Assembly: GCF_010119975.1 (NCBI RefSeq)
Contig: NZ_CP048222.1
Coordinates: 5,680,501-5,744,500, forward strand
Length of the DNA stretch: 64,000 bases
Source of the DNA: Rhodocytophaga rosea
GTDB taxonomy: Bacteria; Bacteroidota; Bacteroidia; Cytophagales; 172606-1
Direction of reading: 5' to 3'
Notes under the pieces: generated by a model
What the model was told of the DNA's origin: nothing
Seen by the model: only the letters and a program-made list of their open reading frames with translations
Databases searched by the model: none
Translations under genes and position numbers: made by a program
Shown here: positions 1 to 64,000 of the stretch, one piece after another
How positions within the stretch are numbered: position 1 is the stretch's first letter
Layout: every line of letters starts with the position of its first letter

Positions 1-354
1 AATATGGTCGGCAGGTGCTACTACAATATTGGCATGCGGGTTTTTAACTGCAATTTTATAACTGGCATACGCAATACAAGGGGCTGTGTTCCGCCGGGTA
101 GGTTCCAGCAGGATCTGGTCGGGGGTAAGAAAAGGAAGCTGTTTTTGTACGAGATCCTTATAATCGACACTAGTGACAATAAAAATATTTTCGGGAGGAC
201 AAATGCCGGTAAAGCGGTCAGCGGTTTGTTGTAATAATGTTTTTCCGGTGCCCAATACATCATGAAATTGCTTGGGGAAGTCTGTACGGCTAAAAGGCCA
301 GAAACGGGTACCTACACCGCCGGCCATAATTACAACATAATTATTCTGTGTCAT
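1..354 (-). CDS. mannose-1-phosphate guanylyltransferase, partial (N-terminal 118 residues)
   Basis: The minus strand is open from an ATG at 354 to the window edge, giving the first 118 residues. It starts MTQNNYVVIMAGGVGTRFWP and continues with FPKQF, EPTRRNTAPC and VAPADHI, which are the nucleotide-binding signature, the lysine motif and the conserved blocks of GDP-mannose pyrophosphorylases. The family makes GDP-mannose from GTP and mannose-1-phosphate in the cytoplasm for surface polysaccharide synthesis. The C-terminal half lies outside the window, so a fused isomerase domain cannot be ruled in or out. A TACCTTTG -7 type element lies 19 bases upstream of the ATG. It is divergent from recQ. 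Confidence 0.9.
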   Translation of the reverse strand, partial: MTQNNYVVIMAGGVGTRFWPFSRTDFPKQFHDVLGTGKTLLQQTADRFTGICPPENIFIVTSVDYKDLVQKQLPFLTPDQILLEPTRRNTAPCIAYASYKIAVKNPHANIVVAPADHI

Positions 355-372
355 GGTTTAAAGTTTGAACTG

Positions 373-380
373 CAAAGGTA
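373..380 (-). promoter_or_regulatory. candidate -7 element TACCTTTG for the guanylyltransferase gene
   Basis: On the minus strand this octamer matches the Bacteroidota -7 consensus TAnnTTTG exactly and would start transcription about 12 bases before the ATG at 354. No convincing TTTG -33 element was found about 19 bases further upstream, so it rests on the -7 box alone. Confidence 0.4.
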
Positions 381-776
381 AGGATAGTTTTGGTTTTGAT
401 GAATGATGTAATTAAAATATAACTATTCTAATATATAATTTTATTATTAGTAGCCTATCTGCAAAATTTTGTATGGTAAAGTGTAAATCCGTATTTTAAA
501 CAATTTTATTCAAGCTTTACTATTATATAAGTTGTAAATTGTTAAATTTATAATAATTTGCTGATTTTTAGCAAGTTATTATTTGTGTGGTATTTGCTAA
601 ACTGATTTGCAGCTAAGTACAATTCTATAGCCAGAACAGATGATGCAATAAGCTTAGTTCTTCGTACTGGAGAAAAGTATTTTTATAAAGAATATAATTT
701 CTTCCTGATAAAGCTTTAATTTTTTATTTGTACTTAATATTTTTTATTAACTTCAAATTATATTTTTGTTATTATG

Positions 777-784
777 TAACTTTG
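777..784 (+). promoter_or_regulatory. candidate -7 element TAACTTTG for recQ
   Basis: The octamer matches TAnnTTTG exactly and lies 48 bases before the recQ ATG. The expected -33 TTTG is not present at the usual spacing, so support is partial. Confidence 0.4.
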
Positions 785-832
785 GAAACAAAGATAGAAA
801 AAGCGATACATTTTGTTTAAGTAGTTTGAAAG

Positions 833-3019
833 ATGTTAACAGAACAAGCACCGAATCTTAAAGATAAGCTCAAGGAAATATTTGGTTACAGCCAGTTTAG
901 AGGCAACCAGGAAATCATCATTCAAAATATTCTGGCTGGCAGGAATACATTTGTGATCATGCCGACCGGTGCAGGGAAATCGCTTTGCTACCAGTTACCT
1001 GCGCTTTCGACCACAGGTACAGCTATTGTTATCTCGCCTCTTATTGCGCTGATGAAAAATCAGGTGGATCAGCTGAATGCAGTTGGGGTGAATGCACAAT
1101 TTTTAAACTCTACCCTGAGTAAAGCTGAAATTACCAAAGTTAAAAAAGATACGCTCACTGGCGCCATTAAACTTTTATATGTAGCCCCTGAGTCACTCAC
1201 CAAAGAGGAGAATGTGGCTTTTCTGCAAAAGGCCAATATCTCATTTGTAGCGATCGATGAAGCCCATTGTATTTCAGAATGGGGCCACGATTTCCGCCCG
1301 GAATACCGCAAGATCAAAACGATTATTGATAACCTGGGAAACCTGCCTGTGATTGCCCTTACGGCTACCGCTACCCCTAAGGTGCAGCTCGATATACAGA
1401 AAAACCTTCAGATGGAAGAGGCTGCGGTATTTAAATCTTCTTTCAACCGGAAAAACCTGTATTATGAGATCAGGCCGAAAACCGACACCAAGAAGCAGTT
1501 GATTAAATACATTAAAAATCATAAGGGCAAATCAGGAATTGTGTATTGCCTGAGCCGCAAGAAAGTAGAAGAAATTTCCGAACTGCTCAATGTAAATGAT
1601 ATTAAGACACTGCCCTATCATGCCGGTCTTGATCCGCAGGTGCGCATGAATAACCAGGATGCTTTCCTAAATGAGGAAGTGGATGTAATTGTAGCCACCA
1701 TTGCGTTTGGAATGGGTATAGATAAGCCCGATGTGCGTTTTGTGATCCATTATGATGCGCCTAAATCACTGGAGGGCTACTATCAGGAAACCGGACGGGC
1801 CGGAAGGGATGGCCTGGAAGGCAACTGTATTATGTTTTACAGCTACAATGATATTTTGAAGCTGGAAAAATTTAACAAAGATAAGCCGGTTACCGAAAGG
1901 GATAATGCCAAACACCTGCTTCAGGAAATGGCCGCCTATGCTGAGTCTTCGGTGTGCCGCAGAAGGCAACTGCTGCATTATTTTGGCGAACATTTAGACA
2001 AAGACTGTGGTTTTTGCGACAATTGCCTGAAACCCAAAGAGAAATTTGAAGCTCCGGATGAAGTAGCACTGGCGGTTAAAGCGGTCTTACAAACCGATCA
2101 GCGTTTTGGCGTACAGCACCTGGCTGATGTATTAAGAGGGGTTGAAAATCAGTATGTAATCAGTTACAAACATAATAAGTTAGAAGTATTCGGACAGGGA
2201 GCCGTGCATGAAAATGCTTACTGGCTATCACTGTACAGACAGATACTGATATATGATTTCTTAGATAAGGACATCGATAATTATGGCGTGCTGAAAGTGA
2301 CCGAAAAGGGGATGGACTTTGTAGAAAATCCGTATCCGGTTACGCTTTCTAAAGATCACGATTACTCTAACGTTACGGAAGAGGAAGACGACGATAAGGA
2401 TACGCCAGCTAATACTTCTGCCAAAGCCCATGATCAGGTATTATTTGATCTGTTGAAAGGCTTACGGAAAAAAATCGCGAAAGAGAAAAACCTGCCGCCT
2501 TATGTCATTTTCCAGGACCCTTCTCTGGAAGAGATGGCTACTACCTATCCTACAACCAAGGAAGAACTAAGCCAGATCAATGGGGTGGGTATGGGTAAAG
2601 TGGTTAAGTTTGGCAAACCATTTATTGATCTGATCGCCAAATATGTGGAGGAGAATGATATAGAAACGGCCTCCGATGTAGTGGTAAAATCTACCGTAAA
2701 TAAATCCAAGATCAAGATTTTTATTATTCAGCAGGTAGACCGTAAGATTGACCTGGAAGAAATTGCTGAATCTAAAGACCTGGATATGGCTGAACTGCTG
2801 GAGGAAATTGAACACATCTGTTATTCTGGTACCCGGCTCAACCTGGATTATTATATTGACCAGGTGATGGATACAGACCGGCAGGACGAAATATTTGATT
2901 ATTTTATGGGTGCCGAGACAGATAATATTCAGATGGCGCTTGGTAAACTTGGTGACGATTTTTCAGAAGAAGAACTGCGGCTGATGCGGATTAAATTTAT
3001 TTCTGAAGTAGCAAATTAA
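833..3019 (+). CDS. recQ: ATP-dependent 3'-5' DNA helicase RecQ
   Basis: 728 residues with the full RecQ layout. Residues about 44-50 are the Walker A motif PTGAGKS, the DEAH box is at 142-145 followed by CISEWGHDFRPEY, and GYYQETGRAGRDG is motif VI. Cysteines near 374, 392, 395 and 398 form the zinc site of the RQC region. An HRDC domain spans roughly 535-610 (DLLKGLRKKIAKEKNLPPY, then INGVGMGKVVKFG). The tail of about 110 further residues is also seen in Bacteroidota RecQ proteins. The enzyme unwinds branched DNA during recombination repair. It stands at the head of a plus-strand run and is separated from purD by a 19-bp inverted repeat. Confidence 0.96.
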   Translation: MLTEQAPNLKDKLKEIFGYSQFRGNQEIIIQNILAGRNTFVIMPTGAGKSLCYQLPALSTTGTAIVISPLIALMKNQVDQLNAVGVNAQFLNSTLSKAEITKVKKDTLTGAIKLLYVAPESLTKEENVAFLQKANISFVAIDEAHCISEWGHDFRPEYRKIKTIIDNLGNLPVIALTATATPKVQLDIQKNLQMEEAAVFKSSFNRKNLYYEIRPKTDTKKQLIKYIKNHKGKSGIVYCLSRKKVEEISELLNVNDIKTLPYHAGLDPQVRMNNQDAFLNEEVDVIVATIAFGMGIDKPDVRFVIHYDAPKSLEGYYQETGRAGRDGLEGNCIMFYSYNDILKLEKFNKDKPVTERDNAKHLLQEMAAYAESSVCRRRQLLHYFGEHLDKDCGFCDNCLKPKEKFEAPDEVALAVKAVLQTDQRFGVQHLADVLRGVENQYVISYKHNKLEVFGQGAVHENAYWLSLYRQILIYDFLDKDIDNYGVLKVTEKGMDFVENPYPVTLSKDHDYSNVTEEEDDDKDTPANTSAKAHDQVLFDLLKGLRKKIAKEKNLPPYVIFQDPSLEEMATTYPTTKEELSQINGVGMGKVVKFGKPFIDLIAKYVEENDIETASDVVVKSTVNKSKIKIFIIQQVDRKIDLEEIAESKDLDMAELLEEIEHICYSGTRLNLDYYIDQVMDTDRQDEIFDYFMGAETDNIQMALGKLGDDFSEEELRLMRIKFISEVAN

Positions 3020-3026
3020 ATAATGC

Positions 3027-3084
3027 AAAATTAAAAATGGAGAATTAGCAAAGTTTATACTTTATATTCTCCATTTTTAATTTT
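3027..3084. repeat. 19-bp perfect inverted repeat between recQ and purD
   Basis: The left arm 3027-3045 is the exact reverse complement of the right arm 3066-3084, with a 20-base loop. It begins eight bases after the recQ stop and ends 18 bases before the purD ATG. The right arm ends in a T-rich run, so it could terminate or attenuate transcription, or protect the recQ message end. It belongs to the group of AT-rich post-stop inverted repeats in this window. Confidence 0.75.
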
Positions 3085-3102
3085 CACCTTTCAATTAATT
3101 AA

Positions 3103-4407
3103 ATGAACATACTTATACTTGGATCGGGGGGAAGAGAACATGCTTTTGCCTGGAAAATGGCACAAAGCCCTTTATGCAGCCGTTTATTTGTAGCGCCCGG
3201 CAATGCCGGAACTGCTCAGATAGCCCAGAATGTAGCACTGTCTGTAAATGATTTTGAAGGTATTGCCCATTTTGCCCTTCAACAGCAAATAACCCTGATT
3301 GTGGTAGGTCCGGAAGAACCACTCGTACGAGGTATCCGGGATTATTTTAGTGTACGGCCTGAACTCAGCCAGATTGGCCTGATTGGCCCGGATAAACATG
3401 GGGCTATGCTGGAAGGAAGCAAAGATTTTGCAAAAGCCTTCATGCGGCAAAACCATATTCCTACCGCTGGTTCACGCACATTTACTGCTGCTACATTACA
3501 GGAAGGCTTACACTATTTATCTACGCATTCTTTGCCGATTGTACTGAAAGCCGATGGCCTTGCCGCTGGTAAAGGGGTGATTATTGCCAGTACCCTGGAG
3601 GATGCCAAAGAATCCTTGTACGATATGCTGGCCAATAAAAAGTTTGGCGAAGCCAGTGCCAGTGTAGTGATAGAAGAATTTTTGTCTGGCATCGAATTAT
3701 CCGTATTTGTGCTGACGGATGGCAAGACATATAAAATTTTGCCGGAAGCCAAAGATTACAAGCGGATAGGAGAGGGAGATATCGGATTAAATACCGGTGG
3801 TATGGGTGCAGTATCACCAGTTCCATTTGCAGATGCTGCGTTTATGCAGAAAGTAGAAGAACGGATTGTAAAGCCTACCATTAGCGGATTACATGAGGCA
3901 AAGGTGAACTATTGTGGGTTTATTTTCATTGGATTAATGAACGTGGCTGGCGAGCCATACGTAATTGAATATAATGTGCGCATGGGCGATCCGGAAACAG
4001 AAGTAGTAATACCCAGGATAAAATCCGATCTGGTGGAATTATTTCAGGTGGTAGCGCAAGGAAAACTTGCAGACATAGGGATTGAGATCGAAGAAAAGGC
4101 GGCTGCAACCGTAATGCTGGTATCGGGGGGGTATCCGGAGGCATACGAAAAGAATAAAGTAATTACTGGTTTAGCCCAAACTGAGGATGTACTGGTTTTT
4201 CATGCCGCTACGAAAACTACGGCCGACGGAAATATTCTTACAGATGGTGGACGAGTACTCACGGTAACAGGAATGGATGCTGAGCTGGAAAATGCTTTGC
4301 AAAAAGCCAAAAAAGCAGCTGGCGTGATTACCTGGGAGAAAAAATATTATAGAAAAGATATAGGATTGGATATTTTACAGTATAAATCGATTAATATCAA
4401 TGAATAA
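3103..4407 (+). CDS. purD: phosphoribosylamine--glycine ligase (GAR synthetase)
   Basis: 434 residues, the normal PurD length. The start MNILILGSGGREHAFAWKM holds the N-domain phosphate-binding GGREHA motif. The ATP-grasp core follows: GPEEPL, the lysine loop KADGLAAGKGV near 150, IEEF, and EYNVRMGDPETE with the metal ligands. The C-terminal domain has the expected VMLVSGGYPEAY and GRVLTV blocks. The enzyme joins glycine to phosphoribosylamine using ATP in step two of purine synthesis in the cytoplasm. It follows recQ in the same direction after an 83-base spacer carrying an inverted repeat; no other purine gene is nearby. Confidence 0.97.
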   Translation: MNILILGSGGREHAFAWKMAQSPLCSRLFVAPGNAGTAQIAQNVALSVNDFEGIAHFALQQQITLIVVGPEEPLVRGIRDYFSVRPELSQIGLIGPDKHGAMLEGSKDFAKAFMRQNHIPTAGSRTFTAATLQEGLHYLSTHSLPIVLKADGLAAGKGVIIASTLEDAKESLYDMLANKKFGEASASVVIEEFLSGIELSVFVLTDGKTYKILPEAKDYKRIGEGDIGLNTGGMGAVSPVPFADAAFMQKVEERIVKPTISGLHEAKVNYCGFIFIGLMNVAGEPYVIEYNVRMGDPETEVVIPRIKSDLVELFQVVAQGKLADIGIEIEEKAAATVMLVSGGYPEAYEKNKVITGLAQTEDVLVFHAATKTTADGNILTDGGRVLTVTGMDAELENALQKAKKAAGVITWEKKYYRKDIGLDILQYKSININE

Positions 4408-4547
4408 TTACTAAATTACCCGTTGCCATGCAGGTGTCAGGAGATTGTAAAAATAGTATGGCTTGTTTACCTGTCACTGGCAAAAGGTAATTTTTCTGGC
4501 TTTGTAGGTACGTATAAAATATGCGTGCTGAATAAATTATATAGATT

Positions 4548-5723
4548 ATGGGATGCAAAAGTTGTTCGTCCGGAGGCTGTGGCACAAAAACAGCGGATGG
4601 AACCGTATCAGGCTGCCGTAACAATGGTGCTTGCGGCACTGGCGGGTGTAATAAAATGAATGTGTTTGACTGGCTGAGTAATATGGATTTACCACTCGCC
4701 AGCCGTTTTAATATCGTAGAAGTACGTTTCAAGGGAGGCCGTAAGGAGTTTTTCCGTAATGCAGAAAATCTGGAACTCTATGCCGGAGATCCGGTGATTG
4801 TAGACGTTCCTAATGGTCATCATATGGGCTATGTTTCTTTGCAGGGAGAACTGGTTCGTTTACAGATGATCAAAAAATCTGTGAAAGAAACCGACGAAAT
4901 CCGGACTATTTATAGAGTGGCTTCTTCGAAAGACCTCGAAAAATATGAGCAGGTAAAACTCCGTGAAATGCCTACCCTGTTTCGTACCCGTCAGATTGCC
5001 GATGAACTGAAGCTGAATATGAAGCTTTCAGATGTTGAATACCAAGCAGATAATACCAAAGCTACTTTTTATTATTCAGCAGAAGAAAGGGTTGACTTCA
5101 GGGAGTTGATCAAGGTACTGGCCGGCGAATTTAAAATCAGGGTGGAAATGAAGCAGATCAGCCTGAGGCAGGAAGCCGGACGTTTGGGCGGTATTGGTTC
5201 CTGCGGCCGCGAATTATGCTGTTCTACCTGGCTTGCCGATTTTAAAAGTGTATCTACTGCAGCCGCCCGTTATCAGAATCTTTCGCTCAATCCCAGTAAG
5301 TTATCCGGGCAGTGTGGCCGGCTTAAATGCTGCTTAAATTACGAGCTGGATACCTATATGGAAGCCCTGAAAGATATTCCCACGATAGAAGAGCCTCTGC
5401 TGACAGAAAAGGGCCCGGTTTTTCTTCAGAAAACAGATATTTTCAAAAAGCTCCTCTGGTTTGGCTATCATAACGAAAGTACCTGGATTCCTTTAACGGT
5501 AAACCGGGTGAACGAAATTCTGGCGATGAATAAAAAAGGAGTGAAGCCAGTTTCACTGGAGGAGAACGATGGAACGCCGAAAAAAGAAGTACCTGTATCA
5601 GCTGTTTCAGTGGTAGAAAATGACCTGGAACGTTTTGATAAAAAGAATATCAAATCAGGTAAGCCTAAAAAGAAGAAAAAGAAAAAGAAACCTAAAACTA
5701 GTCCGGAAGCAGGCAAGGCCTGA
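4548..5723 (+). CDS. ricT: RicT/PSP1-domain regulatory protein with Cys-rich ends
   Basis: 391 residues. The first 34 residues carry six cysteines (3, 6, 11, 23, 29, 34) in glycine-rich spacing, followed by the PSP1 C-terminal domain with the paired Cys clusters GSCGRELCCSTW and GQCGRLKCCLNYE. The tail is a lysine-rich run (KPKKKKKKKK). In Bacillus the homologue RicT/YaaT works with RicA and RicF in RNA processing and binds Fe-S clusters; the Cys pattern here fits cluster binding, which is inference. The start ATG at 4548 is chosen because it keeps the Cys-rich head typical of Bacteroidota homologues. A hairpin follows the stop. Confidence 0.85.
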   Translation: MGCKSCSSGGCGTKTADGTVSGCRNNGACGTGGCNKMNVFDWLSNMDLPLASRFNIVEVRFKGGRKEFFRNAENLELYAGDPVIVDVPNGHHMGYVSLQGELVRLQMIKKSVKETDEIRTIYRVASSKDLEKYEQVKLREMPTLFRTRQIADELKLNMKLSDVEYQADNTKATFYYSAEERVDFRELIKVLAGEFKIRVEMKQISLRQEAGRLGGIGSCGRELCCSTWLADFKSVSTAAARYQNLSLNPSKLSGQCGRLKCCLNYELDTYMEALKDIPTIEEPLLTEKGPVFLQKTDIFKKLLWFGYHNESTWIPLTVNRVNEILAMNKKGVKPVSLEENDGTPKKEVPVSAVSVVENDLERFDKKNIKSGKPKKKKKKKKPKTSPEAGKA

Positions 5724-5749
5724 TTTACATACGCTCAAAAACAATAGTG

Positions 5750-5783
5750 ATCCTGCAGAAGTACATTTTTGCAGGATTTTTAT
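5750..5783 (+). terminator. intrinsic terminator after ricT
   Basis: An 8-bp stem (5750-5757 with 5770-5777) encloses a 12-base loop and is followed directly by a T-rich run. It starts 26 bases after the ricT stop codon and closes off the recQ-purD-ricT direction before the GH5 gene. Confidence 0.6.
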
Positions 5784-5889
5784 TTGTTCAATTTCTGTAG
5801 CCAGGCTTCCTTTTGCAGAAATATTTTCTCATTTTACCCATTGATAAACGTGAATAACTAAATTCGGCTTTGTTTAATGGCTCAGATAT

Positions 5890-7053
5890 ATGGCAAACAA
5901 TAAACCTACATTTAACCGGAGAGAATTTGTTAAAAAGACAAGTATACTAGGCGCCGGACTGGGAATAGCGGCGCATACTGCATTTGCTGCACCAGCAGTA
6001 AAACCTCAGAATAAACTACCTAAATGGAAAGGCTTTAATTTACTTGATTTTTTCTCACCTGATCCTGCTAATACCCGCAAACCTACTACTGAAGATCAAC
6101 TGCGCTGGATGGCAGACTGGGGCTTCGATTTTATACGAATACCGATGGCCTACCCCTTTTACCTGAATATTGACCGCAGCCGCAATATTACCCCGGATGA
6201 GGTGTATAAGATAGATGAAAAGCAGGTAGACAAGATTGACAAGCTGGTGCAAACAGCGCATAAGCATAACCTGCACGTAAGTTTAAACCTGCACCGGGCA
6301 CCAGGATATTGTGTGAATGCCGGTTTTCATGAGCCGTATAATTTGTGGAAAGACCAGCAGGCTCAGGAAGCATTTAATTTTCACTGGAATATGTGGGCCA
6401 AACGGTATAAGAATGTTTCTTCCAAAAAAATCAGCTTTGACCTTGTGAATGAACCGAGCATGCGCGAAGATATGAACGACCAGCATTCCAAACGAAGCAC
6501 CGTTCCGGGAGAGGTGTACCGAAAAGTAGCCAAAGCCGCTGCAGAATCGATCCGGAAGGAGAATGCCGGTCACCTGGTGATCGCCGATGGCAATGATGTA
6601 GGTAGCAAAGTGATCCCCGAAATTACGGATCTGAACATTGCCCAGAGCTGCAGGGGCTATCATCCCGGAATCATTTCACATTATAAAGCACCCTGGGCGA
6701 ATAAGGACCCTGAAAATCTGCCGGAACCAAAATGGCCGGGACAGGTAGGCGATAAATACCTGAGCCGTGCTATGCTGGAAGAATTTTACAAACCCTGGAT
6801 AGGATTGGTAAACCAGGGAGTGGGCGTACATTGCGGGGAATGCGGCTGCTGGAATAAAACGCCTCATGCTGTATTTCTGGCCTGGTTTGCAGATGTACTG
6901 GATATTCTTTCCAGTCATGGAATAGGCTTTGCGCTCTGGGAGTTCAGGGGAGATTTTGGTATTCTGGATTCGGGCCGTTCAGATATAGCTTATGAAGACT
7001 GGCATGGATACAAACTTGACCGTAAGTTGCTTACCTTATTAATGAAAGCATAA
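5890..7053 (+). CDS. Tat-type exported glycoside hydrolase family 5 (cellulase-like)
   Basis: 387 residues. The N-terminus has a twin-arginine signal (NRREFVKKTSILGAG, then a hydrophobic stretch ending AFAAP). The mature part is a GH5 TIM barrel: WGFDFIRIPMAYP, SLNLHRAPGYC, the acid/base glutamate at 188 in LVNEPS, the nucleophile glutamate at 317 in HCGECG, and a closing ALWEFRGDFGILDS strand. Family members split beta-linked glucans or mannans outside the cytoplasm; the substrate cannot be read from sequence. It sits between ricT and gldH, genes that are commonly neighbours, and follows its own spacer of 166 bases. No carbohydrate-binding module or T9SS tail is visible. Confidence 0.88.
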   Translation: MANNKPTFNRREFVKKTSILGAGLGIAAHTAFAAPAVKPQNKLPKWKGFNLLDFFSPDPANTRKPTTEDQLRWMADWGFDFIRIPMAYPFYLNIDRSRNITPDEVYKIDEKQVDKIDKLVQTAHKHNLHVSLNLHRAPGYCVNAGFHEPYNLWKDQQAQEAFNFHWNMWAKRYKNVSSKKISFDLVNEPSMREDMNDQHSKRSTVPGEVYRKVAKAAAESIRKENAGHLVIADGNDVGSKVIPEITDLNIAQSCRGYHPGIISHYKAPWANKDPENLPEPKWPGQVGDKYLSRAMLEEFYKPWIGLVNQGVGVHCGECGCWNKTPHAVFLAWFADVLDILSSHGIGFALWEFRGDFGILDSGRSDIAYEDWHGYKLDRKLLTLLMKA

Positions 7054-7192
7054 TAGGTTTTCTCTAAAGGGATTTCCTTACATGCTAGCAATCTCTGTTG
7101 ATTATATATTAATTTTGGCAAAAGATGATTATATAGATAAAATTGTATATTCATCTTTTTGTTTTATTAACCCTGATCGTTACATACCAGAT

Positions 7193-7672
7193 ATGAAGTA
7201 TTGGCTCTATGTTTTTTCTTTGCTGATTATTTGTGCGGCCTGCGACCCTAGCCGGGTTTATGAAGAAAACCATACCATCGAAAAAAACCTGTGGTACATT
7301 GATACAATGCTTACTTTTACCTTCACGATAGAAGATACCACTGTTCCTTATAATATCTATTACAACGTCCGCAATGCCGTTTCCTATCCTTATCATAATC
7401 TTTATTTGACCTATTATTTGTATGATGAGCAGGGGAAGCAACTTTCGGGCCGGTTGCAGGACCTGACCTTATTTGATGCCACTACAGGTAAACCATTGGG
7501 CGATGGCCTGGGTGATATTTTTGATCACCAGATTCTATCTATGCCTGCCTATTCATTCAAACGGAAAGGTACATATACCTTCAAAGTCAAGCAATATATG
7601 CGCCAGGACCCTTTACCGGATATTATGAGCGTAGGCATCCGGGTAGAAAAAGCTACTAAACCTAATGCCTGA
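7193..7672 (+). CDS. gldH: gliding motility lipoprotein GldH
   Basis: 159 residues from the ATG at 7193. The start gives MKYWLYVFSLLIICAAC, a lipoprotein signal with the lipid-carrying Cys in CAACD; the frame is open 37 codons further upstream, but that extension has no protein-like features. The body shows the GldH pattern: TFTFTIEDTTVPYNIYYNVRN, YHNLYLTYYL, a GDGLGDIFDHQ block and a closing GTYTFKVKQYMRQDPL strand. GldH is a membrane-anchored lipoprotein needed for gliding and T9SS function in Flavobacterium and relatives. Being within two genes of ricT matches the known neighbourhood. Confidence 0.85.
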   Translation: MKYWLYVFSLLIICAACDPSRVYEENHTIEKNLWYIDTMLTFTFTIEDTTVPYNIYYNVRNAVSYPYHNLYLTYYLYDEQGKQLSGRLQDLTLFDATTGKPLGDGLGDIFDHQILSMPAYSFKRKGTYTFKVKQYMRQDPLPDIMSVGIRVEKATKPNA

Positions 7673-7884
7673 TCGTACTAGAATAACTTACCAATCTCTG
7701 GTCATTCTTTGTTATGCAGCGAACATAATGTACAGATTGCAGTTAACTATGCAGGTAAACCGGAAGCCTGAGAAATTTTCATTCTAAGGTAAAATTGTGC
7801 ACCTTGCAGGTATTGTGAACGTAGGTGCAAAATAAAAATCTTCAGTTAAATCTGAGGCGGAAAGTGTGTGTCACCTGAAGCTGT

Positions 7885-8520
7885 ATGAAAAAAACACTCC
7901 CATTATTTCCTTTAAATCTGGTTGTTTTCCCGAATGAGAAACTCAACCTGCATATTTTTGAGCCCCGCTATCGGCAATTGATTGGAGAATGTCTGGAACA
8001 GGAATCTAATTTCGGAATACCGGCTTTTATTAATAACAAAATTGAAAGCTATGGTACAGAAATGAAAATTGTAGCACTAAACCAAGTATATGAAGATGGC
8101 CGGATGGATATAGAAACGCAGGGCGTACATATATTTAAGTTGCTTAATTTTGATAACCCTTTCGAAGATAAGCTTTATGCCGGAGGGGAAGTGGAAATAG
8201 TAGACCTGCTGGATGATACCTCAGAAGATATTTTTAAGGAGTTAGTGCAGTCGCTGAAACGGCTTTATGAACTGCTGCAACTGAATCTGGATCTGAATTT
8301 CAGGTCGTACCAGTTTATCTCGTTTGAAATGGCACACAAGGTTGGTTTGTCAGTAGAGCAGGAATATGAACTGCTTACTATCCCTTCCGAATCCGACAGG
8401 CAATTGTATTTACTTTCCCACTTAAAAAGGGCGATACCGATTATTTATGACATGGAACGTACCAAAGAACGGGTACGCATGAACGGCCATTTCCGCCATT
8501 TTGATCCGCTTAATTTCTGA
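7885..8520 (+). CDS. LON substrate-binding domain protein
   Basis: 211 residues consisting of a LON N-terminal (PUA-like plus helical) domain alone: LPLFPLNLVVFPNEKLNLHI and FEPRYRQLI at the start, then GTEMKIV and a helical C-terminal half with LLTIPSESDRQLYLLSHLKR. There is no AAA or protease domain, so it is not Lon itself. Stand-alone LON proteins are widespread; their role is not settled, and binding of peptides or partners is inferred. No close operon partner: 212 bases separate it from gldH and the next gene is convergent. Confidence 0.85.
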   Translation: MKKTLPLFPLNLVVFPNEKLNLHIFEPRYRQLIGECLEQESNFGIPAFINNKIESYGTEMKIVALNQVYEDGRMDIETQGVHIFKLLNFDNPFEDKLYAGGEVEIVDLLDDTSEDIFKELVQSLKRLYELLQLNLDLNFRSYQFISFEMAHKVGLSVEQEYELLTIPSESDRQLYLLSHLKRAIPIIYDMERTKERVRMNGHFRHFDPLNF

Positions 8521-8703
8521 AAGTCTGTTAACAGCTGGCAACATACAATCTTCTGATATTGCCTGGCAGATTTTTTCTTCTTTTAGTTTTGAATTGAATG
8601 TATCGTATCAGATGCAACTTTGCGCCTTAAGCTATCACTGAGGCGATGAGCCGGATACGCTAGGGGGATCAGTTTAGGTGGCATTGGCATTCCCTGCCGC
8701 TTT

Positions 8704-9504
8704 TTACATGATTTTAGCTATTTGTGCTAACAACTGTGCACAAGGTATAAATAGCAACTGCGCCAATACTGTGCCTAACAACCGTGCTACTACCATGTAA
8801 ATGACATATTTTCTGAATGTATTCTCTGCACATTTGCCTATCACTACATCATCAGTCATGGCAGATAAATGCGGATCAACAAAGGTGAACATCAAAATAG
8901 TAGCAAACCCATTGATAAAAGCTGATAGGTTGCTGGCTGTGGTTCTATATTCGGGGATGATGTAGCCTGCATAAACGGCTGACAAGACTCCTACGGTCAC
9001 AATGGCTACTGCGAATACATTCAATATGAAAATATTCCATGGAAACCCCCTGCCTATTTCCAGTTGTGTCAGGTTCGCTTTGACAGGCATGGTTAAGCTT
9101 TCTTTAAATTGCAGAATACCGTCTTTAGAAAAGCCATATAAAAGCAGCTTAGGCACAGATTTATGCACACTGAATTGCAAAACTGCTTTGGATAACACAC
9201 GCTGAAAAGTAGGAATCAGCGCAGCTCCTACCAAGGTAGCAAGCGTACAGGAAAGAATAATATAACGAAAGGGGGTACTATTCTCTAAAATACCTAATTT
9301 GATGTCCTGTTCAACCGTTTTAGCAAGTAGTGGTGCTTGAAAACCATTAGCTGTTCTGGATACCAATACCAAAATACTGAAGAGGGCGAATGAAATAGCA
9401 ATTCTACCGGTTCTGATCCCTACTATCCTGACTGAATAGGATAAAGTCGTAACCAAATTAATTACAAAAGTAAGGACAAGAACAATAGTGATTTGCAGGG
9501 ACAT
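8704..9504 (-). CDS. amj: Amj/YdaH-family membrane protein (DUF2837, lipid II flippase candidate)
   Basis: 266 residues with six hydrophobic segments spread over the whole length. Family landmarks recognised by eye are TLSYSVRIVGIRTGRIA, VLVSRTANGFQAP, ALIPTF, the NIFILNVFAVAIVTVGVLSA segment, EYRTTASNLSAFINGFATI, FVDPHLSAMTDD and ARLLGTVLAQLLF. In Bacillus subtilis Amj can replace MurJ in flipping lipid II, under sigma-M control. Role here is inferred from family. It is a single minus-strand gene, convergent with the LON gene, and no cell wall gene is next to it; ftsI and rsmH lie 40 kb away. Confidence 0.8.
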   Translation of the reverse strand: MSLQITIVLVLTFVINLVTTLSYSVRIVGIRTGRIAISFALFSILVLVSRTANGFQAPLLAKTVEQDIKLGILENSTPFRYIILSCTLATLVGAALIPTFQRVLSKAVLQFSVHKSVPKLLLYGFSKDGILQFKESLTMPVKANLTQLEIGRGFPWNIFILNVFAVAIVTVGVLSAVYAGYIIPEYRTTASNLSAFINGFATILMFTFVDPHLSAMTDDVVIGKCAENTFRKYVIYMVVARLLGTVLAQLLFIPCAQLLAQIAKIM

Positions 9505-9588
9505 CTATTCTTTTCTTTTAGCTTGTAGGTAACAGATCATTAGCCTACGCAAACCTAAGCTTCTAACTGTGGACTTGTGCTTGAGTAG

Positions 9589-10152
9589 CTAGGTGACGTT
9601 TAGTTTTATTGTTATATGCTGTTGTTGTCTCATTCTGTTGATTACCTCAGCAACTGCTTTAGCCGTATCTTTATCTTCAAATTCTAATAAATAAACTGAA
9701 CAATGTTTTCTAGTAAAGTAGACTCTTCTGGTCCAATGATATTGGAAATTTCTATAATGAACTACTTTGATTTCTTCTAATTCATGTAGCTTCATAGGCT
9801 GACTTATCTGTAAGTACTTCGCAAGCCAGAATCTTTGAAGAAAAAAGGCCGGCTTAATAATAATCGTATTCTCTGTAGGATTGAATAGGATCGTTTTATT
9901 AATAGTAAATTTACTCCAAATCGTTTGTAAAGACATATATAATCCTATTAACCCTATTTCAAGATTATATGCCCCTCTATCATGCGCATAGATTAATAGG
10001 GATGAAAATAGAGCTAAGGCAATACCAAGAAAAATCCACCATTCGTATTTCTCTGTTTTTAAAGTCAAGCACTCCTCTTGCCAGCTTACTTCAATAGATT
10101 CTTCTGACTCTGCTATCAAATTAGATAGGCTTTTTAATTGTATATTATTCAT
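9589..10152 (-). CDS. hypothetical membrane protein
   Basis: 187 residues, not recognised. The N-terminal 40 residues are soluble, then two hydrophobic segments (WWIFLGIALALFSSLLIYAH and LEIGLIGLYMSLQTIW) and a C-terminal beta-rich soluble part with ILFNPTENTIIIKP, resembling proteins with a membrane-embedded PH-like domain; this is only an impression. The gene is AT-rich compared with recQ or purD. It shares direction with the Amj gene, 84 bases apart, so cotranscription is possible. Confidence 0.6.
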   Translation of the reverse strand: MNNIQLKSLSNLIAESEESIEVSWQEECLTLKTEKYEWWIFLGIALALFSSLLIYAHDRGAYNLEIGLIGLYMSLQTIWSKFTINKTILFNPTENTIIIKPAFFLQRFWLAKYLQISQPMKLHELEEIKVVHYRNFQYHWTRRVYFTRKHCSVYLLEFEDKDTAKAVAEVINRMRQQQHITIKLNVT

Positions 10153-10537
10153 CTTCTTTTATAGCACACGACATATGGCTAAAAGCAACTATACTTATGA
10201 GTTGCGTTTATTTTCCAATTTATGGAAATAGACGTAATACAGTTTAATCAGAAATCTTATTCTTGTGACAAAGCTATTCGCATGGTGTAAGCTATTATCT
10301 CTAATACATATAATAAGCCCTGGATATTTCTCAATAGAATAATTCCTGTTGCCTCCTGGGCAAGGTAAGTTTGCCTGTAGCAGAGCGGCTCATATCCATT
10401 ATATAAAATCTGAGTCTATAATTACATATCTATGTGCTTGCCATGGCAATTGCTACAAATTAATTCGATCCAATACTGTTTTTATTACCGAATTCAGTGA
10501 AATTTGTTATATTTAATGTTGTTTTTGCTACCCATAC
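10153..10537. other. intergenic region before the hybrid sensor kinase
   Basis: A 385-base AT-rich divergent spacer between the hypothetical membrane gene and the sensor kinase. I see no exact TAnnTTTG box, no reading frame of interest and no strong hairpin; a tRNA-like TTCGATCC at about 10466 has no matching stem. Confidence 0.5.
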
Positions 10538-13500
10538 ATGCTTTTTTCAAACAGGCTTACTCCTTTATTTTGCTGTTGGCTATATCTGCTTGCCATCACT
10601 GGCTTGAAGGCACATCCCGGCGATCCAAGTAAAGAAGTATTTTTTGAACATATTTCTGTAGATAAAGGGCTTTCCAGCACGTCTGTGTATGCGATTACAC
10701 AAACATGGGATGGTTTTTTATGGATAGGAACCCAGAATGGACTTAACAGGTACGATGGTTATGGTTTTAAGTCGTTTAACTTTATTCCCGGCAATTCTGC
10801 TTCTCTTTCCAATAGCTGGGTAAAAGCCCTGGCGGTAGATAAAGTGGGTAATCTCTGGGTAGCTACCAGTTCAGGTCTTAACCGTTATCACCGGGAAACG
10901 GAGAGTTTTACCTCATATTTTCATCATAAACCCCAGAAAAATTCTCTCGCCGACAATAATATCTGGAATTTATTTACGGATAAAGAAGGTACATTATGGG
11001 TAGGTACTAATAATGGGCTTAGTAAATATATCCCGGCAAAAGACCATTTTGTTAATTATTATATTCCTTCTCAGCCTGGTCAGCAGGTAAGTAATGCGAT
11101 TAACGCCATTACTGAAGACAATGATGGAAACTTATGGGTAGGTACCTGGGGGAGCGGAATTTTTAAGTTCAATAAAGAAACCGGCGAATTCCGGAATTTT
11201 ACAGACATTACTTCTATTCAGGCTGCCGCCGGGCTATATGTAAAAGTGCTTAAATACGACCGCAAGGGTAACCTCTGGATTGGCACGCAGGATACTGGCT
11301 TACATACCTATAATCCCACTTCCAGGCAGTATAAAATCTTTAAAAAGCAGGCTGGCGATATAAATTCTATCAGTGATAATGGTATCCTGTCTCTGCTGGA
11401 AGATAGCAGAGGCGATCTGTGGTTTGGCACCCATGATGGAGGTATTAACTATTTCCACTCCTCCAATGCAAGTTTTATCCGCTATCAGACTGATTTTTTG
11501 AAGCCACAATCTTTTCAGGGGCACTGGGTTCCTTGCTTTTTTGAAGACAATGCCGGTAATATCTGGGTTGGTCACGACAATGGGATCAGTAAATTTAATC
11601 CCGGAGGTATGAAGTTTCAGCACTTCAAAAATAACCCTTTTGATGAAAATAGTGTGCCTAACAGTAACATCAGCCTTTTATATGAAGACAATCAGGGAAT
11701 AATATGGATTGGCACCTGGGGAGCCAGCCTGAGCAAGTATGACCGGCAGAAGGATACATTTACGCACTATAAACATGATCCTGCCAATAAACGATCTATC
11801 TCCGATAGGCGCATCTGGGGTATATGCGAAGATGCCGAGAAAAACCTGTGGGTAGCTACCAGTAGTGGCATGGACAGGCTGGATAGAAAAACCGGCACAT
11901 TTACTCATTTTAATGATATTTATAAAGATAATCCTGCTGCCCAGATCGGCTTCCCGGCATTATCTTCCACAGCTATAGATAATAAAAACAGGTTCTGGAT
12001 TGGAACCTGGGGCGGAGGAATATATATACACGATCCGCAGAATAAAACTACAACTCATGTTGTGCACAATCCCGATGATAGCAACTCACCATCGAATGAC
12101 CGCATTAAACATATATTTATAGATAGCCATCAGAATATCTGGGTGTCTACTTCCGAAGGCGGCCTGGATAAAATTGTGATAAAAACGGATGGTAGTTTGA
12201 GTTTCCGCCATTTCCGCTATGAGGTTTCCCAGACACAAAGTATAGGCAGTGATAGTCCGCAGATTGTATTTGAAGACAGTAAACAAAGAATATGGGTAGG
12301 TACTGAGGGAGGCGGACTGAGTTTTTATAATCCTGGTACAGATGATTTTCAGCGGGTACACATACGGCAGATTTCTTCCATACTGAATAGTGTGTACGGT
12401 ATTCTGGAAGATGAAGCCGGAAATTTGTGGCTGAGTACCAATAATGGCATCATACATTACAACCCGGTAAGCGGGCATGGCAAAGGGTATGATATCACCG
12501 ATGGTTTACAGGGCAATACATTTCTCTCTGGCCACTGCCAGACAAAAGATGGAGCTATGCTATTTGGAGGACATAATGGCTTCAATTTGTTCTACCCGCA
12601 GCGTATTACCGAAAGCACTTTTAAACCGCCGGTTCTTATCAGCGAACTCAGGATTTTTAATGAAGTTATCGAACCTGGCAGAGCCCACAAAAACACCTAT
12701 GCCGGTGAAAGTCCGGTGCTATCCAGGCCCTTATATTTGTCGGATGAGATCAATCTTTCCTATAAAGACTATATTTTGTCGTTCAGCTTTACCTGTCTGG
12801 ATTTTACAGCCCCTCACAAAAATAAGTTCGCCTTCATGATGGAAAACTTTGAGGATGAGTGGAATTTTACAGATGGCAGCAAGCGGTTCGCTACCTATAC
12901 CAATCTTCCGCCCGGAGAATATATTTTTAAAGTAAAAGGAACCAATAGCGATGGTTTATGGAATCAGGAGCCTGCCGCCGTGAAACTAATTATTACGCCT
13001 CCTTTCTGGCAAACCTGGTGGTTCCGTACATTGTTTATCTCTATCATTCTGGTAATTGTCTATTCCCTGCACCGCTTATGGTTGCAGGTGAAATTTGAGA
13101 ACTTACTGGCCATGGAACGGGTAAAAGCACAAGAAGCGGAAGCCATACGCAAAAGAGTAGCTATGGATTTTCATGACGAAATGGGGAATCAGCTGGCTAG
13201 TATTACCGCTATTGTCAATTTGATAAATATCAGGCAGAGTAAAAAGGAATATTATATCGAAGACCTGCTTAGCCGGCTTACCCAGCATGCACAAACCTTG
13301 TTTTATGGTACCAAAGACTTTATATGGTCTATCGACCCTAAAAGTGATAAGGCTGAAGTGATTTTGTTGAACATTAAGGATTTTGGCGAAGACCTTTTTG
13401 ACAGGACTGGCATCTCTTTCCATTTCTCCAAAGACATACAAGATCCTGGCCTTACCTTTCCTTCCGGTGCCAGCCGGCATATTACCCTTATTTGTAAAGA

Positions 13501-13792
13501 AGTGTTCACCAATATTGTAAAGCATGCCCACTGCCAGACCGTGCAGGTAAGAGCCATAGCAGACGATGACCAGTTGCGGATTTCTATTAAAGATGATGGA
13601 TGTGGCTTTGATAGGACGCTGCTTAAAAAGAATGGCAACGGGCTTGAAAATATGCGGTCGAGAGCCAGAAAGATCAATGCCGATATCTCTATTGAGTCGC
13701 ATTTGAACCAGGGCACTGAAATCGTTCTCACTATCCTTATCCCCCGAAAAGGGGAGGACAAAAAGAAGTTAATTTTGGACTTTAGTAATTAA
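10538..13792 (+). CDS. periplasmic-propeller sensor histidine kinase (Reg_prop, Y_Y_Y, HisKA_3)
   Basis: 1084 residues. A signal peptide (1-25) is followed by about 14 Reg_prop blades with the repeated G.LWIGT..GL..Y pattern (about 35-700), then a Y_Y_Y domain (about 735-815), one membrane helix (826-847), and a cytoplasmic kinase of the HisKA_3 type with phospho-acceptor His879 in DFHDEMGNQ, N box KEVFTNIVKHA and G boxes DDGCGFD and GNGLENM. There is no fused receiver or AraC domain, unlike the classical hybrid type, so it fits partnership with the LuxR-type regulator 169 bases downstream. Such sensors often detect polysaccharide breakdown products. Confidence 0.93.
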   Translation: MLFSNRLTPLFCCWLYLLAITGLKAHPGDPSKEVFFEHISVDKGLSSTSVYAITQTWDGFLWIGTQNGLNRYDGYGFKSFNFIPGNSASLSNSWVKALAVDKVGNLWVATSSGLNRYHRETESFTSYFHHKPQKNSLADNNIWNLFTDKEGTLWVGTNNGLSKYIPAKDHFVNYYIPSQPGQQVSNAINAITEDNDGNLWVGTWGSGIFKFNKETGEFRNFTDITSIQAAAGLYVKVLKYDRKGNLWIGTQDTGLHTYNPTSRQYKIFKKQAGDINSISDNGILSLLEDSRGDLWFGTHDGGINYFHSSNASFIRYQTDFLKPQSFQGHWVPCFFEDNAGNIWVGHDNGISKFNPGGMKFQHFKNNPFDENSVPNSNISLLYEDNQGIIWIGTWGASLSKYDRQKDTFTHYKHDPANKRSISDRRIWGICEDAEKNLWVATSSGMDRLDRKTGTFTHFNDIYKDNPAAQIGFPALSSTAIDNKNRFWIGTWGGGIYIHDPQNKTTTHVVHNPDDSNSPSNDRIKHIFIDSHQNIWVSTSEGGLDKIVIKTDGSLSFRHFRYEVSQTQSIGSDSPQIVFEDSKQRIWVGTEGGGLSFYNPGTDDFQRVHIRQISSILNSVYGILEDEAGNLWLSTNNGIIHYNPVSGHGKGYDITDGLQGNTFLSGHCQTKDGAMLFGGHNGFNLFYPQRITESTFKPPVLISELRIFNEVIEPGRAHKNTYAGESPVLSRPLYLSDEINLSYKDYILSFSFTCLDFTAPHKNKFAFMMENFEDEWNFTDGSKRFATYTNLPPGEYIFKVKGTNSDGLWNQEPAAVKLIITPPFWQTWWFRTLFISIILVIVYSLHRLWLQVKFENLLAMERVKAQEAEAIRKRVAMDFHDEMGNQLASITAIVNLINIRQSKKEYYIEDLLSRLTQHAQTLFYGTKDFIWSIDPKSDKAEVILLNIKDFGEDLFDRTGISFHFSKDIQDPGLTFPSGASRHITLICKEVFTNIVKHAHCQTVQVRAIADDDQLRISIKDDGCGFDRTLLKKNGNGLENMRSRARKINADISIESHLNQGTEIVLTILIPRKGEDKKKLILDFSN

Positions 13793-13961
13793 CTTACAGA
13801 ACAATTTTACTTAGCCAAAAAGAGGTTCGATAAAGACATTAGCCTGAGGTATTTTTAATACGGCGCAAAACTAGTTACTTGGTTGCAGAGGGTAGGAATT
13901 TTAAGAGATAGAGAGTATAAATGGTGTTTTATATGCCTCATAATCAAATTATTAAAATGAT

Positions 13962-14594
13962 ATGAAAGAAGGATTACGGATTATAATTGTAGAAGATAAT
14001 GTGGTGGTAAAAGAAGCTTTTACCGTTTATATTTCAGATCTAAGCAAGCATACCGTTGTAAATACCTATACAAATTGTGAAGATGCCCTCAGTAACCTGC
14101 TCATCGACAGGCCCGATATTATTCTGATGGATGTAGATCTGCCTGGGATGAACGGCATACAGGGTATAAAAGAAGCCCGTAAAGTCCTGCCAACGGTAAA
14201 TGCGATAGTAATTACAGTACACGACAACAGCGAAGTTGTCTTTGATGCCCTTTGCGCCGGTGCTTCCGGATATATTACTAAAACATCCAGCCACTTCAAA
14301 ATTCTGGATGCCATTAATGAAGTAGCTTCCGGCGGTGCCCCTATGAGCGGAAATATCGCCAAAATGGTAGTGGAGTCTTTCCGGAAGACCACAGCTACTG
14401 AATCTCCCCTAACTAGCAGGGAGACAGAGGTTTTAAACCTGATAGCCAAAGGAAAAAGCTATAAAGACATCGCCGATACCCTATTTGTACACGTAGAAAC
14501 CGTGAAATCCCACATCAAGAATATTTACTTCAAACTCGAGGTAAACAACAAAGCAGCTGCCATTGAAAAAGGGCTGAAAAATAAATTGATTTAA
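13962..14594 (+). CDS. NarL/FixJ-type response regulator
   Basis: 210 residues. Receiver domain 1-120 with acidic pocket VEDN, phospho-acceptor Asp57 in ILMDVDLPGMNG, Thr85 and Lys107 (GYITKTS). A LuxR-type helix-turn-helix occupies about 145-205: LTSRETEVLNLIAKGKSYKD and HVETVKSHIKNIYFKL. It lies directly downstream of the sensor kinase in the same direction and HisKA_3 kinases usually pair with NarL-type regulators, so the two very likely form one system. Target genes cannot be named. Confidence 0.93.
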   Translation: MKEGLRIIIVEDNVVVKEAFTVYISDLSKHTVVNTYTNCEDALSNLLIDRPDIILMDVDLPGMNGIQGIKEARKVLPTVNAIVITVHDNSEVVFDALCAGASGYITKTSSHFKILDAINEVASGGAPMSGNIAKMVVESFRKTTATESPLTSRETEVLNLIAKGKSYKDIADTLFVHVETVKSHIKNIYFKLEVNNKAAAIEKGLKNKLI

Positions 14595-14673
14595 GCCATT
14601 TTTCTAAAATCTTCTTCAAAAATAAATTAAAAAATACCGTTTTTTAGGGATTTACAAGCCCCCTTCCACCTGC

Positions 14674-14681
14674 TATCTTTG
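14674..14681 (+). promoter_or_regulatory. candidate promoter with -7 element TATCTTTG
   Basis: Exact match to TAnnTTTG, 39 bases before the ATG at 14721. A TTTA at 14651-14654 sits 19 bases upstream, one base off the -33 TTTG consensus at the right distance. It would drive the four-helix membrane protein gene. Confidence 0.5.
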
Positions 14682-14720
14682 TAGTATTAAAATTTAGCTG
14701 GCCTGTAGGGGCTGTTTATC

Positions 14721-15317
14721 ATGTTCGACAAGTTATATCAATCATTCCGCAACTCTGCTAAAACCGGAAATGTATTGATCTTATTTTTTGCCTGCCTGTT
14801 GTTTATCGGTATTGTGTTGCCCTGGGCAAATGGAGAATTAAAAAGTGTTTCTAATGGAATGACCGAGGCAGATTTACCTTTCAGCTATTCTACTGAACAG
14901 ATTTATAAAATATTCAAAGCCTATGGAAGCCAGGGTCGGGAATGGAATACACTCATGCAGATTACCATTTATGCTGTATATCCGCTGATTAACTCTATCC
15001 TCATTAGCCTGCTCATTATCAAAGTATATGGAAAGCTGGCGCTGAAAGAAAATTTTATTAAGGTTCTGTTCCTGATACCGGCTGTTGCCTTGCTTGCTGA
15101 CTATATAGAGAATATGTGCCTGGTGCTGATGCTGGTAAATTATCCTTATAAACTGGAAACAGTAGCCAGACTGGCAAATGTGGGTACACAAGCCAAATGG
15201 ATTTTTTTACTAACGGGTATAGCCCTGACTATAATTGGTACCATACTATTGCTGATCCGGTATATCCATTTTAAGTTCATTGTAAGGGTATCTCCAGATA
15301 AACTAGATAATAACTAA
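14721..15317 (+). CDS. hypothetical membrane protein, four helices
   Basis: 198 residues, family not recognised. Four clear hydrophobic segments: about 18-37, 78-103, 112-140 and 162-184. The loop between helices one and two (about 40 residues, with FSYSTEQIYKIFKAYG) is the only long soluble part. A good -7 element precedes it and the next gene follows after 43 bases, so the two may be cotranscribed. Confidence 0.7.
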   Translation: MFDKLYQSFRNSAKTGNVLILFFACLLFIGIVLPWANGELKSVSNGMTEADLPFSYSTEQIYKIFKAYGSQGREWNTLMQITIYAVYPLINSILISLLIIKVYGKLALKENFIKVLFLIPAVALLADYIENMCLVLMLVNYPYKLETVARLANVGTQAKWIFLLTGIALTIIGTILLLIRYIHFKFIVRVSPDKLDNN

Positions 15318-15360
15318 ACAAACCTACTACACTACTTTAACTTGTAAACCTAATTCAGTC

Positions 15361-15852
15361 ATGATTACCACTTCACAACTCTGCATGTTACTACTCAATA
15401 TCTACTTCAATGTATTGGTATTGAGTCCTTTGTGGCAAAGCTATAAGGCGGTGCGTTATAACCAGGTAATTTCTTCTATCGGTTTTGACCTTACGCCTGA
15501 GAGCATCAGGCTGGAAGGCGAAATAGATGCTCTTATGCTTGATTATGTAGTTAAACTGAGACAAATCAACAAGATCCAGGATCAGGCACAAGCCCTGGTA
15601 GCGGTTCAGCAGGTAAAATTGCAGTTAACCAAACGTGTACAGAAAATAGCGCCTGAATTACAATTATGGAAAAAATCTTTGTCTAAGCAGGAAGCTAAAA
15701 ATTTCACAGAAAAATTTCTGGTAAAGCCATATTTCAAAGAGATCAATGACCTTACATTTGCCTTCAATTTATCTAACAGAGGGAGTAATCATACAGAACT
15801 GGTGAAAGCGTATCAAGGTTTGAATGAGTTTATGCCAGTGTTGTTTAACTAA
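15361..15852 (+). CDS. hypothetical protein with N-terminal hydrophobic helix
   Basis: 163 residues, not recognised. An N-terminal hydrophobic stretch (LCMLLLNIYFNVLVLSPLW) could be a membrane anchor or uncleaved signal. The rest is mostly helical with charged heptad-like pattern around 50-105 (KLRQINKIQDQAQALVAVQQ), suggesting a coiled coil. It follows the membrane protein gene by 43 bases. Confidence 0.6.
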   Translation: MITTSQLCMLLLNIYFNVLVLSPLWQSYKAVRYNQVISSIGFDLTPESIRLEGEIDALMLDYVVKLRQINKIQDQAQALVAVQQVKLQLTKRVQKIAPELQLWKKSLSKQEAKNFTEKFLVKPYFKEINDLTFAFNLSNRGSNHTELVKAYQGLNEFMPVLFN

Positions 15853-16223
15853 CAGCAGATCACCGAAGGTGAAAATGGTATAAACATTGGGTGTAAATGA
15901 GTAAAAAGTAGACAGAAAAAATGCCCAAAACTTTAATAACATCAGATTACCCCTACTGATCAGGTTTGTAACAATGACTTTATCGATTACAGCCTCTTAA
16001 AATAAACATATTTCAACGCCATCATCCTGTAAGGCCCATGTAAACCTATCCTCCGCTTCACACAGTTGATTTTTTCCGGAATTATACATGTCACAGCCAT
16101 ATAGATAGAACTGACCCAGAAACTTACAATACTTACCTACCCGTTTTTTACTTACTTCGCCAGATAATAGATTATGTTTATATTTAGTTGCTGTTTCTTT
16201 TCGGGGAAGCCAGTAACCAACGT
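15853..16223. other. intergenic region before the glycosyltransferase
   Basis: 371 bases without a credible gene. A small hairpin TCACC-GAA-GGTGA lies just after the upstream stop codon but lacks a T tail. No exact TAnnTTTG box was seen. Confidence 0.5.
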
Positions 16224-17402
16224 ATGATCTATCTATTGCAGCTTTTATTGGTAGTACTGCTCACCTATACAGGAGTTTGTACAGTGTATTTGCTGTTATT
16301 TGCGATTGCCGGCCATTTCAAAAAAAAAACTGCATTTCCTACCCAGCCTGCTTCCCAGCCACAAAGCCGCATTGCGGTGCTGATTCCGGCCTACCGTGAA
16401 GATGCTGTGATTGTAGAAGTGGCCAGACAAGCCTTAATTCAGTCGTACGACAAAAATTACTTTGAAGTAATTATTATTGCAGATTCTCTTCAGTCGGAAA
16501 CCTTGCGTCAGCTTCAGACTTATCCGGTACGGGTTATTACTGTCCATTTTCCGGAGTCTACTAAAGCCAAAGCCCTCAATACTGCTTTACATCAATTGCC
16601 AGATTATGATATTGCACTGGTATTAGATGCAGATAACATAATGGATTTTTGCTTCCTGGAGAAAATTCACCAGCCTTTTGTTCAGGGCAGCCAGGTAGTA
16701 CAAGGACACCGGGTGGCTAAAAATACCAATACAGCTGTTGCTGTGCTGGATGCGATCAGTGAGGAAATAAACAACCACATCTTCCGGAAAGGACACCGGA
16801 GTATTGGTTTATCGGCTGCATTAATCGGTTCCGGAATGGCTTTTGAATATCGATTGTTTAAGCGATTAATGACCAGTATTCATACCACTGGTGGGTTTGA
16901 TAAGGAACTGGAATTACTGCTCTTAAAACAAAAGTACACCATTGAATATCTGGAGGATGCGCTTGTGTATGATGAGAAAGTACAGCATACCCAGGCCTTT
17001 CGTCAGCAACGCACCCGTTGGATAGCTGCCCAGCTAAAATACCTGAAAAGATACTTTGTGCCTGGATTACAGGCACTGATAGTAAAGGGAAACATTGACT
17101 TTTTCGACAAGGTATGTCAGATGACGCTTTTGCCCCGGATTTTACTTATGGGATTTCTGGGAATGATTTGCCTGATTACCGGGATAATCAATACACCATC
17201 TTTGCTTATAGCCGGTATCTTACAACTATCAGGTTTGATGATTGCTATGTTATTAGCAACGCCTATGCATTTGCTTACTAAAATTTCGTGGAAAGAAATC
17301 TTAAGCCTTCCGGTATTATTTATTCAATTCATACTTTCCTTTACCGGGATCAGGCAGGCCAGAAGCAAATTTATTCATACGGAGCATGGGAAGATGAAGT
17401 AA
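16224..17402 (+). CDS. membrane-associated family 2 glycosyltransferase
   Basis: 392 residues from the ATG at 16224; the reading frame is open to a TTG 12 codons upstream but the ATG gives a clean membrane start (MIYLLQLLLVVLLTYTG). A GT2 fold follows: RIAVLIPAYRED, VIIIADS, the metal-binding VLDADN near 142, the acceptor region GSGMAFE, and QQRTRW, the QxxRW motif of processive enzymes. Three hydrophobic segments close the protein. Such enzymes add sugars to surface polysaccharides at the inner membrane. The hexapeptide acyltransferase gene 117 bases downstream fits the same pathway. Confidence 0.88.
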   Translation: MIYLLQLLLVVLLTYTGVCTVYLLLFAIAGHFKKKTAFPTQPASQPQSRIAVLIPAYREDAVIVEVARQALIQSYDKNYFEVIIIADSLQSETLRQLQTYPVRVITVHFPESTKAKALNTALHQLPDYDIALVLDADNIMDFCFLEKIHQPFVQGSQVVQGHRVAKNTNTAVAVLDAISEEINNHIFRKGHRSIGLSAALIGSGMAFEYRLFKRLMTSIHTTGGFDKELELLLLKQKYTIEYLEDALVYDEKVQHTQAFRQQRTRWIAAQLKYLKRYFVPGLQALIVKGNIDFFDKVCQMTLLPRILLMGFLGMICLITGIINTPSLLIAGILQLSGLMIAMLLATPMHLLTKISWKEILSLPVLFIQFILSFTGIRQARSKFIHTEHGKMK

Positions 17403-17519
17403 AAAGATAGTATAAAATTGATAATTAAATTTCTACTCAACCTGTATATACTTAAGGTAAACATTATTCAATTTAAAATGTCAGTTCAGCGAAGTTAATT
17501 TTACATTTTCTATCAATAA

Positions 17520-18080
17520 ATGGCTTTATTTCATACCCTACAAAGAGCAATTACTGGTTTCCGGCGCTTAGTTACAGCAAAGATGGTGTTTTTCTCCTGT
17601 GCAAAAGTAGGGAAAATGGTAACCATGCGGGGATTTGCCAGAGTAGAAGGGGGTGGAAGTATTATCATTGGAGATTATGTAAAAATCTGGTCACACATCG
17701 GAAAAACACAGCTATCCGTAGGAAAAGGAGCTTTGCTAAGTATTGGAGATCACACCTTTATTAATACCGGGGTAATTATTTCCGTGAGAAGCAAAGTGAG
17801 CATTGGCAAATATTGCCAGATTGCCAACCAGGTAATTATTATGGATAATGACTTTCATGGCGTAGAAAACCGGGATACACCGGAAATTCCTCAACCCATC
17901 ATCATCGAAGATAATGTCTGGCTGGCTACTAGGTGCATGATTCTGAAAGGTGTTACCATTGGAAAAGGAGCAGTGGTAGCGGCTGGTGCAGTAGTTACCA
18001 AAGATGTACCACCATATACCCTGGTGGGCGGTGTTCCTGCCAAAATTATCCGGACTATTCAGCCAGATGTAGTGGCTTAA
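17520..18080 (+). CDS. hexapeptide-repeat acyltransferase
   Basis: 186 residues of left-handed beta-helix repeats: repeated I/V-G-x-x-x hexads such as IIIGDYVKIW, VSIGKYCQIA, VTIGKGAVVAAGAVV and the closing TLVGGVPAKII, with the catalytic-loop MDNDFHGVEN around 112-121. Family members move acetyl groups from acetyl-CoA to sugars. Location after the GT2 gene suggests decoration of the same polysaccharide; the exact acceptor is unknown. Confidence 0.87.
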   Translation: MALFHTLQRAITGFRRLVTAKMVFFSCAKVGKMVTMRGFARVEGGGSIIIGDYVKIWSHIGKTQLSVGKGALLSIGDHTFINTGVIISVRSKVSIGKYCQIANQVIIMDNDFHGVENRDTPEIPQPIIIEDNVWLATRCMILKGVTIGKGAVVAAGAVVTKDVPPYTLVGGVPAKIIRTIQPDVVA

Positions 18081-18118
18081 TTGTCGTTGTCAGCAAAAAT
18101 ACTCTCTGGCCTGATTTG

Positions 18119-18643
18119 CTATACTGCATTGGCTGTCGAACGTATGGCTCCTGAATAATTTTTCTGGGTCTCCATTTTAGCGCTGACCTTGGTTAGGCCT
18201 ACAAACAGGTTGATCGCCAGTACCATGAGTATTAACATTCTTATAATACTTAAAGTCTCCCATAAATTTGCCCGGTTGGTTAATGAAGCATTTGTTGTTT
18301 CTGAAAAAGCGGTGCCGGTAATTGCCATCAGTTCAGGAACAAAGTATATCCCTGTTATAATCAGGATACTCACATAACCGGTTAAGGTAATCAGGATATT
18401 TTTTCTTCTGGAGGTTTTCCAAAAAAGAATCAGCGTAGCAATCATGAATAGGAGGGTAACCGGATGTATAGGCATCCAGAAAGCGCCGGCATTCAGTCCG
18501 TATGGGCCTTGAAACATGCTCAGGGAAGCAGGCGGAGCCGCACTCCATTGAGGAACCACGGCCAGATGTTCGTAAACGGCTGCTCCGATCACTATAGAAA
18601 AAGAAAGGCAAGCGAATGAGTACAGTATGTCTTTAAAGTTCAT
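18119..18643 (-). CDS. hypothetical membrane protein, four helices (DUF1772-like)
   Basis: 174 residues with four hydrophobic segments and a soluble loop after the first (YEHLAVVPQWSAAPPAS). The layout of helix, H/W-rich loop, then three helices resembles the DUF1772/anthrone-oxygenase-like group, but no motif proves it. Minus strand, convergent with the acyltransferase gene (38 bases between stops) and downstream of the AraC gene by 226 bases. Confidence 0.65.
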   Translation of the reverse strand: MNFKDILYSFACLSFSIVIGAAVYEHLAVVPQWSAAPPASLSMFQGPYGLNAGAFWMPIHPVTLLFMIATLILFWKTSRRKNILITLTGYVSILIITGIYFVPELMAITGTAFSETTNASLTNRANLWETLSIIRMLILMVLAINLFVGLTKVSAKMETQKNYSGAIRSTANAV

Positions 18644-18869
18644 ATATAAAAATGCTAGGTGAGTGGATTTTTTACTTTGTAAAGGTAATTTACCCGGATA
18701 GCCAAAAATTGTATGAGCCGGACATTATTCCCTACAAGCAGATATATTCTAAAAAATTAGCAGTAAAAACTCACCTGCCTTGAGAGGTTTAAACCCTAGA
18801 TAAAAGCGCAAAGCCAGGATTAGGCAAAGTCAGCAGATAGATTGATTTAACAGGCAGGCGCTTTACCTA

Positions 18870-19742
18870 TCAGACTAAAAGTATTTGCAGTTGGCTCTTT
18901 GTACTGTGTAAGGTTATAGCTTTCTCCGCTGAAACCTCAAAAATATGTCCCGGCAGTCCACTTGCTACTTTCCTGTATTGTTTAGGGGTTAAACCGGTGA
19001 ATAACTTGAAAGTTCGCACAAAATGAGACTGGTCATAATAACCGCAGTCATAGGTTATTTGAGTGAGAGATTGATGTGGATGGTGGATTTGATAAAGCGA
19101 TGACAGGTATTTTCTATAAAGAATAACATCTTCTGTACACATCCCCAGATATTCTACACACAGGCGGCTCAGGTGGCGGGGGGTAATATTATACTTTTCA
19201 CCGATAGTTTTTGGTGAAAGATGTATAATGTCGGGGTCTGCATGCAGGTGGATGATCCGGTTTTTAGTCTCAAGCCCGGGACAATCTTTTATTTTGCCTT
19301 TGAACCATTGTAGTATAATCTCTGCTTGCTCATGGAATGAAGAGGATTCACTCAGTTTCTCTGCTAACCTATCCAATGATTTACAGACCAGAGAGCCTTC
19401 CAGAACCTGATCGTTGAATTCTACAGTAGGGATCTTGAAAATATATTTTAATGCAAAAATATTAAACTGTATGCCTATAAAATATTGCCTGCTGATCGAC
19501 AGGTTGATTGGATTAAGATTGATGCCATTGATAAAATATTTCGGCAGATAAAAAGCATTTTTTTCATCCGTCTTATAACAATGTATTCCTTCTGAAAGAT
19601 TAAAAATAATTTCTGCCGTTCCCTTAGGAAGGATTTTTTCTGTACGTTTATCCGGTTGAATATCCTTAGTGCTCCAGATTTGCCGGATAAAGATATTTTC
19701 AGGGCTTGTTTTTGGATAGTAAATGTTTGCTGTCCGCTCCAT
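18870..19742 (-). CDS. AraC-family transcriptional regulator
   Basis: 290 residues. N-terminal sensing domain 1-150 of the DUF6597-like kind (ILPKGTAEIIFNLSEG), then a C-terminal AraC double helix-turn-helix: LSPKTIGEKYNITPRHLSRL and SLTQITYDCGYYDQSHFVRT followed by FKLFTGLTPKQYRK. It binds DNA in the cytoplasm; ligand unknown. It is the closest regulator to the downstream four-helix membrane gene (same strand), which may be its target. Confidence 0.9.
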   Translation of the reverse strand: MERTANIYYPKTSPENIFIRQIWSTKDIQPDKRTEKILPKGTAEIIFNLSEGIHCYKTDEKNAFYLPKYFINGINLNPINLSISRQYFIGIQFNIFALKYIFKIPTVEFNDQVLEGSLVCKSLDRLAEKLSESSSFHEQAEIILQWFKGKIKDCPGLETKNRIIHLHADPDIIHLSPKTIGEKYNITPRHLSRLCVEYLGMCTEDVILYRKYLSSLYQIHHPHQSLTQITYDCGYYDQSHFVRTFKLFTGLTPKQYRKVASGLPGHIFEVSAEKAITLHSTKSQLQILLV

Positions 19743-19764
19743 TTTTACGATGAGACGTTAATTA

Positions 19765-20154
19765 TCAAAAAGGAAAGCAGTATATGAAGTTTTTGGTATC
19801 TACAAATGGCTCTTTATAGATAGATACTTTAAGTGCATCCATTAACGCTTTGATTGTAACAATGCTTACCAAAGCCATAGTAGTATCAACCTCATGTCCT
19901 TGAAATCTAATTACCTTTACATATATTCCCTTTCTATGGTTATAGGGAGTGTCTATATGGGCGAGAAAATATTGCGTTCCAAATGCTATCGCTGATTTCC
20001 ATTCTGTTCCTGATTGCCAACCTTCAAAAAAACTGGTTTCGTATTCAATTTTAATATTAAAAGGCTGAAGATTTATTTCTGCCTCTAATTCAATACCAGC
20101 ATAAATACCTTTGTTATTTATTTGCTGAGCTATTTTATATTTTCCAAAATTCAT
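19765..20154 (-). CDS. hypothetical protein
   Basis: 129 residues, not recognised; soluble with alternating strands (INLQPFNIKIEYETS) and one helix near 100 (TIKALMDALKV). No signal peptide. AT-rich compared with the GH97 gene 31 bases upstream on the same strand. Coding is supported by length, a normal ATG and close spacing. Confidence 0.55.
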   Translation of the reverse strand: MNFGKYKIAQQINNKGIYAGIELEAEINLQPFNIKIEYETSFFEGWQSGTEWKSAIAFGTQYFLAHIDTPYNHRKGIYVKVIRFQGHEVDTTMALVSIVTIKALMDALKVSIYKEPFVDTKNFIYCFPF

Positions 20155-20185
20155 AGAATGAATAATTTAGTTAATAAGTAGTACC

Positions 20186-22162
20186 TCAATCCACATTCCT
20201 GATTCTGCCACCAAATCCTCCGCCGGGAGCAAGTTTAATTTCCAGTGTATCTCCTTTCTTTACTTTTTTCTTGATCAACTGGTAATCGGCGGCATAACGG
20301 CTGGCATTTACGCCATCTTCGGCAGCGTTGAGTTCGTAGTTGCCTTCATCCAGAAAATCAAGTTTGATGGTAAGCGAACGGCCAGTCCAGTTGGTAAGGC
20401 TGCCAATGTACCAGTCAGTACCTTTTTTGCGGAGGGTTATGATGTATTCGCCTATTTTTCCTTCCAGAATCCTGGTTTCGTCCCATACGGTAGGAATATT
20501 GCCTAGTAACTCCATAAATTCCGGTTCCTGCAAGCCAGTGGAAGGATTGCCGGAAAAAAACTGCATGGGGCTATCGTATACTACAAACATGGCTAACTGA
20601 TGGCACCTGGTTCCCTGCGACATCACATAATTACCAATAGGCCGGAAAGTCTCCTTCGTTCCATTTTGCAGTAAACCTGGTTCGTAATCCATTGGTCCGG
20701 CAACCATCCGGATAAAAGGCAGCGTAACATTATGAGGTGGCGCAGCCCGATGGCTCCAGATATTATACTCCGAACCCAGTACGCCTTCGCGGGTTAAAGC
20801 ATGTGGCCAGGTTCGGCTGAATCCTGCCGGTTTAAATGAGCCATGAAACATGAGCATAATTTTATGCCGGGCACAGGCTTCAGCAACCCGGTGATGAAAG
20901 TTTACCATTTTCTGATCATCCCGGTCAATAAAATCGGTCATGATAAAATCCACTCCCCATCGGTTAAACTGGCCCAGAGCTGGTTCCAGCTGACGGTCTA
21001 AGGTAGCCGCCAATGTCCACATGCTGAGTTTTATTCCCTGGCTTTTGGCATAGGCCGCCAGTTCATCCATATTCAGCGTAGGCGTAATCTTGAACAAATC
21101 CATGGCATCCGACCAGCCAGCATCCAGCAGAATACGTTCAAAACCGAATTTTCTGGCGAAATCAATATAATACTTGTAGGTGTCGGTGTTAATGCCAGCT
21201 TGAAAAGGAATATTGTACAGGTTGCTTCCAATGATCCATTCCTCAGTACTCTTGCCCGGTTGAATCCACGAAACATCGGTTAAGGGAGTAGGCGAACCCA
21301 GCCTGTATACCAGATCATTAGAGGGAAGGTCTGTATCTGCTGATGAAATAATGATCACCCGCCAGGGTAAACTCCGGCTGCCTTTAGTCCGGGCAATATA
21401 TCCGGCTCTTTTGGTTACGGCCCACTGTTTAAATTCACCTCCCACCATTTTCTCCTCCAGCGGATAAGGGGCAAACTCACCTGTAAAGCCTTTGCCAGCA
21501 TTATTTTTCACAAACATGCCCGGATAATCAACTAAATCAGATTCGGTCAGTAATACTTTGGCTGAGGTGCTTGTTTCAATTAATAAAGGGGTAAATATCA
21601 GGCTTTCGGCAGGAATACTATCCAGGGGTTTAATAGTATAATGTTCTTCAAAGCTGGTATGAAATACATCGGCATCGGTCCGGGGCTGTACCTGTGGATA
21701 CCATATCATTTTAGTAAGCGAAAAATTAAAAATGGCTGCTTCATTCTTTATCGTAATAGAATCCGGAAAATGCGTAACAATGCGGTATGCTACACCATCG
21801 TCATATACCCGGAATAGCAGGCTATAGGGTTGCCGGAAACGGATTTCTACCTGGTTATAGCGGTCTGGAATGATACGTCTTTTTTCGGGAACTACAGGCA
21901 CAATCTCCGTTCTGACTTCACTTCGGTTGACAGCTCGTATCGCTAAACCTGCCGATAAGCTATTACCATTCTCCAGCTCCAGGTCTATGACAGAACCTTG
22001 TAACAAAGCATTCTGCCCGGACAAAACATCGTAGGTGAGTTGTTTATTTTGATGGATGCGTACTTCAATTTTACCGTCTGGCGACTTGACTTTAATTTCT
22101 CTGGCAAAAAGGAATACGCTGCTTGTGAGGGTCAAAAGAAAGATAAAAAATAGTTTGCTCAT
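20186..22162 (-). CDS. secreted glycoside hydrolase family 97 (alpha-glucosidase/alpha-galactosidase)
   Basis: 658 residues. Signal peptide 1-20 (MSKLFFIFLLTLTSSVFLFA). The N-terminal beta-sandwich (VKSPDGKIEVRIHQ, DDGVAYRI) leads into a TIM barrel with ILLDAGWSD, WGVDFIMTDFIDRDDQ, LMFHGSFKPAGFSRTWPH, TREGVLGSEYN and a C-terminal sandwich ending ALAPGGG-like. These blocks are the GH97 signature. The family has both inverting glucosidases (SusB type) and retaining galactosidases; I cannot place this one by eye. It acts in the periplasm on alpha-linked sugars. It is divergent from pyrR. Confidence 0.92.
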   Translation of the reverse strand: MSKLFFIFLLTLTSSVFLFAREIKVKSPDGKIEVRIHQNKQLTYDVLSGQNALLQGSVIDLELENGNSLSAGLAIRAVNRSEVRTEIVPVVPEKRRIIPDRYNQVEIRFRQPYSLLFRVYDDGVAYRIVTHFPDSITIKNEAAIFNFSLTKMIWYPQVQPRTDADVFHTSFEEHYTIKPLDSIPAESLIFTPLLIETSTSAKVLLTESDLVDYPGMFVKNNAGKGFTGEFAPYPLEEKMVGGEFKQWAVTKRAGYIARTKGSRSLPWRVIIISSADTDLPSNDLVYRLGSPTPLTDVSWIQPGKSTEEWIIGSNLYNIPFQAGINTDTYKYYIDFARKFGFERILLDAGWSDAMDLFKITPTLNMDELAAYAKSQGIKLSMWTLAATLDRQLEPALGQFNRWGVDFIMTDFIDRDDQKMVNFHHRVAEACARHKIMLMFHGSFKPAGFSRTWPHALTREGVLGSEYNIWSHRAAPPHNVTLPFIRMVAGPMDYEPGLLQNGTKETFRPIGNYVMSQGTRCHQLAMFVVYDSPMQFFSGNPSTGLQEPEFMELLGNIPTVWDETRILEGKIGEYIITLRKKGTDWYIGSLTNWTGRSLTIKLDFLDEGNYELNAAEDGVNASRYAADYQLIKKKVKKGDTLEIKLAPGGGFGGRIRNVD

Positions 22163-22285
22163 AGCTCAAACTACATAAAAATGCCTACAAACGCCAGGAG
22201 TATTAGCGGAATATTTGAGCGTAAAACTGAAGCGGGCCAGTGAATTTTAACTTTCTGGGAAGGTAGGCAATTAGATCCTTTTTTA

Positions 22286-22293
22286 TATCTTTG
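22286..22293 (+). promoter_or_regulatory. candidate -7 element TATCTTTG for pyrR
   Basis: Exact TAnnTTTG match only 12 bases before the ATG at 22306. A start point just after it would leave almost no leader, which argues for the ATG at 22306 and against an upstream in-frame TTG at 22291. The -33 element is not clear. Confidence 0.45.
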
Positions 22294-22305
22294 CCGGCAA
22301 AAGCC

Positions 22306-22845
22306 ATGCAAAAAAGACTCATCCTCGACAGCCGTTTGTTAGATATCATGATCAGCAGGCTTTGCCAGCAACTGATAGAAAATCATCATACATTTTCGGA
22401 ATCAGTAATGCTGGGCCTTCAGCCCCGTGGTATTTTTCTGGCAGAACGGATCAGGCAACGGATAAAAGCCTTGACCAATATAGTGGTACCCCTGGGCTAT
22501 CTGGATGCTACTTTCTACCGCGATGATTTCCGCAGAAGGGAAACACCGCTGAAACCCAATGCCACCCGTGTTCCTTTTATTATTGAAAATCATAACGTAG
22601 TTCTGATAGACGATGTATTGTTTACCGGACGTACTGTACGGGCTGCTTTAGATGCGATGACTGCTTTTGGCCGGCCAAAAAAAGTAGAGTTACTGGTATT
22701 GATCGACAGGAAATATAGCCGGGATCTGCCCATTGAACCTAACTATGTGGGCAGGCACGTAAATTCTATTCTGTCGCAACGTATTCTGGTAGAATGGAAA
22801 GAGCAGGGTGCAGCAGACGACAACATCTGGCTGATCAATCCATAA
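22306..22845 (+). CDS. pyrR: bifunctional pyr regulator / uracil phosphoribosyltransferase PyrR
   Basis: 179 residues from the ATG at 22306. The PRPP-binding signature is VVLIDDVLFTGRTVRAALDA near 100-120, preceded by GLQPRGIFLA and LGYLDATFYRDDF, as in PyrR. The family binds pyr mRNA in Firmicutes and has weak uracil phosphoribosyltransferase activity. It lies 47 bases upstream of pyrB on the same strand, the classical pairing. Given the very short predicted leader, regulation by a leader attenuator upstream of pyrR is unlikely here. Confidence 0.92.
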   Translation: MQKRLILDSRLLDIMISRLCQQLIENHHTFSESVMLGLQPRGIFLAERIRQRIKALTNIVVPLGYLDATFYRDDFRRRETPLKPNATRVPFIIENHNVVLIDDVLFTGRTVRAALDAMTAFGRPKKVELLVLIDRKYSRDLPIEPNYVGRHVNSILSQRILVEWKEQGAADDNIWLINP

Positions 22846-22863
22846 AAAAGTCATTAGCGGGTA

Positions 22864-22884
22864 GTAATTCGTAATTCGTAATTT
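22864..22884. repeat. triplicated 7-mer GTAATTC in the pyrR-pyrB spacer
   Basis: Three head-to-tail copies of GTAATTC (the third ends in T) fill most of the 47-base spacer between pyrR and pyrB. The same word recurs at 56865-56877 in the stem upstream of the ferritin-like genes. No opposite arm is present here, so it is a half-element of the window's word-type repeats. Confidence 0.55.
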
Positions 22885-22892
22885 ATTTAAGT

Positions 22893-23816
22893 ATGCAGCA
22901 ATTAAGTGTAAAACACTTACTGGGAATTAAGGGATTAACAAGGCCGGATATTGAGCTGATTTTTGAAACTGCCGATACCTTTAAAGAAGTATTAAACCGC
23001 CCCATCAAAAAAGTACCTTCCTTACGGGATATCACCATTGCCAATGTTTTTTTTGAAAATTCAACCCGCACCAGGCTTTCCTTCGAACTGGCACAAAAAA
23101 GATTGTCAGCCGATGTAATCAATTTTTCTTCCTCTTCCAGCTCTGTAAAAAAAGGCGAAACCCTGCTGGATACAGTAAACAATATTCTGGCCATGAAAGT
23201 GGATATGATCGTGATGCGGCATTCCAGCCCAGGTTCGCCTCATTTTCTGGCCAAACACATCAGTGCCAATATTGTAAATGCAGGCGATGGCACCCACGAA
23301 CACCCCACACAGGCGCTGTTGGATGGTTTTTCGATCCGGGAAAAACATGGGGAAGTAGGAGGAAAGAAAGTAGCCATTATTGGAGATATTCTGCATTCGA
23401 GAGTAGCGTTATCTAATATTTTTGCCTTGCAGAAACTAGGTGCCCAGGTCATGGTATGCGGACCGGTTACATTACTGCCCAGATACATCCGGGAATTGGG
23501 TGTACAGGTAGAACTGGATGTGAGAAAAGCCCTGCAATGGTGCGATGTAGCGAATGTGCTTCGCATTCAACTGGAAAGGCAGCAGATCAAATATTTTCCA
23601 TCATTAAGGGAATATTCTTTATATTACGGCATTAACAAAGCACTGCTGGATTCTCTGGATAAAGAGATAACGATTATGCATCCCGGCCCGATTAACCGGG
23701 GCGTTGAATTGACCAGTGATGCAGCTGATTCGCATCATTCCATTATCCTGAACCAGGTAGAGAATGGTGTGGCAATACGAATGGCAGTTCTTTATTTACT
23801 GGCACAAAGCAGGTAA
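22893..23816 (+). CDS. pyrB: aspartate carbamoyltransferase catalytic subunit
   Basis: 307 residues, standard length. Carbamoyl phosphate site FFENSTRTR (about 50-58), KKGETLLDT, RHSSPGSPHFLA, THEHPTQALLD, and IMHPGPINRGVEL are all present. It condenses carbamoyl phosphate with aspartate in pyrimidine synthesis in the cytoplasm. No pyrI regulatory chain gene follows, so this is probably the PyrR-associated, Bacillus-like form. It is in a plus-strand run with pyrR before and a receiver-domain gene after (60 bases). Confidence 0.97.
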   Translation: MQQLSVKHLLGIKGLTRPDIELIFETADTFKEVLNRPIKKVPSLRDITIANVFFENSTRTRLSFELAQKRLSADVINFSSSSSSVKKGETLLDTVNNILAMKVDMIVMRHSSPGSPHFLAKHISANIVNAGDGTHEHPTQALLDGFSIREKHGEVGGKKVAIIGDILHSRVALSNIFALQKLGAQVMVCGPVTLLPRYIRELGVQVELDVRKALQWCDVANVLRIQLERQQIKYFPSLREYSLYYGINKALLDSLDKEITIMHPGPINRGVELTSDAADSHHSIILNQVENGVAIRMAVLYLLAQSR

Positions 23817-23876
23817 TTATATATTTATTATATTGGGAGACAGGCAATCGCCTGAATTAGAAATTTACTTATTTAC

Positions 23877-24269
23877 ATGGTGACACCCTTAGCAACCTAT
23901 AAGATATTTCTTGTAGATGACGACGAAACTTTCCTGATGATACTACGGAGACATCTGGAACTCCAAAAAAAATTTGAAGTACATGTATTTAATTCAGGTG
24001 AAGATTGTCTGGAAAAATTAGACCTGCAACCAGATATTATTATTCTGGATTATAACCTGAACCGCTCTGGTAGCCTATTGAATGGCAAACAGGTATTAAG
24101 CGAAGTGCTCAAACAAAAAAAACGCCCCAAAATTATCATGCTTAGCGGCCAGGAAGATGGTCAGCTGGTATACGAGCTTGTAAAAATGGGCGTACAGGAT
24201 TATGTACTAAAAGGAGCTAATGCGCTGGAAGAACTCGATGAACTTATATCAGGGTATATTGCCAGATAA
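23877..24269 (+). CDS. single-domain response regulator (CheY-like)
   Basis: 130 residues, one receiver domain and no output domain. Acidic pocket VDDDE, phospho-acceptor Asp58 in IIILDYNLN, Ser90 (MLSGQ), and Lys112 (YVLKGA). The insertion SGSLLNGKQ after the phosphorylation site is longer than usual. With no kinase beside it, its partner is unknown. Only 13 bases separate it from the HTTM gene, so they probably share a transcript. Confidence 0.88.
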   Translation: MVTPLATYKIFLVDDDETFLMILRRHLELQKKFEVHVFNSGEDCLEKLDLQPDIIILDYNLNRSGSLLNGKQVLSEVLKQKKRPKIIMLSGQEDGQLVYELVKMGVQDYVLKGANALEELDELISGYIAR

Positions 24270-24282
24270 GTATTAAAACAGA

Positions 24283-25647
24283 ATGGCTGCCTCGCTTGCT
24301 GCATATAGAAATTTTCTTTTTGAACGTGTAGATAACAGCCCCCTGATCGTATTCCGGATGGTTTTCGGATTACTTATCTTTCTCGAATCTGGCGGAGCTA
24401 TTCTCACCGGATGGGTGAAAGAAACTTTTATAGACCCAACTATTCATTTTACATTTATTGGTTTTGAATGGCTACGTCCATTGCCAGGTTATGGCATGCA
24501 TGGCTATTATGCCCTGATGGCCGTTCTAGGTCTGATGGTAATGCTGGGATTGTTTTATCGCTTCAGTATAGTGGGGTTTACTTTGTTGTGGTGGGCTTCT
24601 TACCTGATGCAGAAGGACCATTACAACAACCATTATTACCTGCTCATTCTGCTTTGCCTGTTGATGATGGTGGTACCGGCTCATCATTATGCCTCTCTGG
24701 ATACGAAACGAAATCCCTCTATCCGGCAATTAACTTGCTCCAGGTGGTGTATATGGATATTTATCCTACAGTTCTGGATTGTGTTCACCTATGCGGCTAT
24801 CGCCAAAATGCAACCAGACTGGATGAATGCATTGCCTGTTGGTTTGTGGTTTTCTTACAAAACAGATTACCCCATTATTGGTCCTTTGCTGGGAACTTCC
24901 TGGATCAAATGGGTGGTGGCCTATGGCGGCATTCTCTTCGACTTTCTGGTAATACCTTTACTCATATGGAAGCGTACCAGACTATTAGCTTTGGCAATGG
25001 CTATTGTGTTCCACCTGTTCAATTCAGCTGTATTCCAGATTGGCATTTTCCCTTACCTGATGATAGGTGCCAGTGTTTTCTTCTTTCCTGGTGAAACCAT
25101 TCGCAGGTTGTTTTTGCGAAGAAAACCTGTTGCTGTTAAAGAACCATCTATCCAGCCAATATCTGTTAGCTTTCAGAACGGCCTGATTTTACTATTCAGC
25201 GTATATTTCATTCTTCAGATTTTATTGCCCTTGCGGCATCTCTTATATCCGGGCGATGTCAACTGGACGGAAGAAGGCCACCGGATGTCGTGGCGCATGA
25301 TGCTGCGGTCGAAAGCTGGTTCTATCTCCTTCACTATAAAAGATCCTGCCAGTGACAAAAGCTGGGAAATCAACCCTTCAGAGTATCTGACAGACGAGCA
25401 GATCAGTTCCCTTTCTACTCATCCAGATATGGTCTGGCAGTTTGTACAATACCTGAAAAAGAAATATGCTGCTGAGGGCATTCCACAAATTGAAGTATAT
25501 GCACATAGCCTTGCCAGCCTCAATGGCCGTCCTTTTCAGCCGTTTATAGATGAGAATGTAGATCTGGCAAAAGTAGACTGGGCGCATTTCAGCCCCAGTA
25601 TATGGATTTTACCTTTACAAACGGAAGATCAGCAAGCGAATAAATAA
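24283..25647 (+). CDS. HTTM-domain membrane protein (vitamin K-dependent gamma-carboxylase-like)
   Basis: 454 residues. Many hydrophobic helices over the first 340 residues with HTTM landmarks: FGLLIFLES near the start, WWASYLMQKDHYNNHYYLL, WIVFTYAAIAKMQPDWM and AIVFHLFNSAVFQIGIFPYL, then a soluble C-terminal part (about 340-454). The family includes gamma-glutamyl carboxylase, an inner-membrane enzyme that carboxylates glutamates using reduced quinone; bacterial members have no proven substrate. The K-D-H-Y-N-N-H motif is in the region where the carboxylase active site lies. Closely coupled to the receiver-domain gene upstream and a small membrane gene downstream. Confidence 0.85.
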   Translation: MAASLAAYRNFLFERVDNSPLIVFRMVFGLLIFLESGGAILTGWVKETFIDPTIHFTFIGFEWLRPLPGYGMHGYYALMAVLGLMVMLGLFYRFSIVGFTLLWWASYLMQKDHYNNHYYLLILLCLLMMVVPAHHYASLDTKRNPSIRQLTCSRWCIWIFILQFWIVFTYAAIAKMQPDWMNALPVGLWFSYKTDYPIIGPLLGTSWIKWVVAYGGILFDFLVIPLLIWKRTRLLALAMAIVFHLFNSAVFQIGIFPYLMIGASVFFFPGETIRRLFLRRKPVAVKEPSIQPISVSFQNGLILLFSVYFILQILLPLRHLLYPGDVNWTEEGHRMSWRMMLRSKAGSISFTIKDPASDKSWEINPSEYLTDEQISSLSTHPDMVWQFVQYLKKKYAAEGIPQIEVYAHSLASLNGRPFQPFIDENVDLAKVDWAHFSPSIWILPLQTEDQQANK

Positions 25648-25676
25648 AAGCAATCAGTTTATTCGTATATTGGATA

Positions 25677-26144
25677 ATGCTAAAGAAGATAAATTTTAAA
25701 TTGATAATCCTACATACTTTAGCCATATTTCTATTTATACTCTCTTTTAATAATCTGGCCTTTTTGTATGATGTAGACTTAGTGGTGGCTTTTGTAAGAA
25801 ATGAAGACTTAACATTGCAAGAAGAGGCCTCTAAGCGAATCGCTTATTTTCTTATAGCTAAAAGGATGATTCCCTTTGTAGGATTGATTCTTGGCGTAGG
25901 AATATCATTTATATTGGCCAGGAAACAGAGAATTGCTATCTGGAATATTCTCATTATACTAATGCTCTCTTTAGTGCTCTTTGGCGCTAAACTCTATGAA
26001 GAGTTCCAAGGGCTTTCTGTGGGACAATATGTTGCTAATGGCCCGGTGCTCACCTTTCTACTTAATGCCTTTGTCTTTTTATGCCTTGGATTTTTTATTT
26101 TCTTTAGCAATAATATCTCTTATTTAAAGCTAAGAGAACGATAA
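25677..26144 (+). CDS. hypothetical membrane protein, four helices
   Basis: 155 residues, not recognised. Four hydrophobic segments at about 6-30, 62-80, 89-108 and 122-146, with a short soluble loop (NEDLTLQEEASKR) after the first. It begins 29 bases after the HTTM stop, so it may share that transcript. AT-richer than its upstream neighbour. Confidence 0.65.
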   Translation: MLKKINFKLIILHTLAIFLFILSFNNLAFLYDVDLVVAFVRNEDLTLQEEASKRIAYFLIAKRMIPFVGLILGVGISFILARKQRIAIWNILIILMLSLVLFGAKLYEEFQGLSVGQYVANGPVLTFLLNAFVFLCLGFFIFFSNNISYLKLRER

Positions 26145-26234
26145 AGTGTCACATTCAAGCTATAACTGTTCGACAACCGCTTTATCCTAAACAAAACTTA
26201 AATCATAAAAGGCTGGTGTGTGAATGAGTCATAC

Positions 26235-26242
26235 TACCTTTG
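26235..26242 (+). promoter_or_regulatory. TACCTTTG octamer just before truC
   Basis: Exact TAnnTTTG, but only four bases separate it from the ATG at 26247, so transcription would begin at or inside the start codon. It is either a leaderless start or a chance match; no -33 box was seen. Confidence 0.25.
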
Positions 26243-26246
26243 CTTC

Positions 26247-26978
26247 ATGTTTCAAACACAAACCCTATTACCGATTCTCTACCAGGATGAACACCTGGTG
26301 GCCATTAATAAACCCAATGGGCTGCTGGTACACCGTACACGTATTGCTGAGGAAAACAAAGCTTTCGCTTTACAACTCTTACGCAACCAGCTAGGGCAAC
26401 GGGTATATCCGCTTCATCGCCTGGACCGGCCAACTTCCGGTGTACTGTTATTTGGCTTAAGTAAGGAATCTGCACAGAAGTTGATGCCGCTATTTGAAGA
26501 ACGGGAAGTGGCAAAAACATATCTGGCAGTTGTACGGGGGTATGTGAAAGAATCGGAATCTATTGAGTATGCGTTGAAAGAAGAAACTTACAAAGAACCC
26601 CAGTATGCGCTTACAGAATATAAAAGACTGGCTACAGTTGAAATTCCAGTGCCAGTAGGGCGCTATCAAACGGCCAGGTATTCACTGGTTGAAGCGACAC
26701 CGCTTACCGGAAGAATGCACCAGATACGCAAGCATTTTGCTCATATCAGCCACTATATTATCGGCGATAAAAAGCATGGCGACTGGCGGCACAACCAGAT
26801 GTTTGCCGAAAAATTGCACACACCTTTTTTGCTGTTACATGCATATGCTGTCCGCTTTACTCATCCTTTTACTGGAGAACGTATCTGCATAGAAGCGCCG
26901 TTACCAGCTCATTTTAGGAGCATTTGCCTTCAGTTTGGGTGGCAGCAAGTACTCGAAGAGGTGAAAATCAGTTATTGA
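26247..26978 (+). CDS. truC: tRNA pseudouridine(65) synthase TruC
   Basis: 243 residues from the ATG at 26247 (the frame is open to a GTG nine codons earlier, but the ATG aligns with TruC). Motifs LYQDEHLVAINKPNGLLVHR, the catalytic HRLDRPTSGVLLFG (Asp in HRLD), LATVEIPVPVGRYQTARYSLVE, GRMHQIRKHFAHI and IIGDKKHGD track Escherichia coli TruC closely. It makes pseudouridine 65 in tRNA. Convergent with the amidotransferase gene, overlapping its end by 11 bases. Confidence 0.92.
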   Translation: MFQTQTLLPILYQDEHLVAINKPNGLLVHRTRIAEENKAFALQLLRNQLGQRVYPLHRLDRPTSGVLLFGLSKESAQKLMPLFEEREVAKTYLAVVRGYVKESESIEYALKEETYKEPQYALTEYKRLATVEIPVPVGRYQTARYSLVEATPLTGRMHQIRKHFAHISHYIIGDKKHGDWRHNQMFAEKLHTPFLLLHAYAVRFTHPFTGERICIEAPLPAHFRSICLQFGWQQVLEEVKISY

Positions 26979-27807
26979 CAGTTTTTAGTTTTTCAAACGC
27001 ATGTTCCTGGGCTGCCTTTACCAGTGCTTTGAAAATACGGCGGTGAATTCTTTTCTGGATCAGGTATTCCGGATGCCATTGTACCCCGATCACAAACTTT
27101 TCAGTGACCGACTCAATTGCCTGCACAATCTGGTTAGGTTCTTTGGCGACAATATCGATACCCTGGCCAGGCTTTTGAACGGCCTGATTGTGTAAGGCAT
27201 TGACACGAGCCCTGGTAGTTTGCAGAATCTGGGCGAGTTTACTTTCTGGTTTTATGGCTACTCTTTTCACCGGAAATATACTGGCCCGGTTAGGTTCTTC
27301 ATCGTACAAGGTATTAATATCCCGGTAGAGCGTTCCTTTGAAATAAATATTAATTAGCTGTGAACCCCGGCAAATGCCCAGCACCGGAATTTCTCTTTTG
27401 ATCGCATGGTCCAGCATCGTAAATTCCAGTATATCCCGGTCCCGGTCTAATCCGTGGCCTTTTTTACTAAACCAGACACGTATAAAAAATATAACCGGAT
27501 ATAACAGAAACGTAAAAAAGCGTTTGATCCGGACTAAAAGAGGACGGCGTTTGTTTTTTAGGGTCTGGTTGAGGTAGGTCTGAAGCACATTCTCTTTCTC
27601 ATACGTTTCCGGGTCCACATCTGCCCCTCCACCAATAATCAGACCTTGTAGCCTCTCGATTGATTTTGGTTTAGATGGCCTGATCCGGATAGGAATGCCA
27701 CCTGCCATCCGCACTTGTAAAGCAGTAAAAAACCAGGCAGCACCTCCGCCCGAATCAGGACCGGTTACGCCTATCTTTGGCCGAGAAGGGGCTTGTTTGT
27801 TATCCAT
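26968..27807 (-). CDS. class I glutamine amidotransferase-like hydrolase (peptidase C26)
   Basis: 279 residues. Catalytic triad visible as Cys146 in LGICRGSQL, His245 and Glu247 in GVQWHPEY, with GLIIGGGADVDP near 55-66. This places it in the gamma-glutamyl-GABA hydrolase (PuuD) group. Unusual is an insertion of about 45 residues (74-118) between the GGGAD loop and the nucleophile, containing a hydrophobic stretch FFTFLLYPVIFFIRVWF that could touch the membrane. Its start lies inside the amidoligase gene (37-base overlap), implying translational coupling. Probable role: hydrolase or amide-nitrogen donor for the amidoligase product; substrate unknown. Confidence 0.88.
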   Translation of the reverse strand: MDNKQAPSRPKIGVTGPDSGGGAAWFFTALQVRMAGGIPIRIRPSKPKSIERLQGLIIGGGADVDPETYEKENVLQTYLNQTLKNKRRPLLVRIKRFFTFLLYPVIFFIRVWFSKKGHGLDRDRDILEFTMLDHAIKREIPVLGICRGSQLINIYFKGTLYRDINTLYDEEPNRASIFPVKRVAIKPESKLAQILQTTRARVNALHNQAVQKPGQGIDIVAKEPNQIVQAIESVTEKFVIGVQWHPEYLIQKRIHRRIFKALVKAAQEHAFEKLKTVNN

Positions 27808-28799
27808 TCGTCCATTTTATTAACCCATAGCTGATCAAACTCTTTCTGTGATTGTTTATCTGCCTGCAAATAAGCTTCACTTAACTCCCTCAATAATTGA
27901 GAATCGCTAGCCAGCCATTCTACTTCCACCCAGTGATTCCATTCTTTAGCAATGCTCCATTCCGGATCATCAATTAAACTGTTAGGTAACCGGTAATGGA
28001 AAGTTGGCCTGGGTTTTACCTTTCCTAAATTTTCCAGCCGGTCTATTTTTTCGTGATCCAGCCAGGCTAATACCGGATACAGATCCAGCGGACGGTTACG
28101 GTCTGAATTATACTGATGGTAATCATTCACAAACTGATCCAGGTCAGGTGCATAGGCCGGAGCAAGTACCAGTTGGGCATATTCTGGTGGAAAAGGGTTG
28201 ATAAAAGAAGTCAGGCGGCGTGAAAAATCTACATCACATGCTTTCAACAGCCAGGGATACAGAAGCAGAAAAGCCCGTAGGTGAGAAAGAATAGTTGGAA
28301 TATCTTTTACCGGAAGTTCGGGATTGATATGCATGGCAAAAGCATATAAAATAGATGCTTTGGTGCCTTTGGCCTGGTTATCATATAAAGCCTTGCGCAA
28401 CGCTTCCGCTTTTTGTAAATGGGTAAAAGGAAGGGTAGGCATTGATATTTCGTAGGGAATTACCTTGGCAACTGCCGATCCTAGTACATTCTCAACAATA
28501 GAATCCAGCGTAGTATTTCCGATATTAATCTGTTCCAGATCAATACCAAGTTTGCTGAAGTAATTCTGGTATTTCTTCTCGCTTAACAGGCGTACATCCA
28601 GGCTCAGGGAAAAATCACCAACTTCCGTATCTGCTACTTTTTGCGCATATTTATCGGTGGCTTCATAGCGGCCACCGAATAAATCCATAATAATTTTTGC
28701 TGTAGTTTCTAAGTCTACATTCGCATACTCAAACTCAAAACCAACGGTGCGGATTTCGCCTTTTTCATTGGTTAGTATGGGCGGTTGTTTAAATTCCAT
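27771..28799 (-). CDS. amidoligase-family protein (PF12224-like)
   Basis: 342 residues. The opening TVGFEFEYANVDLE, with acidic pairs typical of the glutamine-synthetase-fold first strand, and GDFSLSLDVRLL (the second ligand-bearing strand), then ILYAFAMHINPELP with the conserved His-Asn, fit the putative amidoligase family. These enzymes are predicted to make amide or peptide bonds with ATP; no product is known. It overlaps the downstream amidotransferase-like gene by 37 bases, a pairing noted for this family in comparative genomics. No signal peptide, so cytoplasmic. Confidence 0.8.
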   Translation of the reverse strand: MEFKQPPILTNEKGEIRTVGFEFEYANVDLETTAKIIMDLFGGRYEATDKYAQKVADTEVGDFSLSLDVRLLSEKKYQNYFSKLGIDLEQINIGNTTLDSIVENVLGSAVAKVIPYEISMPTLPFTHLQKAEALRKALYDNQAKGTKASILYAFAMHINPELPVKDIPTILSHLRAFLLLYPWLLKACDVDFSRRLTSFINPFPPEYAQLVLAPAYAPDLDQFVNDYHQYNSDRNRPLDLYPVLAWLDHEKIDRLENLGKVKPRPTFHYRLPNSLIDDPEWSIAKEWNHWVEVEWLASDSQLLRELSEAYLQADKQSQKEFDQLWVNKMDEWITNKPLLGQR

Positions 28800-28854
28800 A
28801 TATTAAAAAATGAATGATCAGGAATTAAACGTGCCCGTTTGGTGATAGGTTATG

Positions 28855-29006
28855 GATTAGTCATTGGTAATTATTCATTAGTCAACAGTGGCCAGATCGT
28901 TCTTTAAATTTGTAGCATAAACGTGACCAATAATAGAATATACCAGGCAATTCTTATTTAAAAACCATCTGCCAATGACCGTTGACTAATGGCCACTTAA
29001 CTAATG
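28855..29006. repeat. long imperfect inverted repeat between yfiH-type and amidoligase genes
   Basis: Arms 28876-28893 and 28991-29006 pair over about 15 positions with a two-base bulge and one mismatch; additional words (GTCATTGG at 28860-28867, CCAATGAC at 28972-28979; CATTAGTCAAC with GTTGACTAATG) recur in opposite orientation. The right arm contains the stop codon of the laccase-domain gene (28997-28999), so on the minus strand the element starts at the end of that gene and could form an end-of-transcript hairpin or shield. Confidence 0.6.
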
Positions 29007-29791
29007 ATCATAATTCCGGCAGCAAACCGTCCAGCCTGATTGGCAGATTTGCGGGCAGAAAAAAAATCCTGGCTTTGCTGATAGGTACAGATACCGGCAA
29101 CTTCTACGGCTTGTTCCGGTACCTGCAACTGCTGTAATTGCCTGCGGTTGGCTTCCCATAAGTTCAGATATCCTTTCCCTTGTGCATCTTCCTTGTCGAC
29201 TAAGCCTTTGGTATGGCCAAAAGCCTGCTGTACGGCTTCTATTACTTCACTGCCTACCTGGTATTTCTCCGGACTGATGGAAGGACCAATGCCAGCCACC
29301 AGGTTTTCTGGTCTGGTGCCAAAAGCTTGTTGCATGGCTTCTATTGTTCTGGTAAGAATTTTACTGACGGTTCCTTTCCATCCGGCATGCACCGCACCCA
29401 CCGATTGGGTTACGGGATCATAGAGCAGAATGGGCACACAATCTGCTGACATCACACAGATGCAGATGCCGGGTGTATTGGTAATCAGGGCATCAGTTTC
29501 GGTAAGTGTATCCGGATTGGTGCTGGCTGTAACGAGCTGCACCCTATCGCTGTGGGTTTGTGCCGGAAATACCAGGCGGCTAGGTTCTATATCTAAAGCC
29601 TGGGCAAGTCGTCTGCGGTTTTCAATTACGTTTTCTCTGGAATCGCTTGCCCGGAAACTGAGATTAAATGTGCCTACTTCATTTAAACTCACCCCCCCAT
29701 GCCGGCCGGAAACAAAATGTTTAATATTGGGATAAGGTAAAAGTTGTTCAAATTGCCAGAGTGGTACGTTTGCAAAAGATTGCTGGTGCAT
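28997..29791 (-). CDS. YfiH/laccase-domain protein (peptidoglycan or purine nucleoside enzyme)
   Basis: 264 residues with the multicopper-polyphenol-oxidase-like fold: SGRHGGVS, FPAQTHSDRV, MSADCVPILLYDP, VGAVHAGWKGT (zinc/catalytic His and Cys), NLWEANRRQL, and ICTYQQSQDFFSAR. Family members have been shown to act as purine nucleoside phosphorylases or to edit cytoplasmic peptidoglycan precursors; which applies here is open. Single gene, minus strand, with an inverted repeat at its end. Confidence 0.9.
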   Translation of the reverse strand: MHQQSFANVPLWQFEQLLPYPNIKHFVSGRHGGVSLNEVGTFNLSFRASDSRENVIENRRRLAQALDIEPSRLVFPAQTHSDRVQLVTASTNPDTLTETDALITNTPGICICVMSADCVPILLYDPVTQSVGAVHAGWKGTVSKILTRTIEAMQQAFGTRPENLVAGIGPSISPEKYQVGSEVIEAVQQAFGHTKGLVDKEDAQGKGYLNLWEANRRQLQQLQVPEQAVEVAGICTYQQSQDFFSARKSANQAGRFAAGIMIIS

Positions 29792-29908
29792 AAAAAGAAA
29801 TTAAATGTGATTCAGGGAATAAAAATAAGCCATTTAGATGAAAAAAGTGAAAACAATGATTATTGAATAGCGAAGGAATAAAAAGTTCTGAAACTATTTT
29901 ACAAATGC

Positions 29909-30823
29909 TCAGGCAGTTTGCTGAGTTTCTTTCTTTGTTAAAGAAATTAATATACCGCTGCTGATAATTAAGCCAATCCCAATCATAGCGCTTATACCTG
30001 GCAATGAATCGCCTAGTAAAACACCTAGTAGAATAGAAAATACGATATTGCTATAGCCGATACCAGATACTATACCGGCTTTTTCTTCGCCGTACGCTTT
30101 TGTAAGAAAAACCTGCCCGGTCAGTGAAGTAATTCCTAACAAAATAATCCATAGCCAATCCTGGACATGAGGAATGGCAAACGGGGAAACAATAAAATCA
30201 TAGGATGAAGGTTCGAAAAGAAAGCTCAGCCCGAAGGAGAAAACAGGCAGGATGATTCCGGACACCATAAAAGAAAGTACCACTGCTCTGGTATCATATA
30301 TTTTTTTAAGTTCCCGGATGGAAAGGTAAGCGAAAGCCGTTCCGATTCCGCAAAATAATCCAATAATATTACTCTCCACATCCATAGAAGCATCCGGCCG
30401 GAATATGCAAAGAATGCCGAGAAAGCCTATAACTATGGAAAGCCAGCCATATATATTCAACTTTTCCTTGAGCAGAATATAGGAGAATAAGGCAATAAAA
30501 ATAGGAGAGGTCTGCGAGTAGGTAACCGCTTCGCCTAATGAAATGTGGGTAATGTTATAGAAAAAGGCATATAAAGCCAGGGTGCCGATTACACCTCTGA
30601 ATACCAGTAATAAAGGTTTGCCACCGGTTTGGTGCAAGGGTCTTTTTAGTAGCGTAATTCCTATAAAAATGACTCCGAATATATTCCGGAAAAATACCAG
30701 TTGAATGGCACTGAAACTATTGCCTAACAGCTTGGTAATGGCTCCCATTAATGCAAAAGAAAAAGCAGAAATCAGCATAAAATAAATTCCGGTATACTTT
30801 CTTTGGCTTTCTGCTTCTGACAT
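29909..30823 (-). CDS. EamA/DMT-family transporter
   Basis: 304 residues with ten hydrophobic helices in two repeated EamA units, including FVFFRNIFG-like QLVFFRNIFGVIF in the first half and AVTYSQTSPIFIALFSYILLKEKL, the typical end of unit one; unit two has VFLTKAYGEEKAGIVSGIGY. Members export amino acids, nucleobases or drugs at the inner membrane; substrate not predictable. Single gene in direction with the DUF2721 gene 57 bases upstream. Confidence 0.9.
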   Translation of the reverse strand: MSEAESQRKYTGIYFMLISAFSFALMGAITKLLGNSFSAIQLVFFRNIFGVIFIGITLLKRPLHQTGGKPLLLVFRGVIGTLALYAFFYNITHISLGEAVTYSQTSPIFIALFSYILLKEKLNIYGWLSIVIGFLGILCIFRPDASMDVESNIIGLFCGIGTAFAYLSIRELKKIYDTRAVVLSFMVSGIILPVFSFGLSFLFEPSSYDFIVSPFAIPHVQDWLWIILLGITSLTGQVFLTKAYGEEKAGIVSGIGYSNIVFSILLGVLLGDSLPGISAMIGIGLIISSGILISLTKKETQQTA

Positions 30824-30880
30824 TATTTTTCAAATTCTGTTAAGAAGGTTATTTACCTGAACTTACAGCAAAGTCTAGTA

Positions 30881-31408
30881 CTATTCCTGCTTAATGCTTT
30901 TGTGTGTAGGCTGAACCTGCGCCTGACTGATATAGAGCGCAAATTTCATTTCTTCGTCAACCGCAGACAAGGCAACACGAGATTCTCCGATCAGCAGCAG
31001 ACTGGCATAAAAAAGCAAAGCTATTCCAGCAATGCCGAAAGCAAGGGGTATCCAGGTATAAGAAAGGCCTAATACCGCCACAATCGCAATGGCTACGCTG
31101 GTGGCAACAAATATACTTAAGGTGATATATAAACAGGTCATGGCATACTGTAGAAAACGTGCCCGTTTGGCTGCCCGGTTTAACTGTGCAAAAAGCACTC
31201 TCCGTTCTTCGGTCAGTAATTGATCGTCCTGATTTCCGGCCTGTTTTTGAGCATGTTCCCTGAGTTCACTGGTAAGTTTTCGTGCCCGTTCAATTACTCT
31301 GCCGAGGCGCTGCGAAGTAGCTAGTATGAGAGAGCCGCTTGCCAGAATTAACACTGCCGGCGTAATCATGGCAGATAGTACCGTTAAGGAAGTAGAAAGA
31401 TCATTCAT
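30881..31408 (-). CDS. DUF2721 membrane protein
   Basis: 175 residues. N-terminal hydrophobic segment with MITPAVLILASGSLILAT, the conserved TSQRLGRVIERARKL, then two more helices (about 88-117 and 121-143). This is the DUF2721 layout, function unknown. It precedes the EamA gene on the same strand. Confidence 0.8.
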   Translation of the reverse strand: MNDLSTSLTVLSAMITPAVLILASGSLILATSQRLGRVIERARKLTSELREHAQKQAGNQDDQLLTEERRVLFAQLNRAAKRARFLQYAMTCLYITLSIFVATSVAIAIVAVLGLSYTWIPLAFGIAGIALLFYASLLLIGESRVALSAVDEEMKFALYISQAQVQPTHKSIKQE

Positions 31409-31649
31409 GCAGGTTAAATTTTCTGACCGAAATGGTGGATAAAGGTATCAATTTATTCAATTTTTATTCTCTGTCTGGTTCTGTTTATAGTTAGTACAGT
31501 CTTTTTGGAAATTGCCTAATAACAGCTTTACTTTTCTGCGCAACAGATGGTTTTTATTCAGTAAATAACCAGGGTTTACATTACCCTTTGATTATAAACT
31601 TAGCTCCTGTTTTTCCGTAGGTGAAAAGCATACAACAAAATAATAATTT

Positions 31650-32447
31650 ATGGAAAATAACAGCAAAGAACTGGAAGGCAAAGTTGCTTTTATTACCGGA
31701 GCAGGTTCAGGTATTGGAAAGGCAGCTGCCTTGCTGTTTGCCCGGCAAGGTGCTTCAATTGCTGCCCTTGGCCATACCGAAGATGAACTCAGAGAAACGG
31801 TAGATCAGGTAAAGGAAAATGGAGGAGAAGCCATACTGCTTCTGGGCGATATATCTCAGGCCGCTGATATGGAAAATGCCATTGGTGAAGCTGTACAAAA
31901 ACTGGGAAGACTGGATATCGTGTTTGCCAATGCCGGAATAAATGGCGTGTGGGCGCCTATTGAAGAATTAGCTCCCGAAGAATGGGATAAAACCATAAAC
32001 ATCAACCTACGAGGCACTTTCCTGACGGTAAAATATGCTATTCCACACCTCAAAAAGCAAGGTGGGTCTATCATCATTACATCTTCTGTGAATGGAACCA
32101 GAATTTTTAGCAATACCGGAGCTACGGCTTATTCCTGTACAAAAGCGGCACAAGTAGCTTTTACACAGATGGCAGCCCTTGAACTGGCTAAACACCGTAT
32201 CCGGGTAAATGTGATCTGTCCGGGAGCCATTGAAACTTCTATTGATGATAATACCAACAAACGGGATCTGGCTTCAGAAAAAGAACCGGTAGAGTTTCCG
32301 GAAGGAAAAATTCCCTTAACAGATGGCAAACCTGGCAAAAGTGAACAGGTGGCTCAACTGGCTTTGTTTCTTGCTTCCGACCGTTCCAGTCATATAACCG
32401 GCACTCCTATCTGGATTGATGGCGCTGAATCTTTGCTGATGGGATAA
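31650..32447 (+). CDS. short-chain dehydrogenase/reductase
   Basis: 265 residues, classical SDR. Cofactor motif TGAGSGIG at 16-23, NAG at FANAGING, catalytic Ser in ITSSVNG, Tyr-x-x-x-Lys in AYSCTKAA, then RVNVICPGAIET and the closing ITGTPIWIDGAESLLMG. It reduces or oxidises a small alcohol or carbonyl with NAD(P)H; substrate not evident. Divergent from DUF2721, convergent with the metallophosphoesterase gene. Confidence 0.9.
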   Translation: MENNSKELEGKVAFITGAGSGIGKAAALLFARQGASIAALGHTEDELRETVDQVKENGGEAILLLGDISQAADMENAIGEAVQKLGRLDIVFANAGINGVWAPIEELAPEEWDKTININLRGTFLTVKYAIPHLKKQGGSIIITSSVNGTRIFSNTGATAYSCTKAAQVAFTQMAALELAKHRIRVNVICPGAIETSIDDNTNKRDLASEKEPVEFPEGKIPLTDGKPGKSEQVAQLALFLASDRSSHITGTPIWIDGAESLLMG

Positions 32448-32455
32448 TAGGTACT

Positions 32456-32573
32456 CGTAGTTGGATATTTGTTGATAGTTATTAGCAAGGTTTATAAAAC
32501 ATTATATCGCCTTACAAAATATCGGTTGGCAGCAAAATACTAACAACTAATAACGAACAACCAACAACTAATT
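32456..32573. repeat. word-type imperfect inverted repeat between convergent genes
   Basis: A left arm around 32456-32486 and a right arm 32531-32573 are built of the same words (TTAGTTG, GTTGATAG, TTATTAG) in opposite orientation. The left arm starts eight bases after the SDR stop and the right arm reaches the stop codon of the metallophosphoesterase gene, so it can serve as a transcript end for both. Confidence 0.55.
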
Positions 32574-33363
32574 AAGCACCTGCGCCTGCTACACTAGCCC
32601 CAACACTTTTAACCGTTTCTTTTTTCACATCAAACAAATAAAATGGGTTTTCATACCCTGCCTTTGTTAAGATAGGTTTGGCTACATTAAAAACTTTTAC
32701 ACCAGCAGAGGTTACACCTTCAAGTGTTCCCACATGGGCATGTCCATGAAAGGCGGCCAGAACCTGTCGCCGGTTAATGGGCTCTGCCAGCCTGGATGAA
32801 CCTAAAAAGGGAAATATTTCTTCAGGCTCGCCTATTACGGTTGCTTTAATAGGAGCATAATGGGTAAGCACAATCTTTTTCATATCGGCATATTCTGTAT
32901 CCAGGTGTGCAAGGGCTCTATCTAAGCGGAGGGCATCATCTACGGCTTCCTGTACAAAAGCTTTCATCGCATTTTCCCCAAACATGGATAGCATATGTTT
33001 ATCAAACCCTCCGCCAAATCCTTTTACACCAGCAAAGCCAATACCGCCAATTACTACAAACTCCCCATCCAGCATATGTACACCTTGTTTCTCAAGCAAC
33101 TTTTTAATAGCTTTCTGATGATCCCGCTCGTAATCATGGTTACCCAGTACACCCACCACCGGAATGGAACAGGATTTTAATTCTTCTGCCAGTACTTCCG
33201 CCTCATTCATGTGTCCGGTATCCGTCAGGTCGCCGCAGAGCAGCAATACATCTGCCTTTTCAGAAACAGTTTTAAAATAAGAGTGCCATTTTCCCTGGTC
33301 ATTTTCCCGGACATGTATGTCGCCAACGGCTGCAATTCTTGAAATGGTGAGCTGTTTTTCCAT
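32572..33363 (-). CDS. metallophosphoesterase
   Basis: 263 residues from the ATG at 33363. The frame is open 44 codons further, but that extension (rich in Cys and Arg) does not look like protein and the ATG gives MEKQLTISRIAAVGDIHV. The five calcineurin-type blocks are present: GDIH, LLCGDLTDTG, LGNHDYE, VLTHYAP and FHGHAHVG. It hydrolyses a phosphoester with a bimetal centre; substrate unknown. A nucleotidyltransferase gene lies upstream on the same strand. Confidence 0.88.
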   Translation of the reverse strand: MEKQLTISRIAAVGDIHVRENDQGKWHSYFKTVSEKADVLLLCGDLTDTGHMNEAEVLAEELKSCSIPVVGVLGNHDYERDHQKAIKKLLEKQGVHMLDGEFVVIGGIGFAGVKGFGGGFDKHMLSMFGENAMKAFVQEAVDDALRLDRALAHLDTEYADMKKIVLTHYAPIKATVIGEPEEIFPFLGSSRLAEPINRRQVLAAFHGHAHVGTLEGVTSAGVKVFNVAKPILTKAGYENPFYLFDVKKETVKSVGASVAGAGA

Positions 33364-33508
33364 AGTGCATATAAAAAATAGGTCTGTCAATGCGGATGTA
33401 TGGCACTTACAATAATTGTTTGTGCGGCATCTACTCGTTTTTACCTGTAACGGAATTTTGCTGTTTTGGCTGCAAATACCGCTATGTTTTATCACAAAGC
33501 TGCCAGAA

Positions 33509-34249
33509 TCAGACGGTACGCATGGTGATTACTTTATATTCCCATTCCCTGATGTCAGTTTCGTACTGTGTCTGATCGATAATAGGACCTAAGCACACTT
33601 TTTCAATGGGTAAAGGCAATTCATATTGTTCTCTGGCTTTCTCCATTAAAGTATCAAAAAGCCATCTGGGAATAATATCCCGTTCGGATGGATACACAAA
33701 CTGAAAACTCAGTACCTGTGCCAGCAATAAATGCCAGTGCTGCTCCAGCCTCGACCAGATTCTTTTCCAGTCTAACTGATGGCCATATCTGAGTATAATG
33801 TGATTAACGTCGGCACCATCGTAGCGCTCCCGGTTCTGTACATATATTTTACACCACAATAGTTCTTCTGCGGGAATAAACCGGATAGGAATTCCATATA
33901 CTTCTCCTTCCACTGCGTGGTCAAACCAGCTGTCGTCTACTGTACAAATGTTGTTTACAGTGTTGAAAATGAGATCAATGTATTTGGCATCTTTATAAAC
34001 CTTAGCCAGCCAGCGTATATCAGTAATTTCGGTTACAAAGCCATGTTCAGCAAATAGTTTCAGCATGCGGGGATATTCGCCAGCCTTACAGAACAAATCC
34101 AGGTCTTTGGTATCCCGGAAAATGCCTGTATAGCGGCGCAAAGCGAATCCTCCTCCTACCAGAAACGAAAAGTTATTGTCAGCCAGCAGTTGCAAGGCAT
34201 TCCGGTAAAATTCGTGAGCAATTTTGGTTTGTTCGTCAGCTTCTATCAT
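33509..34249 (-). CDS. nucleotidyltransferase-fold protein (AbiEii/MNT-like)
   Basis: 246 residues from the ATG at 34249 (a TTG six codons earlier is the only alternative). The pol-beta-type signature is FLVGGGFALRRYTG followed by the acidic pair in TKDLDLF, with a third acidic strand in YIDLIFN. The remaining 150 residues are helical. Such proteins transfer nucleotides to small molecules, RNA or proteins; some are toxins, but no antitoxin gene is adjacent. Its downstream neighbour is the metallophosphoesterase, which could act on related nucleotides. Confidence 0.8.
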   Translation of the reverse strand: MIEADEQTKIAHEFYRNALQLLADNNFSFLVGGGFALRRYTGIFRDTKDLDLFCKAGEYPRMLKLFAEHGFVTEITDIRWLAKVYKDAKYIDLIFNTVNNICTVDDSWFDHAVEGEVYGIPIRFIPAEELLWCKIYVQNRERYDGADVNHIILRYGHQLDWKRIWSRLEQHWHLLLAQVLSFQFVYPSERDIIPRWLFDTLMEKAREQYELPLPIEKVCLGPIIDQTQYETDIREWEYKVITMRTV

Positions 34250-34457
34250 AAAGTGATTTCCTCTCAAAGTGTAGGCATATACTCTATTTTAGAATATTTG
34301 TTGCAAAAATAAGAGGGAAGTCTATGGAAGTAATTTATGGGTCGAAAGTCATTGATTATTTGTGCATAGCTCACCATCCAACAACTACATCGGGGAAGAA
34401 ATAGGAGGGATACCCTGTAGAATAAAATTGAGCTTTGTATAAGCTACCTAAGCATGA

Positions 34458-35027
34458 TCAGGCTTGCAGGCCGGGGATTTCCATAAAGGCATAACAAATC
34501 ATGTGGCAAATTCCCATATGGGCATCTTCCACCCGGCCATAGTGGGTAGAATCGATTACAATTGTATGATTAGCTAATTGGGCAAGCTGGCCTTTTTTGG
34601 CTCCAACCAGGGCTACTGTATACACTCCGTTTGCTTTTGCCCATTCGATGGCTTTTACTAAATTGGGCGAATTGCCGCTTACACTCATCACCATGGCCAG
34701 ATCGCCTGGTTTGGCATAGTTCATCAATTGCCGCACAAATACATCCTCATAGGCATAATCGTTTCCCAGTGCCGTAATCCAGCTCATATTGTCGTTTAAA
34801 GAAAGGCAGCGGAAACGCTTGTTGGTTTTGTCAGAAGAACCTTTGCCCAAGTCGGTCATAAAATGGGAAGCATTAGCTGCGCTTCCTCCATTGCCGAATA
34901 CAAAAATCTGCCGGTCATCCTGCAAGGCTTTCCTGAATGTTTCAATGAGTTTGGTAACTTCCTGTACAGGAATAGAATCCAGGGCATCTTTCTGGGCTTG
35001 TATATAGGTGGCTAGGTATTCGTTCAT
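34458..35027 (-). CDS. SIS-domain sugar isomerase (GmhA-like)
   Basis: 189 residues with the SIS fold: FVFGNGGSAANASHFMTDLGKG near 42-63 (phosphate-binding loop), MSVSGNSPNLVKAIEWA, and YGRVEDAHMGICHMICY, the GmhA-type C-terminal helix with active-site Glu and His. GmhA turns sedoheptulose-7-phosphate into heptose-7-phosphate for lipopolysaccharide; sister groups do other phosphosugars, so the substrate is not certain. Stand-alone minus-strand gene. Confidence 0.85.
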   Translation of the reverse strand: MNEYLATYIQAQKDALDSIPVQEVTKLIETFRKALQDDRQIFVFGNGGSAANASHFMTDLGKGSSDKTNKRFRCLSLNDNMSWITALGNDYAYEDVFVRQLMNYAKPGDLAMVMSVSGNSPNLVKAIEWAKANGVYTVALVGAKKGQLAQLANHTIVIDSTHYGRVEDAHMGICHMICYAFMEIPGLQA

Positions 35028-35191
35028 ATGTATATTTAATCAAGCAGGTTAATTTAAGTACAAAGATTAAAGTAATAAATAATGCTTCAAAGTTTAGTTG
35101 ATATCGATAAAGGGCTTAGGTTGTTAAATGGTCGTTGCTAATACTATAAATTATCCAATATTAATTGTATGAAGTAATACTAAAAATAGAA

Positions 35192-35758
35192 TCATCTCTT
35201 GTACATTTCATTTATCCATTCAGTGAACTCTTTCACTCGTTCAGTGCCATTTGCTTGAATATTCTGATCTCTGATTACGTCATAGTATTCAAGTTCGTGA
35301 ATCAGTATGGGTAAATCTGTTAATTGAGAATGATGAGTTTCTTTTACTATTCTGATGAGGATGTCGATAAATTGTTTAGTTATCTTCTCTCCCTTTTCCA
35401 TACAAACATCAAAATCCTCATCTTCTTCTTTATCAGAATAATATAACTTGTTTTCAACAATCCATTTTTTAATTAATCTTCTTCCTATTTTGTCATCTTC
35501 TGTGCCAATTAATTCAATCTCATTTTGTAACCAAAATGCATAATTCCATTTTGCTTCCTGCTCATTTGATGCATTAATTATTTGCTCGTTGAAATTTGTT
35601 GTAGTATTATATCCAATGGTTAATGTAGGTCTTCTTGGATCATCTTCGTCATCATAGACAAAAAACGAGAAGACGTAAATATCTTTTAATTCAGTTTGGG
35701 ACAAATGCTTGTAAGCTGAAAACCACTTCTTTTTTATATATTCTTTTAGTTCTTCCAT
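35192..35758 (-). CDS. hypothetical protein, possibly DUF4303-like
   Basis: 188 residues, acidic and soluble. Opening helix, then IYVFSFFVYDDE strand, a TIGYNTTTNFNEQI segment and KWNYAFWLQNEIELIG, which faintly recall the DUF4303 group often seen among SMI1-type immunity proteins. Not firm. Distinctly AT-rich compared with the neighbouring ROK gene and stand-alone, which suggests recent arrival. Confidence 0.5.
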   Translation of the reverse strand: MEELKEYIKKKWFSAYKHLSQTELKDIYVFSFFVYDDEDDPRRPTLTIGYNTTTNFNEQIINASNEQEAKWNYAFWLQNEIELIGTEDDKIGRRLIKKWIVENKLYYSDKEEDEDFDVCMEKGEKITKQFIDILIRIVKETHHSQLTDLPILIHELEYYDVIRDQNIQANGTERVKEFTEWINEMYKR

Positions 35759-35804
35759 TTGAATAAACTTAACAAAGGATCAAATCTATTTAATAGGTTG
35801 TTAG

Positions 35805-36734
35805 TTATGCGCTAGAATTCAGAAAATACCTCTTAGCTAATTCCAGCGCACCTATCGGCACGGCATCTTCTCCCAAACCTGCCAGCCTGATTTGAGGCCC
35901 TGGAAGAAAGGCTTCCATTAAAAAACCTGGCAAGGCTGCTGATACAGCTTGCTGTAAAGATTCGCCCAGCAAAGATAATCCACCTCCTAGCACAATCACA
36001 TTCGAGTGGAATAAATGTACTACATGCGACAAACCAAAAGCAAGATCGGTGGCTACTTCCTGTAAAATCTGAATAGCCAGTGCATCCTGTTGTGCCAGGG
36101 CAGAGGCTAAAAATCTGGCTTCGCCGGAGCTCACTTGTGCAGTTAAAGTATGAAGTAAACTATTGGGATGTTGCTGTACGGCCTGCCGTATTTTTCTATC
36201 CACCGCCCAGCCGGAACAAGCCGACTCAATCGTCGTTCCTTTCCGGTCTAGCCGGATATGGCCTATTTCTGCTTCTCCCGGTAATGCACCATGATAAATT
36301 TGTTTGTTTACAATTAGTCCTCCGCCTATGCCACTACCTATTGTGACGTAAAAAACAATAGGAAATTCGATGCCTGCCCCATATACCGCTTCACCCAGTG
36401 CAGCTACATTGGCATCATTTTCCACCACAACCGGAACCTGGCTCATATTTTCCAGCCAGCTGCGCATATCAAATCCAGACCAGCCAGAAATCTGATGAGA
36501 AACACAAATTTTACCAGCCTGCCAGTCTACCGGACCGCCAAAACCAACTCCAATTGCCGATGGTTTTGCAGAGGAAACCAACTCAGGTAAGGTAACTTCA
36601 ATTTGCTGTTGAATGCCAGCAGCACCTTGTGTTTTGTCTATAGGTAAGCAGATTTTTTGAAGAATGGTACCAGGTTCATTTCCGGCTACCATCTGGAGTT
36701 TGGTGCCTCCGATTTCAATTCCCAGAAAACTCAT
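35805..36734 (-). CDS. ROK-family sugar kinase-like protein with altered zinc motif
   Basis: 309 residues. Phosphate-1 loop GIEIGGTKLQ, GVGFGGPVD, catalytic Asp107 in VENDANVAALGEA, TIGSGIGGGLIVN and GEAEIGHIRLD with His159 are standard ROK features. The usual C-x-C-G-x-x-G-C zinc cluster is missing; only Cys173 remains in TIESACSGWAVDRKI. Family members phosphorylate glucose, ManNAc or fructose, or act as repressors; there is no N-terminal DNA-binding helix-turn-helix here, so a kinase is likelier. It stands downstream of two DUF1080 genes but is separated from them by a terminator. Confidence 0.85.
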   Translation of the reverse strand: MSFLGIEIGGTKLQMVAGNEPGTILQKICLPIDKTQGAAGIQQQIEVTLPELVSSAKPSAIGVGFGGPVDWQAGKICVSHQISGWSGFDMRSWLENMSQVPVVVENDANVAALGEAVYGAGIEFPIVFYVTIGSGIGGGLIVNKQIYHGALPGEAEIGHIRLDRKGTTIESACSGWAVDRKIRQAVQQHPNSLLHTLTAQVSSGEARFLASALAQQDALAIQILQEVATDLAFGLSHVVHLFHSNVIVLGGGLSLLGESLQQAVSAALPGFLMEAFLPGPQIRLAGLGEDAVPIGALELAKRYFLNSSA

Positions 36735-36783
36735 ATAAAGGATTTAAGCTTCTGCTCTTAATATCTATTTCAAAAACAGATGG

Positions 36784-36816
36784 AGAAAAAAATCCCTCTC
36801 CATTTTGGAGAGGGAT
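36784..36816 (-). terminator. strong intrinsic terminator after the DUF1080 genes
   Basis: An 11-bp perfect stem (36792-36802 with 36806-36816) with a three-base loop is followed on the minus strand by seven T. It begins 13 bases past the stop codon of the 210-residue DUF1080 gene. Confidence 0.85.
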
Positions 36817-36828
36817 ACAAGAGAGATA

Positions 36829-37461
36829 TTATAGTTCTTCTATCATCAGTTTGCGCCAGCGTACTTTAATACCGCCGCCATCATGAATCTGCAGGGCAAT
36901 AGAACCATTAGCAGCGCCGATTTTTGCGTCTTTCAGATCAACCATCTGGTTGCCATTGAGCCAGGTTGTTACCTGATCGCCTTTTGCTCTGATCTTTAAT
37001 TCATTCCATTCACCCATTTTCAGGAATTTTTCTTTTTCTTCCGGAATCTGTACCAGCCATTCCCTGCCATACGATTCGTAAATTCCACCAGTATCATGGT
37101 TTGGGGGAGCAACTTCTACCTGCCAGCCGCTTATTTTGGTGCCTTCGATGCTGGAGCGGAAAAACACCCCACTGTTTCCATTCGATTCCTGTTTAAACTC
37201 CAGGGTTAGCTCAAAATCTTTGTAAGGTTTATCTGTAGCCAGGTATCCATATTGCTTATCTGGTCCGCTTTCGCAAACAAGATCACCTTTATCAACATAC
37301 CACTTTTCAGTACCATATATTTTCCATCCGCTCAGGTCTTTTCCATTAAACAGCGATACTTTCTTTATTGTAAAGGAAGGATGTATCCAGGCAACACTAA
37401 GGGCAATGGTAACAATTAACAGGCAGAGGTATTTAATTTTTACTTGGGATATACTTTTCAT
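36829..37461 (-). CDS. exported DUF1080 protein (3-keto-disaccharide hydrolase type)
   Basis: 210 residues with an N-terminal hydrophobic signal (about 10-27, VKIKYLCLLIVTIALSVAW). The rest is one jelly-roll domain: SLFNGKDLSGWKIYG, DFELTLEFKQESNGNSGVFFRS, YESYGREW, WNELKIRAKGDQVTTWLNG and GSIALQIHDGG. This fold is shared by DUF1080 domains linked to glucoside 3-dehydrogenase pathways, where keto-sugars are split. It follows the larger DUF1080 lipoprotein gene by 33 bases, so the two form an operon ending at the terminator. Confidence 0.88.
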   Translation of the reverse strand: MKSISQVKIKYLCLLIVTIALSVAWIHPSFTIKKVSLFNGKDLSGWKIYGTEKWYVDKGDLVCESGPDKQYGYLATDKPYKDFELTLEFKQESNGNSGVFFRSSIEGTKISGWQVEVAPPNHDTGGIYESYGREWLVQIPEEKEKFLKMGEWNELKIRAKGDQVTTWLNGNQMVDLKDAKIGAANGSIALQIHDGGGIKVRWRKLMIEEL

Positions 37462-37494
37462 TGTAAACAGTTTATAAGTGATAAATGGTAAAGA

Positions 37495-38349
37495 TTATAA
37501 TTCTTTGATTTTGATATTACGGTAGTAAACGGTTGCCCCGTGGTCCTGTATGCCGATATGGCCTTTTTTGTTGGCACCATAGTCTTTGTAGGGAGCAAAC
37601 TTGGTTTTTTTTACCTGGTCTTTCCATTCCTGGGAATTGAAGTCATAGGATACCGTTTGTTTGCCATTCAGCCAGTGTTCAACTTTTCCGTTGTTCACCA
37701 CAATGCGTCCTTCATTCCATTCACCGGCAGGCTTGGAATAATCAGCCGGAGCCGCATGAAAATCATAATTATCTCCGGTGCGGTGTTTGTCCATATTAAA
37801 ATTGGGATCGTTTTTTCTGGCCCAGCCTGCATTATCAATTACCTGGTATTCCGGGGCAGAGTGCCAGCTGGGTGTATTGGGTACTTCTTTCACCCGGTAT
37901 AGTACGCCGCTATTGGCTTCCGGTGTATAGTCGAATTCAAATTTGAGGTCGAAGTTCTCATACTGGTTTTCAGTAATAATATCCCCGCCGCCTTCTCCTT
38001 CGGTTTTAGATGCCAAAACGGAAAGTGCCCCATCTTTTACTTCCCAGCCTTTTTCAGGAAACGTTTTTTTAGTATACCCTCTCCATCCGGCTGTGGATTG
38101 TCCGTCGAACAGCAATTTCCAGCCATCTGCTTTTTCCTGATCAGTGAGTGTATTAAGGGCCGCTGTATTGGTAGCACCTGCGGGAACGTCGCCGGTAGCT
38201 GTAGTGCCTACAGGAGTGGTAGGTGTAGTGGAAGTATCAGAAGCAACAGCCGTAGTATCTGTTTGTGAGTCGGATTTCTGCCCGGAATCACAGGCAGTAG
38301 CCATAAAAAATGCTGTTATAGCCAGGCCGGTTTTAAAGGATGAATACAT
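37495..38349 (-). CDS. DUF1080 lipoprotein
   Basis: 284 residues. A lipoprotein signal ends at ATACDSG (lipid on Cys20), followed by a low-complexity Thr/Ser/Ala linker (about 25-65), then a DUF1080 jelly roll: LLFDGQSTAGWRGY, WEVKDGALSV, DLKFEFDYTPEANSGVLYRV, YQVIDN, WNEGRIVVNNGKVEHWLNG and GHIGIQDHG. It would be anchored in a membrane facing the periplasm or outside. First gene of the two-gene DUF1080 operon. Confidence 0.88.
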   Translation of the reverse strand: MYSSFKTGLAITAFFMATACDSGQKSDSQTDTTAVASDTSTTPTTPVGTTATGDVPAGATNTAALNTLTDQEKADGWKLLFDGQSTAGWRGYTKKTFPEKGWEVKDGALSVLASKTEGEGGGDIITENQYENFDLKFEFDYTPEANSGVLYRVKEVPNTPSWHSAPEYQVIDNAGWARKNDPNFNMDKHRTGDNYDFHAAPADYSKPAGEWNEGRIVVNNGKVEHWLNGKQTVSYDFNSQEWKDQVKKTKFAPYKDYGANKKGHIGIQDHGATVYYRNIKIKEL

Positions 38350-38581
38350 ACATCTCAGGTAGTAAGGTTTTATCTTCTTTATTCAAAGTAGCTGGTATGG
38401 ATCAGAATAATGAGGCATCAATATAGGAAAATTCACTAAACAAAGACAGGTTTGTATTATTTTTCTGACAGTGTATATCATACCCCGGTCAAGGTCAAGA
38501 GAAAACAAATAATGGTACTAAACACAGGGAAGTGAACCTGGAAGGTATATTTTCCTGCTATCCTCTCAATCGTATTGCTAC

Positions 38582-39022
38582 TTATGATAACAAACTCCTG
38601 GACTTTTTTCTGTTCTGATGCATCCATTGGAAAACGCCGGTACTCCAAAGCGCCCAGACAATCAGCACGGGCTGGAAGAACAGGCGGGCAAATCTTTTCT
38701 GGTCGGTATCCAGGCCAAATGCATCAATCCCATTCAGGTATTGTGATATATTACCAGGAAATACAGCTACATAAAATGCCGCCAAAGCGATACCGGTTTT
38801 AACTTTGTGCTTTGGAAGAAACACCATGGCCCCTCCTAAAGCCACTTCTGCCACACCAGATACGATCACCACCAGATCCTCATTCAAGGGCACCCAATCA
38901 GGTACCTGTGCCTGAAATTCCTTCCGCTTAAAAGTAAGATGACCTATACCTGCCAGCAACATAAATAGTCCTAAACCTATGCGGCATATGTTCTGGGTGG
39001 TAGATGTATGAGGAGAATTCAT
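38582..39022 (-). CDS. DoxX-family membrane protein
   Basis: 146 residues from the ATG at 39022. Four hydrophobic segments with the DoxX start IGLGLFMLLAGIGHLTF and a GVAEVALGGAMVF second helix; a soluble stretch (YLNGIDAFGLDTDQKR) before the last helix. Members are small quinone-related or stress membrane proteins. Function not further defined. Confidence 0.75.
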   Translation of the reverse strand: MNSPHTSTTQNICRIGLGLFMLLAGIGHLTFKRKEFQAQVPDWVPLNEDLVVIVSGVAEVALGGAMVFLPKHKVKTGIALAAFYVAVFPGNISQYLNGIDAFGLDTDQKRFARLFFQPVLIVWALWSTGVFQWMHQNRKKSRSLLS

Positions 39023-39188
39023 AAACAAAGATGGTTCAAAGGGTTAATGAATAAATTTTATTCTTTAACTCTGGAAACTGTAAGAAGGTTAACCAGAGAA
39101 TATTTTGCAGCGTAATTTTATTTCCTGGCGAGGAGATGCTTTACCAAAAGCAGGCCAGGGTAGGTGAAAGGAGGGTGATGCAGCAGAG

Positions 39189-39471
39189 TCAGGGATGTAC
39201 ATTCATCTGCTTAGGATTAAGCTGGCCAATAGGCTCACCTATAATTGTATAGTAATGCTGATTGCTAACAGGAAGGCCCTCTTTTATTGAACTGCGTCCA
39301 GGCTTTCTGAATAGATTCCTGATCTGCTTCCTCTGTGGTTTGTGATGTTCCGCTGACATCCGTCTGTAAAGATGTGGCCAGTTGTCTGGCCTTCTGAGCA
39401 AGGTAGTTTTTGATGGCTTCTTCGCCCAAGGCTTGTACCAGCGCATCATCTATTTCCACTTCTATCTTCAT
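39189..39471 (-). pseudogene. small possibly frameshifted gene
   Basis: From the ATG at 39471 there is a 68-residue frame (MKIEVEIDDALVQALGEEAI, then a Gln/Thr-rich helix, ending IQKAWTQFNKRGPSC). Just before its stop the neighbouring frame continues as GLPVSNQHYYTIIGEPIGQL to a stop at 39189. Removing one base from the GGG at 39285-39287 would join them into a protein of about 94 residues that reads more smoothly than either half. The 68-residue part alone resembles small antitoxin-like proteins, but no toxin gene is beside it. Either a frameshifted remnant, a sequencing error, or an intact 68-residue gene. Confidence 0.4.
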
Positions 39472-39609
39472 TAGTGTCTGGTTTGCTAGATGTATTATGA
39501 TAAATATTTGTTGTCATATGAGCACTAAAACTGTCGTCTTAATTAGCCCTATGTTGGATCGACTTATTTGTTGAGATACTTATTATTAGCTTATTAGCTA
39601 TGAAATTAT

Positions 39610-40365
39610 TTATATTTCCCATTGCTTGCTTCCGTACTCTTCATCTCCTCGTATTAAATGTACTTTTGTATTTACCTCAAAATGGTCGTGAAATAACCCA
39701 CTATGAATAGTACAACTTTTTTTACTGTAACTGAATGACTTGAACAAAGTCAAACCACTTAAATACATGCAGTTAATACTATGAGGAACTAGCCTATAAT
39801 TAGTGAACCTTTCTTTGATTTTTCTCTCAAGCTTTATAAAATATTCTTTGTATTCTGAATAAGGAGAAACTGTCATAGAATTGATTGCTTCAAAATATTG
39901 TAATTTATCTTCATCATCCAAATTAGAATATGCTTCTTGTCCTTTATAGGTTTCTTTTTCAAGTGTAAGCGTAGTATAATCAAGACCATATATACTGTAA
40001 AAAGGACATAGTAGGCTAATGGCAAAATGCAATTCTTTATAAACGGTTATATTATCGAATAACTTTTCCTTTAACTTAATATATGCACTGAAACAAGGAG
40101 AATTTCCATAGGTTGTTCCTATGACTTCTTTTTTGAACTCATCCTTTAAAAAGTCTAAAAAAGTTATCCAATCCTTTCGATAACTTTCTTCATTATGTAT
40201 ATTTTCTAACAAGATTTTTTCTAACTCCCGTAAGCCAGGATAACTTTGATACGATGCAGAATCTTCATCATTTTGGAAAATGCCTAATGGATAATATTTT
40301 TTAATAGCTTCATAGATGGGCCAATAATTGTAGGTTTCTGTATCGAATGTGAAATTCTTTTTCAT
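39610..40365 (-). CDS. hypothetical protein
   Basis: 251 residues, family not recognised. Soluble, rich in Tyr, Phe, Lys and Glu, mostly helical at first (LRELEKILLENIHNEESYRK) and strand-rich at the end. No signal or membrane segment. Its DNA is clearly more AT-rich than the flanking cytochrome gene, and it is an isolated gene, so it is likely a recent acquisition. Confidence 0.6.
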   Translation of the reverse strand: MKKNFTFDTETYNYWPIYEAIKKYYPLGIFQNDEDSASYQSYPGLRELEKILLENIHNEESYRKDWITFLDFLKDEFKKEVIGTTYGNSPCFSAYIKLKEKLFDNITVYKELHFAISLLCPFYSIYGLDYTTLTLEKETYKGQEAYSNLDDEDKLQYFEAINSMTVSPYSEYKEYFIKLERKIKERFTNYRLVPHSINCMYLSGLTLFKSFSYSKKSCTIHSGLFHDHFEVNTKVHLIRGDEEYGSKQWEI

Positions 40366-40409
40366 AATTCAACTAGCCTCATAAAAGCTAATATACAAAT
40401 AGAAATAAC

Positions 40410-41630
40410 TTATTTCTGCCTTGCTCCCAGCCAGCGTACATAAGCAAGCAAGGGCTTAAATTCTTCCTGGAGAATGATGTTGCCGAAAGCAGGCATCCGG
40501 GTTCCGGGATGTACACTACCGGGATTTTTAATAAAAGCTTCCAAACTGGCATCGTCCGGAAAATCAGCATGAGCTTTACGCAGGTCTGCTACGCCTATGC
40601 CATCTTCTCCATGACAAGCCTGGCAACCATATCTGGCATATACTTGCTTTCCTGTGGCCAATATATCAGTTGTGTTAACTTTAGTAACAGGCATTGTATT
40701 CCGTTTTACTTTATTTCGCACCGCTGGAAGGGTTTGAATATAGGCATATATGGCGCCTGCTTCTTCTATACTCAGTGCATTGTAATTAGGCATGGGAAAG
40801 GTAATAATCCGGTTGCCAGGTGCTGTACTTTCCCGGATGGCTTTTATAAATTCCCCTTCTGTCCAGCTGCTAATGCCGGTTTCCTTGTCCATCGTCAGGT
40901 TAGGTACATGTACTGTTTTTCCATCCAAACTTTTTAGTTTGGCACCGCCTGACATATATCCTTTCGATTGTTCCGGTTCCTCCTTATTAATGCTCACCAT
41001 ACTTTTGGAATGACATTCATAACATCCCAGAATACGAACCATATATTTCCCATACGCTACTTTATCAGTCAGGCTTGGGGTGGCAATAGCTTGCGTTGGA
41101 TAAGGCGATGGCCTGATTTTAAAACGGAAAGCCATTTTTGCAGGCGCACTGTATCTGGATTCCGGACTTTCTACATCGGCAGCCTGCACCATTTTATCAG
41201 GCGAATGTTTGAGATACGCAATAATAGCTTGCAGATCCTGGTCGGAGATACCGGGTTTTGCCATAATGGGCGACAAATATCCCCGGTGATTAATGCCTGT
41301 TCGCAGCAAATAGGCCAGTTGTCCATCAGTATAGGTGCCAGTTCCGTTGTGTGGGTGCTGGGTGATGTTTTTAGAATATAAGGTTCCCATAATTTTAGGC
41401 ACATCTGCCAGTTGTTTTCCGCTTAACTGTCCTGTAACAGGATTGGTATGACAATCGGCACACATCATCGTAACAAGCGCTTTTCCTCTGGCCAGGAAGG
41501 GTTCTGTTGCCTGCACCTGTAAAGGGATAGTTTCAGCTGAGTATCTGGGAACACTACAGGAAATAGAAAAGCAACAAGCAAAAGCTGTTAAACCAAAGGG
41601 TATAGCCCTTTTTAAAAACCGGGTAAACAT
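40410..41630 (-). CDS. triheme c-type cytochrome lipoprotein
   Basis: 406 residues. A lipoprotein signal ends at FSISCS (Cys25). Three CxxCH heme sites stand at 57-61 (CADCH), 203-207 (CYECH) and 336-340 (CQACH), each followed by a distal Met in a P-x-M context (LSPIMAKPG, TFPMPNYN, GTRMPAFG). It therefore looks like three fused monoheme domains that move electrons in the periplasm. No dehydrogenase or oxidase gene is adjacent, so its partner is unknown. A single gene. Confidence 0.88.
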   Translation of the reverse strand: MFTRFLKRAIPFGLTAFACCFSISCSVPRYSAETIPLQVQATEPFLARGKALVTMMCADCHTNPVTGQLSGKQLADVPKIMGTLYSKNITQHPHNGTGTYTDGQLAYLLRTGINHRGYLSPIMAKPGISDQDLQAIIAYLKHSPDKMVQAADVESPESRYSAPAKMAFRFKIRPSPYPTQAIATPSLTDKVAYGKYMVRILGCYECHSKSMVSINKEEPEQSKGYMSGGAKLKSLDGKTVHVPNLTMDKETGISSWTEGEFIKAIRESTAPGNRIITFPMPNYNALSIEEAGAIYAYIQTLPAVRNKVKRNTMPVTKVNTTDILATGKQVYARYGCQACHGEDGIGVADLRKAHADFPDDASLEAFIKNPGSVHPGTRMPAFGNIILQEEFKPLLAYVRWLGARQK

Positions 41631-41976
41631 GTAATAGACTACTAATGAATAAATATGCGGGCAAAATGGGCGTTTTTAGAAAGCCATCCAATGAATTTTA
41701 TATGAACGGAAGGAAAATTTATTTCTTCTTATCAATTCATTGTTTCCACTGAATCAGAGACTGGTCCACTATTCTTATTCTTTCAAAGAATTAATATTTT
41801 CTATAGGATTTTACTATCCTCCTATTTTTAATTACATCTTCTGTGGACTAATAATATCATCTGCTTACTCAAAGGCTTGCCTTTTTGATAGGTTTGCGCT
41901 TTGCAAAGGTAGAATTACTATGATATGCATTTTATAGGATTTCTACCTTTCTTCACCCTGATGCAAAATAGGCTTT
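41631..41976. other. intergenic region before the NHL protein
   Basis: 346 AT-rich bases between divergent genes. A TACCTTTG box reads on the minus strand at 41904-41911 but lies 270 bases from the cytochrome start, and a near-match TACCTTTC faces the NHL gene about 25 bases before its ATG. A possible 65-codon frame (41740-41937) looks non-coding. Confidence 0.45.
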
Positions 41977-44900
41977 ATGAATATTAAAATATTACTTTTT
42001 TGTCTGTTTCAATTCTTCTTTCTTTTCAATACCTCACAGGCTCAATATGTATATGAATGGCAGATAGGGGCACAGGGAATAGCTCAGTTTACCGGCCCTG
42101 GTGGTCTAGCGCTTGACCAGCAGGGTAATATGTATGTAACAGATCAGCATATCAACTGTGTGTATAAGGTATCGGGTAGTGGCCAACTTCTATTGAAGTT
42201 TGGTTTTTTCGGTACTGGCGATGGACAATTTTACGAACCAACCGGTGTAGCCTTGGATAAACAAGGAAATATTTATGTAACTGATTACTATAATAACAGA
42301 GTTCAAAAGTTTAATCCAGAGGGAGAATTCCTTTTAAAGTTTGGTGTTCATGGGATAGGCAATGGAGAATTTTATTATCCTGAGGACATAGAGGTAGATG
42401 TACAGGGTAATGTGTATGTAACTGATTTCTGGAATAACAGAATTCAAAAATTTAATCCGGATGGGCAATGGCTGACATCTGTAGGTTCCTATGGCAGTGG
42501 AGATTATCAATTTATAAGCCCTAGAGCATTAGCTTTCGATCAGCAGGGCAACCTGTATGTAGCAGATAGAAACTGCATCCGGAAATTTAATTCGGATGGC
42601 CAGTTTATTATGAGGTTTGGGTCACAGGGTACAGGCATTGGGCAGTTCCAATCTTCTAAGGATATAGAGATAGATGCAGAAGGCAACACGTATATTACTG
42701 ATTCATACAATAAGATTCTGAAATTTTCTAGCACAGGTGATTTTCTTGCTAGTTTTGGTACCAAGGGAAAAGAAGAGGGCCAGTTGGATAGACCGACTGG
42801 AATAGCCCTGGATGCAAAGGGTAATATCTACGTAGCCGATCGATGGAACCATAGGGTTCAACAATTTAATTCAGCAGGAGCATTTGTTTCAGTAGTAGGC
42901 GAACCTAAGAAAGGTTCGGGACAATTTTTTACCCCTTTAGATGTAGCACTAGATGAGCATAACAATATCTATGTGGCCGACCGGGGTAACCATCGCATCC
43001 AAAAGTTTGATGCAGCAGGAAATTTTGTTTTTGCTTTTGGATCGGAGGGCATTGATAATGGCGAGTTTACCTATCCTAATAGTGTGGTTGTCGATAAGCA
43101 AGGCAATATTTATGTATCCGAAGAAAACGATAGGATTCAAAAATTTAATGCCCAGGGAGAATTTCTTGCTAAGTGGGGCAGTGATGGCTCTGCAGATGGG
43201 CAGTTTAAAAATCCTCATGGACTTGTATTAGATAAAGAAGGAAATATATATGTGGCGGATCAATATAACCACCGGATTCAAAAGTTTTCCAGTAATGGCG
43301 ATTTTCTGTCAAAGTTCGGTTCGAGTGGCTCTGCAAATGGACAGTTTGCCTACCCTGCTCATATAGCTATAGATTCACAAGGCTCAATCTACGTAGCAGA
43401 CCAGGAGAATCACCGGATTCAAAAGTTTAGTAATGATGGTGTTTTTCTCTCTAAGTTTGGTACCAAAGGCTCAATTGATGGGCAGATGACTTATCCAATA
43501 GGTATAACCATCGATAGTGAAGATCATATCTATGTGGCAGATGCTGGTAATCACCACATTCAGCAATTTAATTCCAATGGAGACTTTATTTCAAAAACTG
43601 GCACCCATGGTTTCAGCAATGGACAATTATTTGCGCCAATGGGCTTAACAATAGATGCTCAGGGTAGTATTTACGTGGCTGATGCATATAATCATCGTGT
43701 ACAAAAATTTAGTTTGGCGCCTCAGATCAGCCTGAGAAACGGCATTACTCCTGTTGAAAATAATACAAGTTTTAATATCGGAGAAACCCATTACCTGCAT
43801 GCCATTGATACTGCTTTCACGATTGATAATACAGCTGGGAAAGGCATATTGAAAGTAGCTAATCTAATTTTACCTCAGGGATTCACGCTTGATAGTACAT
43901 TTCCGGAAAGTATTGAAGCCGGAACTACTGCTTCTTTCACTTTAAAATTATTAGCTGATAAAGTAGGTAGCTATACAGGTAATCTTTCGTTTTCAACCAA
44001 TGACCCGGATAACAAGCTCTATCAGGTTACGCTTAGCGGCCTGATAACAAAAGCAGAACAACAAATTAGTATCAATGCCTTGGCAGATAGAACGTATGGT
44101 GATGCGCCTTTCACCTTAACAGGTAATTCAAGTTCCGGACTTGCCTTAACATTTTCAATGGTTTCAGGACCTGCTACACTAGAGGGTAATGTACTAACTT
44201 TAACCGGAGCCGGAGAAGTTACGCTTCTGATCACACAGGCGGGAGACAATTATTACAAGGCCGCCGAATTGCATAAAACTTTTTTGGTTAAAAAAGCAAA
44301 TCAAATAATTCATCTGGATTCAATTCCTGTAAAAACGTATGGCGATTCATCTTTTACATTACCCTTAACTACTTCTGCCGGCCTTCCTATTACCTATACC
44401 AGTTCGAATGCAGCAGTAGCTACAATATCAGCTAATCATATTGCGATTGCAGGCGTAGGCACTACTATAATTACTGCTAACCAGGCCGGAAATGATAATT
44501 ATAACCCGGCGGAAACTGCAAATCAAACCTTGCAGGTAAATAAATCTTTTCAAAAAATTCATTTTGATCACCTGGCCGATCAAATTCTGGCAGATTCTAC
44601 TTTTCAGATTATTGCCAATGCAAGCTCCACACTTCCAGTAAATCTGATGATAGTTTCTGGTCCTGCTTCACTGGTAGATAATACATTAAAAATGACTGGA
44701 ATCGGTGAAGTAATTATTAAAGCATCACAGTTAGGAAATGTCAACTATTGGCCTGCAGAAGAGGTAATTCAGCGTTTTTGTATTCTGCCCATCAAGCCTG
44801 TTATCACAGCTACTAATAATAACCTTAGTTCTAGCAGCCTTGTAGGCAATCAGTGGTATCTGGATGGAGAAGCAATAGAGGGAGCTACTGAGTGGATGTT

Positions 44901-45249
44901 ATCAGTAAGTAAAGAAGGAAGGTATCAGGTATCTGTTGCAGGGCCTTGCGGTCAGGCAATTATGTCTGAGCCATTCCTGGTTAAACTTTCTGCTTTAGAT
45001 GAATATCTAACTGATTTGGTAAAAGTTTATCCAAATCCTGTTCTTGAGCATTTAAAAGTTGAAATACAGGACGATATGAGAATACTGTATGCTCAGATCG
45101 TAAATTCATCTGGAAAGGTGCTTACTTATATAAAAACGAACGGAGTAAATAATATAAATTTCTCTATAGGAAACCTCAAACAAGGAATGTACATTTTAGA
45201 AATGTATACAAGCAAAGGAACAGTCAGAAAAAAAATTATCAAACAATAA
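41977..45249 (+). CDS. giant secreted NHL-repeat/Ig-like protein with T9SS sorting domain
   Basis: 1090 residues. Signal peptide 1-22 (ends TSQAQ). About 12 NHL repeats (about 25-590) with a period near 47 residues and repeated GNIYVAD..NHRIQKF strands form one or two beta-propellers. A choice-of-anchor-like domain (about 590-690) and three Ig/MBG-like repeats (ITY.S.N, AGDNYY.AAE) follow, to about 935. The last 75 residues (VYPNPVLEHL to RKKIIKQ) are a type IX sorting domain. The protein is exported by the T9SS and attached or released outside; ligand unknown. Gene has visible internal repetition. Confidence 0.9.
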   Translation: MNIKILLFCLFQFFFLFNTSQAQYVYEWQIGAQGIAQFTGPGGLALDQQGNMYVTDQHINCVYKVSGSGQLLLKFGFFGTGDGQFYEPTGVALDKQGNIYVTDYYNNRVQKFNPEGEFLLKFGVHGIGNGEFYYPEDIEVDVQGNVYVTDFWNNRIQKFNPDGQWLTSVGSYGSGDYQFISPRALAFDQQGNLYVADRNCIRKFNSDGQFIMRFGSQGTGIGQFQSSKDIEIDAEGNTYITDSYNKILKFSSTGDFLASFGTKGKEEGQLDRPTGIALDAKGNIYVADRWNHRVQQFNSAGAFVSVVGEPKKGSGQFFTPLDVALDEHNNIYVADRGNHRIQKFDAAGNFVFAFGSEGIDNGEFTYPNSVVVDKQGNIYVSEENDRIQKFNAQGEFLAKWGSDGSADGQFKNPHGLVLDKEGNIYVADQYNHRIQKFSSNGDFLSKFGSSGSANGQFAYPAHIAIDSQGSIYVADQENHRIQKFSNDGVFLSKFGTKGSIDGQMTYPIGITIDSEDHIYVADAGNHHIQQFNSNGDFISKTGTHGFSNGQLFAPMGLTIDAQGSIYVADAYNHRVQKFSLAPQISLRNGITPVENNTSFNIGETHYLHAIDTAFTIDNTAGKGILKVANLILPQGFTLDSTFPESIEAGTTASFTLKLLADKVGSYTGNLSFSTNDPDNKLYQVTLSGLITKAEQQISINALADRTYGDAPFTLTGNSSSGLALTFSMVSGPATLEGNVLTLTGAGEVTLLITQAGDNYYKAAELHKTFLVKKANQIIHLDSIPVKTYGDSSFTLPLTTSAGLPITYTSSNAAVATISANHIAIAGVGTTIITANQAGNDNYNPAETANQTLQVNKSFQKIHFDHLADQILADSTFQIIANASSTLPVNLMIVSGPASLVDNTLKMTGIGEVIIKASQLGNVNYWPAEEVIQRFCILPIKPVITATNNNLSSSSLVGNQWYLDGEAIEGATEWMLSVSKEGRYQVSVAGPCGQAIMSEPFLVKLSALDEYLTDLVKVYPNPVLEHLKVEIQDDMRILYAQIVNSSGKVLTYIKTNGVNNINFSIGNLKQGMYILEMYTSKGTVRKKIIKQ

Positions 45250-45735
45250 GTGATTATCCCTGTATTTTATCAAGCTTACTCATAAGCGGTGATCAGCTAT
45301 TTTGGACTGTCAGCATAGAATGTAATGCTGAAATAGAGTTTTCAGCAGTTGTTTTATTATTTAAGCATAGTAATAAACTTCATACAAACTTAATAGTCAG
45401 ATAATACCCAGTTTATGTACCCAGCGTATTTTTATAAGGATGATTCAGAAAGACTCATCTGATGTTGTAAAATTATAATGATACCGCTATGAAAACCTTC
45501 CGTAAAACTTATCAGTTTGTGCAGGAAAGACTATTTATCCTGCGGCTTGCTATTTTGTATGCACCTTTAAAATTCTACATCAAACGTGCGTTTCACCTGT
45601 TCTGACCAACTTACCGCATATTGAACACAAACACATTTCGCGTCCATCAACCTGCTAAAAACTTTATTGCTGAGCAAACCATAACGATCAGATTCATTTC
45701 TGAGTGGTTTGCTTTTTTGTAACCATACCAAGTAC
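45250..45735. other. intergenic region holding a candidate 38-residue frame
   Basis: 486 bases between the NHL gene and the glycosyltransferase gene. The only notable content is the small frame 45489-45605 listed separately. No strong terminator or exact TAnnTTTG box was found. Confidence 0.45.
45489..45605 (+). CDS. candidate 38-residue basic small protein
   Basis: An ATG-to-TGA frame of 38 residues: MKTFRKTYQFVQERLFILR, then LAILYAPLKFYIKRAFHLF. It is basic, aromatic and amphipathic with a central hydrophobic face. The body is more GC-rich than the surrounding spacer, unlike a random frame. No ribosome binding site or promoter is evident. Could be a real microprotein or chance. Confidence 0.3.
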   Translation: MKTFRKTYQFVQERLFILRLAILYAPLKFYIKRAFHLF

Positions 45736-46785
45736 ATGAAAATTTTATATGCCATACAAGGCACCGGAAATGGGCATCTGAGCCGGGCAAGAGATATTAT
45801 TCCTATTCTCGAAAAAAAAGGAGAACTGGATGTTCTCATCAGTGGCACACAGGCAGACGTATCTTTGGACTATCCTATCAAATACCGTTTTAATGGCCTG
45901 AGCTTTGTATTCGGGAAAAAAGGAGGCGTAGATTTTAAAAAAACTTTTTTACAGGCCGATACCAGGAAGTTTTATAAAGAAATCGCCCGTTTGCCTCTGG
46001 AAGGCTATGGTTTGATTATCAGCGATTTTGAACCTGTTTCCGCCTGGGCTTGTAAAGTAAAGCGAAAATTGTGTATCGGCTTAAGCCATCAGAGTGCCGT
46101 ACTTTCTCCAAATGCGCCCAAACCTGAAAAAGATGATAAGCTGGGAAGACTTATTCTCAAAAATTATGCACCGGTGAATGTCCAATATGGCTTTCATTTC
46201 AACCATTTCGACTCAGCTACTTTTACCCCCGTGATCCGCAGGCAGATCCGCCAGCTGGAAGTAAGCGACCAGGGACATTATACAGTGTATCTGCCAGCTT
46301 ATGATGATGAAAGGCTGTACAATATCCTGAGCCAGTTCAAACAAGTAAAATGGCAGGTATTTTCCAAACACAATAAAAATGCATTTCAACTCGGGAATGT
46401 ATCTATACAACCATTAAGCAATGAAGCGTTTATTCAAAGCATGGCTTCCTGCACAGGTATTTTGTGTGGTGCCGGTTTTGAAACACCGGCTGAGGCTTTG
46501 TTTCTGAAAAAGAAACTGATGGTAATTCCGATGAAAAATCAATACGAACAGCAATGCAATGCGGCTGCTCTTAAACAAATGGGGGTGCCGGTGATTAAAA
46601 AGCTGCACCTCAAATATGCTCCCCTTATATACGACTGGCTCGAACAAGGCCAGATTATTCCTGTAGATTATCCCGACATGACCGAACAAATTATAGATCA
46701 GATTATCCATACGCATTATACCCCTGCCATTCCATCTATAGATTATATGTGGGAACAATCCTACAAGTTAATCCCTTCTAAATAA
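45736..46785 (+). CDS. MJ1255/VC2487-type glycosyltransferase
   Basis: 349 residues from the ATG at 45736 (the frame extends to a TTG nine codons earlier). MKILYAIQGTGNGHLSRARD is the GT-B N-terminal loop; LIISDFEPVSAWACK and the C-terminal CGAGFETPAEALFLKKKLMVIPMKNQYEQQCNA are the donor-binding glycosyltransferase-28-like block. This matches the TIGR00661 family, whose substrates are unknown. The stop is three bases before the ATG of the GH1 gene, so the two are translated together. Confidence 0.88.
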   Translation: MKILYAIQGTGNGHLSRARDIIPILEKKGELDVLISGTQADVSLDYPIKYRFNGLSFVFGKKGGVDFKKTFLQADTRKFYKEIARLPLEGYGLIISDFEPVSAWACKVKRKLCIGLSHQSAVLSPNAPKPEKDDKLGRLILKNYAPVNVQYGFHFNHFDSATFTPVIRRQIRQLEVSDQGHYTVYLPAYDDERLYNILSQFKQVKWQVFSKHNKNAFQLGNVSIQPLSNEAFIQSMASCTGILCGAGFETPAEALFLKKKLMVIPMKNQYEQQCNAAALKQMGVPVIKKLHLKYAPLIYDWLEQGQIIPVDYPDMTEQIIDQIIHTHYTPAIPSIDYMWEQSYKLIPSK

Positions 46786-46788
46786 AGC

Positions 46789-48165
46789 ATGGGTATACAC
46801 TTTTCTCAACCGGCTCAGCAGGCGGCCGGATTTGCCTTACGTAGATCAGATTTTGGTGAAAATTTTAAATGGGGCGTTTCTGTTGCCGCTTACCAGGTGG
46901 AGGGTGCCCATACGGTAGACAAAGGACCTTCTATCTGGGATGTGTTCAGCAACAAACGGGGCAATATCTATCTCAACCATCATGGCAATATTGCCTGCAA
47001 TTTTTACAACGGCTACCGCGACGACCTGCAACTGATGCGGAGCCTGCACATTCCCAATTTCCGCTTTTCTTTAGCCTGGTCCAGAATTATGCCTACCGGA
47101 AGGTATCCGGTAAACCAGAAAGGCATCGATTATTATAATTACCTGATCGATCATTGCCTGGAATTGGGAATAGAACCCTGGGTCACGTTGTATCACTGGG
47201 ATTTGCCCCATGCCCTGGAATTGAAAGGCGGCTGGACCAACCGGGATATTATCGGCTGGTTTAAAGACTTTGTGGAAGTGTGCGTAAAAAACTTTGGCGA
47301 CCGGGTACGCTATTGGATGGTGCTTAATGAACCCATGGTGTTTACCGGAGCCGGGTATTTTCTGGGTATTCATGCCCCAGGCAAACGGTGGATGAAAAAT
47401 TTTATTCCAGCGGTTCATCATGCTGCCTTATGCCAGGCAGAAGGAGCCAGGGTAGTAAAAAGCTTGCGGCCACAGGCAGAAGTAGGTACCACTTTTTCCG
47501 GTTCCCATATAGAGCCTTACCGGCATACTGAAAGAGATAGAAAAGCTGCCCAACGGATAGATGCGCTGCTTAACCGCTTGTTTATTGAACCCAGCCTGGG
47601 TTTGGGATATCCTGTTGCTGATCTGCCTTTTTTGAAAAGAATCGATAAGTATTATAAATCTGAAGATGATCACTTGCTTCCTTTCAATTATGATTTTATT
47701 GGCGTACAGGTATATACCAGAGAGATGGTTTCGCATACCTGGCTGATGCCCTTTATCAATGCCGACCTGGTAAAAGCCAATAAACGTAAGGTACCCACTA
47801 CGCTGATGAACTGGGAAGTATATCCTGAATCCATTTATCATTTGCTGAAACAATATGCCAGGTATGAGGACATCAAAAAAATATATGTCACTGAAAATGG
47901 CGCTGCTTTTACAGATACCGTGCAGGATGGTGCAGTACACGATCCACAAAGAAAACAATACTTACAAGATCATATTACCCAGGTATACCGGGCAAAAGGG
48001 GAAGGCGTACAGGTAGAAGGCTATTTCATCTGGACGTTTACAGATAATTTTGAATGGGCCATGGGCTATCATCCCCGGTTTGGTATTGTATATGTGGATT
48101 TTGCTACCCAGCAACGCATCATTAAATCATCCGGCCACTGGTACCGGGATTTTTTGAAAGAGTAA
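46789..48165 (+). CDS. family 1 beta-glucosidase/beta-glycosidase
   Basis: 458 residues, GH1 barrel. NFKWGVSVAAYQVEGA, FSLAWSRIMPTG, YHWDLPHALE, the acid/base glutamate 181 in VLNEPMVF, and nucleophile glutamate 369 in VTENGAAF, plus TDNFEWAMGY at the end. No signal peptide, so it works on cytoplasmic beta-glycosides. Coupled to the glycosyltransferase gene by a three-base gap, pointing to a joint substrate. A bidirectional terminator follows. Confidence 0.93.
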   Translation: MGIHFSQPAQQAAGFALRRSDFGENFKWGVSVAAYQVEGAHTVDKGPSIWDVFSNKRGNIYLNHHGNIACNFYNGYRDDLQLMRSLHIPNFRFSLAWSRIMPTGRYPVNQKGIDYYNYLIDHCLELGIEPWVTLYHWDLPHALELKGGWTNRDIIGWFKDFVEVCVKNFGDRVRYWMVLNEPMVFTGAGYFLGIHAPGKRWMKNFIPAVHHAALCQAEGARVVKSLRPQAEVGTTFSGSHIEPYRHTERDRKAAQRIDALLNRLFIEPSLGLGYPVADLPFLKRIDKYYKSEDDHLLPFNYDFIGVQVYTREMVSHTWLMPFINADLVKANKRKVPTTLMNWEVYPESIYHLLKQYARYEDIKKIYVTENGAAFTDTVQDGAVHDPQRKQYLQDHITQVYRAKGEGVQVEGYFIWTFTDNFEWAMGYHPRFGIVYVDFATQQRIIKSSGHWYRDFLKE

Positions 48166-48191
48166 ATTCTTAAAGCAGCTTACTATAAAAA

Positions 48192-48222
48192 TATAAAAGC
48201 CCGGAAGAGCCAGGCTTTTATA
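48192..48222. terminator. bidirectional terminator between GH1 and fasciclin genes
   Basis: A 10-bp perfect stem (48192-48201 with 48213-48222) with an 11-base loop and A/T runs on both sides, located between two convergent genes. It can end transcripts from either side. Confidence 0.75.
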
Positions 48223-48251
48223 CACACTATAAACAATAAACACCACTAGAT

Positions 48252-48740
48252 CTACATTCCTGAAGGCAGAATTACTTTGTCAATCACGTGGATTACGCCA
48301 TTGGAAGTTGGAATATCGGCTTTGGTAACATTGGCATTTTCTACCATCGCTTTGCCGCCTTTCAGGCTTACTTTAGCTTCTTTTCCGTTCACAGTTTTGG
48401 CTTTCTGGCCATCTTTCAGATCGGTAGATTTTACATTGCCGCTCACCACATGATAAGTTAAAATAGATACCAGTTTCTCTTTATTTTCTGGTTTTAACAG
48501 ACTTTCAAGGGTTCCGGCAGGTAAAGCCGCGAATGCTTCATTGGTAGGTGCAAACACGGTGAAAGGACCATTGCCACTCAGTGTTTCTGCCAGGCCTGCT
48601 GCTTTAATTGCTGATACCAGCGTACTAAAATCAGGATTTGCCGAAGCTGTTTCTACAATGTTTTTGGATTGTCCAAAAGAACTTGTCAGGCTTACACAAA
48701 AGGCGAAAGCCATGGCAACTAATAAGGTTACTTTTTTCAT
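48252..48740 (-). CDS. secreted fasciclin (FAS1) domain protein
   Basis: 162 residues: signal peptide 1-23 (ends SSFGQ), then one FAS1 domain with [49 protein letters not shown] and the closing [14 protein letters not shown]. Such domains mediate adhesion outside the cell. Its upstream region carries copy 1 of the two-copy block element, whose orientation faces this gene. Confidence 0.93.
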
Positions 48741-49343
48741 ATAGTTTTAATTGGTTTGTTAATAGCATCATAACAAGCCGGTTGGACTATTGTTTAAAAA
48801 TAAAGTTTGAAACAAAACAGGCATTTTGTAGTTGTGGCGGCTTTTATTCAAGTATAACACCATAATAAAAGGAGAACGGGTTCGCATATTCATACCAAAA
48901 TAAAAATAGAATGCGTGGCAAAACTAATCTTCTGTTTAGAGGTATTTCTCCTCCAGGGCCGGAGAGGCCCCGCTTTTACATCCGCCACTTCTATACAACC
49001 CACGCATAGCCTGTGCTGACCCAAAGGTTGTATAAGGTGGCTTCTGCAAAAGCTGTTGTTATTAACATGCAATTTGGTTTCTATTTCAGTATTAGTAGCC
49101 GGTAATTTAAAATTGCCTGTTCTTATAGGTTCAAGCACTCCTGTTTTTATTTGCTGCAACTATTCCCTATCCTTCCCGTAATTAAAAATCCATCAGGTAG
49201 TGTGTTGAATAAAGCTGGCTACCTGTAATTATATTTTTTAGTCATTTTTGTTATTCAGCTCATGATGAAAATGGCCTTTAGTGAATAGCTGCTGTTTAGA
49301 AACGGCGTTTAAATCAATTCTCAATTTTAATGTATTCAACCCT
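48741..49343. other. divergent intergenic region with block element
   Basis: 603 bases between fasciclin (minus) and the baeRF gene (plus). The central part 48892-49056 is copy 1 of the two-copy upstream element. The remaining parts are AT-rich with no exact -7 box. A minus-strand frame of 89 codons overlaps the element and is considered non-coding. Confidence 0.6.
48892..49056 (-). promoter_or_regulatory. upstream block element, copy 1 (facing fasciclin)
   Basis: Read on the minus strand it has block A (49031-49056), a 61-base variable middle, block B (48937-48969), a 28-base spacer and block C (48892-48908). Blocks A, B and C match copy 2 (56788-56967) at 24 of 26, 29 of 33 and 14 of 17 positions, all differences being transitions, and the B-to-C spacer is 28 bases in both. 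Its middle holds a hairpin: 48992-49000 with 49026-49034 (9 bp) plus 48984-48988 with 49037-49041 (5 bp). Block C ends 151 bases before the fasciclin ATG. Role unknown. Confidence 0.6.
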
Positions 49344-50540
49344 ATGACAAACCAGGAAATTCAGGAAAAATTAAAAAGTTTGAGTAACCAGTCGGCCTAT
49401 CCGTCGGTTTCCATATTATTACCCCTTGAAAACGAGCGTACACCTACTTTTGTAGCGCCCGAACACAAACTGAAAGTGCTGGTGCAGGAAACTTATCAGC
49501 GGCTCAGCAATATAGAAGATGAACAGGCCCTGCAAACCATCCGTCAGAAACTCGATAACATAGCCGAAAATATCAAGTTCGACAATGGTGATAAAAGTAT
49601 GGGCATATTTGTGTCGCCCGATCATGAAGAGGTAATCAAGCTTCCGTTTTCCGTAGAAAGCAATGTATTCATCGGAGATAATTTTCAGATCAGGGACCTG
49701 GTGCAGGTACGCAACCAGTTGAACGAATACCTGGTATTGATGATCAGTGAAAAAAAAGTACTGGCGCTCCGTGGCAGTGGCCCCAGTTTATCTGTCATTC
49801 AGGTTCCGGAAATGCCAGCCAGCATGGCCGAACAGGAAGTTCCCGGCGCTGCCTTGGATACCAACGAAATTGAAGATGCTATAGATACTTCTGTAGAGCC
49901 TGACGCTCCATCGCCCAAAGGCCAGGCCGACGAAGATGCCAATTCCAACCAGTCGTCTATTCAGGGAGTTAGCTATGATGAAAAACAAAGGCCCTATCTG
50001 ACAAAAATAGATCAGGCTTTGGGTAAATACCTGACGCAGGAAAGCCTGCGGGTGGTACTCGTAGGTGTAGATAAAAAGATCAGCCATTTCCTTAAATTCT
50101 CAAAAAATGAGAACAAGGTAATCGGAACTGTAAACGGCAATTATGATTATGCGCCTCCGCAAACCATTTCTGAACTGGTATGGCCGGTGGTACAAAATAA
50201 AATGCAGGAAGAAAAAGAAAACCTGCTTTCTGAATTACAGGAATCTGTAGGGCGTAATCTATATGTAAGCGGCATTGATGCTGTATGGAAAGCTGCCTTT
50301 GAAGGACGGGTACGCACTTTATTGATTGAAGAAAATTACCAGGTGCGTGGACTAATTCTCGATGAAGGCTACTCTCTGTCTTTGGACGTTCCGGATACTT
50401 ATAATGGCCCAGGCCGTATTGCAGAAGATGCTGTAGACGATCTGATCGAACTGGTGATGAGCAAGGCAGGAAATGTGGTTTTTGTGGAAAATGGAAAACT
50501 TGGAGATCATCAGCAACTGGCGGCTATTACCAGGTATTAA
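49344..50540 (+). CDS. baeRF-family protein (bacterial eRF1-like domain)
   Basis: 398 residues from the ATG at 49344; an in-frame GTG 21 codons earlier is not needed. The start ILLPLENERTPTFVAPEHKLKVLVQET fits the eRF1-like group; SEKKVLALRGSG and LVGVDKKISHFLKFSKN are core strands, and YVSGIDAVWKAAFEGRVRTLLIEE resembles the Rossmann-type third domain. An acidic linker of about 50 residues (around 165-215) is inserted in the middle. Bacterial baeRF proteins are predicted to act at stalled ribosomes or in stress; unproven. It ends just before a repeat and a strong terminator. Confidence 0.75.
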   Translation: MTNQEIQEKLKSLSNQSAYPSVSILLPLENERTPTFVAPEHKLKVLVQETYQRLSNIEDEQALQTIRQKLDNIAENIKFDNGDKSMGIFVSPDHEEVIKLPFSVESNVFIGDNFQIRDLVQVRNQLNEYLVLMISEKKVLALRGSGPSLSVIQVPEMPASMAEQEVPGAALDTNEIEDAIDTSVEPDAPSPKGQADEDANSNQSSIQGVSYDEKQRPYLTKIDQALGKYLTQESLRVVLVGVDKKISHFLKFSKNENKVIGTVNGNYDYAPPQTISELVWPVVQNKMQEEKENLLSELQESVGRNLYVSGIDAVWKAAFEGRVRTLLIEENYQVRGLILDEGYSLSLDVPDTYNGPGRIAEDAVDDLIELVMSKAGNVVFVENGKLGDHQQLAAITRY

Positions 50541-50640
50541 GTTCGTTGATAGTTGTTAGTGGGAACAATCTAATTGATTTAGTAAAGATAAAAGAAATAT
50601 ACTTTCTTAGGTTTTTTTAAAAATTAATAACCAAAAGCTA
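50541..50640. repeat. word-type repeat after the baeRF stop codon
   Basis: Right after the stop (50538-50540) the words GTTGATAG and GTTGTTAG occur, and opposite-orientation words (TAATAACC, CTAACAGC) follow around 50622-50645 before the terminator stem. The pairing is weak; it is listed as part of the same repeat group. Confidence 0.4.
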
Positions 50641-50643
50641 ACA

Positions 50644-50694
50644 GCAAAAAAATAACCCTATTCGCTTGCCACAGCAATAGGGTTATTTTTTTGC
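50644..50694. terminator. strong bidirectional terminator before rsmH
   Basis: A 19-bp perfect stem (50644-50662 with 50676-50694) with a 13-base loop, starting in seven A and ending in seven T, with more T downstream. It ends baeRF transcription and isolates the rsmH gene, which starts 93 bases later. Confidence 0.9.
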
Positions 50695-50787
50695 TTTTTT
50701 CTTTCAGTTTTATAAAAAACTATCACAAAATCTTATAAAAAACGTATTTTTAACACAAATAGCCACATAGGCTTTCTTTTTTAATTC

Positions 50788-51711
50788 ATGTCTACACAAA
50801 CATATCATCAGCCTGTATTACTTTCCGAATGTATAGAGGGTTTGCAGATTCAGCCGGGAGGGGTGTATGTTGACCTTACATTTGGCGGAGGGGGGCATTC
50901 CAGAGCGATACTTGACAAGCTGGAAGGAGGAAAATTATATGCTTTCGATCAGGATGCAGATGCCAAAGAAAATGCAAAAGAGCTCAGGCGAAAAGAATTT
51001 ACGCTGATTGAAGCTAATTTCCGGCATTTGCGTCGTTATCTAAAATTATACAACGTCCGGCAGGTAGATGGCATTCTGGCCGACCTGGGGGTATCTTCGC
51101 ATCAGATCGATTCGGCAGAACGGGGATTTTCAACCCGTTTCCAGGCAGACCTCGATATGCGTATGGACCAGCAAGCCAGCCTGACAGCGAAAACGATTGT
51201 AAATACCTATCCGGAAGCAGAACTGCATAAGATTCTGGGTATGTACGGGGAAGTAAAAAATGCCCGTACCCTGGCAGCAGCCATAGTAAAAGAACGTTTT
51301 TCAAAACCTGTACAAACAGTAAATGATCTGAAGAACATTCTCAATAAATTTGCCCCCAGAGGACGTGAAAATAAATATTATGCGCAGGTATTTCAGGCTT
51401 TGCGGATTGAAGTGAACGAAGAACTCAGGGTGCTGGAGGAAATGCTGGAACAAACGGCTCTTGTATTAAAACCGGGAGGCCGACTGGTTGTACTTTCCTA
51501 TCATTCCCTGGAAGACAGACTGGTGAAAAACTTTATCAATAAAGGCAAGTTCAGTGGGGAAGTAGAGAAAGATATGTATGGCAATTTTCAGGTTCCTTTT
51601 AGGGCAGTAAATAAAAAACCAATAGAAGCCAGTGAAGAAGAAATTGCCGGAAACAACCGGGCCAGAAGCGCCAAACTCAGAATAGCGGAGAGATTAGAAG
51701 ATAGTCAATAA
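50788..51711 (+). CDS. rsmH: 16S rRNA (cytosine-1402-N4)-methyltransferase RsmH
   Basis: 307 residues. SAM-binding VDLTFGGGGHSRAIL, AFDQDADA, GILADLGVSSHQID, the RGFSTRFQADLDMRMD block and YAQVFQALRIEVNEEL plus YHSLEDRLVKNF are all standard for RsmH/MraW. It methylates C1402 in 16S rRNA. In Bacteroidota this gene normally follows mraZ at the head of the division cluster; here no mraZ is upstream, the terminator being directly before it. Confidence 0.97.
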   Translation: MSTQTYHQPVLLSECIEGLQIQPGGVYVDLTFGGGGHSRAILDKLEGGKLYAFDQDADAKENAKELRRKEFTLIEANFRHLRRYLKLYNVRQVDGILADLGVSSHQIDSAERGFSTRFQADLDMRMDQQASLTAKTIVNTYPEAELHKILGMYGEVKNARTLAAAIVKERFSKPVQTVNDLKNILNKFAPRGRENKYYAQVFQALRIEVNEELRVLEEMLEQTALVLKPGGRLVVLSYHSLEDRLVKNFINKGKFSGEVEKDMYGNFQVPFRAVNKKPIEASEEEIAGNNRARSAKLRIAERLEDSQ

Positions 51712-51831
51712 TATACACCAAGGATAGAATTTAGACAGACAGAAGGTTATAAAGGAAAAATAAGCTTTACCCTATAATTCTGAATTATATTATTCAGTAT
51801 TTTTTAATGACCAACAATTAAGTGAACATAA

Positions 51832-52230
51832 ATGGCAACCAATACATTTAAACAGGCTGCAAAACCAAAACAACCGGCGGCAAGTCCACGGAAGAAAGGG
51901 AATAGTTTTTTTAAGCTGATCGAAAACTATGTAAAGCTGGGGATTATTTTTGAAAATGGCCTGCCGGTTCGCTATATTCCCTACATTTTATTTACGGCTG
52001 CCTTAGGTATATTCTATATCGGCAATATTCATTATGCCGAAAAAACAGTGCGTAAACTCGATAAACTGAAAGTAGAGGTAGATGATCTCCGGGCTGAATA
52101 TATTACCATCCGGGCCAGTTACGAGTATGATGGCAAGCAGTCGGAAGTAGCCCGTAAAGTAGCACCCATGGGATTGTATGAAAGTGCGGTGCCACCTTAT
52201 AAAATTATGTTGAAAAAAGAACAAGAATAG
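51832..52230 (+). CDS. ftsL: FtsL-like division protein
   Basis: 132 residues. A cytoplasmic basic head (about 1-45), one membrane helix (IPYILFTAALGIFYIGNIHY, about 46-65), and a short periplasmic coiled coil (VRKLDKLKVEVDDLRAEYITIRA). Position between rsmH and ftsI is that of FtsL, part of the FtsQLB division complex. Sequence of FtsL is poorly conserved, so the name leans on layout and context. Confidence 0.75.
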   Translation: MATNTFKQAAKPKQPAASPRKKGNSFFKLIENYVKLGIIFENGLPVRYIPYILFTAALGIFYIGNIHYAEKTVRKLDKLKVEVDDLRAEYITIRASYEYDGKQSEVARKVAPMGLYESAVPPYKIMLKKEQE

Positions 52231-52234
52231 TTAT

Positions 52235-52319
52235 AGATTGTAAGATTGTAAGATTGTAAGATTGTAAGATTGTAAGATTGTAAGATTGTAAGATTGTAAG
52301 ATTGTAAGATTGTAAGATT
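52235..52319. repeat. tandem array of an 8-bp word, 10.6 copies
   Basis: The octamer AGATTGTA is repeated ten full times without error plus five more bases, starting five bases past the ftsL stop. The region that follows (about 52350-52405) has several AATCTT words in the opposite sense, so the array looks like an expanded arm of an inverted repeat. Copy number of such arrays often varies by slippage. It lies 106 bases before the ftsI start. Confidence 0.9.
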
Positions 52320-52425
52320 TTCTATTAGCAGTTAGTTTTAAATGTTCAAATTTTATAATCTTCTAATTTTTGATTTATGAATATTTAAATCTTCTTAATT
52401 TTCTGAATGCTAAATCAATTCCGCT

Positions 52426-54531
52426 GTGAATATTAAGAATTCAATACTGGTTAGAGTCCGCATTGCATTTTTGCTGGTTGCCCTCTTTTCCATGGCAGTA
52501 GGAGCTAAAATGTTTCACCTGCAATGGGTAGAAGGCGATCACTGGCGGAAGCAGGCGCAGGCAAAAACCATTAATTTCCGCAAAGTAAAAGCTACCAGAG
52601 GTAATATCTATTCCGATGATGGAAACCTGCTGGCTACTTCAGTGCCTTTCTACAAACTGGCCATAGATCCCAGCGTGCCGGATAATAAACTATATAGAAG
52701 TGGAATCGATTCACTGGCCTACCTGTTGTCGGTACATTTTAAAGACAAAACGCCGGAAGAATATAAGCGGAAGATCAATGATGCCCGGCATGGTAAAAAG
52801 AAATACCTGATGGTAAATCCCCGCATGATTAACTACCAGACCAAAAAGATGATGGAAGATTGGCCGATTCTACGGGCAGGGAGGTACAAAGGAGGCGTTA
52901 TTTTTGAGCGAATAGACAGGCGTTTTAATCCATTTGTGGCCTTAGGTACCCGTACCATCGGATACGTGAGTCAGGAAAGCAGAGGAATCGTAGGTTTGGA
53001 AGCCAGCTTTAACCGCCAGCTTGCCGGAAAAGACGGACAAGCCCTGTTTCAGCGTATGGCCGGAGGTGGATGGAAACCTTTAAATGATGATTCGGAAGTT
53101 CCGCCAGAGCAGGGTTGGGATATTCAAACCACGATTGACATTAATCTACAGGACGTAGCCGAAGCCGCTTTACACCGGGCATTAAAAGACCATGAAGCCA
53201 ATTATGGATGTGTGGTATTGATGGAAGTAGCGACCGGAGAAATTAAAGCGATGGTGAATTTAGGCCAGCAGAAAAATGGAAACTATGCCGAAACCTATAA
53301 TTATGCCGTTGGTCAGCAGGGACGTACCGATCCTGGTTCTACTTTTAAATTGCCCACGATGATCGCCTTGCTGGAAGAAACCAGCCTGGAACCTACGGAT
53401 AGTATAGATACCGGCAATGGTACTTTCCGGTATAGTGGAGCTGTAATGAACGATGCTAAACCCGGGGGGTATGGAAAAATTACTGTTCAGGAAGCTTTTG
53501 AACATTCGTCTAACGTGGCCTTTGTGATGATGATGCGCGAACATTTCCGCACCAAGCCACAGCGGTTTATTGATTATCTGCAATCATTTGGGTTAACCAA
53601 ATCCATGGGTTTCCAGATGCTGGGCGAAGCAGAACCGTATATCAAACGTCCGGAAGACAAAACCTGGAGTGGTATTACCTTGCCCTGGATGGCCGTTGGG
53701 TATGAATCCAAAATCTCGCCTTTGCACATACTTGCTTTTTACAATGCGGTAGCCAATAATGGAAAAATGATCCAGCCTATGATTGTAAAAGAGGCCCGGA
53801 TTGCAGATAATGTAGAAGAAATGTACCAGCCCAGGGTGATCAATGAAAAAATCTGCTCTGACCGGACATTGAAGAAAGTGAGGAAAATGCTGGAAGGCGT
53901 AGTAGAACACGGTACAGCAAAAAGTATACGCAACAGCGATTATAAAATTGCAGGTAAAACAGGTACTTCCCAAAAATTGAAAGAAGGACGATACACCAGA
54001 GAGTATTATACTTCATTTGCAGGCTATTTTCCAGCGGATAATCCCAAGTATAGCTGTATTGTCGTAATTGATGGGCCTAAGGGTTACCGGCAGTATGGGG
54101 CAGAAGTAGCTGCTCCCGTTTTTAAAGAGATTGCTGATAAAGTATATGCCCGGGATATTCAAATGCACAAACAACTACCCCGTAAAGCCTGGGAGGATGA
54201 CAAAGGTATTTTTCCGATGGTAAAAGCCGGATACTTCGAAGACCTGCGGTATTTGTGCAATGAAATGGGTATTTCTAACCACACCCGTGATACCGAAGAA
54301 TGGGTAGTCGCCAATGTAAGCAACCGTTCTATCAGCTGGAAAAGCAAACAATACCTTCCCAACCAGGTGCCGGATGTAAGCGGCATGACTTTAAAAGATG
54401 CCTTATATATTCTGGAAAATAAAGGCTTGCGGGTGAATGTAAAGGGACATGGAAGGGTTATTTCTCAATCCCAGCGTCCGGGAAGTTCAGTGCTGAGAGG
54501 TAGCAGTATTGATGTGGTATTAGGCTCCTGA
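52426..54531 (+). CDS. ftsI: penicillin-binding protein, division transpeptidase FtsI
   Basis: 701 residues from a GTG start (no ATG fits). One membrane helix near 10-30, a dimerisation domain (about 55-225), and the transpeptidase domain with Ser305-x-x-Lys308 in DPGSTFKLP, SSN in EHSSNVAF, and Lys511-Thr-Gly in GKTGTS. A PASTA domain closes it (about 640-700, VPDVSGMTLKDALYILENKG). It crosslinks septal peptidoglycan. murE and the rest of the usual division cluster do not follow. Confidence 0.95.
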   Translation: MNIKNSILVRVRIAFLLVALFSMAVGAKMFHLQWVEGDHWRKQAQAKTINFRKVKATRGNIYSDDGNLLATSVPFYKLAIDPSVPDNKLYRSGIDSLAYLLSVHFKDKTPEEYKRKINDARHGKKKYLMVNPRMINYQTKKMMEDWPILRAGRYKGGVIFERIDRRFNPFVALGTRTIGYVSQESRGIVGLEASFNRQLAGKDGQALFQRMAGGGWKPLNDDSEVPPEQGWDIQTTIDINLQDVAEAALHRALKDHEANYGCVVLMEVATGEIKAMVNLGQQKNGNYAETYNYAVGQQGRTDPGSTFKLPTMIALLEETSLEPTDSIDTGNGTFRYSGAVMNDAKPGGYGKITVQEAFEHSSNVAFVMMMREHFRTKPQRFIDYLQSFGLTKSMGFQMLGEAEPYIKRPEDKTWSGITLPWMAVGYESKISPLHILAFYNAVANNGKMIQPMIVKEARIADNVEEMYQPRVINEKICSDRTLKKVRKMLEGVVEHGTAKSIRNSDYKIAGKTGTSQKLKEGRYTREYYTSFAGYFPADNPKYSCIVVIDGPKGYRQYGAEVAAPVFKEIADKVYARDIQMHKQLPRKAWEDDKGIFPMVKAGYFEDLRYLCNEMGISNHTRDTEEWVVANVSNRSISWKSKQYLPNQVPDVSGMTLKDALYILENKGLRVNVKGHGRVISQSQRPGSSVLRGSSIDVVLGS

Positions 54532-54704
54532 ATTTTTTGTAGTTACTCTCTTGAAAAATCAGCTTGCTATTCTGTTTGTCTATCCAAGTGGCAATGAACA
54601 GATGTCGTTGGGCAGTAAAAGTAAGCTTTTCGTCTACAAAGTGAGCCGACTATAGTACCAGGGTTGTCTTTTCTGTATTTTAGTGTAAGAAAGCAAGCAT
54701 CCCT

Positions 54705-55859
54705 ATGCAGACTCTGGATAATCCATTCATTTTCTCTAATCAGCCCAGCTACCGGATTGCCAGGCATTTGCTGTTCTGGGGCGTATGGTGGCTGTTTTTT
54801 ACAATTATTTACAGCAGCAAACCTATATCGGTAAGCCTGACAGAAATCCGGCTGTATAGAGTATCTTTTGGCATTTCAGCGGTGGAAGCCCTGTTATATA
54901 TGCCTATTCATATTATTTACAGCTATGCGATCATTTATTTTCTGATTCCCACTTACTTGCTCCGCAACCGATACCTAAGTTTTCTGGCTGGAGTGGTTAT
55001 ATTTACCCTTCTGGCAGCCATTATCTCTCACCTGATCACCTATCTGTTAATTACGCCTTACCGTGTGAGCCAGGGTACACCGCCACCTTTGAGCAGTTTC
55101 TTTTTCGGATTGATGGCAGGGCTCCGGGGTGGTTTACAAACCGGCGGTTTTGCAGCAGCCATTGTATTGCTGAAACATTTTTTTCTGAAACAACAGGCCA
55201 ACCAGCAACTAGAACGCGAGAAGTTAACAGCAGAATTACAGCTACTCAAATCACAGGTTCATCCGCATTTTTTGTTCAATACACTCAATCATTTATATGC
55301 CTTAACACTTACTAACTCGAGGCTGGCACCAGAGGTAGTAGTTAAACTATCGGGTTTGCTCAGTTATATGCTCTATGAATGCAATGCACCTAAGGTATTG
55401 CTCACTAACGAAGTAAAACTTATTCAAACCTATATCGAACTTGAAAATATGAGATATGGGGAGAGAGTGGATATTTCGGTGAATGTACGAGGAAATGCAG
55501 CAGATAAACTCATTGCGCCTTTACTGCTGATTCCATTTATTGAAAACAGTTTTAAACACGGCGTAAGCGAGCAACTTGACCAGGCCTGGATCAGCCTGGA
55601 TATTCTGGTAAAAAATGATATGCTGACTTTTAAACTTATTAATAGTACTCCTGAGTATGAAAAGCCATATAACCCTGAAAACAACCATTCGGAAAGAATA
55701 GGCTTGAAAAATGTGAAAAAGCGTTTAGATTTAATCTATCCCGGCCAGTATGAATTAAAAATAAGTGCGGAAGGAGAAATATTTATGGTGACGCTCAGCT
55801 TGACACTGGAACCATTGGAACAGTCAGCTTCGAAAGCAACGCCTGCCTATCAATTGTAA
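54705..55859 (+). CDS. LytS-type sensor histidine kinase
   Basis: 384 residues. Four N-terminal membrane helices (about 20-145), then a His_kinase domain with phospho-acceptor His188 in SQVHPHFLFNTLNHLYAL, the N box PFIENSFKHGV, and LKNVKKRLDLIYPG near the end. It pairs with the LytTR regulator 96 bases downstream. The signal sensed is unknown. Confidence 0.93.
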   Translation: MQTLDNPFIFSNQPSYRIARHLLFWGVWWLFFTIIYSSKPISVSLTEIRLYRVSFGISAVEALLYMPIHIIYSYAIIYFLIPTYLLRNRYLSFLAGVVIFTLLAAIISHLITYLLITPYRVSQGTPPPLSSFFFGLMAGLRGGLQTGGFAAAIVLLKHFFLKQQANQQLEREKLTAELQLLKSQVHPHFLFNTLNHLYALTLTNSRLAPEVVVKLSGLLSYMLYECNAPKVLLTNEVKLIQTYIELENMRYGERVDISVNVRGNAADKLIAPLLLIPFIENSFKHGVSEQLDQAWISLDILVKNDMLTFKLINSTPEYEKPYNPENNHSERIGLKNVKKRLDLIYPGQYELKISAEGEIFMVTLSLTLEPLEQSASKATPAYQL

Positions 55860-55955
55860 TACTGGTCACCAGTCATTTGCCAGGAGTCAGCAAGAATATA
55901 AAAACAAGCCATACTGATTTTTAACTAACGACTATTGACTGCCAACTTATTAGCT

Positions 55956-56678
55956 ATGAAAATCCGCTGTTTACTGGTAGATGATGAACCTCCGGCCTTA
56001 CAGGTGCTCCGGGCACATATAACGGCTGTTCCTATGCTGGAGCTGGTTGCTCAGTGCCAGAATGCCATTGCTGCCTTTGAAGTGTTACAAACCCAGCCGG
56101 TCGATCTGATGTTTCTGGATATTAAAATGCCTAAACTGCTGGGAACAGATTTTCTGAAAACCCTCCGTAATCCGCCTAAAGTGATTTTTACTACTGCCTA
56201 CCGGGAATATGCCCTGGAAGGTTTTGACCTGGATGCGGTAGATTACCTGCTCAAACCCATATCTCTGGAACGTTTTATTAAGGCAATTGCCAAGGTATAC
56301 AAACTGGAAAATCACGAACCGCTGCCAGCTCAGCCGAAAGAGATATATCATCCTGCCCATGAAGCGTTTCTCTATTTCCGCATCGACCGCAAAATGGTAA
56401 AAGTGCTCCTCCATGACATTTTGTATGTGGAAAGCCTGAAGGATTATGTAAAGATTGTAACTAAAAGTAAACAACTGGTGGCCAAACAAACCATTACTTC
56501 TCTGGAAGAAATGTTGCCGGGAGAAAAGTTTTTGCGCATTCACCGTTCCTTTATTATCGCTGCCGACAAAATAGAATCCTATACCCCACATCAGCTCACA
56601 ATTGCCGGCAAAGAACTTCCCATTGGCCGGAATTACAAGCACGAAATCTTCAAGAGCTTAAAACTGGCTGTAGAATAA
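55956..56678 (+). CDS. LytTR-family response regulator
   Basis: 240 residues from the ATG at 55956 (a TTG seven codons earlier is in the spacer). Receiver domain with phospho-acceptor Asp55 in LMFLDIKMPKL, TTAYREYALEGFDLDAVDYLLKP, and LytTR DNA-binding domain about 135-235 (YVESLKDYVKIVTKSKQLV, FLRIHRSFIIAADKI). Partner of the LytS kinase. The twin ferritin-like genes lie downstream past copy 2 of the block element, so they are possible targets. Confidence 0.94.
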   Translation: MKIRCLLVDDEPPALQVLRAHITAVPMLELVAQCQNAIAAFEVLQTQPVDLMFLDIKMPKLLGTDFLKTLRNPPKVIFTTAYREYALEGFDLDAVDYLLKPISLERFIKAIAKVYKLENHEPLPAQPKEIYHPAHEAFLYFRIDRKMVKVLLHDILYVESLKDYVKIVTKSKQLVAKQTITSLEEMLPGEKFLRIHRSFIIAADKIESYTPHQLTIAGKELPIGRNYKHEIFKSLKLAVE

Positions 56679-57097
56679 ACAATATAGATTTTGCGGAATA
56701 TACCTGTCAACTTGGTTCTAATAGCCCGACTGTTTATATAGTCTCATCTGTAATCATAGGAAAGAATATAAATGCGTATTGCCGATTACAGCTTTTGCAG
56801 GAGCCACCCTATATGTAATTACTAATAACCAATTACGAATTGTAGATATATCATCTCTCATTAGTAATTCGTAATTAGTAATTGATTAAGGCCTCTCTGG
56901 CCCTGGAGGAGAAGTGCTTCTACTCACAATATCAATTCTAATGAAAATATCATTTTTATCTTGATATTATTTCTCTCCTGCAATCTGGTTTTCAATTGTA
57001 GCCGTAGGTATGCACAAACATTCATGATCAGGTTTAATGCCAGGCAATGGCCTATTATGAGATGTATCAATTATTTTATTTTTTTAAAACTAAACCT
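56679..57097. other. intergenic region with block element copy 2
   Basis: 419 bases between the LytTR regulator and the ferritin-like operon. The middle (56788-56967) holds copy 2 of the two-copy element; the rest is AT-rich without exact -7 boxes. Confidence 0.6.
56788..56967 (+). promoter_or_regulatory. upstream block element, copy 2 (facing the ferritin-like pair)
   Basis: Block A 56788-56813, variable middle 56814-56889 (76 bases), block B 56890-56922, 28-base spacer, block C 56951-56967. The middle is unrelated in sequence to that of copy 1 but is again an inverted repeat: 56817-56826 with 56874-56883 (10 bp) and 56834-56841 with 56866-56873 (8 bp). Its words (TAATTCGTAATT) match those in the pyrR-pyrB spacer. 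Block C ends 130 bases before the ferritin-like ATG. Confidence 0.6.
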
Positions 57098-57805
57098 ATG
57101 ACAAAAAATTTGAAAAACATGAACAGAAAGGAGGCCAACCAGCCAAGCCCAATCAGCCGCCGACTGTTCTTCAGCTATGCAGGAACTTCTGCTTTAACCG
57201 CCACCTTGGTATTATCAGGTTGCAAAGACGATGAATCGGGAATGCCCGTAGATATGGGTGTGGATCTGGGAAGCGGAGATATTGGTGTATTAAATTATGC
57301 CTATGCGCTTGAACAATTGGAGGCCGCATTTTATACACAAGTCATCCAGACTAAATATAGCGGGATTACCGCTGAGGAAGAACAAATTCTGACTGACCTC
57401 AGGGACCACGAAGTAGCCCACCGTGACTTTTTTAAAGCAGCCTTAGGCTCCGCGGCGATTGCAAATCTGGAAGTTGATTTCAGTAAAGTTGACTTTACCA
57501 ACCGTACTAGTGTGCTTTCAACCGCTAAAACCTTTGAAGACCTGGGTGTATCAGCGTATAATGGTGCCGGACAACTCCTGACAGATCCAAATCTATTGCT
57601 GATTGCCGGTAAAATTGTATCGGTAGAAGCCCGTCATGCAGCAGCCATTCGTTCCCTGATCAATCCAAAATCGGCTGATTTTTCCGGAGATGATGTAGTA
57701 GATACCAACGGACTGGATGGGCAGATGTTGCCTGATAAGGTACTGATGCTGGCAAGCCCGTTTGTCAAAACTAAAATTAACGCAAGTAACCTACCTACAC
57801 CTTAA
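57098..57805 (+). CDS. exported ferritin-like domain lipoprotein
   Basis: 235 residues from the ATG at 57098 (an in-frame ATG at 57047 would add 17 residues ahead of the signal). The signal has twin arginines (SPISRRLFFSYAG) and a lipobox ending LVLSGCKDD. The four-helix bundle carries the diiron ligands Glu in LEQLEAAFY, Glu-x-x-His in HEVAHRDFF, Glu in TFEDLGVSAYNG and Glu-x-x-His in SVEARHAAAI. This is the Ferritin_2 (PF13668) type; function in desiccation or oxidative stress is inferred. First gene of a two-gene operon. Confidence 0.88.
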   Translation: MTKNLKNMNRKEANQPSPISRRLFFSYAGTSALTATLVLSGCKDDESGMPVDMGVDLGSGDIGVLNYAYALEQLEAAFYTQVIQTKYSGITAEEEQILTDLRDHEVAHRDFFKAALGSAAIANLEVDFSKVDFTNRTSVLSTAKTFEDLGVSAYNGAGQLLTDPNLLLIAGKIVSVEARHAAAIRSLINPKSADFSGDDVVDTNGLDGQMLPDKVLMLASPFVKTKINASNLPTP

Positions 57806-57825
57806 TTAAACCTGGAAGAATCATT

Positions 57826-58629
57826 ATGAATATTCTAAAAATATTAGAAAATATAGAAAAATTTGATGCCGATGTATATGACCGCCTCAATTCCCGGCGC
57901 AATGCATTCGCTTCCGCTGGCAAGTTCGGTGTAAAAGTAGCCCTTGCTTCTTTGCCGCTTGCCTTGGGCTCGATGTTCAAAAAAGCCTATGGCCAGTCAT
58001 CAACCAGCATTCTGGATGTACTTAACTTTGCCTTGACCCTGGAATATCTGGAAGACGAGTTCTACAAAGCAGGACTAGCTTCTCCAACAGCGATTCCTGC
58101 CGATGTAAAAGCCGTTTTTACGCAAATTGGCAAACATGAAACTGCGCACGTAAACTTACTGAAAGGAGCCATTACAGGCGCAGGGGGTACACCGGTTAAC
58201 AAGCCTACCTTTGATTTTACAGCTGGCGGCGCATTTGCCGATGTACTCACCAATCCTATGACATTTATGGCTGTAGCCCAGGCATTTGAAGATACTGGTG
58301 TGCGTGCCTATAAAGGACAGGCCGGTAATCTGATCAGCAATAATACTGTGTTAACCACGGCGCTACAGATTCATTCGGTGGAAGCCCGTCATGCAGCAGA
58401 AGTAAGAAGGCTACGTGGGCAAAAAGGATGGATCACCGGAAATGACCGGGGAAACATGCCTGCTGCTACGCAAGCCGTATATAATGGCGAAGAAAATGTG
58501 AAACAAGGAGCTGTAAACGATGTAAAAACAATTACCTCTGCGCCGGTCTCTGCTATCACAGAAGGTTTTGATGAACCCCTTAGCAAAGACGAAGTTCTGG
58601 CTATTGCAGGTTTATTTATTGTGGGTTAG
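57826..58629 (+). CDS. second ferritin-like domain protein
   Basis: 267 residues, 20 bases downstream of the first. After an N-terminal 40-residue head with paired Arg (SRRNAFASAGKFG) and a hydrophobic stretch (VALASLPLALGSMF), the bundle again holds Glu in LEYLEDEFYK, Glu-x-x-His in HETAHVNLL, Glu in AFEDTGVRAYKG and Glu-x-x-His in SVEARHAAEV. Unlike the first it has no lipobox Cys. The head fits a Tat signal of unusual length. The two are diverged paralogues. Confidence 0.87.
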   Translation: MNILKILENIEKFDADVYDRLNSRRNAFASAGKFGVKVALASLPLALGSMFKKAYGQSSTSILDVLNFALTLEYLEDEFYKAGLASPTAIPADVKAVFTQIGKHETAHVNLLKGAITGAGGTPVNKPTFDFTAGGAFADVLTNPMTFMAVAQAFEDTGVRAYKGQAGNLISNNTVLTTALQIHSVEARHAAEVRRLRGQKGWITGNDRGNMPAATQAVYNGEENVKQGAVNDVKTITSAPVSAITEGFDEPLSKDEVLAIAGLFIVG

Positions 58630-58676
58630 TTTGCATACCAAACCCGTCCTGTTTAATAAGCAGCGCTGGTTTCCTG

Positions 58677-58723
58677 AAACCGGTTCTGTAAGAAAATCTA
58701 CTACTTTTCTTACAGGCCGGTTT
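58677..58723. terminator. bidirectional terminator after the ferritin-like operon
   Basis: A stem of 11 plus about 7 base pairs (58677-58696 with 58705-58723, one small bulge, 8-base loop) flanked by A and T runs, between convergent genes. Confidence 0.8.
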
Positions 58724-58742
58724 TACTATTTTGGTACATTAT

Positions 58743-61211
58743 TTACCATTTCTGCACCTGTACCTGCATTTTAGCGATCCGGTCTTCGAGTTTCTCTGAA
58801 CTCAGGCGTTGCCGCAGGCGGTCGATCATAATGGGAAAAGCAAAAGGAGTAGCTTTTCTGGGATAAGTTATGCGGATTTGCTGGGAATGAATGCGGTGCA
58901 GGGTCTGGCTAAGCCTGGATTGTTCGAGTTGCAGATTTAATACTTCCCGGAAAGCTTGTTTTACCAAAAGGTTTTCTGGTTCATACTGCTGAAATACATC
59001 GAATAATAACTGAGAAGAGGCCTGCAAATGTTTGCTGGTAATATTCTTTCCAGGATAGCCCATAAACACGAGTCCGGCGATGGCTGCAATATCCCGGAAA
59101 CGCCGTTTAGCCATTTCTGTTTCGTTGATGCTTTTTTCAATGTCTTCCAGCAGATTTGCTGTGGAAAATAAATCCTGTTCCAGCGCTTCTTCAATGGGAA
59201 TATCAACATCCGAAAGCAATTCAAATCCATAATCATTCATGGCAATAGAAAATGAAATAGGCTTTATTTTACTGATGCGATACGCAATTAAAGCAGATAG
59301 TACTTCATGTACCTGCCGGCCTTCAAAGGGATACATAAATACATGGTATCCCTCCCGGCTTTCCAGTTTTTCTATCAACAATTCATGTTTGGCAGGAATC
59401 AAGGAGCGCTGTTGTTGTACAGCCAATAAAGGTTTCAGTAAACGGAATTCTACCTGGGTAGCCTTTCCGTCCCGTGCTTCTTCCAGTTTCTGCCGGATCA
59501 GTTGAGATAAATCTGAAGAAAGAGACAACCGGCTGCCACCCCACCTGGGAATTACGCCTTTACCTGTAGTTGCCTTCCGTACCCAAACTGTCATTTCCCG
59601 GATGCGGACATATTCCAGATTTTTGCCGCCAAACCAGAATACATCTCCAGGTTCCAGTCTCGAAACAAAAGATTCTTCAATCGTACCCAGATCGGAGCCT
59701 TTCAGGTATTTAAGCCGCAAAACCGGGTCGCTCACAATGGTTCCGATTGAAAGCCGGTGCCTGGCGGCGGTTTTTTTAGATTGTACATAGAATAAGCCAT
59801 CTTCCCGTATATCTACTTTCGAGAATTCATCATAGGCACCCAGGCTTTTGCCACCGGTTGTAATAAAATCAAGTGCCCAGTTCCATTCATCTTCTGTTAA
59901 CCCTGAATAGGCATAGGTGTTTCGGATCTGATTATATAACTGATCTTCATAAAATCCGTCACCTACCGCTATCGTAACCAGGTATTGCACGAGTACATCC
60001 ATGGGTTTGAGCAGGGGAGTACGTTCTTCGGTGAGTTGGTTGGCTACTGCATCCTGTAAAGCGGCACTTTCAATCAATTCTAAAGAATAAGAAGGCACAA
60101 AGTAGATTTTGCTGAGTGCGCCCGGCTGGTGTCCGCTCCGGCCTGCCCGTTGTAAAAATCTGGCAATTCCTTTTGGGCTTCCTACCTGTATAATGGTTTC
60201 TACCGGACTAAAATCCACCCCTAGATCAAGGCTGGAAGTGCACACCACTACTTTTAGCCGTCCTTCTGCAATGGCATCTTCTACCCATTCCCGGATAGCG
60301 CGGTCCAGGGAGCCGTGGTGCATGGCAATGGCTCCGGCCAGTTCAGGGGCTTCGAGTAATAAATGCTGGTACCAGATTTCAGTCTGGGCACGGGTATTGG
60401 TAAAGAGTAAAGTAGTCTGGCTTTGCTCAATGATCGGAATGAGTTTGGGAATCAGTTTCAAACCCAGATGTCCTACCCAGGGAAACTCTTTTACATCATC
60501 AGGCAGAATAGATTCAATGCGCAGTGATTTATGAATATCCGCCCGGATGATAATGCCCTGTGTTGTTTGTTTGCCCAGCAATACTTCCATCGCCTGTTCC
60601 AGATTGCCAATCGTGGCAGATACACCCCAGATTTTCAGCGTGTGGTCTTTATTATTAAGTTGAGCAATCGTTTTTAATCTGGACAAAGCCAGTTCTACCT
60701 GTATACCCCGTTTGTTTCCCAGCAGTTCGTGCCATTCATCTATAATAATAGCTTGCAATCCTTCAAATACTTTCGCATGTTCTTTCTGACTTAGCATCAG
60801 GTGCAGGCTTTCGGGGGTGGTAATCAGGCATTCCGGCATATTGCGTTTCTGCTTCTGCCTTTCATTGGACGTGGTATCTGCGGTGCGTAAACCTACCTGC
60901 CAGGCAATATTCAACTCATCGCAAACGGCCTGCATATTTTTCTGTAAATCTTTGGCCAGTGCCCGTAAAGGTGTAATCCAGATGATCTGCAAGCCATTTT
61001 TTCTGGGCATCCAGTAATCCGGATGGGTAGCCATGTATTCAAGTAAACAGGGAATCCAGAGTGCCAGGGTTTTGCCGCTGCCGGTAGGTGCATTCAGTAA
61101 TCCACTTTTGCCGGAAAGATAGACTTGCCAGGTTTCCAGCTGGAAATGAAACGGCTTCCGGTTGTGTACAGCAAACCATTTTTCGATAAGCGGATAAAAG
61201 GGGTGTTCCAA
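58743..61211 (-). CDS. Lhr-like DEXH helicase (ligase-associated DNA damage response type)
   Basis: 822 residues. Walker A APTGSGKT at 41-48, DEWHELLG (the DExH box typical of the ligase-associated type), SATIG, FTNTRAQTE, and motif VI QRAGRSGHQPG, then long C-terminal domains. The start codon is TTG at 61211, as the frame has a stop six codons before it and no ATG. These helicases usually sit with an ATP-dependent DNA ligase, an exonuclease and PdeM phosphoesterase; none is adjacent in this window. Confidence 0.92.
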   Translation of the reverse strand: MEHPFYPLIEKWFAVHNRKPFHFQLETWQVYLSGKSGLLNAPTGSGKTLALWIPCLLEYMATHPDYWMPRKNGLQIIWITPLRALAKDLQKNMQAVCDELNIAWQVGLRTADTTSNERQKQKRNMPECLITTPESLHLMLSQKEHAKVFEGLQAIIIDEWHELLGNKRGIQVELALSRLKTIAQLNNKDHTLKIWGVSATIGNLEQAMEVLLGKQTTQGIIIRADIHKSLRIESILPDDVKEFPWVGHLGLKLIPKLIPIIEQSQTTLLFTNTRAQTEIWYQHLLLEAPELAGAIAMHHGSLDRAIREWVEDAIAEGRLKVVVCTSSLDLGVDFSPVETIIQVGSPKGIARFLQRAGRSGHQPGALSKIYFVPSYSLELIESAALQDAVANQLTEERTPLLKPMDVLVQYLVTIAVGDGFYEDQLYNQIRNTYAYSGLTEDEWNWALDFITTGGKSLGAYDEFSKVDIREDGLFYVQSKKTAARHRLSIGTIVSDPVLRLKYLKGSDLGTIEESFVSRLEPGDVFWFGGKNLEYVRIREMTVWVRKATTGKGVIPRWGGSRLSLSSDLSQLIRQKLEEARDGKATQVEFRLLKPLLAVQQQRSLIPAKHELLIEKLESREGYHVFMYPFEGRQVHEVLSALIAYRISKIKPISFSIAMNDYGFELLSDVDIPIEEALEQDLFSTANLLEDIEKSINETEMAKRRFRDIAAIAGLVFMGYPGKNITSKHLQASSQLLFDVFQQYEPENLLVKQAFREVLNLQLEQSRLSQTLHRIHSQQIRITYPRKATPFAFPIMIDRLRQRLSSEKLEDRIAKMQVQVQKW

Positions 61212-61360
61212 GGCTGCAATAAATAAGGTTATAATGTTGGATGTTTTTGGCTGAAAGGCTGTAACTATTTGCCATACTATATTATCCGGTTATGCAACGC
61301 TGAAAGGAGGAGGGAGGTTCTGAAGTTAATATATTTTGAATGTAGAACAGATGAACGATG

Positions 61361-61417
61361 AACAAGGAATACTGAAGTAAAGTTATATTGCTTTCTCAAG
61401 ATTCGTTATTCCTTGTT
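61361..61417. repeat. word-type inverted repeat between TolC and helicase genes
   Basis: An 11-bp perfect pair (61361-61371 with 61407-61417), loop 35 bases, within a region of repeated AT-rich words. It lies just after the TolC stop on the minus strand, matching the post-stop placement of the other members. Confidence 0.55.
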
Positions 61418-61453
61418 TTATATTTGTTATTCAAATAATATGTTGTATGGCGG

Positions 61454-62881
61454 TTACTGATTGCCTACATTCATAGTACCGGCTGCCCATTGCAGGGTGA
61501 TTCTGGCTTTGGCGTATTTGGCTTTGAATTCGTAGAGTTTTACTTGGTTATTGATTAGGCTCATTTCCCTGGAATTGATCATAAACAGAGAGCTTTCGCC
61601 ATTATTAAAAAGCTGCTGTTCGCCATCCCGCATGATCCGGGCATTGCCTGTCATATCTTCCTGCAAGCTTACCTGCTCATTCAGAGCCACCAGGTCGTTA
61701 TAGGCTGCCTGCACATTATTCACTATCTCCCGTCCGGATTGCTGCAAGCCTAAGTTAGACTCAGTGATCTTGAGTGTTGTAAGTTGCAGTTTACCCCGCT
61801 CGTTCCGCAGAAAAATAGGAAAGCTGAAAGAGGCACCAAACTTATAATTATTTGATAGATAGGTTCCGTTAAAAGATTCGCCAGCCAGCGGAAAACCTTT
61901 CTGGATAATATTGTATTCTAGGTTTAATTTGGGTTTAAATTTATCAGCAATAAACCTTCGTTCTATGTTGAGCTGGTTGAGTTTAATGCGCTGCTTGATC
62001 AGGTCAGGATGATTGGTTTGGGCCAGTTGCAGTAGTGTTTGCAGCGAATCCATTTGAATGTTGCTGGTTACGGCTTTCGGTTCCGCAGGGATCATGCCTG
62101 TTGTAACCTCAACAGGTGTATTATTTTCTGTCCACAAATGATTTGATACGATCAATGAAGCATTTTGGTATTCTACTTCTGCCTGTCGCATCATCACCCG
62201 GCGGTTCTGCATTTCAATTTTGGCTTCCACCGAATCTATGCCGGATAAATCTCCCTGTACTACCCGTTCTTTTACGGCTTCAAAGCGGAATTTTGCCAGG
62301 TCATAGCCTTGCGAAAACAGTTGCCAGCGGTGGTAGGCAAACATCCAGTCTATATAATCTTTTCCGGCCTGCAGGAGTAATTTGTTGATCATGCTTATTT
62401 TTTCAGCTTCTGCCAGATTAACCATCAGTTGTGCCTGTCGGATGGTAGAACGCCTTTCATCAATAATTAAACCTTGTCCGATGGGTACACTGATTCCCAC
62501 ATAAGTTAAGCCTTCCGAAGGGGTGAGATTTTCGCCATTTACGTTTACACCACTGTTCCGCTCAAAACCAGCCTTAATATCGGTTCCATACCAGACTGGA
62601 ATTTTTAACGTATTATCCCACAAGGTGTAATAATTGGTGCCGCCTAGTTCTTTCCGGTAGAATTTGGAAATTACAGTAGGGTCAAGCATTCCTCTGGCTA
62701 TTCGTAATTCCTGTCTGGCTTTTTCGTCCAGTAGGTTAGCTTGCCTGGCTACCGGATGGTATTTAATGATCTGTGCATAATAATCATCCATCCGGAACAC
62801 GGCAGTGGTATCGGCCAACAAGGCAGATGGCAGTCCTATACTTGCCAAGAATACAACCCATAATAATTCTTTACAACGCAT
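61454..62881 (-). CDS. TolC-family outer membrane efflux protein
   Basis: 475 residues from the ATG at 62881, which follows the HlyD stop codon by four bases and gives a clean signal peptide (MRCKELLWVVFLASIGLPSA). The frame is open 22 codons further, but that part overlaps the HlyD gene. The OEP repeats (YHPVARQANLLDEKARQEL, then IRQAQLMVNLAEAEK, and FLRNERGKLQLTTLKI) form the helical channel and beta-barrel. It completes a transenvelope pump with the HlyD protein; the transporter is outside the window. Confidence 0.9.
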   Translation of the reverse strand: MRCKELLWVVFLASIGLPSALLADTTAVFRMDDYYAQIIKYHPVARQANLLDEKARQELRIARGMLDPTVISKFYRKELGGTNYYTLWDNTLKIPVWYGTDIKAGFERNSGVNVNGENLTPSEGLTYVGISVPIGQGLIIDERRSTIRQAQLMVNLAEAEKISMINKLLLQAGKDYIDWMFAYHRWQLFSQGYDLAKFRFEAVKERVVQGDLSGIDSVEAKIEMQNRRVMMRQAEVEYQNASLIVSNHLWTENNTPVEVTTGMIPAEPKAVTSNIQMDSLQTLLQLAQTNHPDLIKQRIKLNQLNIERRFIADKFKPKLNLEYNIIQKGFPLAGESFNGTYLSNNYKFGASFSFPIFLRNERGKLQLTTLKITESNLGLQQSGREIVNNVQAAYNDLVALNEQVSLQEDMTGNARIMRDGEQQLFNNGESSLFMINSREMSLINNQVKLYEFKAKYAKARITLQWAAGTMNVGNQ

Positions 62882-62885
62882 AGGC

Positions 62886-64000
62886 TTAATAGCTGTCATT
62901 ATTTTCTGTTTTTGAGGCAGAACCCTCTTTCGAAGTAGAAGCATCAACGGCTACATCAGCCATATAATCAGCCGGGAAACCATTTAATTGCCTCCAGATT
63001 TCATACCAGATGGGCACATCATTCAGCATTGCCCAGCCATACACCCCGGAGCCTACCCGTACAGGCTTTGGCCAGGGGTCCTCTTCCGGATCGGGCACCA
63101 CCAGAATGCGGTATTTTCCTTGGCTGTCGATATTATCAATCACGGCTACCTTGCCTCCGAAAGTGCCAAAACTGGTATTGGGCCATCCGGAAAATACCAA
63201 CGCAGGCCATCCGTCGAATTGCAGGCGAACTTTCCTTCCTTTCGTGAGCAGGGGAATATCTACCGGCTTTACGTACAGTTCCACTGCAAGTTCTGGATCA
63301 GCTGGCATTACACTGGCTACCGCCTGTCCTTCTTTCACGGTTTCCCCGATCCCACTTACCAGTGCCTTTACAACATAGCCATCCTGCGGAGCTGTAATGC
63401 CATAAAACGAACTCCTGATCTGCATGTTGGCATACTCATTATTCATCTTGGAAATTTCGCCTTCCGTATCGTACAAATAGCCAAGTGTAGAACTCAAATC
63501 TGATTCTGCTTTGGAGATTTTATCTAAATATTCGGCTTCGAGGGAGTTGAGTTCAATGCGCGAGTTTACCAGTTCGTTTTTAGTAGTATAATACTTGTTT
63601 TCGCTGGATAGCAGTTTGGCAGTAACTTCCTGGAATTTCAGGCGGCGGGTTTCATACTCGGTTAAGGATTTTAAGCCTTGTTTATAGAGTTTTTCCTGGC
63701 GTTCCAGTTGAACCTTGGCGATATCAAAATCGGTTTTGGCGGCCACAAAATCTATGCTGTCGCTTTGTACTTTTAAAGCCGTTTGTTTCACTTTATTACG
63801 GGCTTTATCAAGGCTAAATTTTAGTCCCGATTGCAGGGCTGCAATTTGTTTTTGCAAAGCTTCTGCTTTCTGCCTGGTCGATTTGAGCGTACCTTCTTTT
63901 GCATCAATCTGCTCATCGATTCTTACCAGAAATTCCGGGTCAAAAAACTTGTCTTTTACTTCTGATAGGGTAATAATGGTATCTCCTTTCTTCACAGATT
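62886..64000 (-). CDS. HlyD-family membrane fusion protein, partial
   Basis: At least 371 residues; the frame runs off the window end, so the N-terminus (with the membrane anchor) is missing and the GTG at 63995 is not the true start. Visible parts: the lipoyl half VKKGDTIITL, a long coiled coil (EQIDAKEGTLKSTRQKAEAL through KISKAESDLSSTL), the second lipoyl half APQDGYVVKALVSGIGETV and the beta-barrel with LYVKPVDIPLLTKGRKVRLQF. It links an inner-membrane transporter to the TolC protein encoded four bases downstream. Confidence 0.9.
   Translation of the reverse strand, partial: SVKKGDTIITLSEVKDKFFDPEFLVRIDEQIDAKEGTLKSTRQKAEALQKQIAALQSGLKFSLDKARNKVKQTALKVQSDSIDFVAAKTDFDIAKVQLERQEKLYKQGLKSLTEYETRRLKFQEVTAKLLSSENKYYTTKNELVNSRIELNSLEAEYLDKISKAESDLSSTLGYLYDTEGEISKMNNEYANMQIRSSFYGITAPQDGYVVKALVSGIGETVKEGQAVASVMPADPELAVELYVKPVDIPLLTKGRKVRLQFDGWPALVFSGWPNTSFGTFGGKVAVIDNIDSQGKYRILVVPDPEEDPWPKPVRVGSGVYGWAMLNDVPIWYEIWRQLNGFPADYMADVAVDASTSKEGSASKTENNDSY

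Follow-up and report, generated by a model that had tools for sequence, protein, structure and literature searches.

Two stretches within the window, 64,000 nucleotides of Rhodocytophaga rosea DNA, are copies of a dispersed element whose main form carries a conserved structured RNA core of about 110 nt, a prediction strongly supported by compensatory base changes. The explanation we consider best, at roughly even probability, is a non-autonomous MITE-like element with this RNA as its cargo, acting as a module of mRNA 3' ends. The earlier note on this DNA had offered two alternatives, an RNA module or a miniature mobile element whose cassette can be replaced; each was right in part, and the two appear to be one thing.

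Copies in the window and in the genome

The window copies had been described as a three-block pair (48892-49056, minus strand, and 56788-56967, plus strand), and the coordinates, identities and spacers proved exact on re-checking. Copies 1 and 2 agree at 24/26 bases in block A, 29/33 in block B and 14/17 in block C, and all nine differences are indeed transitions. The B-to-C spacer is 28 bases in both copies, with 12/28 bases identical, and the A-to-B spacers are 61 and 76 bases. The distances from the end of block C to the gene start were also correct, at 151 bases to the fasciclin ATG (48740) and 130 bases to the ATG at 57098, ahead of which the longest ORF of the gene after copy 2 begins at 57047. 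Judged by eye, copy 1 ends with TAATAC... and ...GGTAT, and no target duplication was recognised beside the window copies. The features are collected in Table 1.

Table 1. Features of the two element copies and of neighbouring genes, in window coordinates.
Feature	Position	Strand	Basis and remarks
Probable extent of copy 1 (type I)	48892..49094	-	copy flanks mutually similar; outer limits approximate
Copy 1 structured RNA core	48947..49056	-	125.0 bits with covariance model R1, of whose seed copy 1 is a member
Copy 1 long hairpin P1 (P1a, P1b, P1c and apical part)	48972..49053	-	covariation
Copy 1 H-type pseudoknot	48948..48970	-	S1 and S2 covary
Copy 1 pseudoknot stem S1	48966-48970 with 48956-48960	-	
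Copy 1 pseudoknot stem S2	48961-48964 with 48948-48951	-	
Copy 1 block C (3' arm)	48892..48908	-	block comparison
Probable extent of copy 2 (type II)	56751..56967	+	copy flanks mutually similar; ends by eye; limits approximate
Copy 2 block A, P1 5' strand without partner	56788..56813	+	
Copy 2 middle, replaced by an AT-rich inverted repeat built from TAATTACG/TAATTAG units	56814..56889	+	
Copy 2 pseudoknot region (block B)	56890..56911	+	sequence, by analogy with type I covariation
LytTR-type response regulator gene, 5' of copy 2 and in sense	55935..56678	+	name by eye from sequence
Fasciclin-like gene, 3' of copy 1	48252..48740	-	name from the earlier note and sequence

The 8.98-Mb genome has at least 27 element copies, and the resemblance of the window pair is hence above chance. 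Twenty-two copies are of type I, like copy 1, and five of type II, like copy 2. The type I middle is a conserved hairpin with block A as its 5' strand; in type II the 3' strand of the hairpin is missing and an AT-rich TAATTACG-type repeat takes its place. The middles are not two inverted repeats of equal standing, the one of type I being the conserved hairpin. Type II would be a derivative in which most of the hairpin was exchanged for the AT-rich repeat, units of which also occur elsewhere as dispersed tandem arrays. Change by transition only does not extend to the family: when 20 type I copies are compared in pairs, transitions make up 56% of the differences. Nearly all copies are intergenic, and single copies decay (L015 and L022). 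ORFs of at least 60 aa run over the core in 9/25 copies, five in sense and four in antisense, so that a shared protein is unlikely; mechanically called ORFs of at least 110 aa do so at 8/91 loci and, by eye, look spurious or begin within the core. At about 200 bp, without a transposase gene and in many dispersed copies, the element is MITE-like in these respects.

Predicted fold of the RNA core

In type I, the core is predicted to form a long hairpin with internal loops followed by an H-type pseudoknot in block B. A covariance model of the kind suggested in the earlier note was built, and compensatory changes support a conserved fold. Among 48 distinct sequences, 92.9% of 1659 cells are paired and 26/36 pairs have changed on both sides; both-sided changes occupy 228 cells as compared with 63.8 in shuffles (0/500), and slid controls pair at 37.0-40.7%. 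A second set, A5, comprised 53 distinct sequences and was fitted to P1 and S1, with the S2 pairing left out of the model. It gave 93.1% paired cells, both-sided changes at 26/32 pairs, and 344 such cells against 97.5 in shuffles (0/500). Covariation in P1 extends over helices 1-4 in the 48-sequence set and over helices 1-3 in A5. In the set aligned without S2, the S2 pair loop3-tail2 is Watson-Crick in 48/52 sequences and occurs in all four types (G-C 28, C-G 15, T-A 3, A-T 2), as compared with 21.6 in shuffles (0/5000). A plain hairpin for block B was dropped; both alternative pairings of the block are supported, and the pseudoknot was therefore adopted. The strand sign in the R. rosea copies, at majority-Watson-Crick pairs, is 42 G-U against 21 A-C, and the copies of G004, probably R. 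aerolata, have no excess of G-U over A-C (10 versus 9).

The copy 1 core has an MFE of -52.4 kcal/mol (z -4.81). Its pseudoknot lies inside block B as first delimited, plus two bases ahead of it. In copy 2, S2 could form with one wobble pair, judging from the sequence, and the MFE fold, computed with pseudoknots excluded, lacks S1. Across clades, the apical hairpin sequences vary or are swapped, and in L188-L190 unrelated palindromes are inserted in the apical part. Conserved internal-loop positions are present, and several unpaired positions differ between clades by eye. No U-run of an intrinsic terminator was seen after the core, cores ending in GGAGGAGAAA.. or similar (by eye). The window gave no Rfam match at the gathering score. 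At copy 1 there were only two matches, far below that score (E 1.6 and 4.3), and seven loci had none at E<=0.5; a known RNA family was rejected for want of a credible Rfam match. Separately, a GUCCY-hairpin motif of Bacteroidetes and Proteobacteria is named in a table in the available part of PMC2864571.

Distribution, mobility and conservation

The covariance model found the core in 36/390 genomes of Cytophagales, with up to 32 copies in one genome, and had no match in other orders of a 395-genome sample of the phylum. The core is recognisable in five families of Cytophagales, and in a sixth by one weak match; the element ends and the hairpin top differ between clades. The possibility raised earlier, that there might be no third copy and no conservation in relatives, is contradicted by these matches and by the many copies. 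Plasmids yielded one distant match, in Pontibacter actiniarum, and none when searched with f19 and the R. rosea copies; viral contigs had no exact match to one pattern.

Other genera show the element to be mobile. In genome G353, clear inverted ends occur at 5/6 loci examined, the sixth being truncated, and 4/5 of the two-ended copies have an 8-bp duplication by the inverted ends, the fifth being off by one base (by eye). G777 has an empty site where G353 has an insert. At a further locus, g12, the same gene pair is filled in five and empty in four of 13 genomes, the rest not being comparable; all these filled and empty sites come from other genera, not from the window copies. Inverted ends of a similar kind also flank short elements in which the RNA core is wholly absent. 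In Rhodocytophaga, 27 copies of R. rosea and 15 of R. aerolata have no orthologous flanking gene in common, an absence of common sites that mobility in other genera fits. Inverted ends were found in 0/42 Rhodocytophaga copies at p<=0.01, and group shuffle tests gave 45/200 for R. rosea and 18/200 for R. aerolata. A whole element closed by inverted arms is not demonstrated for this genus; the arms look alike by eye but do not pass the shuffle tests.

One inherited copy changes slowly. The g12 copy, the single locus from which constraint in place is taken, keeps 90-94% identity in each of the 10 genome pairs, including those in which the flanking genes drop to 77-82% (Fisher 3.6e-5 and 0.0013 for the G016-G334 pair). 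The gap behind its core is 41-97% identical, above the core in some pairs, and a 14-nt insertion interrupts the pseudoknot of the G167 copy at this locus.

Orientation and possible role

The 5' neighbour reads in sense towards the element in 36/42 Rhodocytophaga copies (p=2.8e-6), and in 23/27 in R. rosea (p=0.0003); tandem gaps hold 25 sense and 3 antisense copies. The bias is weaker outside Rhodocytophaga (32/48, p=0.03). Random orientation and positions inside genes, named in the earlier note as signs of a plain dispersed repeat, were thus not what we saw. Only two R. rosea copies lie in divergent gaps, one of them copy 1, which therefore cannot form the 3' end of the gene on its 5' side and departs from the rule proposed below. 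The stop codon of the LytTR-type gene is 109 nt ahead of the copy 2 core.

The earlier note took the element for an upstream regulator of downstream exported-protein genes, which we now find highly improbable. Both window copies do precede a gene in the same direction, and the 3' neighbour is in sense in 28/41 Rhodocytophaga copies (p=0.03) and 59/90 overall (p=0.004). That relation does not generalise, however, holding for only 17/27 copies in R. rosea (p=0.25), while 10/42 Rhodocytophaga copies sit between convergent genes; the downstream genes, like the neighbours at large, appear varied when judged by eye from their sequences, and it is the 5' gene to which the relation is constant. A catalytic or ligand-binding RNA, that is, a self-cleaving ribozyme or switch travelling on a MITE, would suit the pseudoknot, the conserved internal-loop positions and the sense orientation. 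It is nonetheless quite improbable given no credible Rfam ribozyme or riboswitch match, unpaired positions that vary between clades, and neighbour genes that, judged from their sequences by eye, have no evident common pathway.

More weight attaches to a purely selfish element without a host role, whose fold would help it to spread, for example as a hairpin recognised by a transposase or as a protected RNA. Dispersed, non-orthologous sites, inverted ends, target duplications, empty sites and the 32 copies in one genome all agree with it. Yet five type II copies lack the partner strand of P1 and the short elements with similar ends lack the core, so that neither seems needed for movement; the orientation bias, and an inherited copy that in the most distant pairs has changed less than the genes beside it, also make this reading unlikely. 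A set of paralogous small RNAs acting in trans, each transcribed from its own promoter, dispersed by a mobile element and binding targets through their variable apical parts, would account for a compact fold in many copies and for apical sequences that vary or are swapped between clades, and MITE-derived sRNAs are reported from Coxiella in the available text of PMC10969869. We hold this unlikely, since no conserved promoter was recognised beside the core (by eye), an independent sRNA would not need to follow the direction of the 5' gene, and the apical parts tolerate unrelated palindromes.

BOX elements of pneumococcus consist of modular A-B-C blocks with an exchangeable middle; the present element is similarly modular, with host and blocks differing and the likeness drawn from description only. 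We know of no structured RNA core in BrickBuilt and of no covariation-supported pseudoknot core in QMITE2, two elements also likened by description only. As far as the excerpts of the cited sources go, BrickBuilt of Porphyromonas gingivalis, from the same phylum, is a MITE containing a minisatellite (PMC4596501), comparable to the tandem-repeat middle of type II, and QMITE2 of Coxiella burnetii, like our element tied to the 3' side of genes, lies primarily in 3' untranslated regions and is the source of an sRNA (PMC10969869), where possible RNA-switch motifs are also given for BOX. The excerpts of PMC2229807 and PMC10969869 describe ERIC/IRU of enterobacteria as short, mobile, structured intergenic repeats co-transcribed with adjacent genes; where ERIC lies at the 3' end of genes in Yersinia it alters mRNA decay, and its orientation matters. 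Our element shares the first four of these traits in another host group, a likeness by description only; ERIC/IRU forms a stem-loop by pairing of its 5' and 3' ends, whereas our element has a hairpin and a covarying pseudoknot. Correia/NEMIS of Neisseria is, in the part of PMC2229807 available, a MITE whose size classes are set apart by an internal segment, as are our two types, and whose transcripts are processed by RNase III; it has TA at its termini, and that text mentions no pseudoknot. Unlike our element, it lies mainly upstream of genes and has promoters inside, according to the excerpt of PMC10969869.

The mRNA-end role that we favour is modelled on the one reported for ERIC and Correia/NEMIS. 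Copies lie between genes, mostly in sense and shortly behind the stop codon of the 5' gene, and would be transcribed within the 3' end or intercistronic part of its mRNA. The fold may then set the processing of that mRNA end or shield it from 3'-5' exonucleases. A bolder reading, a serious possibility that we put forward tentatively, is an undescribed class of functional pseudoknot RNA, so far observed only in Cytophagales, that spreads on changing miniature transposons and is repeatedly co-opted, be it as a portable module of 3' ends or as a binding site for ribonucleoprotein, perhaps together with a protein partner of its own or a catalytic activity. No title found in a narrow literature search, with paywalled work outside it, describes the element. 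The available part of PMC2229807 attributes long stem-loops to bacterial MITEs, whereas the RNA core found here has an H-type pseudoknot that covaries. The family also offers natural insertions of contrasting kinds, at filled and empty sites, in sense and in antisense, both having and lacking the hairpin, with which to examine how such a module comes to be part of host mRNAs.

Covariation and anatomy of the structured RNA

Covariation across copies from several families makes the pseudoknot of the element well supported. Type I copies start with ACAGC, followed by hairpin P1 (three helices with small internal loops; block A is its 5' strand) and an apical part. Block B comes next; it is an H-type pseudoknot built from stems S1 and S2. 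S1 pairs GGGCC with GGCCC, and in S2 the loop of S1, which reads CTCC in copy 1, pairs with GGAG shortly 3'. S1 occurs as GGGCC/GGCCC and AGGCC/GGCCT, and elsewhere as CGGCC/GGCCG, AGTCC/GGACT and AGCCC/GGGCT. Of 20 copies from R. rosea, 14 have C-G and 6 have G-C as the outer S2 pair; among the S2 variants of R. aerolata is GCCC/GGGC. Single-sequence folding of six examples gave z-scores of -2.37 to -6.26; with pseudoknots disallowed, the surroundings of block B folded differently in the minimum free energy structures of copy 2 and the Pontibacter-like L118.

Two alignments of the roughly 110-nt type I core were scored. A4 (50 rows, 48 distinct; R. rosea, R. aerolata and six genomes from two other families) was built with a model holding S2 but lacking S1. 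Over the full structure 92.9% of cells were paired, with both-side changes in 26 of 36 pairs (in S1 at the outermost pair only), while sliding the partners by 1-3 columns left 37-41% paired. None of 500 shuffles matched any of five measures, a count that, like those for S2 below, is not a probability because shuffling leaves the relatedness of the rows in. A5, with 53 distinct sequences among its 55 rows and drawn mostly from other families, was built with a model holding S1 but lacking S2, so that S2 is an independent test there. It was 93.1% paired (slid controls, 34-43%), with both-side changes in 26 of 32 pairs (344 cells vs 97.5 in shuffles), including 2 of 5 in S1. For S2 in A5, loop3-tail2 was Watson-Crick in 48 of 52 rows, with all four pair types (shuffled mean 21.6, reached in 0 of 5000), loop4-tail1 in 51 of 52, almost invariant, and loop2-tail3 in 39 of 52. 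With the R. rosea and R. aerolata rows added, loop3-tail2 was Watson-Crick in 78 of 87. A cruder measure, the best complementary loop-tail run, went in the same direction more weakly and was reached by 10 of 2000 shuffles. In R. rosea, the excess of G-U (42) over A-C (21) points to the strand assigned to the element; the signal is nearly absent in R. aerolata (10 vs 9).

Some copies carry additional sequence. In L188, L189 and L190 (G025), inserted palindromes of the CCTGCC..GGCAGG type interrupt the apical part of P1, and in L190 the pseudoknot region too. In Pontibacter-like copies (L116-L118, L121-L123, L125-L130; G201, G349, G382), similarity by eye extends roughly 100 nt beyond the core on its 3' side and finishes in a GATAGCTTG-type sequence, for which GCTATC on the 5' side of the core is a possible pairing partner.

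Copies and distribution

The earlier note had described three blocks, A, B and C, in both window copies, exactly as the sequence reads on re-check. Searching the R. rosea genome with copy 1 found 22 type I copies and fragments of others; the search with copy 2 and its follow-up brought type II to five (L023, L026, which is copy 2, L027, L033 and L035). The covariance model R1, seeded with 20 of the 22 type I copies, retrieved the identical 22 (all E 7.9e-12 or better) and 12 extra matches (E 0.0009 to 5), made up of type II copies, echoes on the reverse strand and a single weak match.

In type II, block A is present, its partner strand is missing, and the middle is an AT-rich palindrome of a repeat also found as dispersed tandem arrays. 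L023, L026 and L033 retain block B, which is weaker in L035 and missing from L027. The mutual alignment of the five copies suggests shared descent, and the full P1 hairpin thus seems dispensable for multiplying.

Coordinates of copies, matches and tandem arrays
Feature	Sequence	Positions	Strand	Remarks
Copy 1, type I (probable whole element, approximate outer limits)	window	48892-49094	minus	
Copy 2, type II (probable whole element, approximate outer limits)	window	56751-56967	plus	
Weak R1 match	R. rosea genome	689765		
8-bp tandem array	window	52219-52338		unit AGATTGTA; in gap between ORFs of 132 aa (FtsL-like position) and 701 aa (penicillin-binding-protein-like), names by eye
TAATTACG/TAATTCG-type array	G000:C1	7165385-7165497		14-bp spacing; type II middle material; example from the R. 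rosea genome
TAATTACG/TAATTCG-type array	G000:C1	6354101-6354195		as above; example
Tandem pair of elements	R. aerolata, G004:C121	73843-74204		254 bp apart

The other Rhodocytophaga genome compared (G004), assigned to R. aerolata by a pattern scan of named contigs in which 7 of 7 stretches matched, gave 20 matches at E<=0.1. Among six further genomes of the family, R1 had no match and R2, another covariance model, had one (G002, E 3.7e-6). Across the order, R1 matched 8 of 390 genomes and R2 36 of 390, in 12 of 129 genera; the best R2 E was below 1e-5 in families f1, f10, f12, f15 and f19; in f20 it reached only 0.0036. In a phylum sample, 3 of 395 genomes matched, R. rosea among them, all from its order. 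Matches at E<=0.01 numbered 32 in G349, 7 in G353 and 9 in G234 (150 candidates scored), and a Pontibacter actiniarum plasmid carries one copy.

Mobility and conservation in place

No pair of orthologous flanking genes was found between 27 R. rosea and 15 R. aerolata copies, the best match being 46% identity between permease-like proteins. Counterparts of the window genes are scattered across several R. aerolata contigs, and no element was found at the eight best matching loci. Target duplications were looked for at the window copies and none was recognised, and their inverted arms were not significant; the duplications, inverted ends and empty sites described here belong to copies of other genera. 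Of six G353 loci with the inverted end GATARTCCGSAATCATACC, read by eye, five have both ends and the sixth is truncated; the two-ended copies are flanked by the duplications TTAAATTT, TAAACTTA, AATCATAA and CTTATTTA, the fifth being offset by one base. In G777 the insert is missing between the same gene pair as in G353, the target being too diverged to read. In genus g12 (13 genomes), one copy is common to five genomes; four others lack it between the same two genes and, by eye, have another short hairpin sequence in that gap. Other short elements in G303 and G025 have similar inverted ends and duplications without the RNA core, so that core and ends are separable.

At L235, L236, L237 and L239 (G303, G025), GATGATCCGCAAACATACC-type ends and short duplications enclose a different hairpin interior, e.g. 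GATGCCGGC..GCCGGCATGAC.

Constraint in place was assessed at the single g12 locus. Core identity is 90-94% in every one of the ten genome pairs, compared with 77-95% for the flanking genes, 58-91% for the gap before the core and 41-97% for the gap behind it. In close pairs the genes are at least as conserved as the core; between G334 and the other four genomes the core is more conserved (G016-G334, Fisher p 0.0013 against the upstream and 3.6e-5 against the downstream gene). The pseudoknot of the G167 copy carries a 14-nt insertion. A second copy in G788 is 79% identical to the query, which argues against homogenisation among copies.

Orientation and likely role

Mechanically called ORFs of 110 aa or more stood in for genes. 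On this basis the 5' neighbour runs in sense at 23 of 27 copies in R. rosea, 13 of 15 in R. aerolata and 32 of 48 elsewhere; symmetry predicts about one half, or less where divergent gaps exceed convergent ones in length. In the same order, tandem gaps divide 15:2, 10:1 and 21:7 between sense and antisense, convergent and divergent gaps 8:2, 2:1 and 11:9, and the stop codon precedes the core by a median of 85, 48 and 222 nt. The bias is weaker for the 3' neighbour (sense in 59 of 90). Parallels are found in ERIC copies at 3' ends in Yersinia, which alter mRNA decay in an orientation-dependent manner, and in NEMIS, which is processed by RNase III. On this comparison, the likeliest reading is that the element would have a similar role in mRNA decay or processing.
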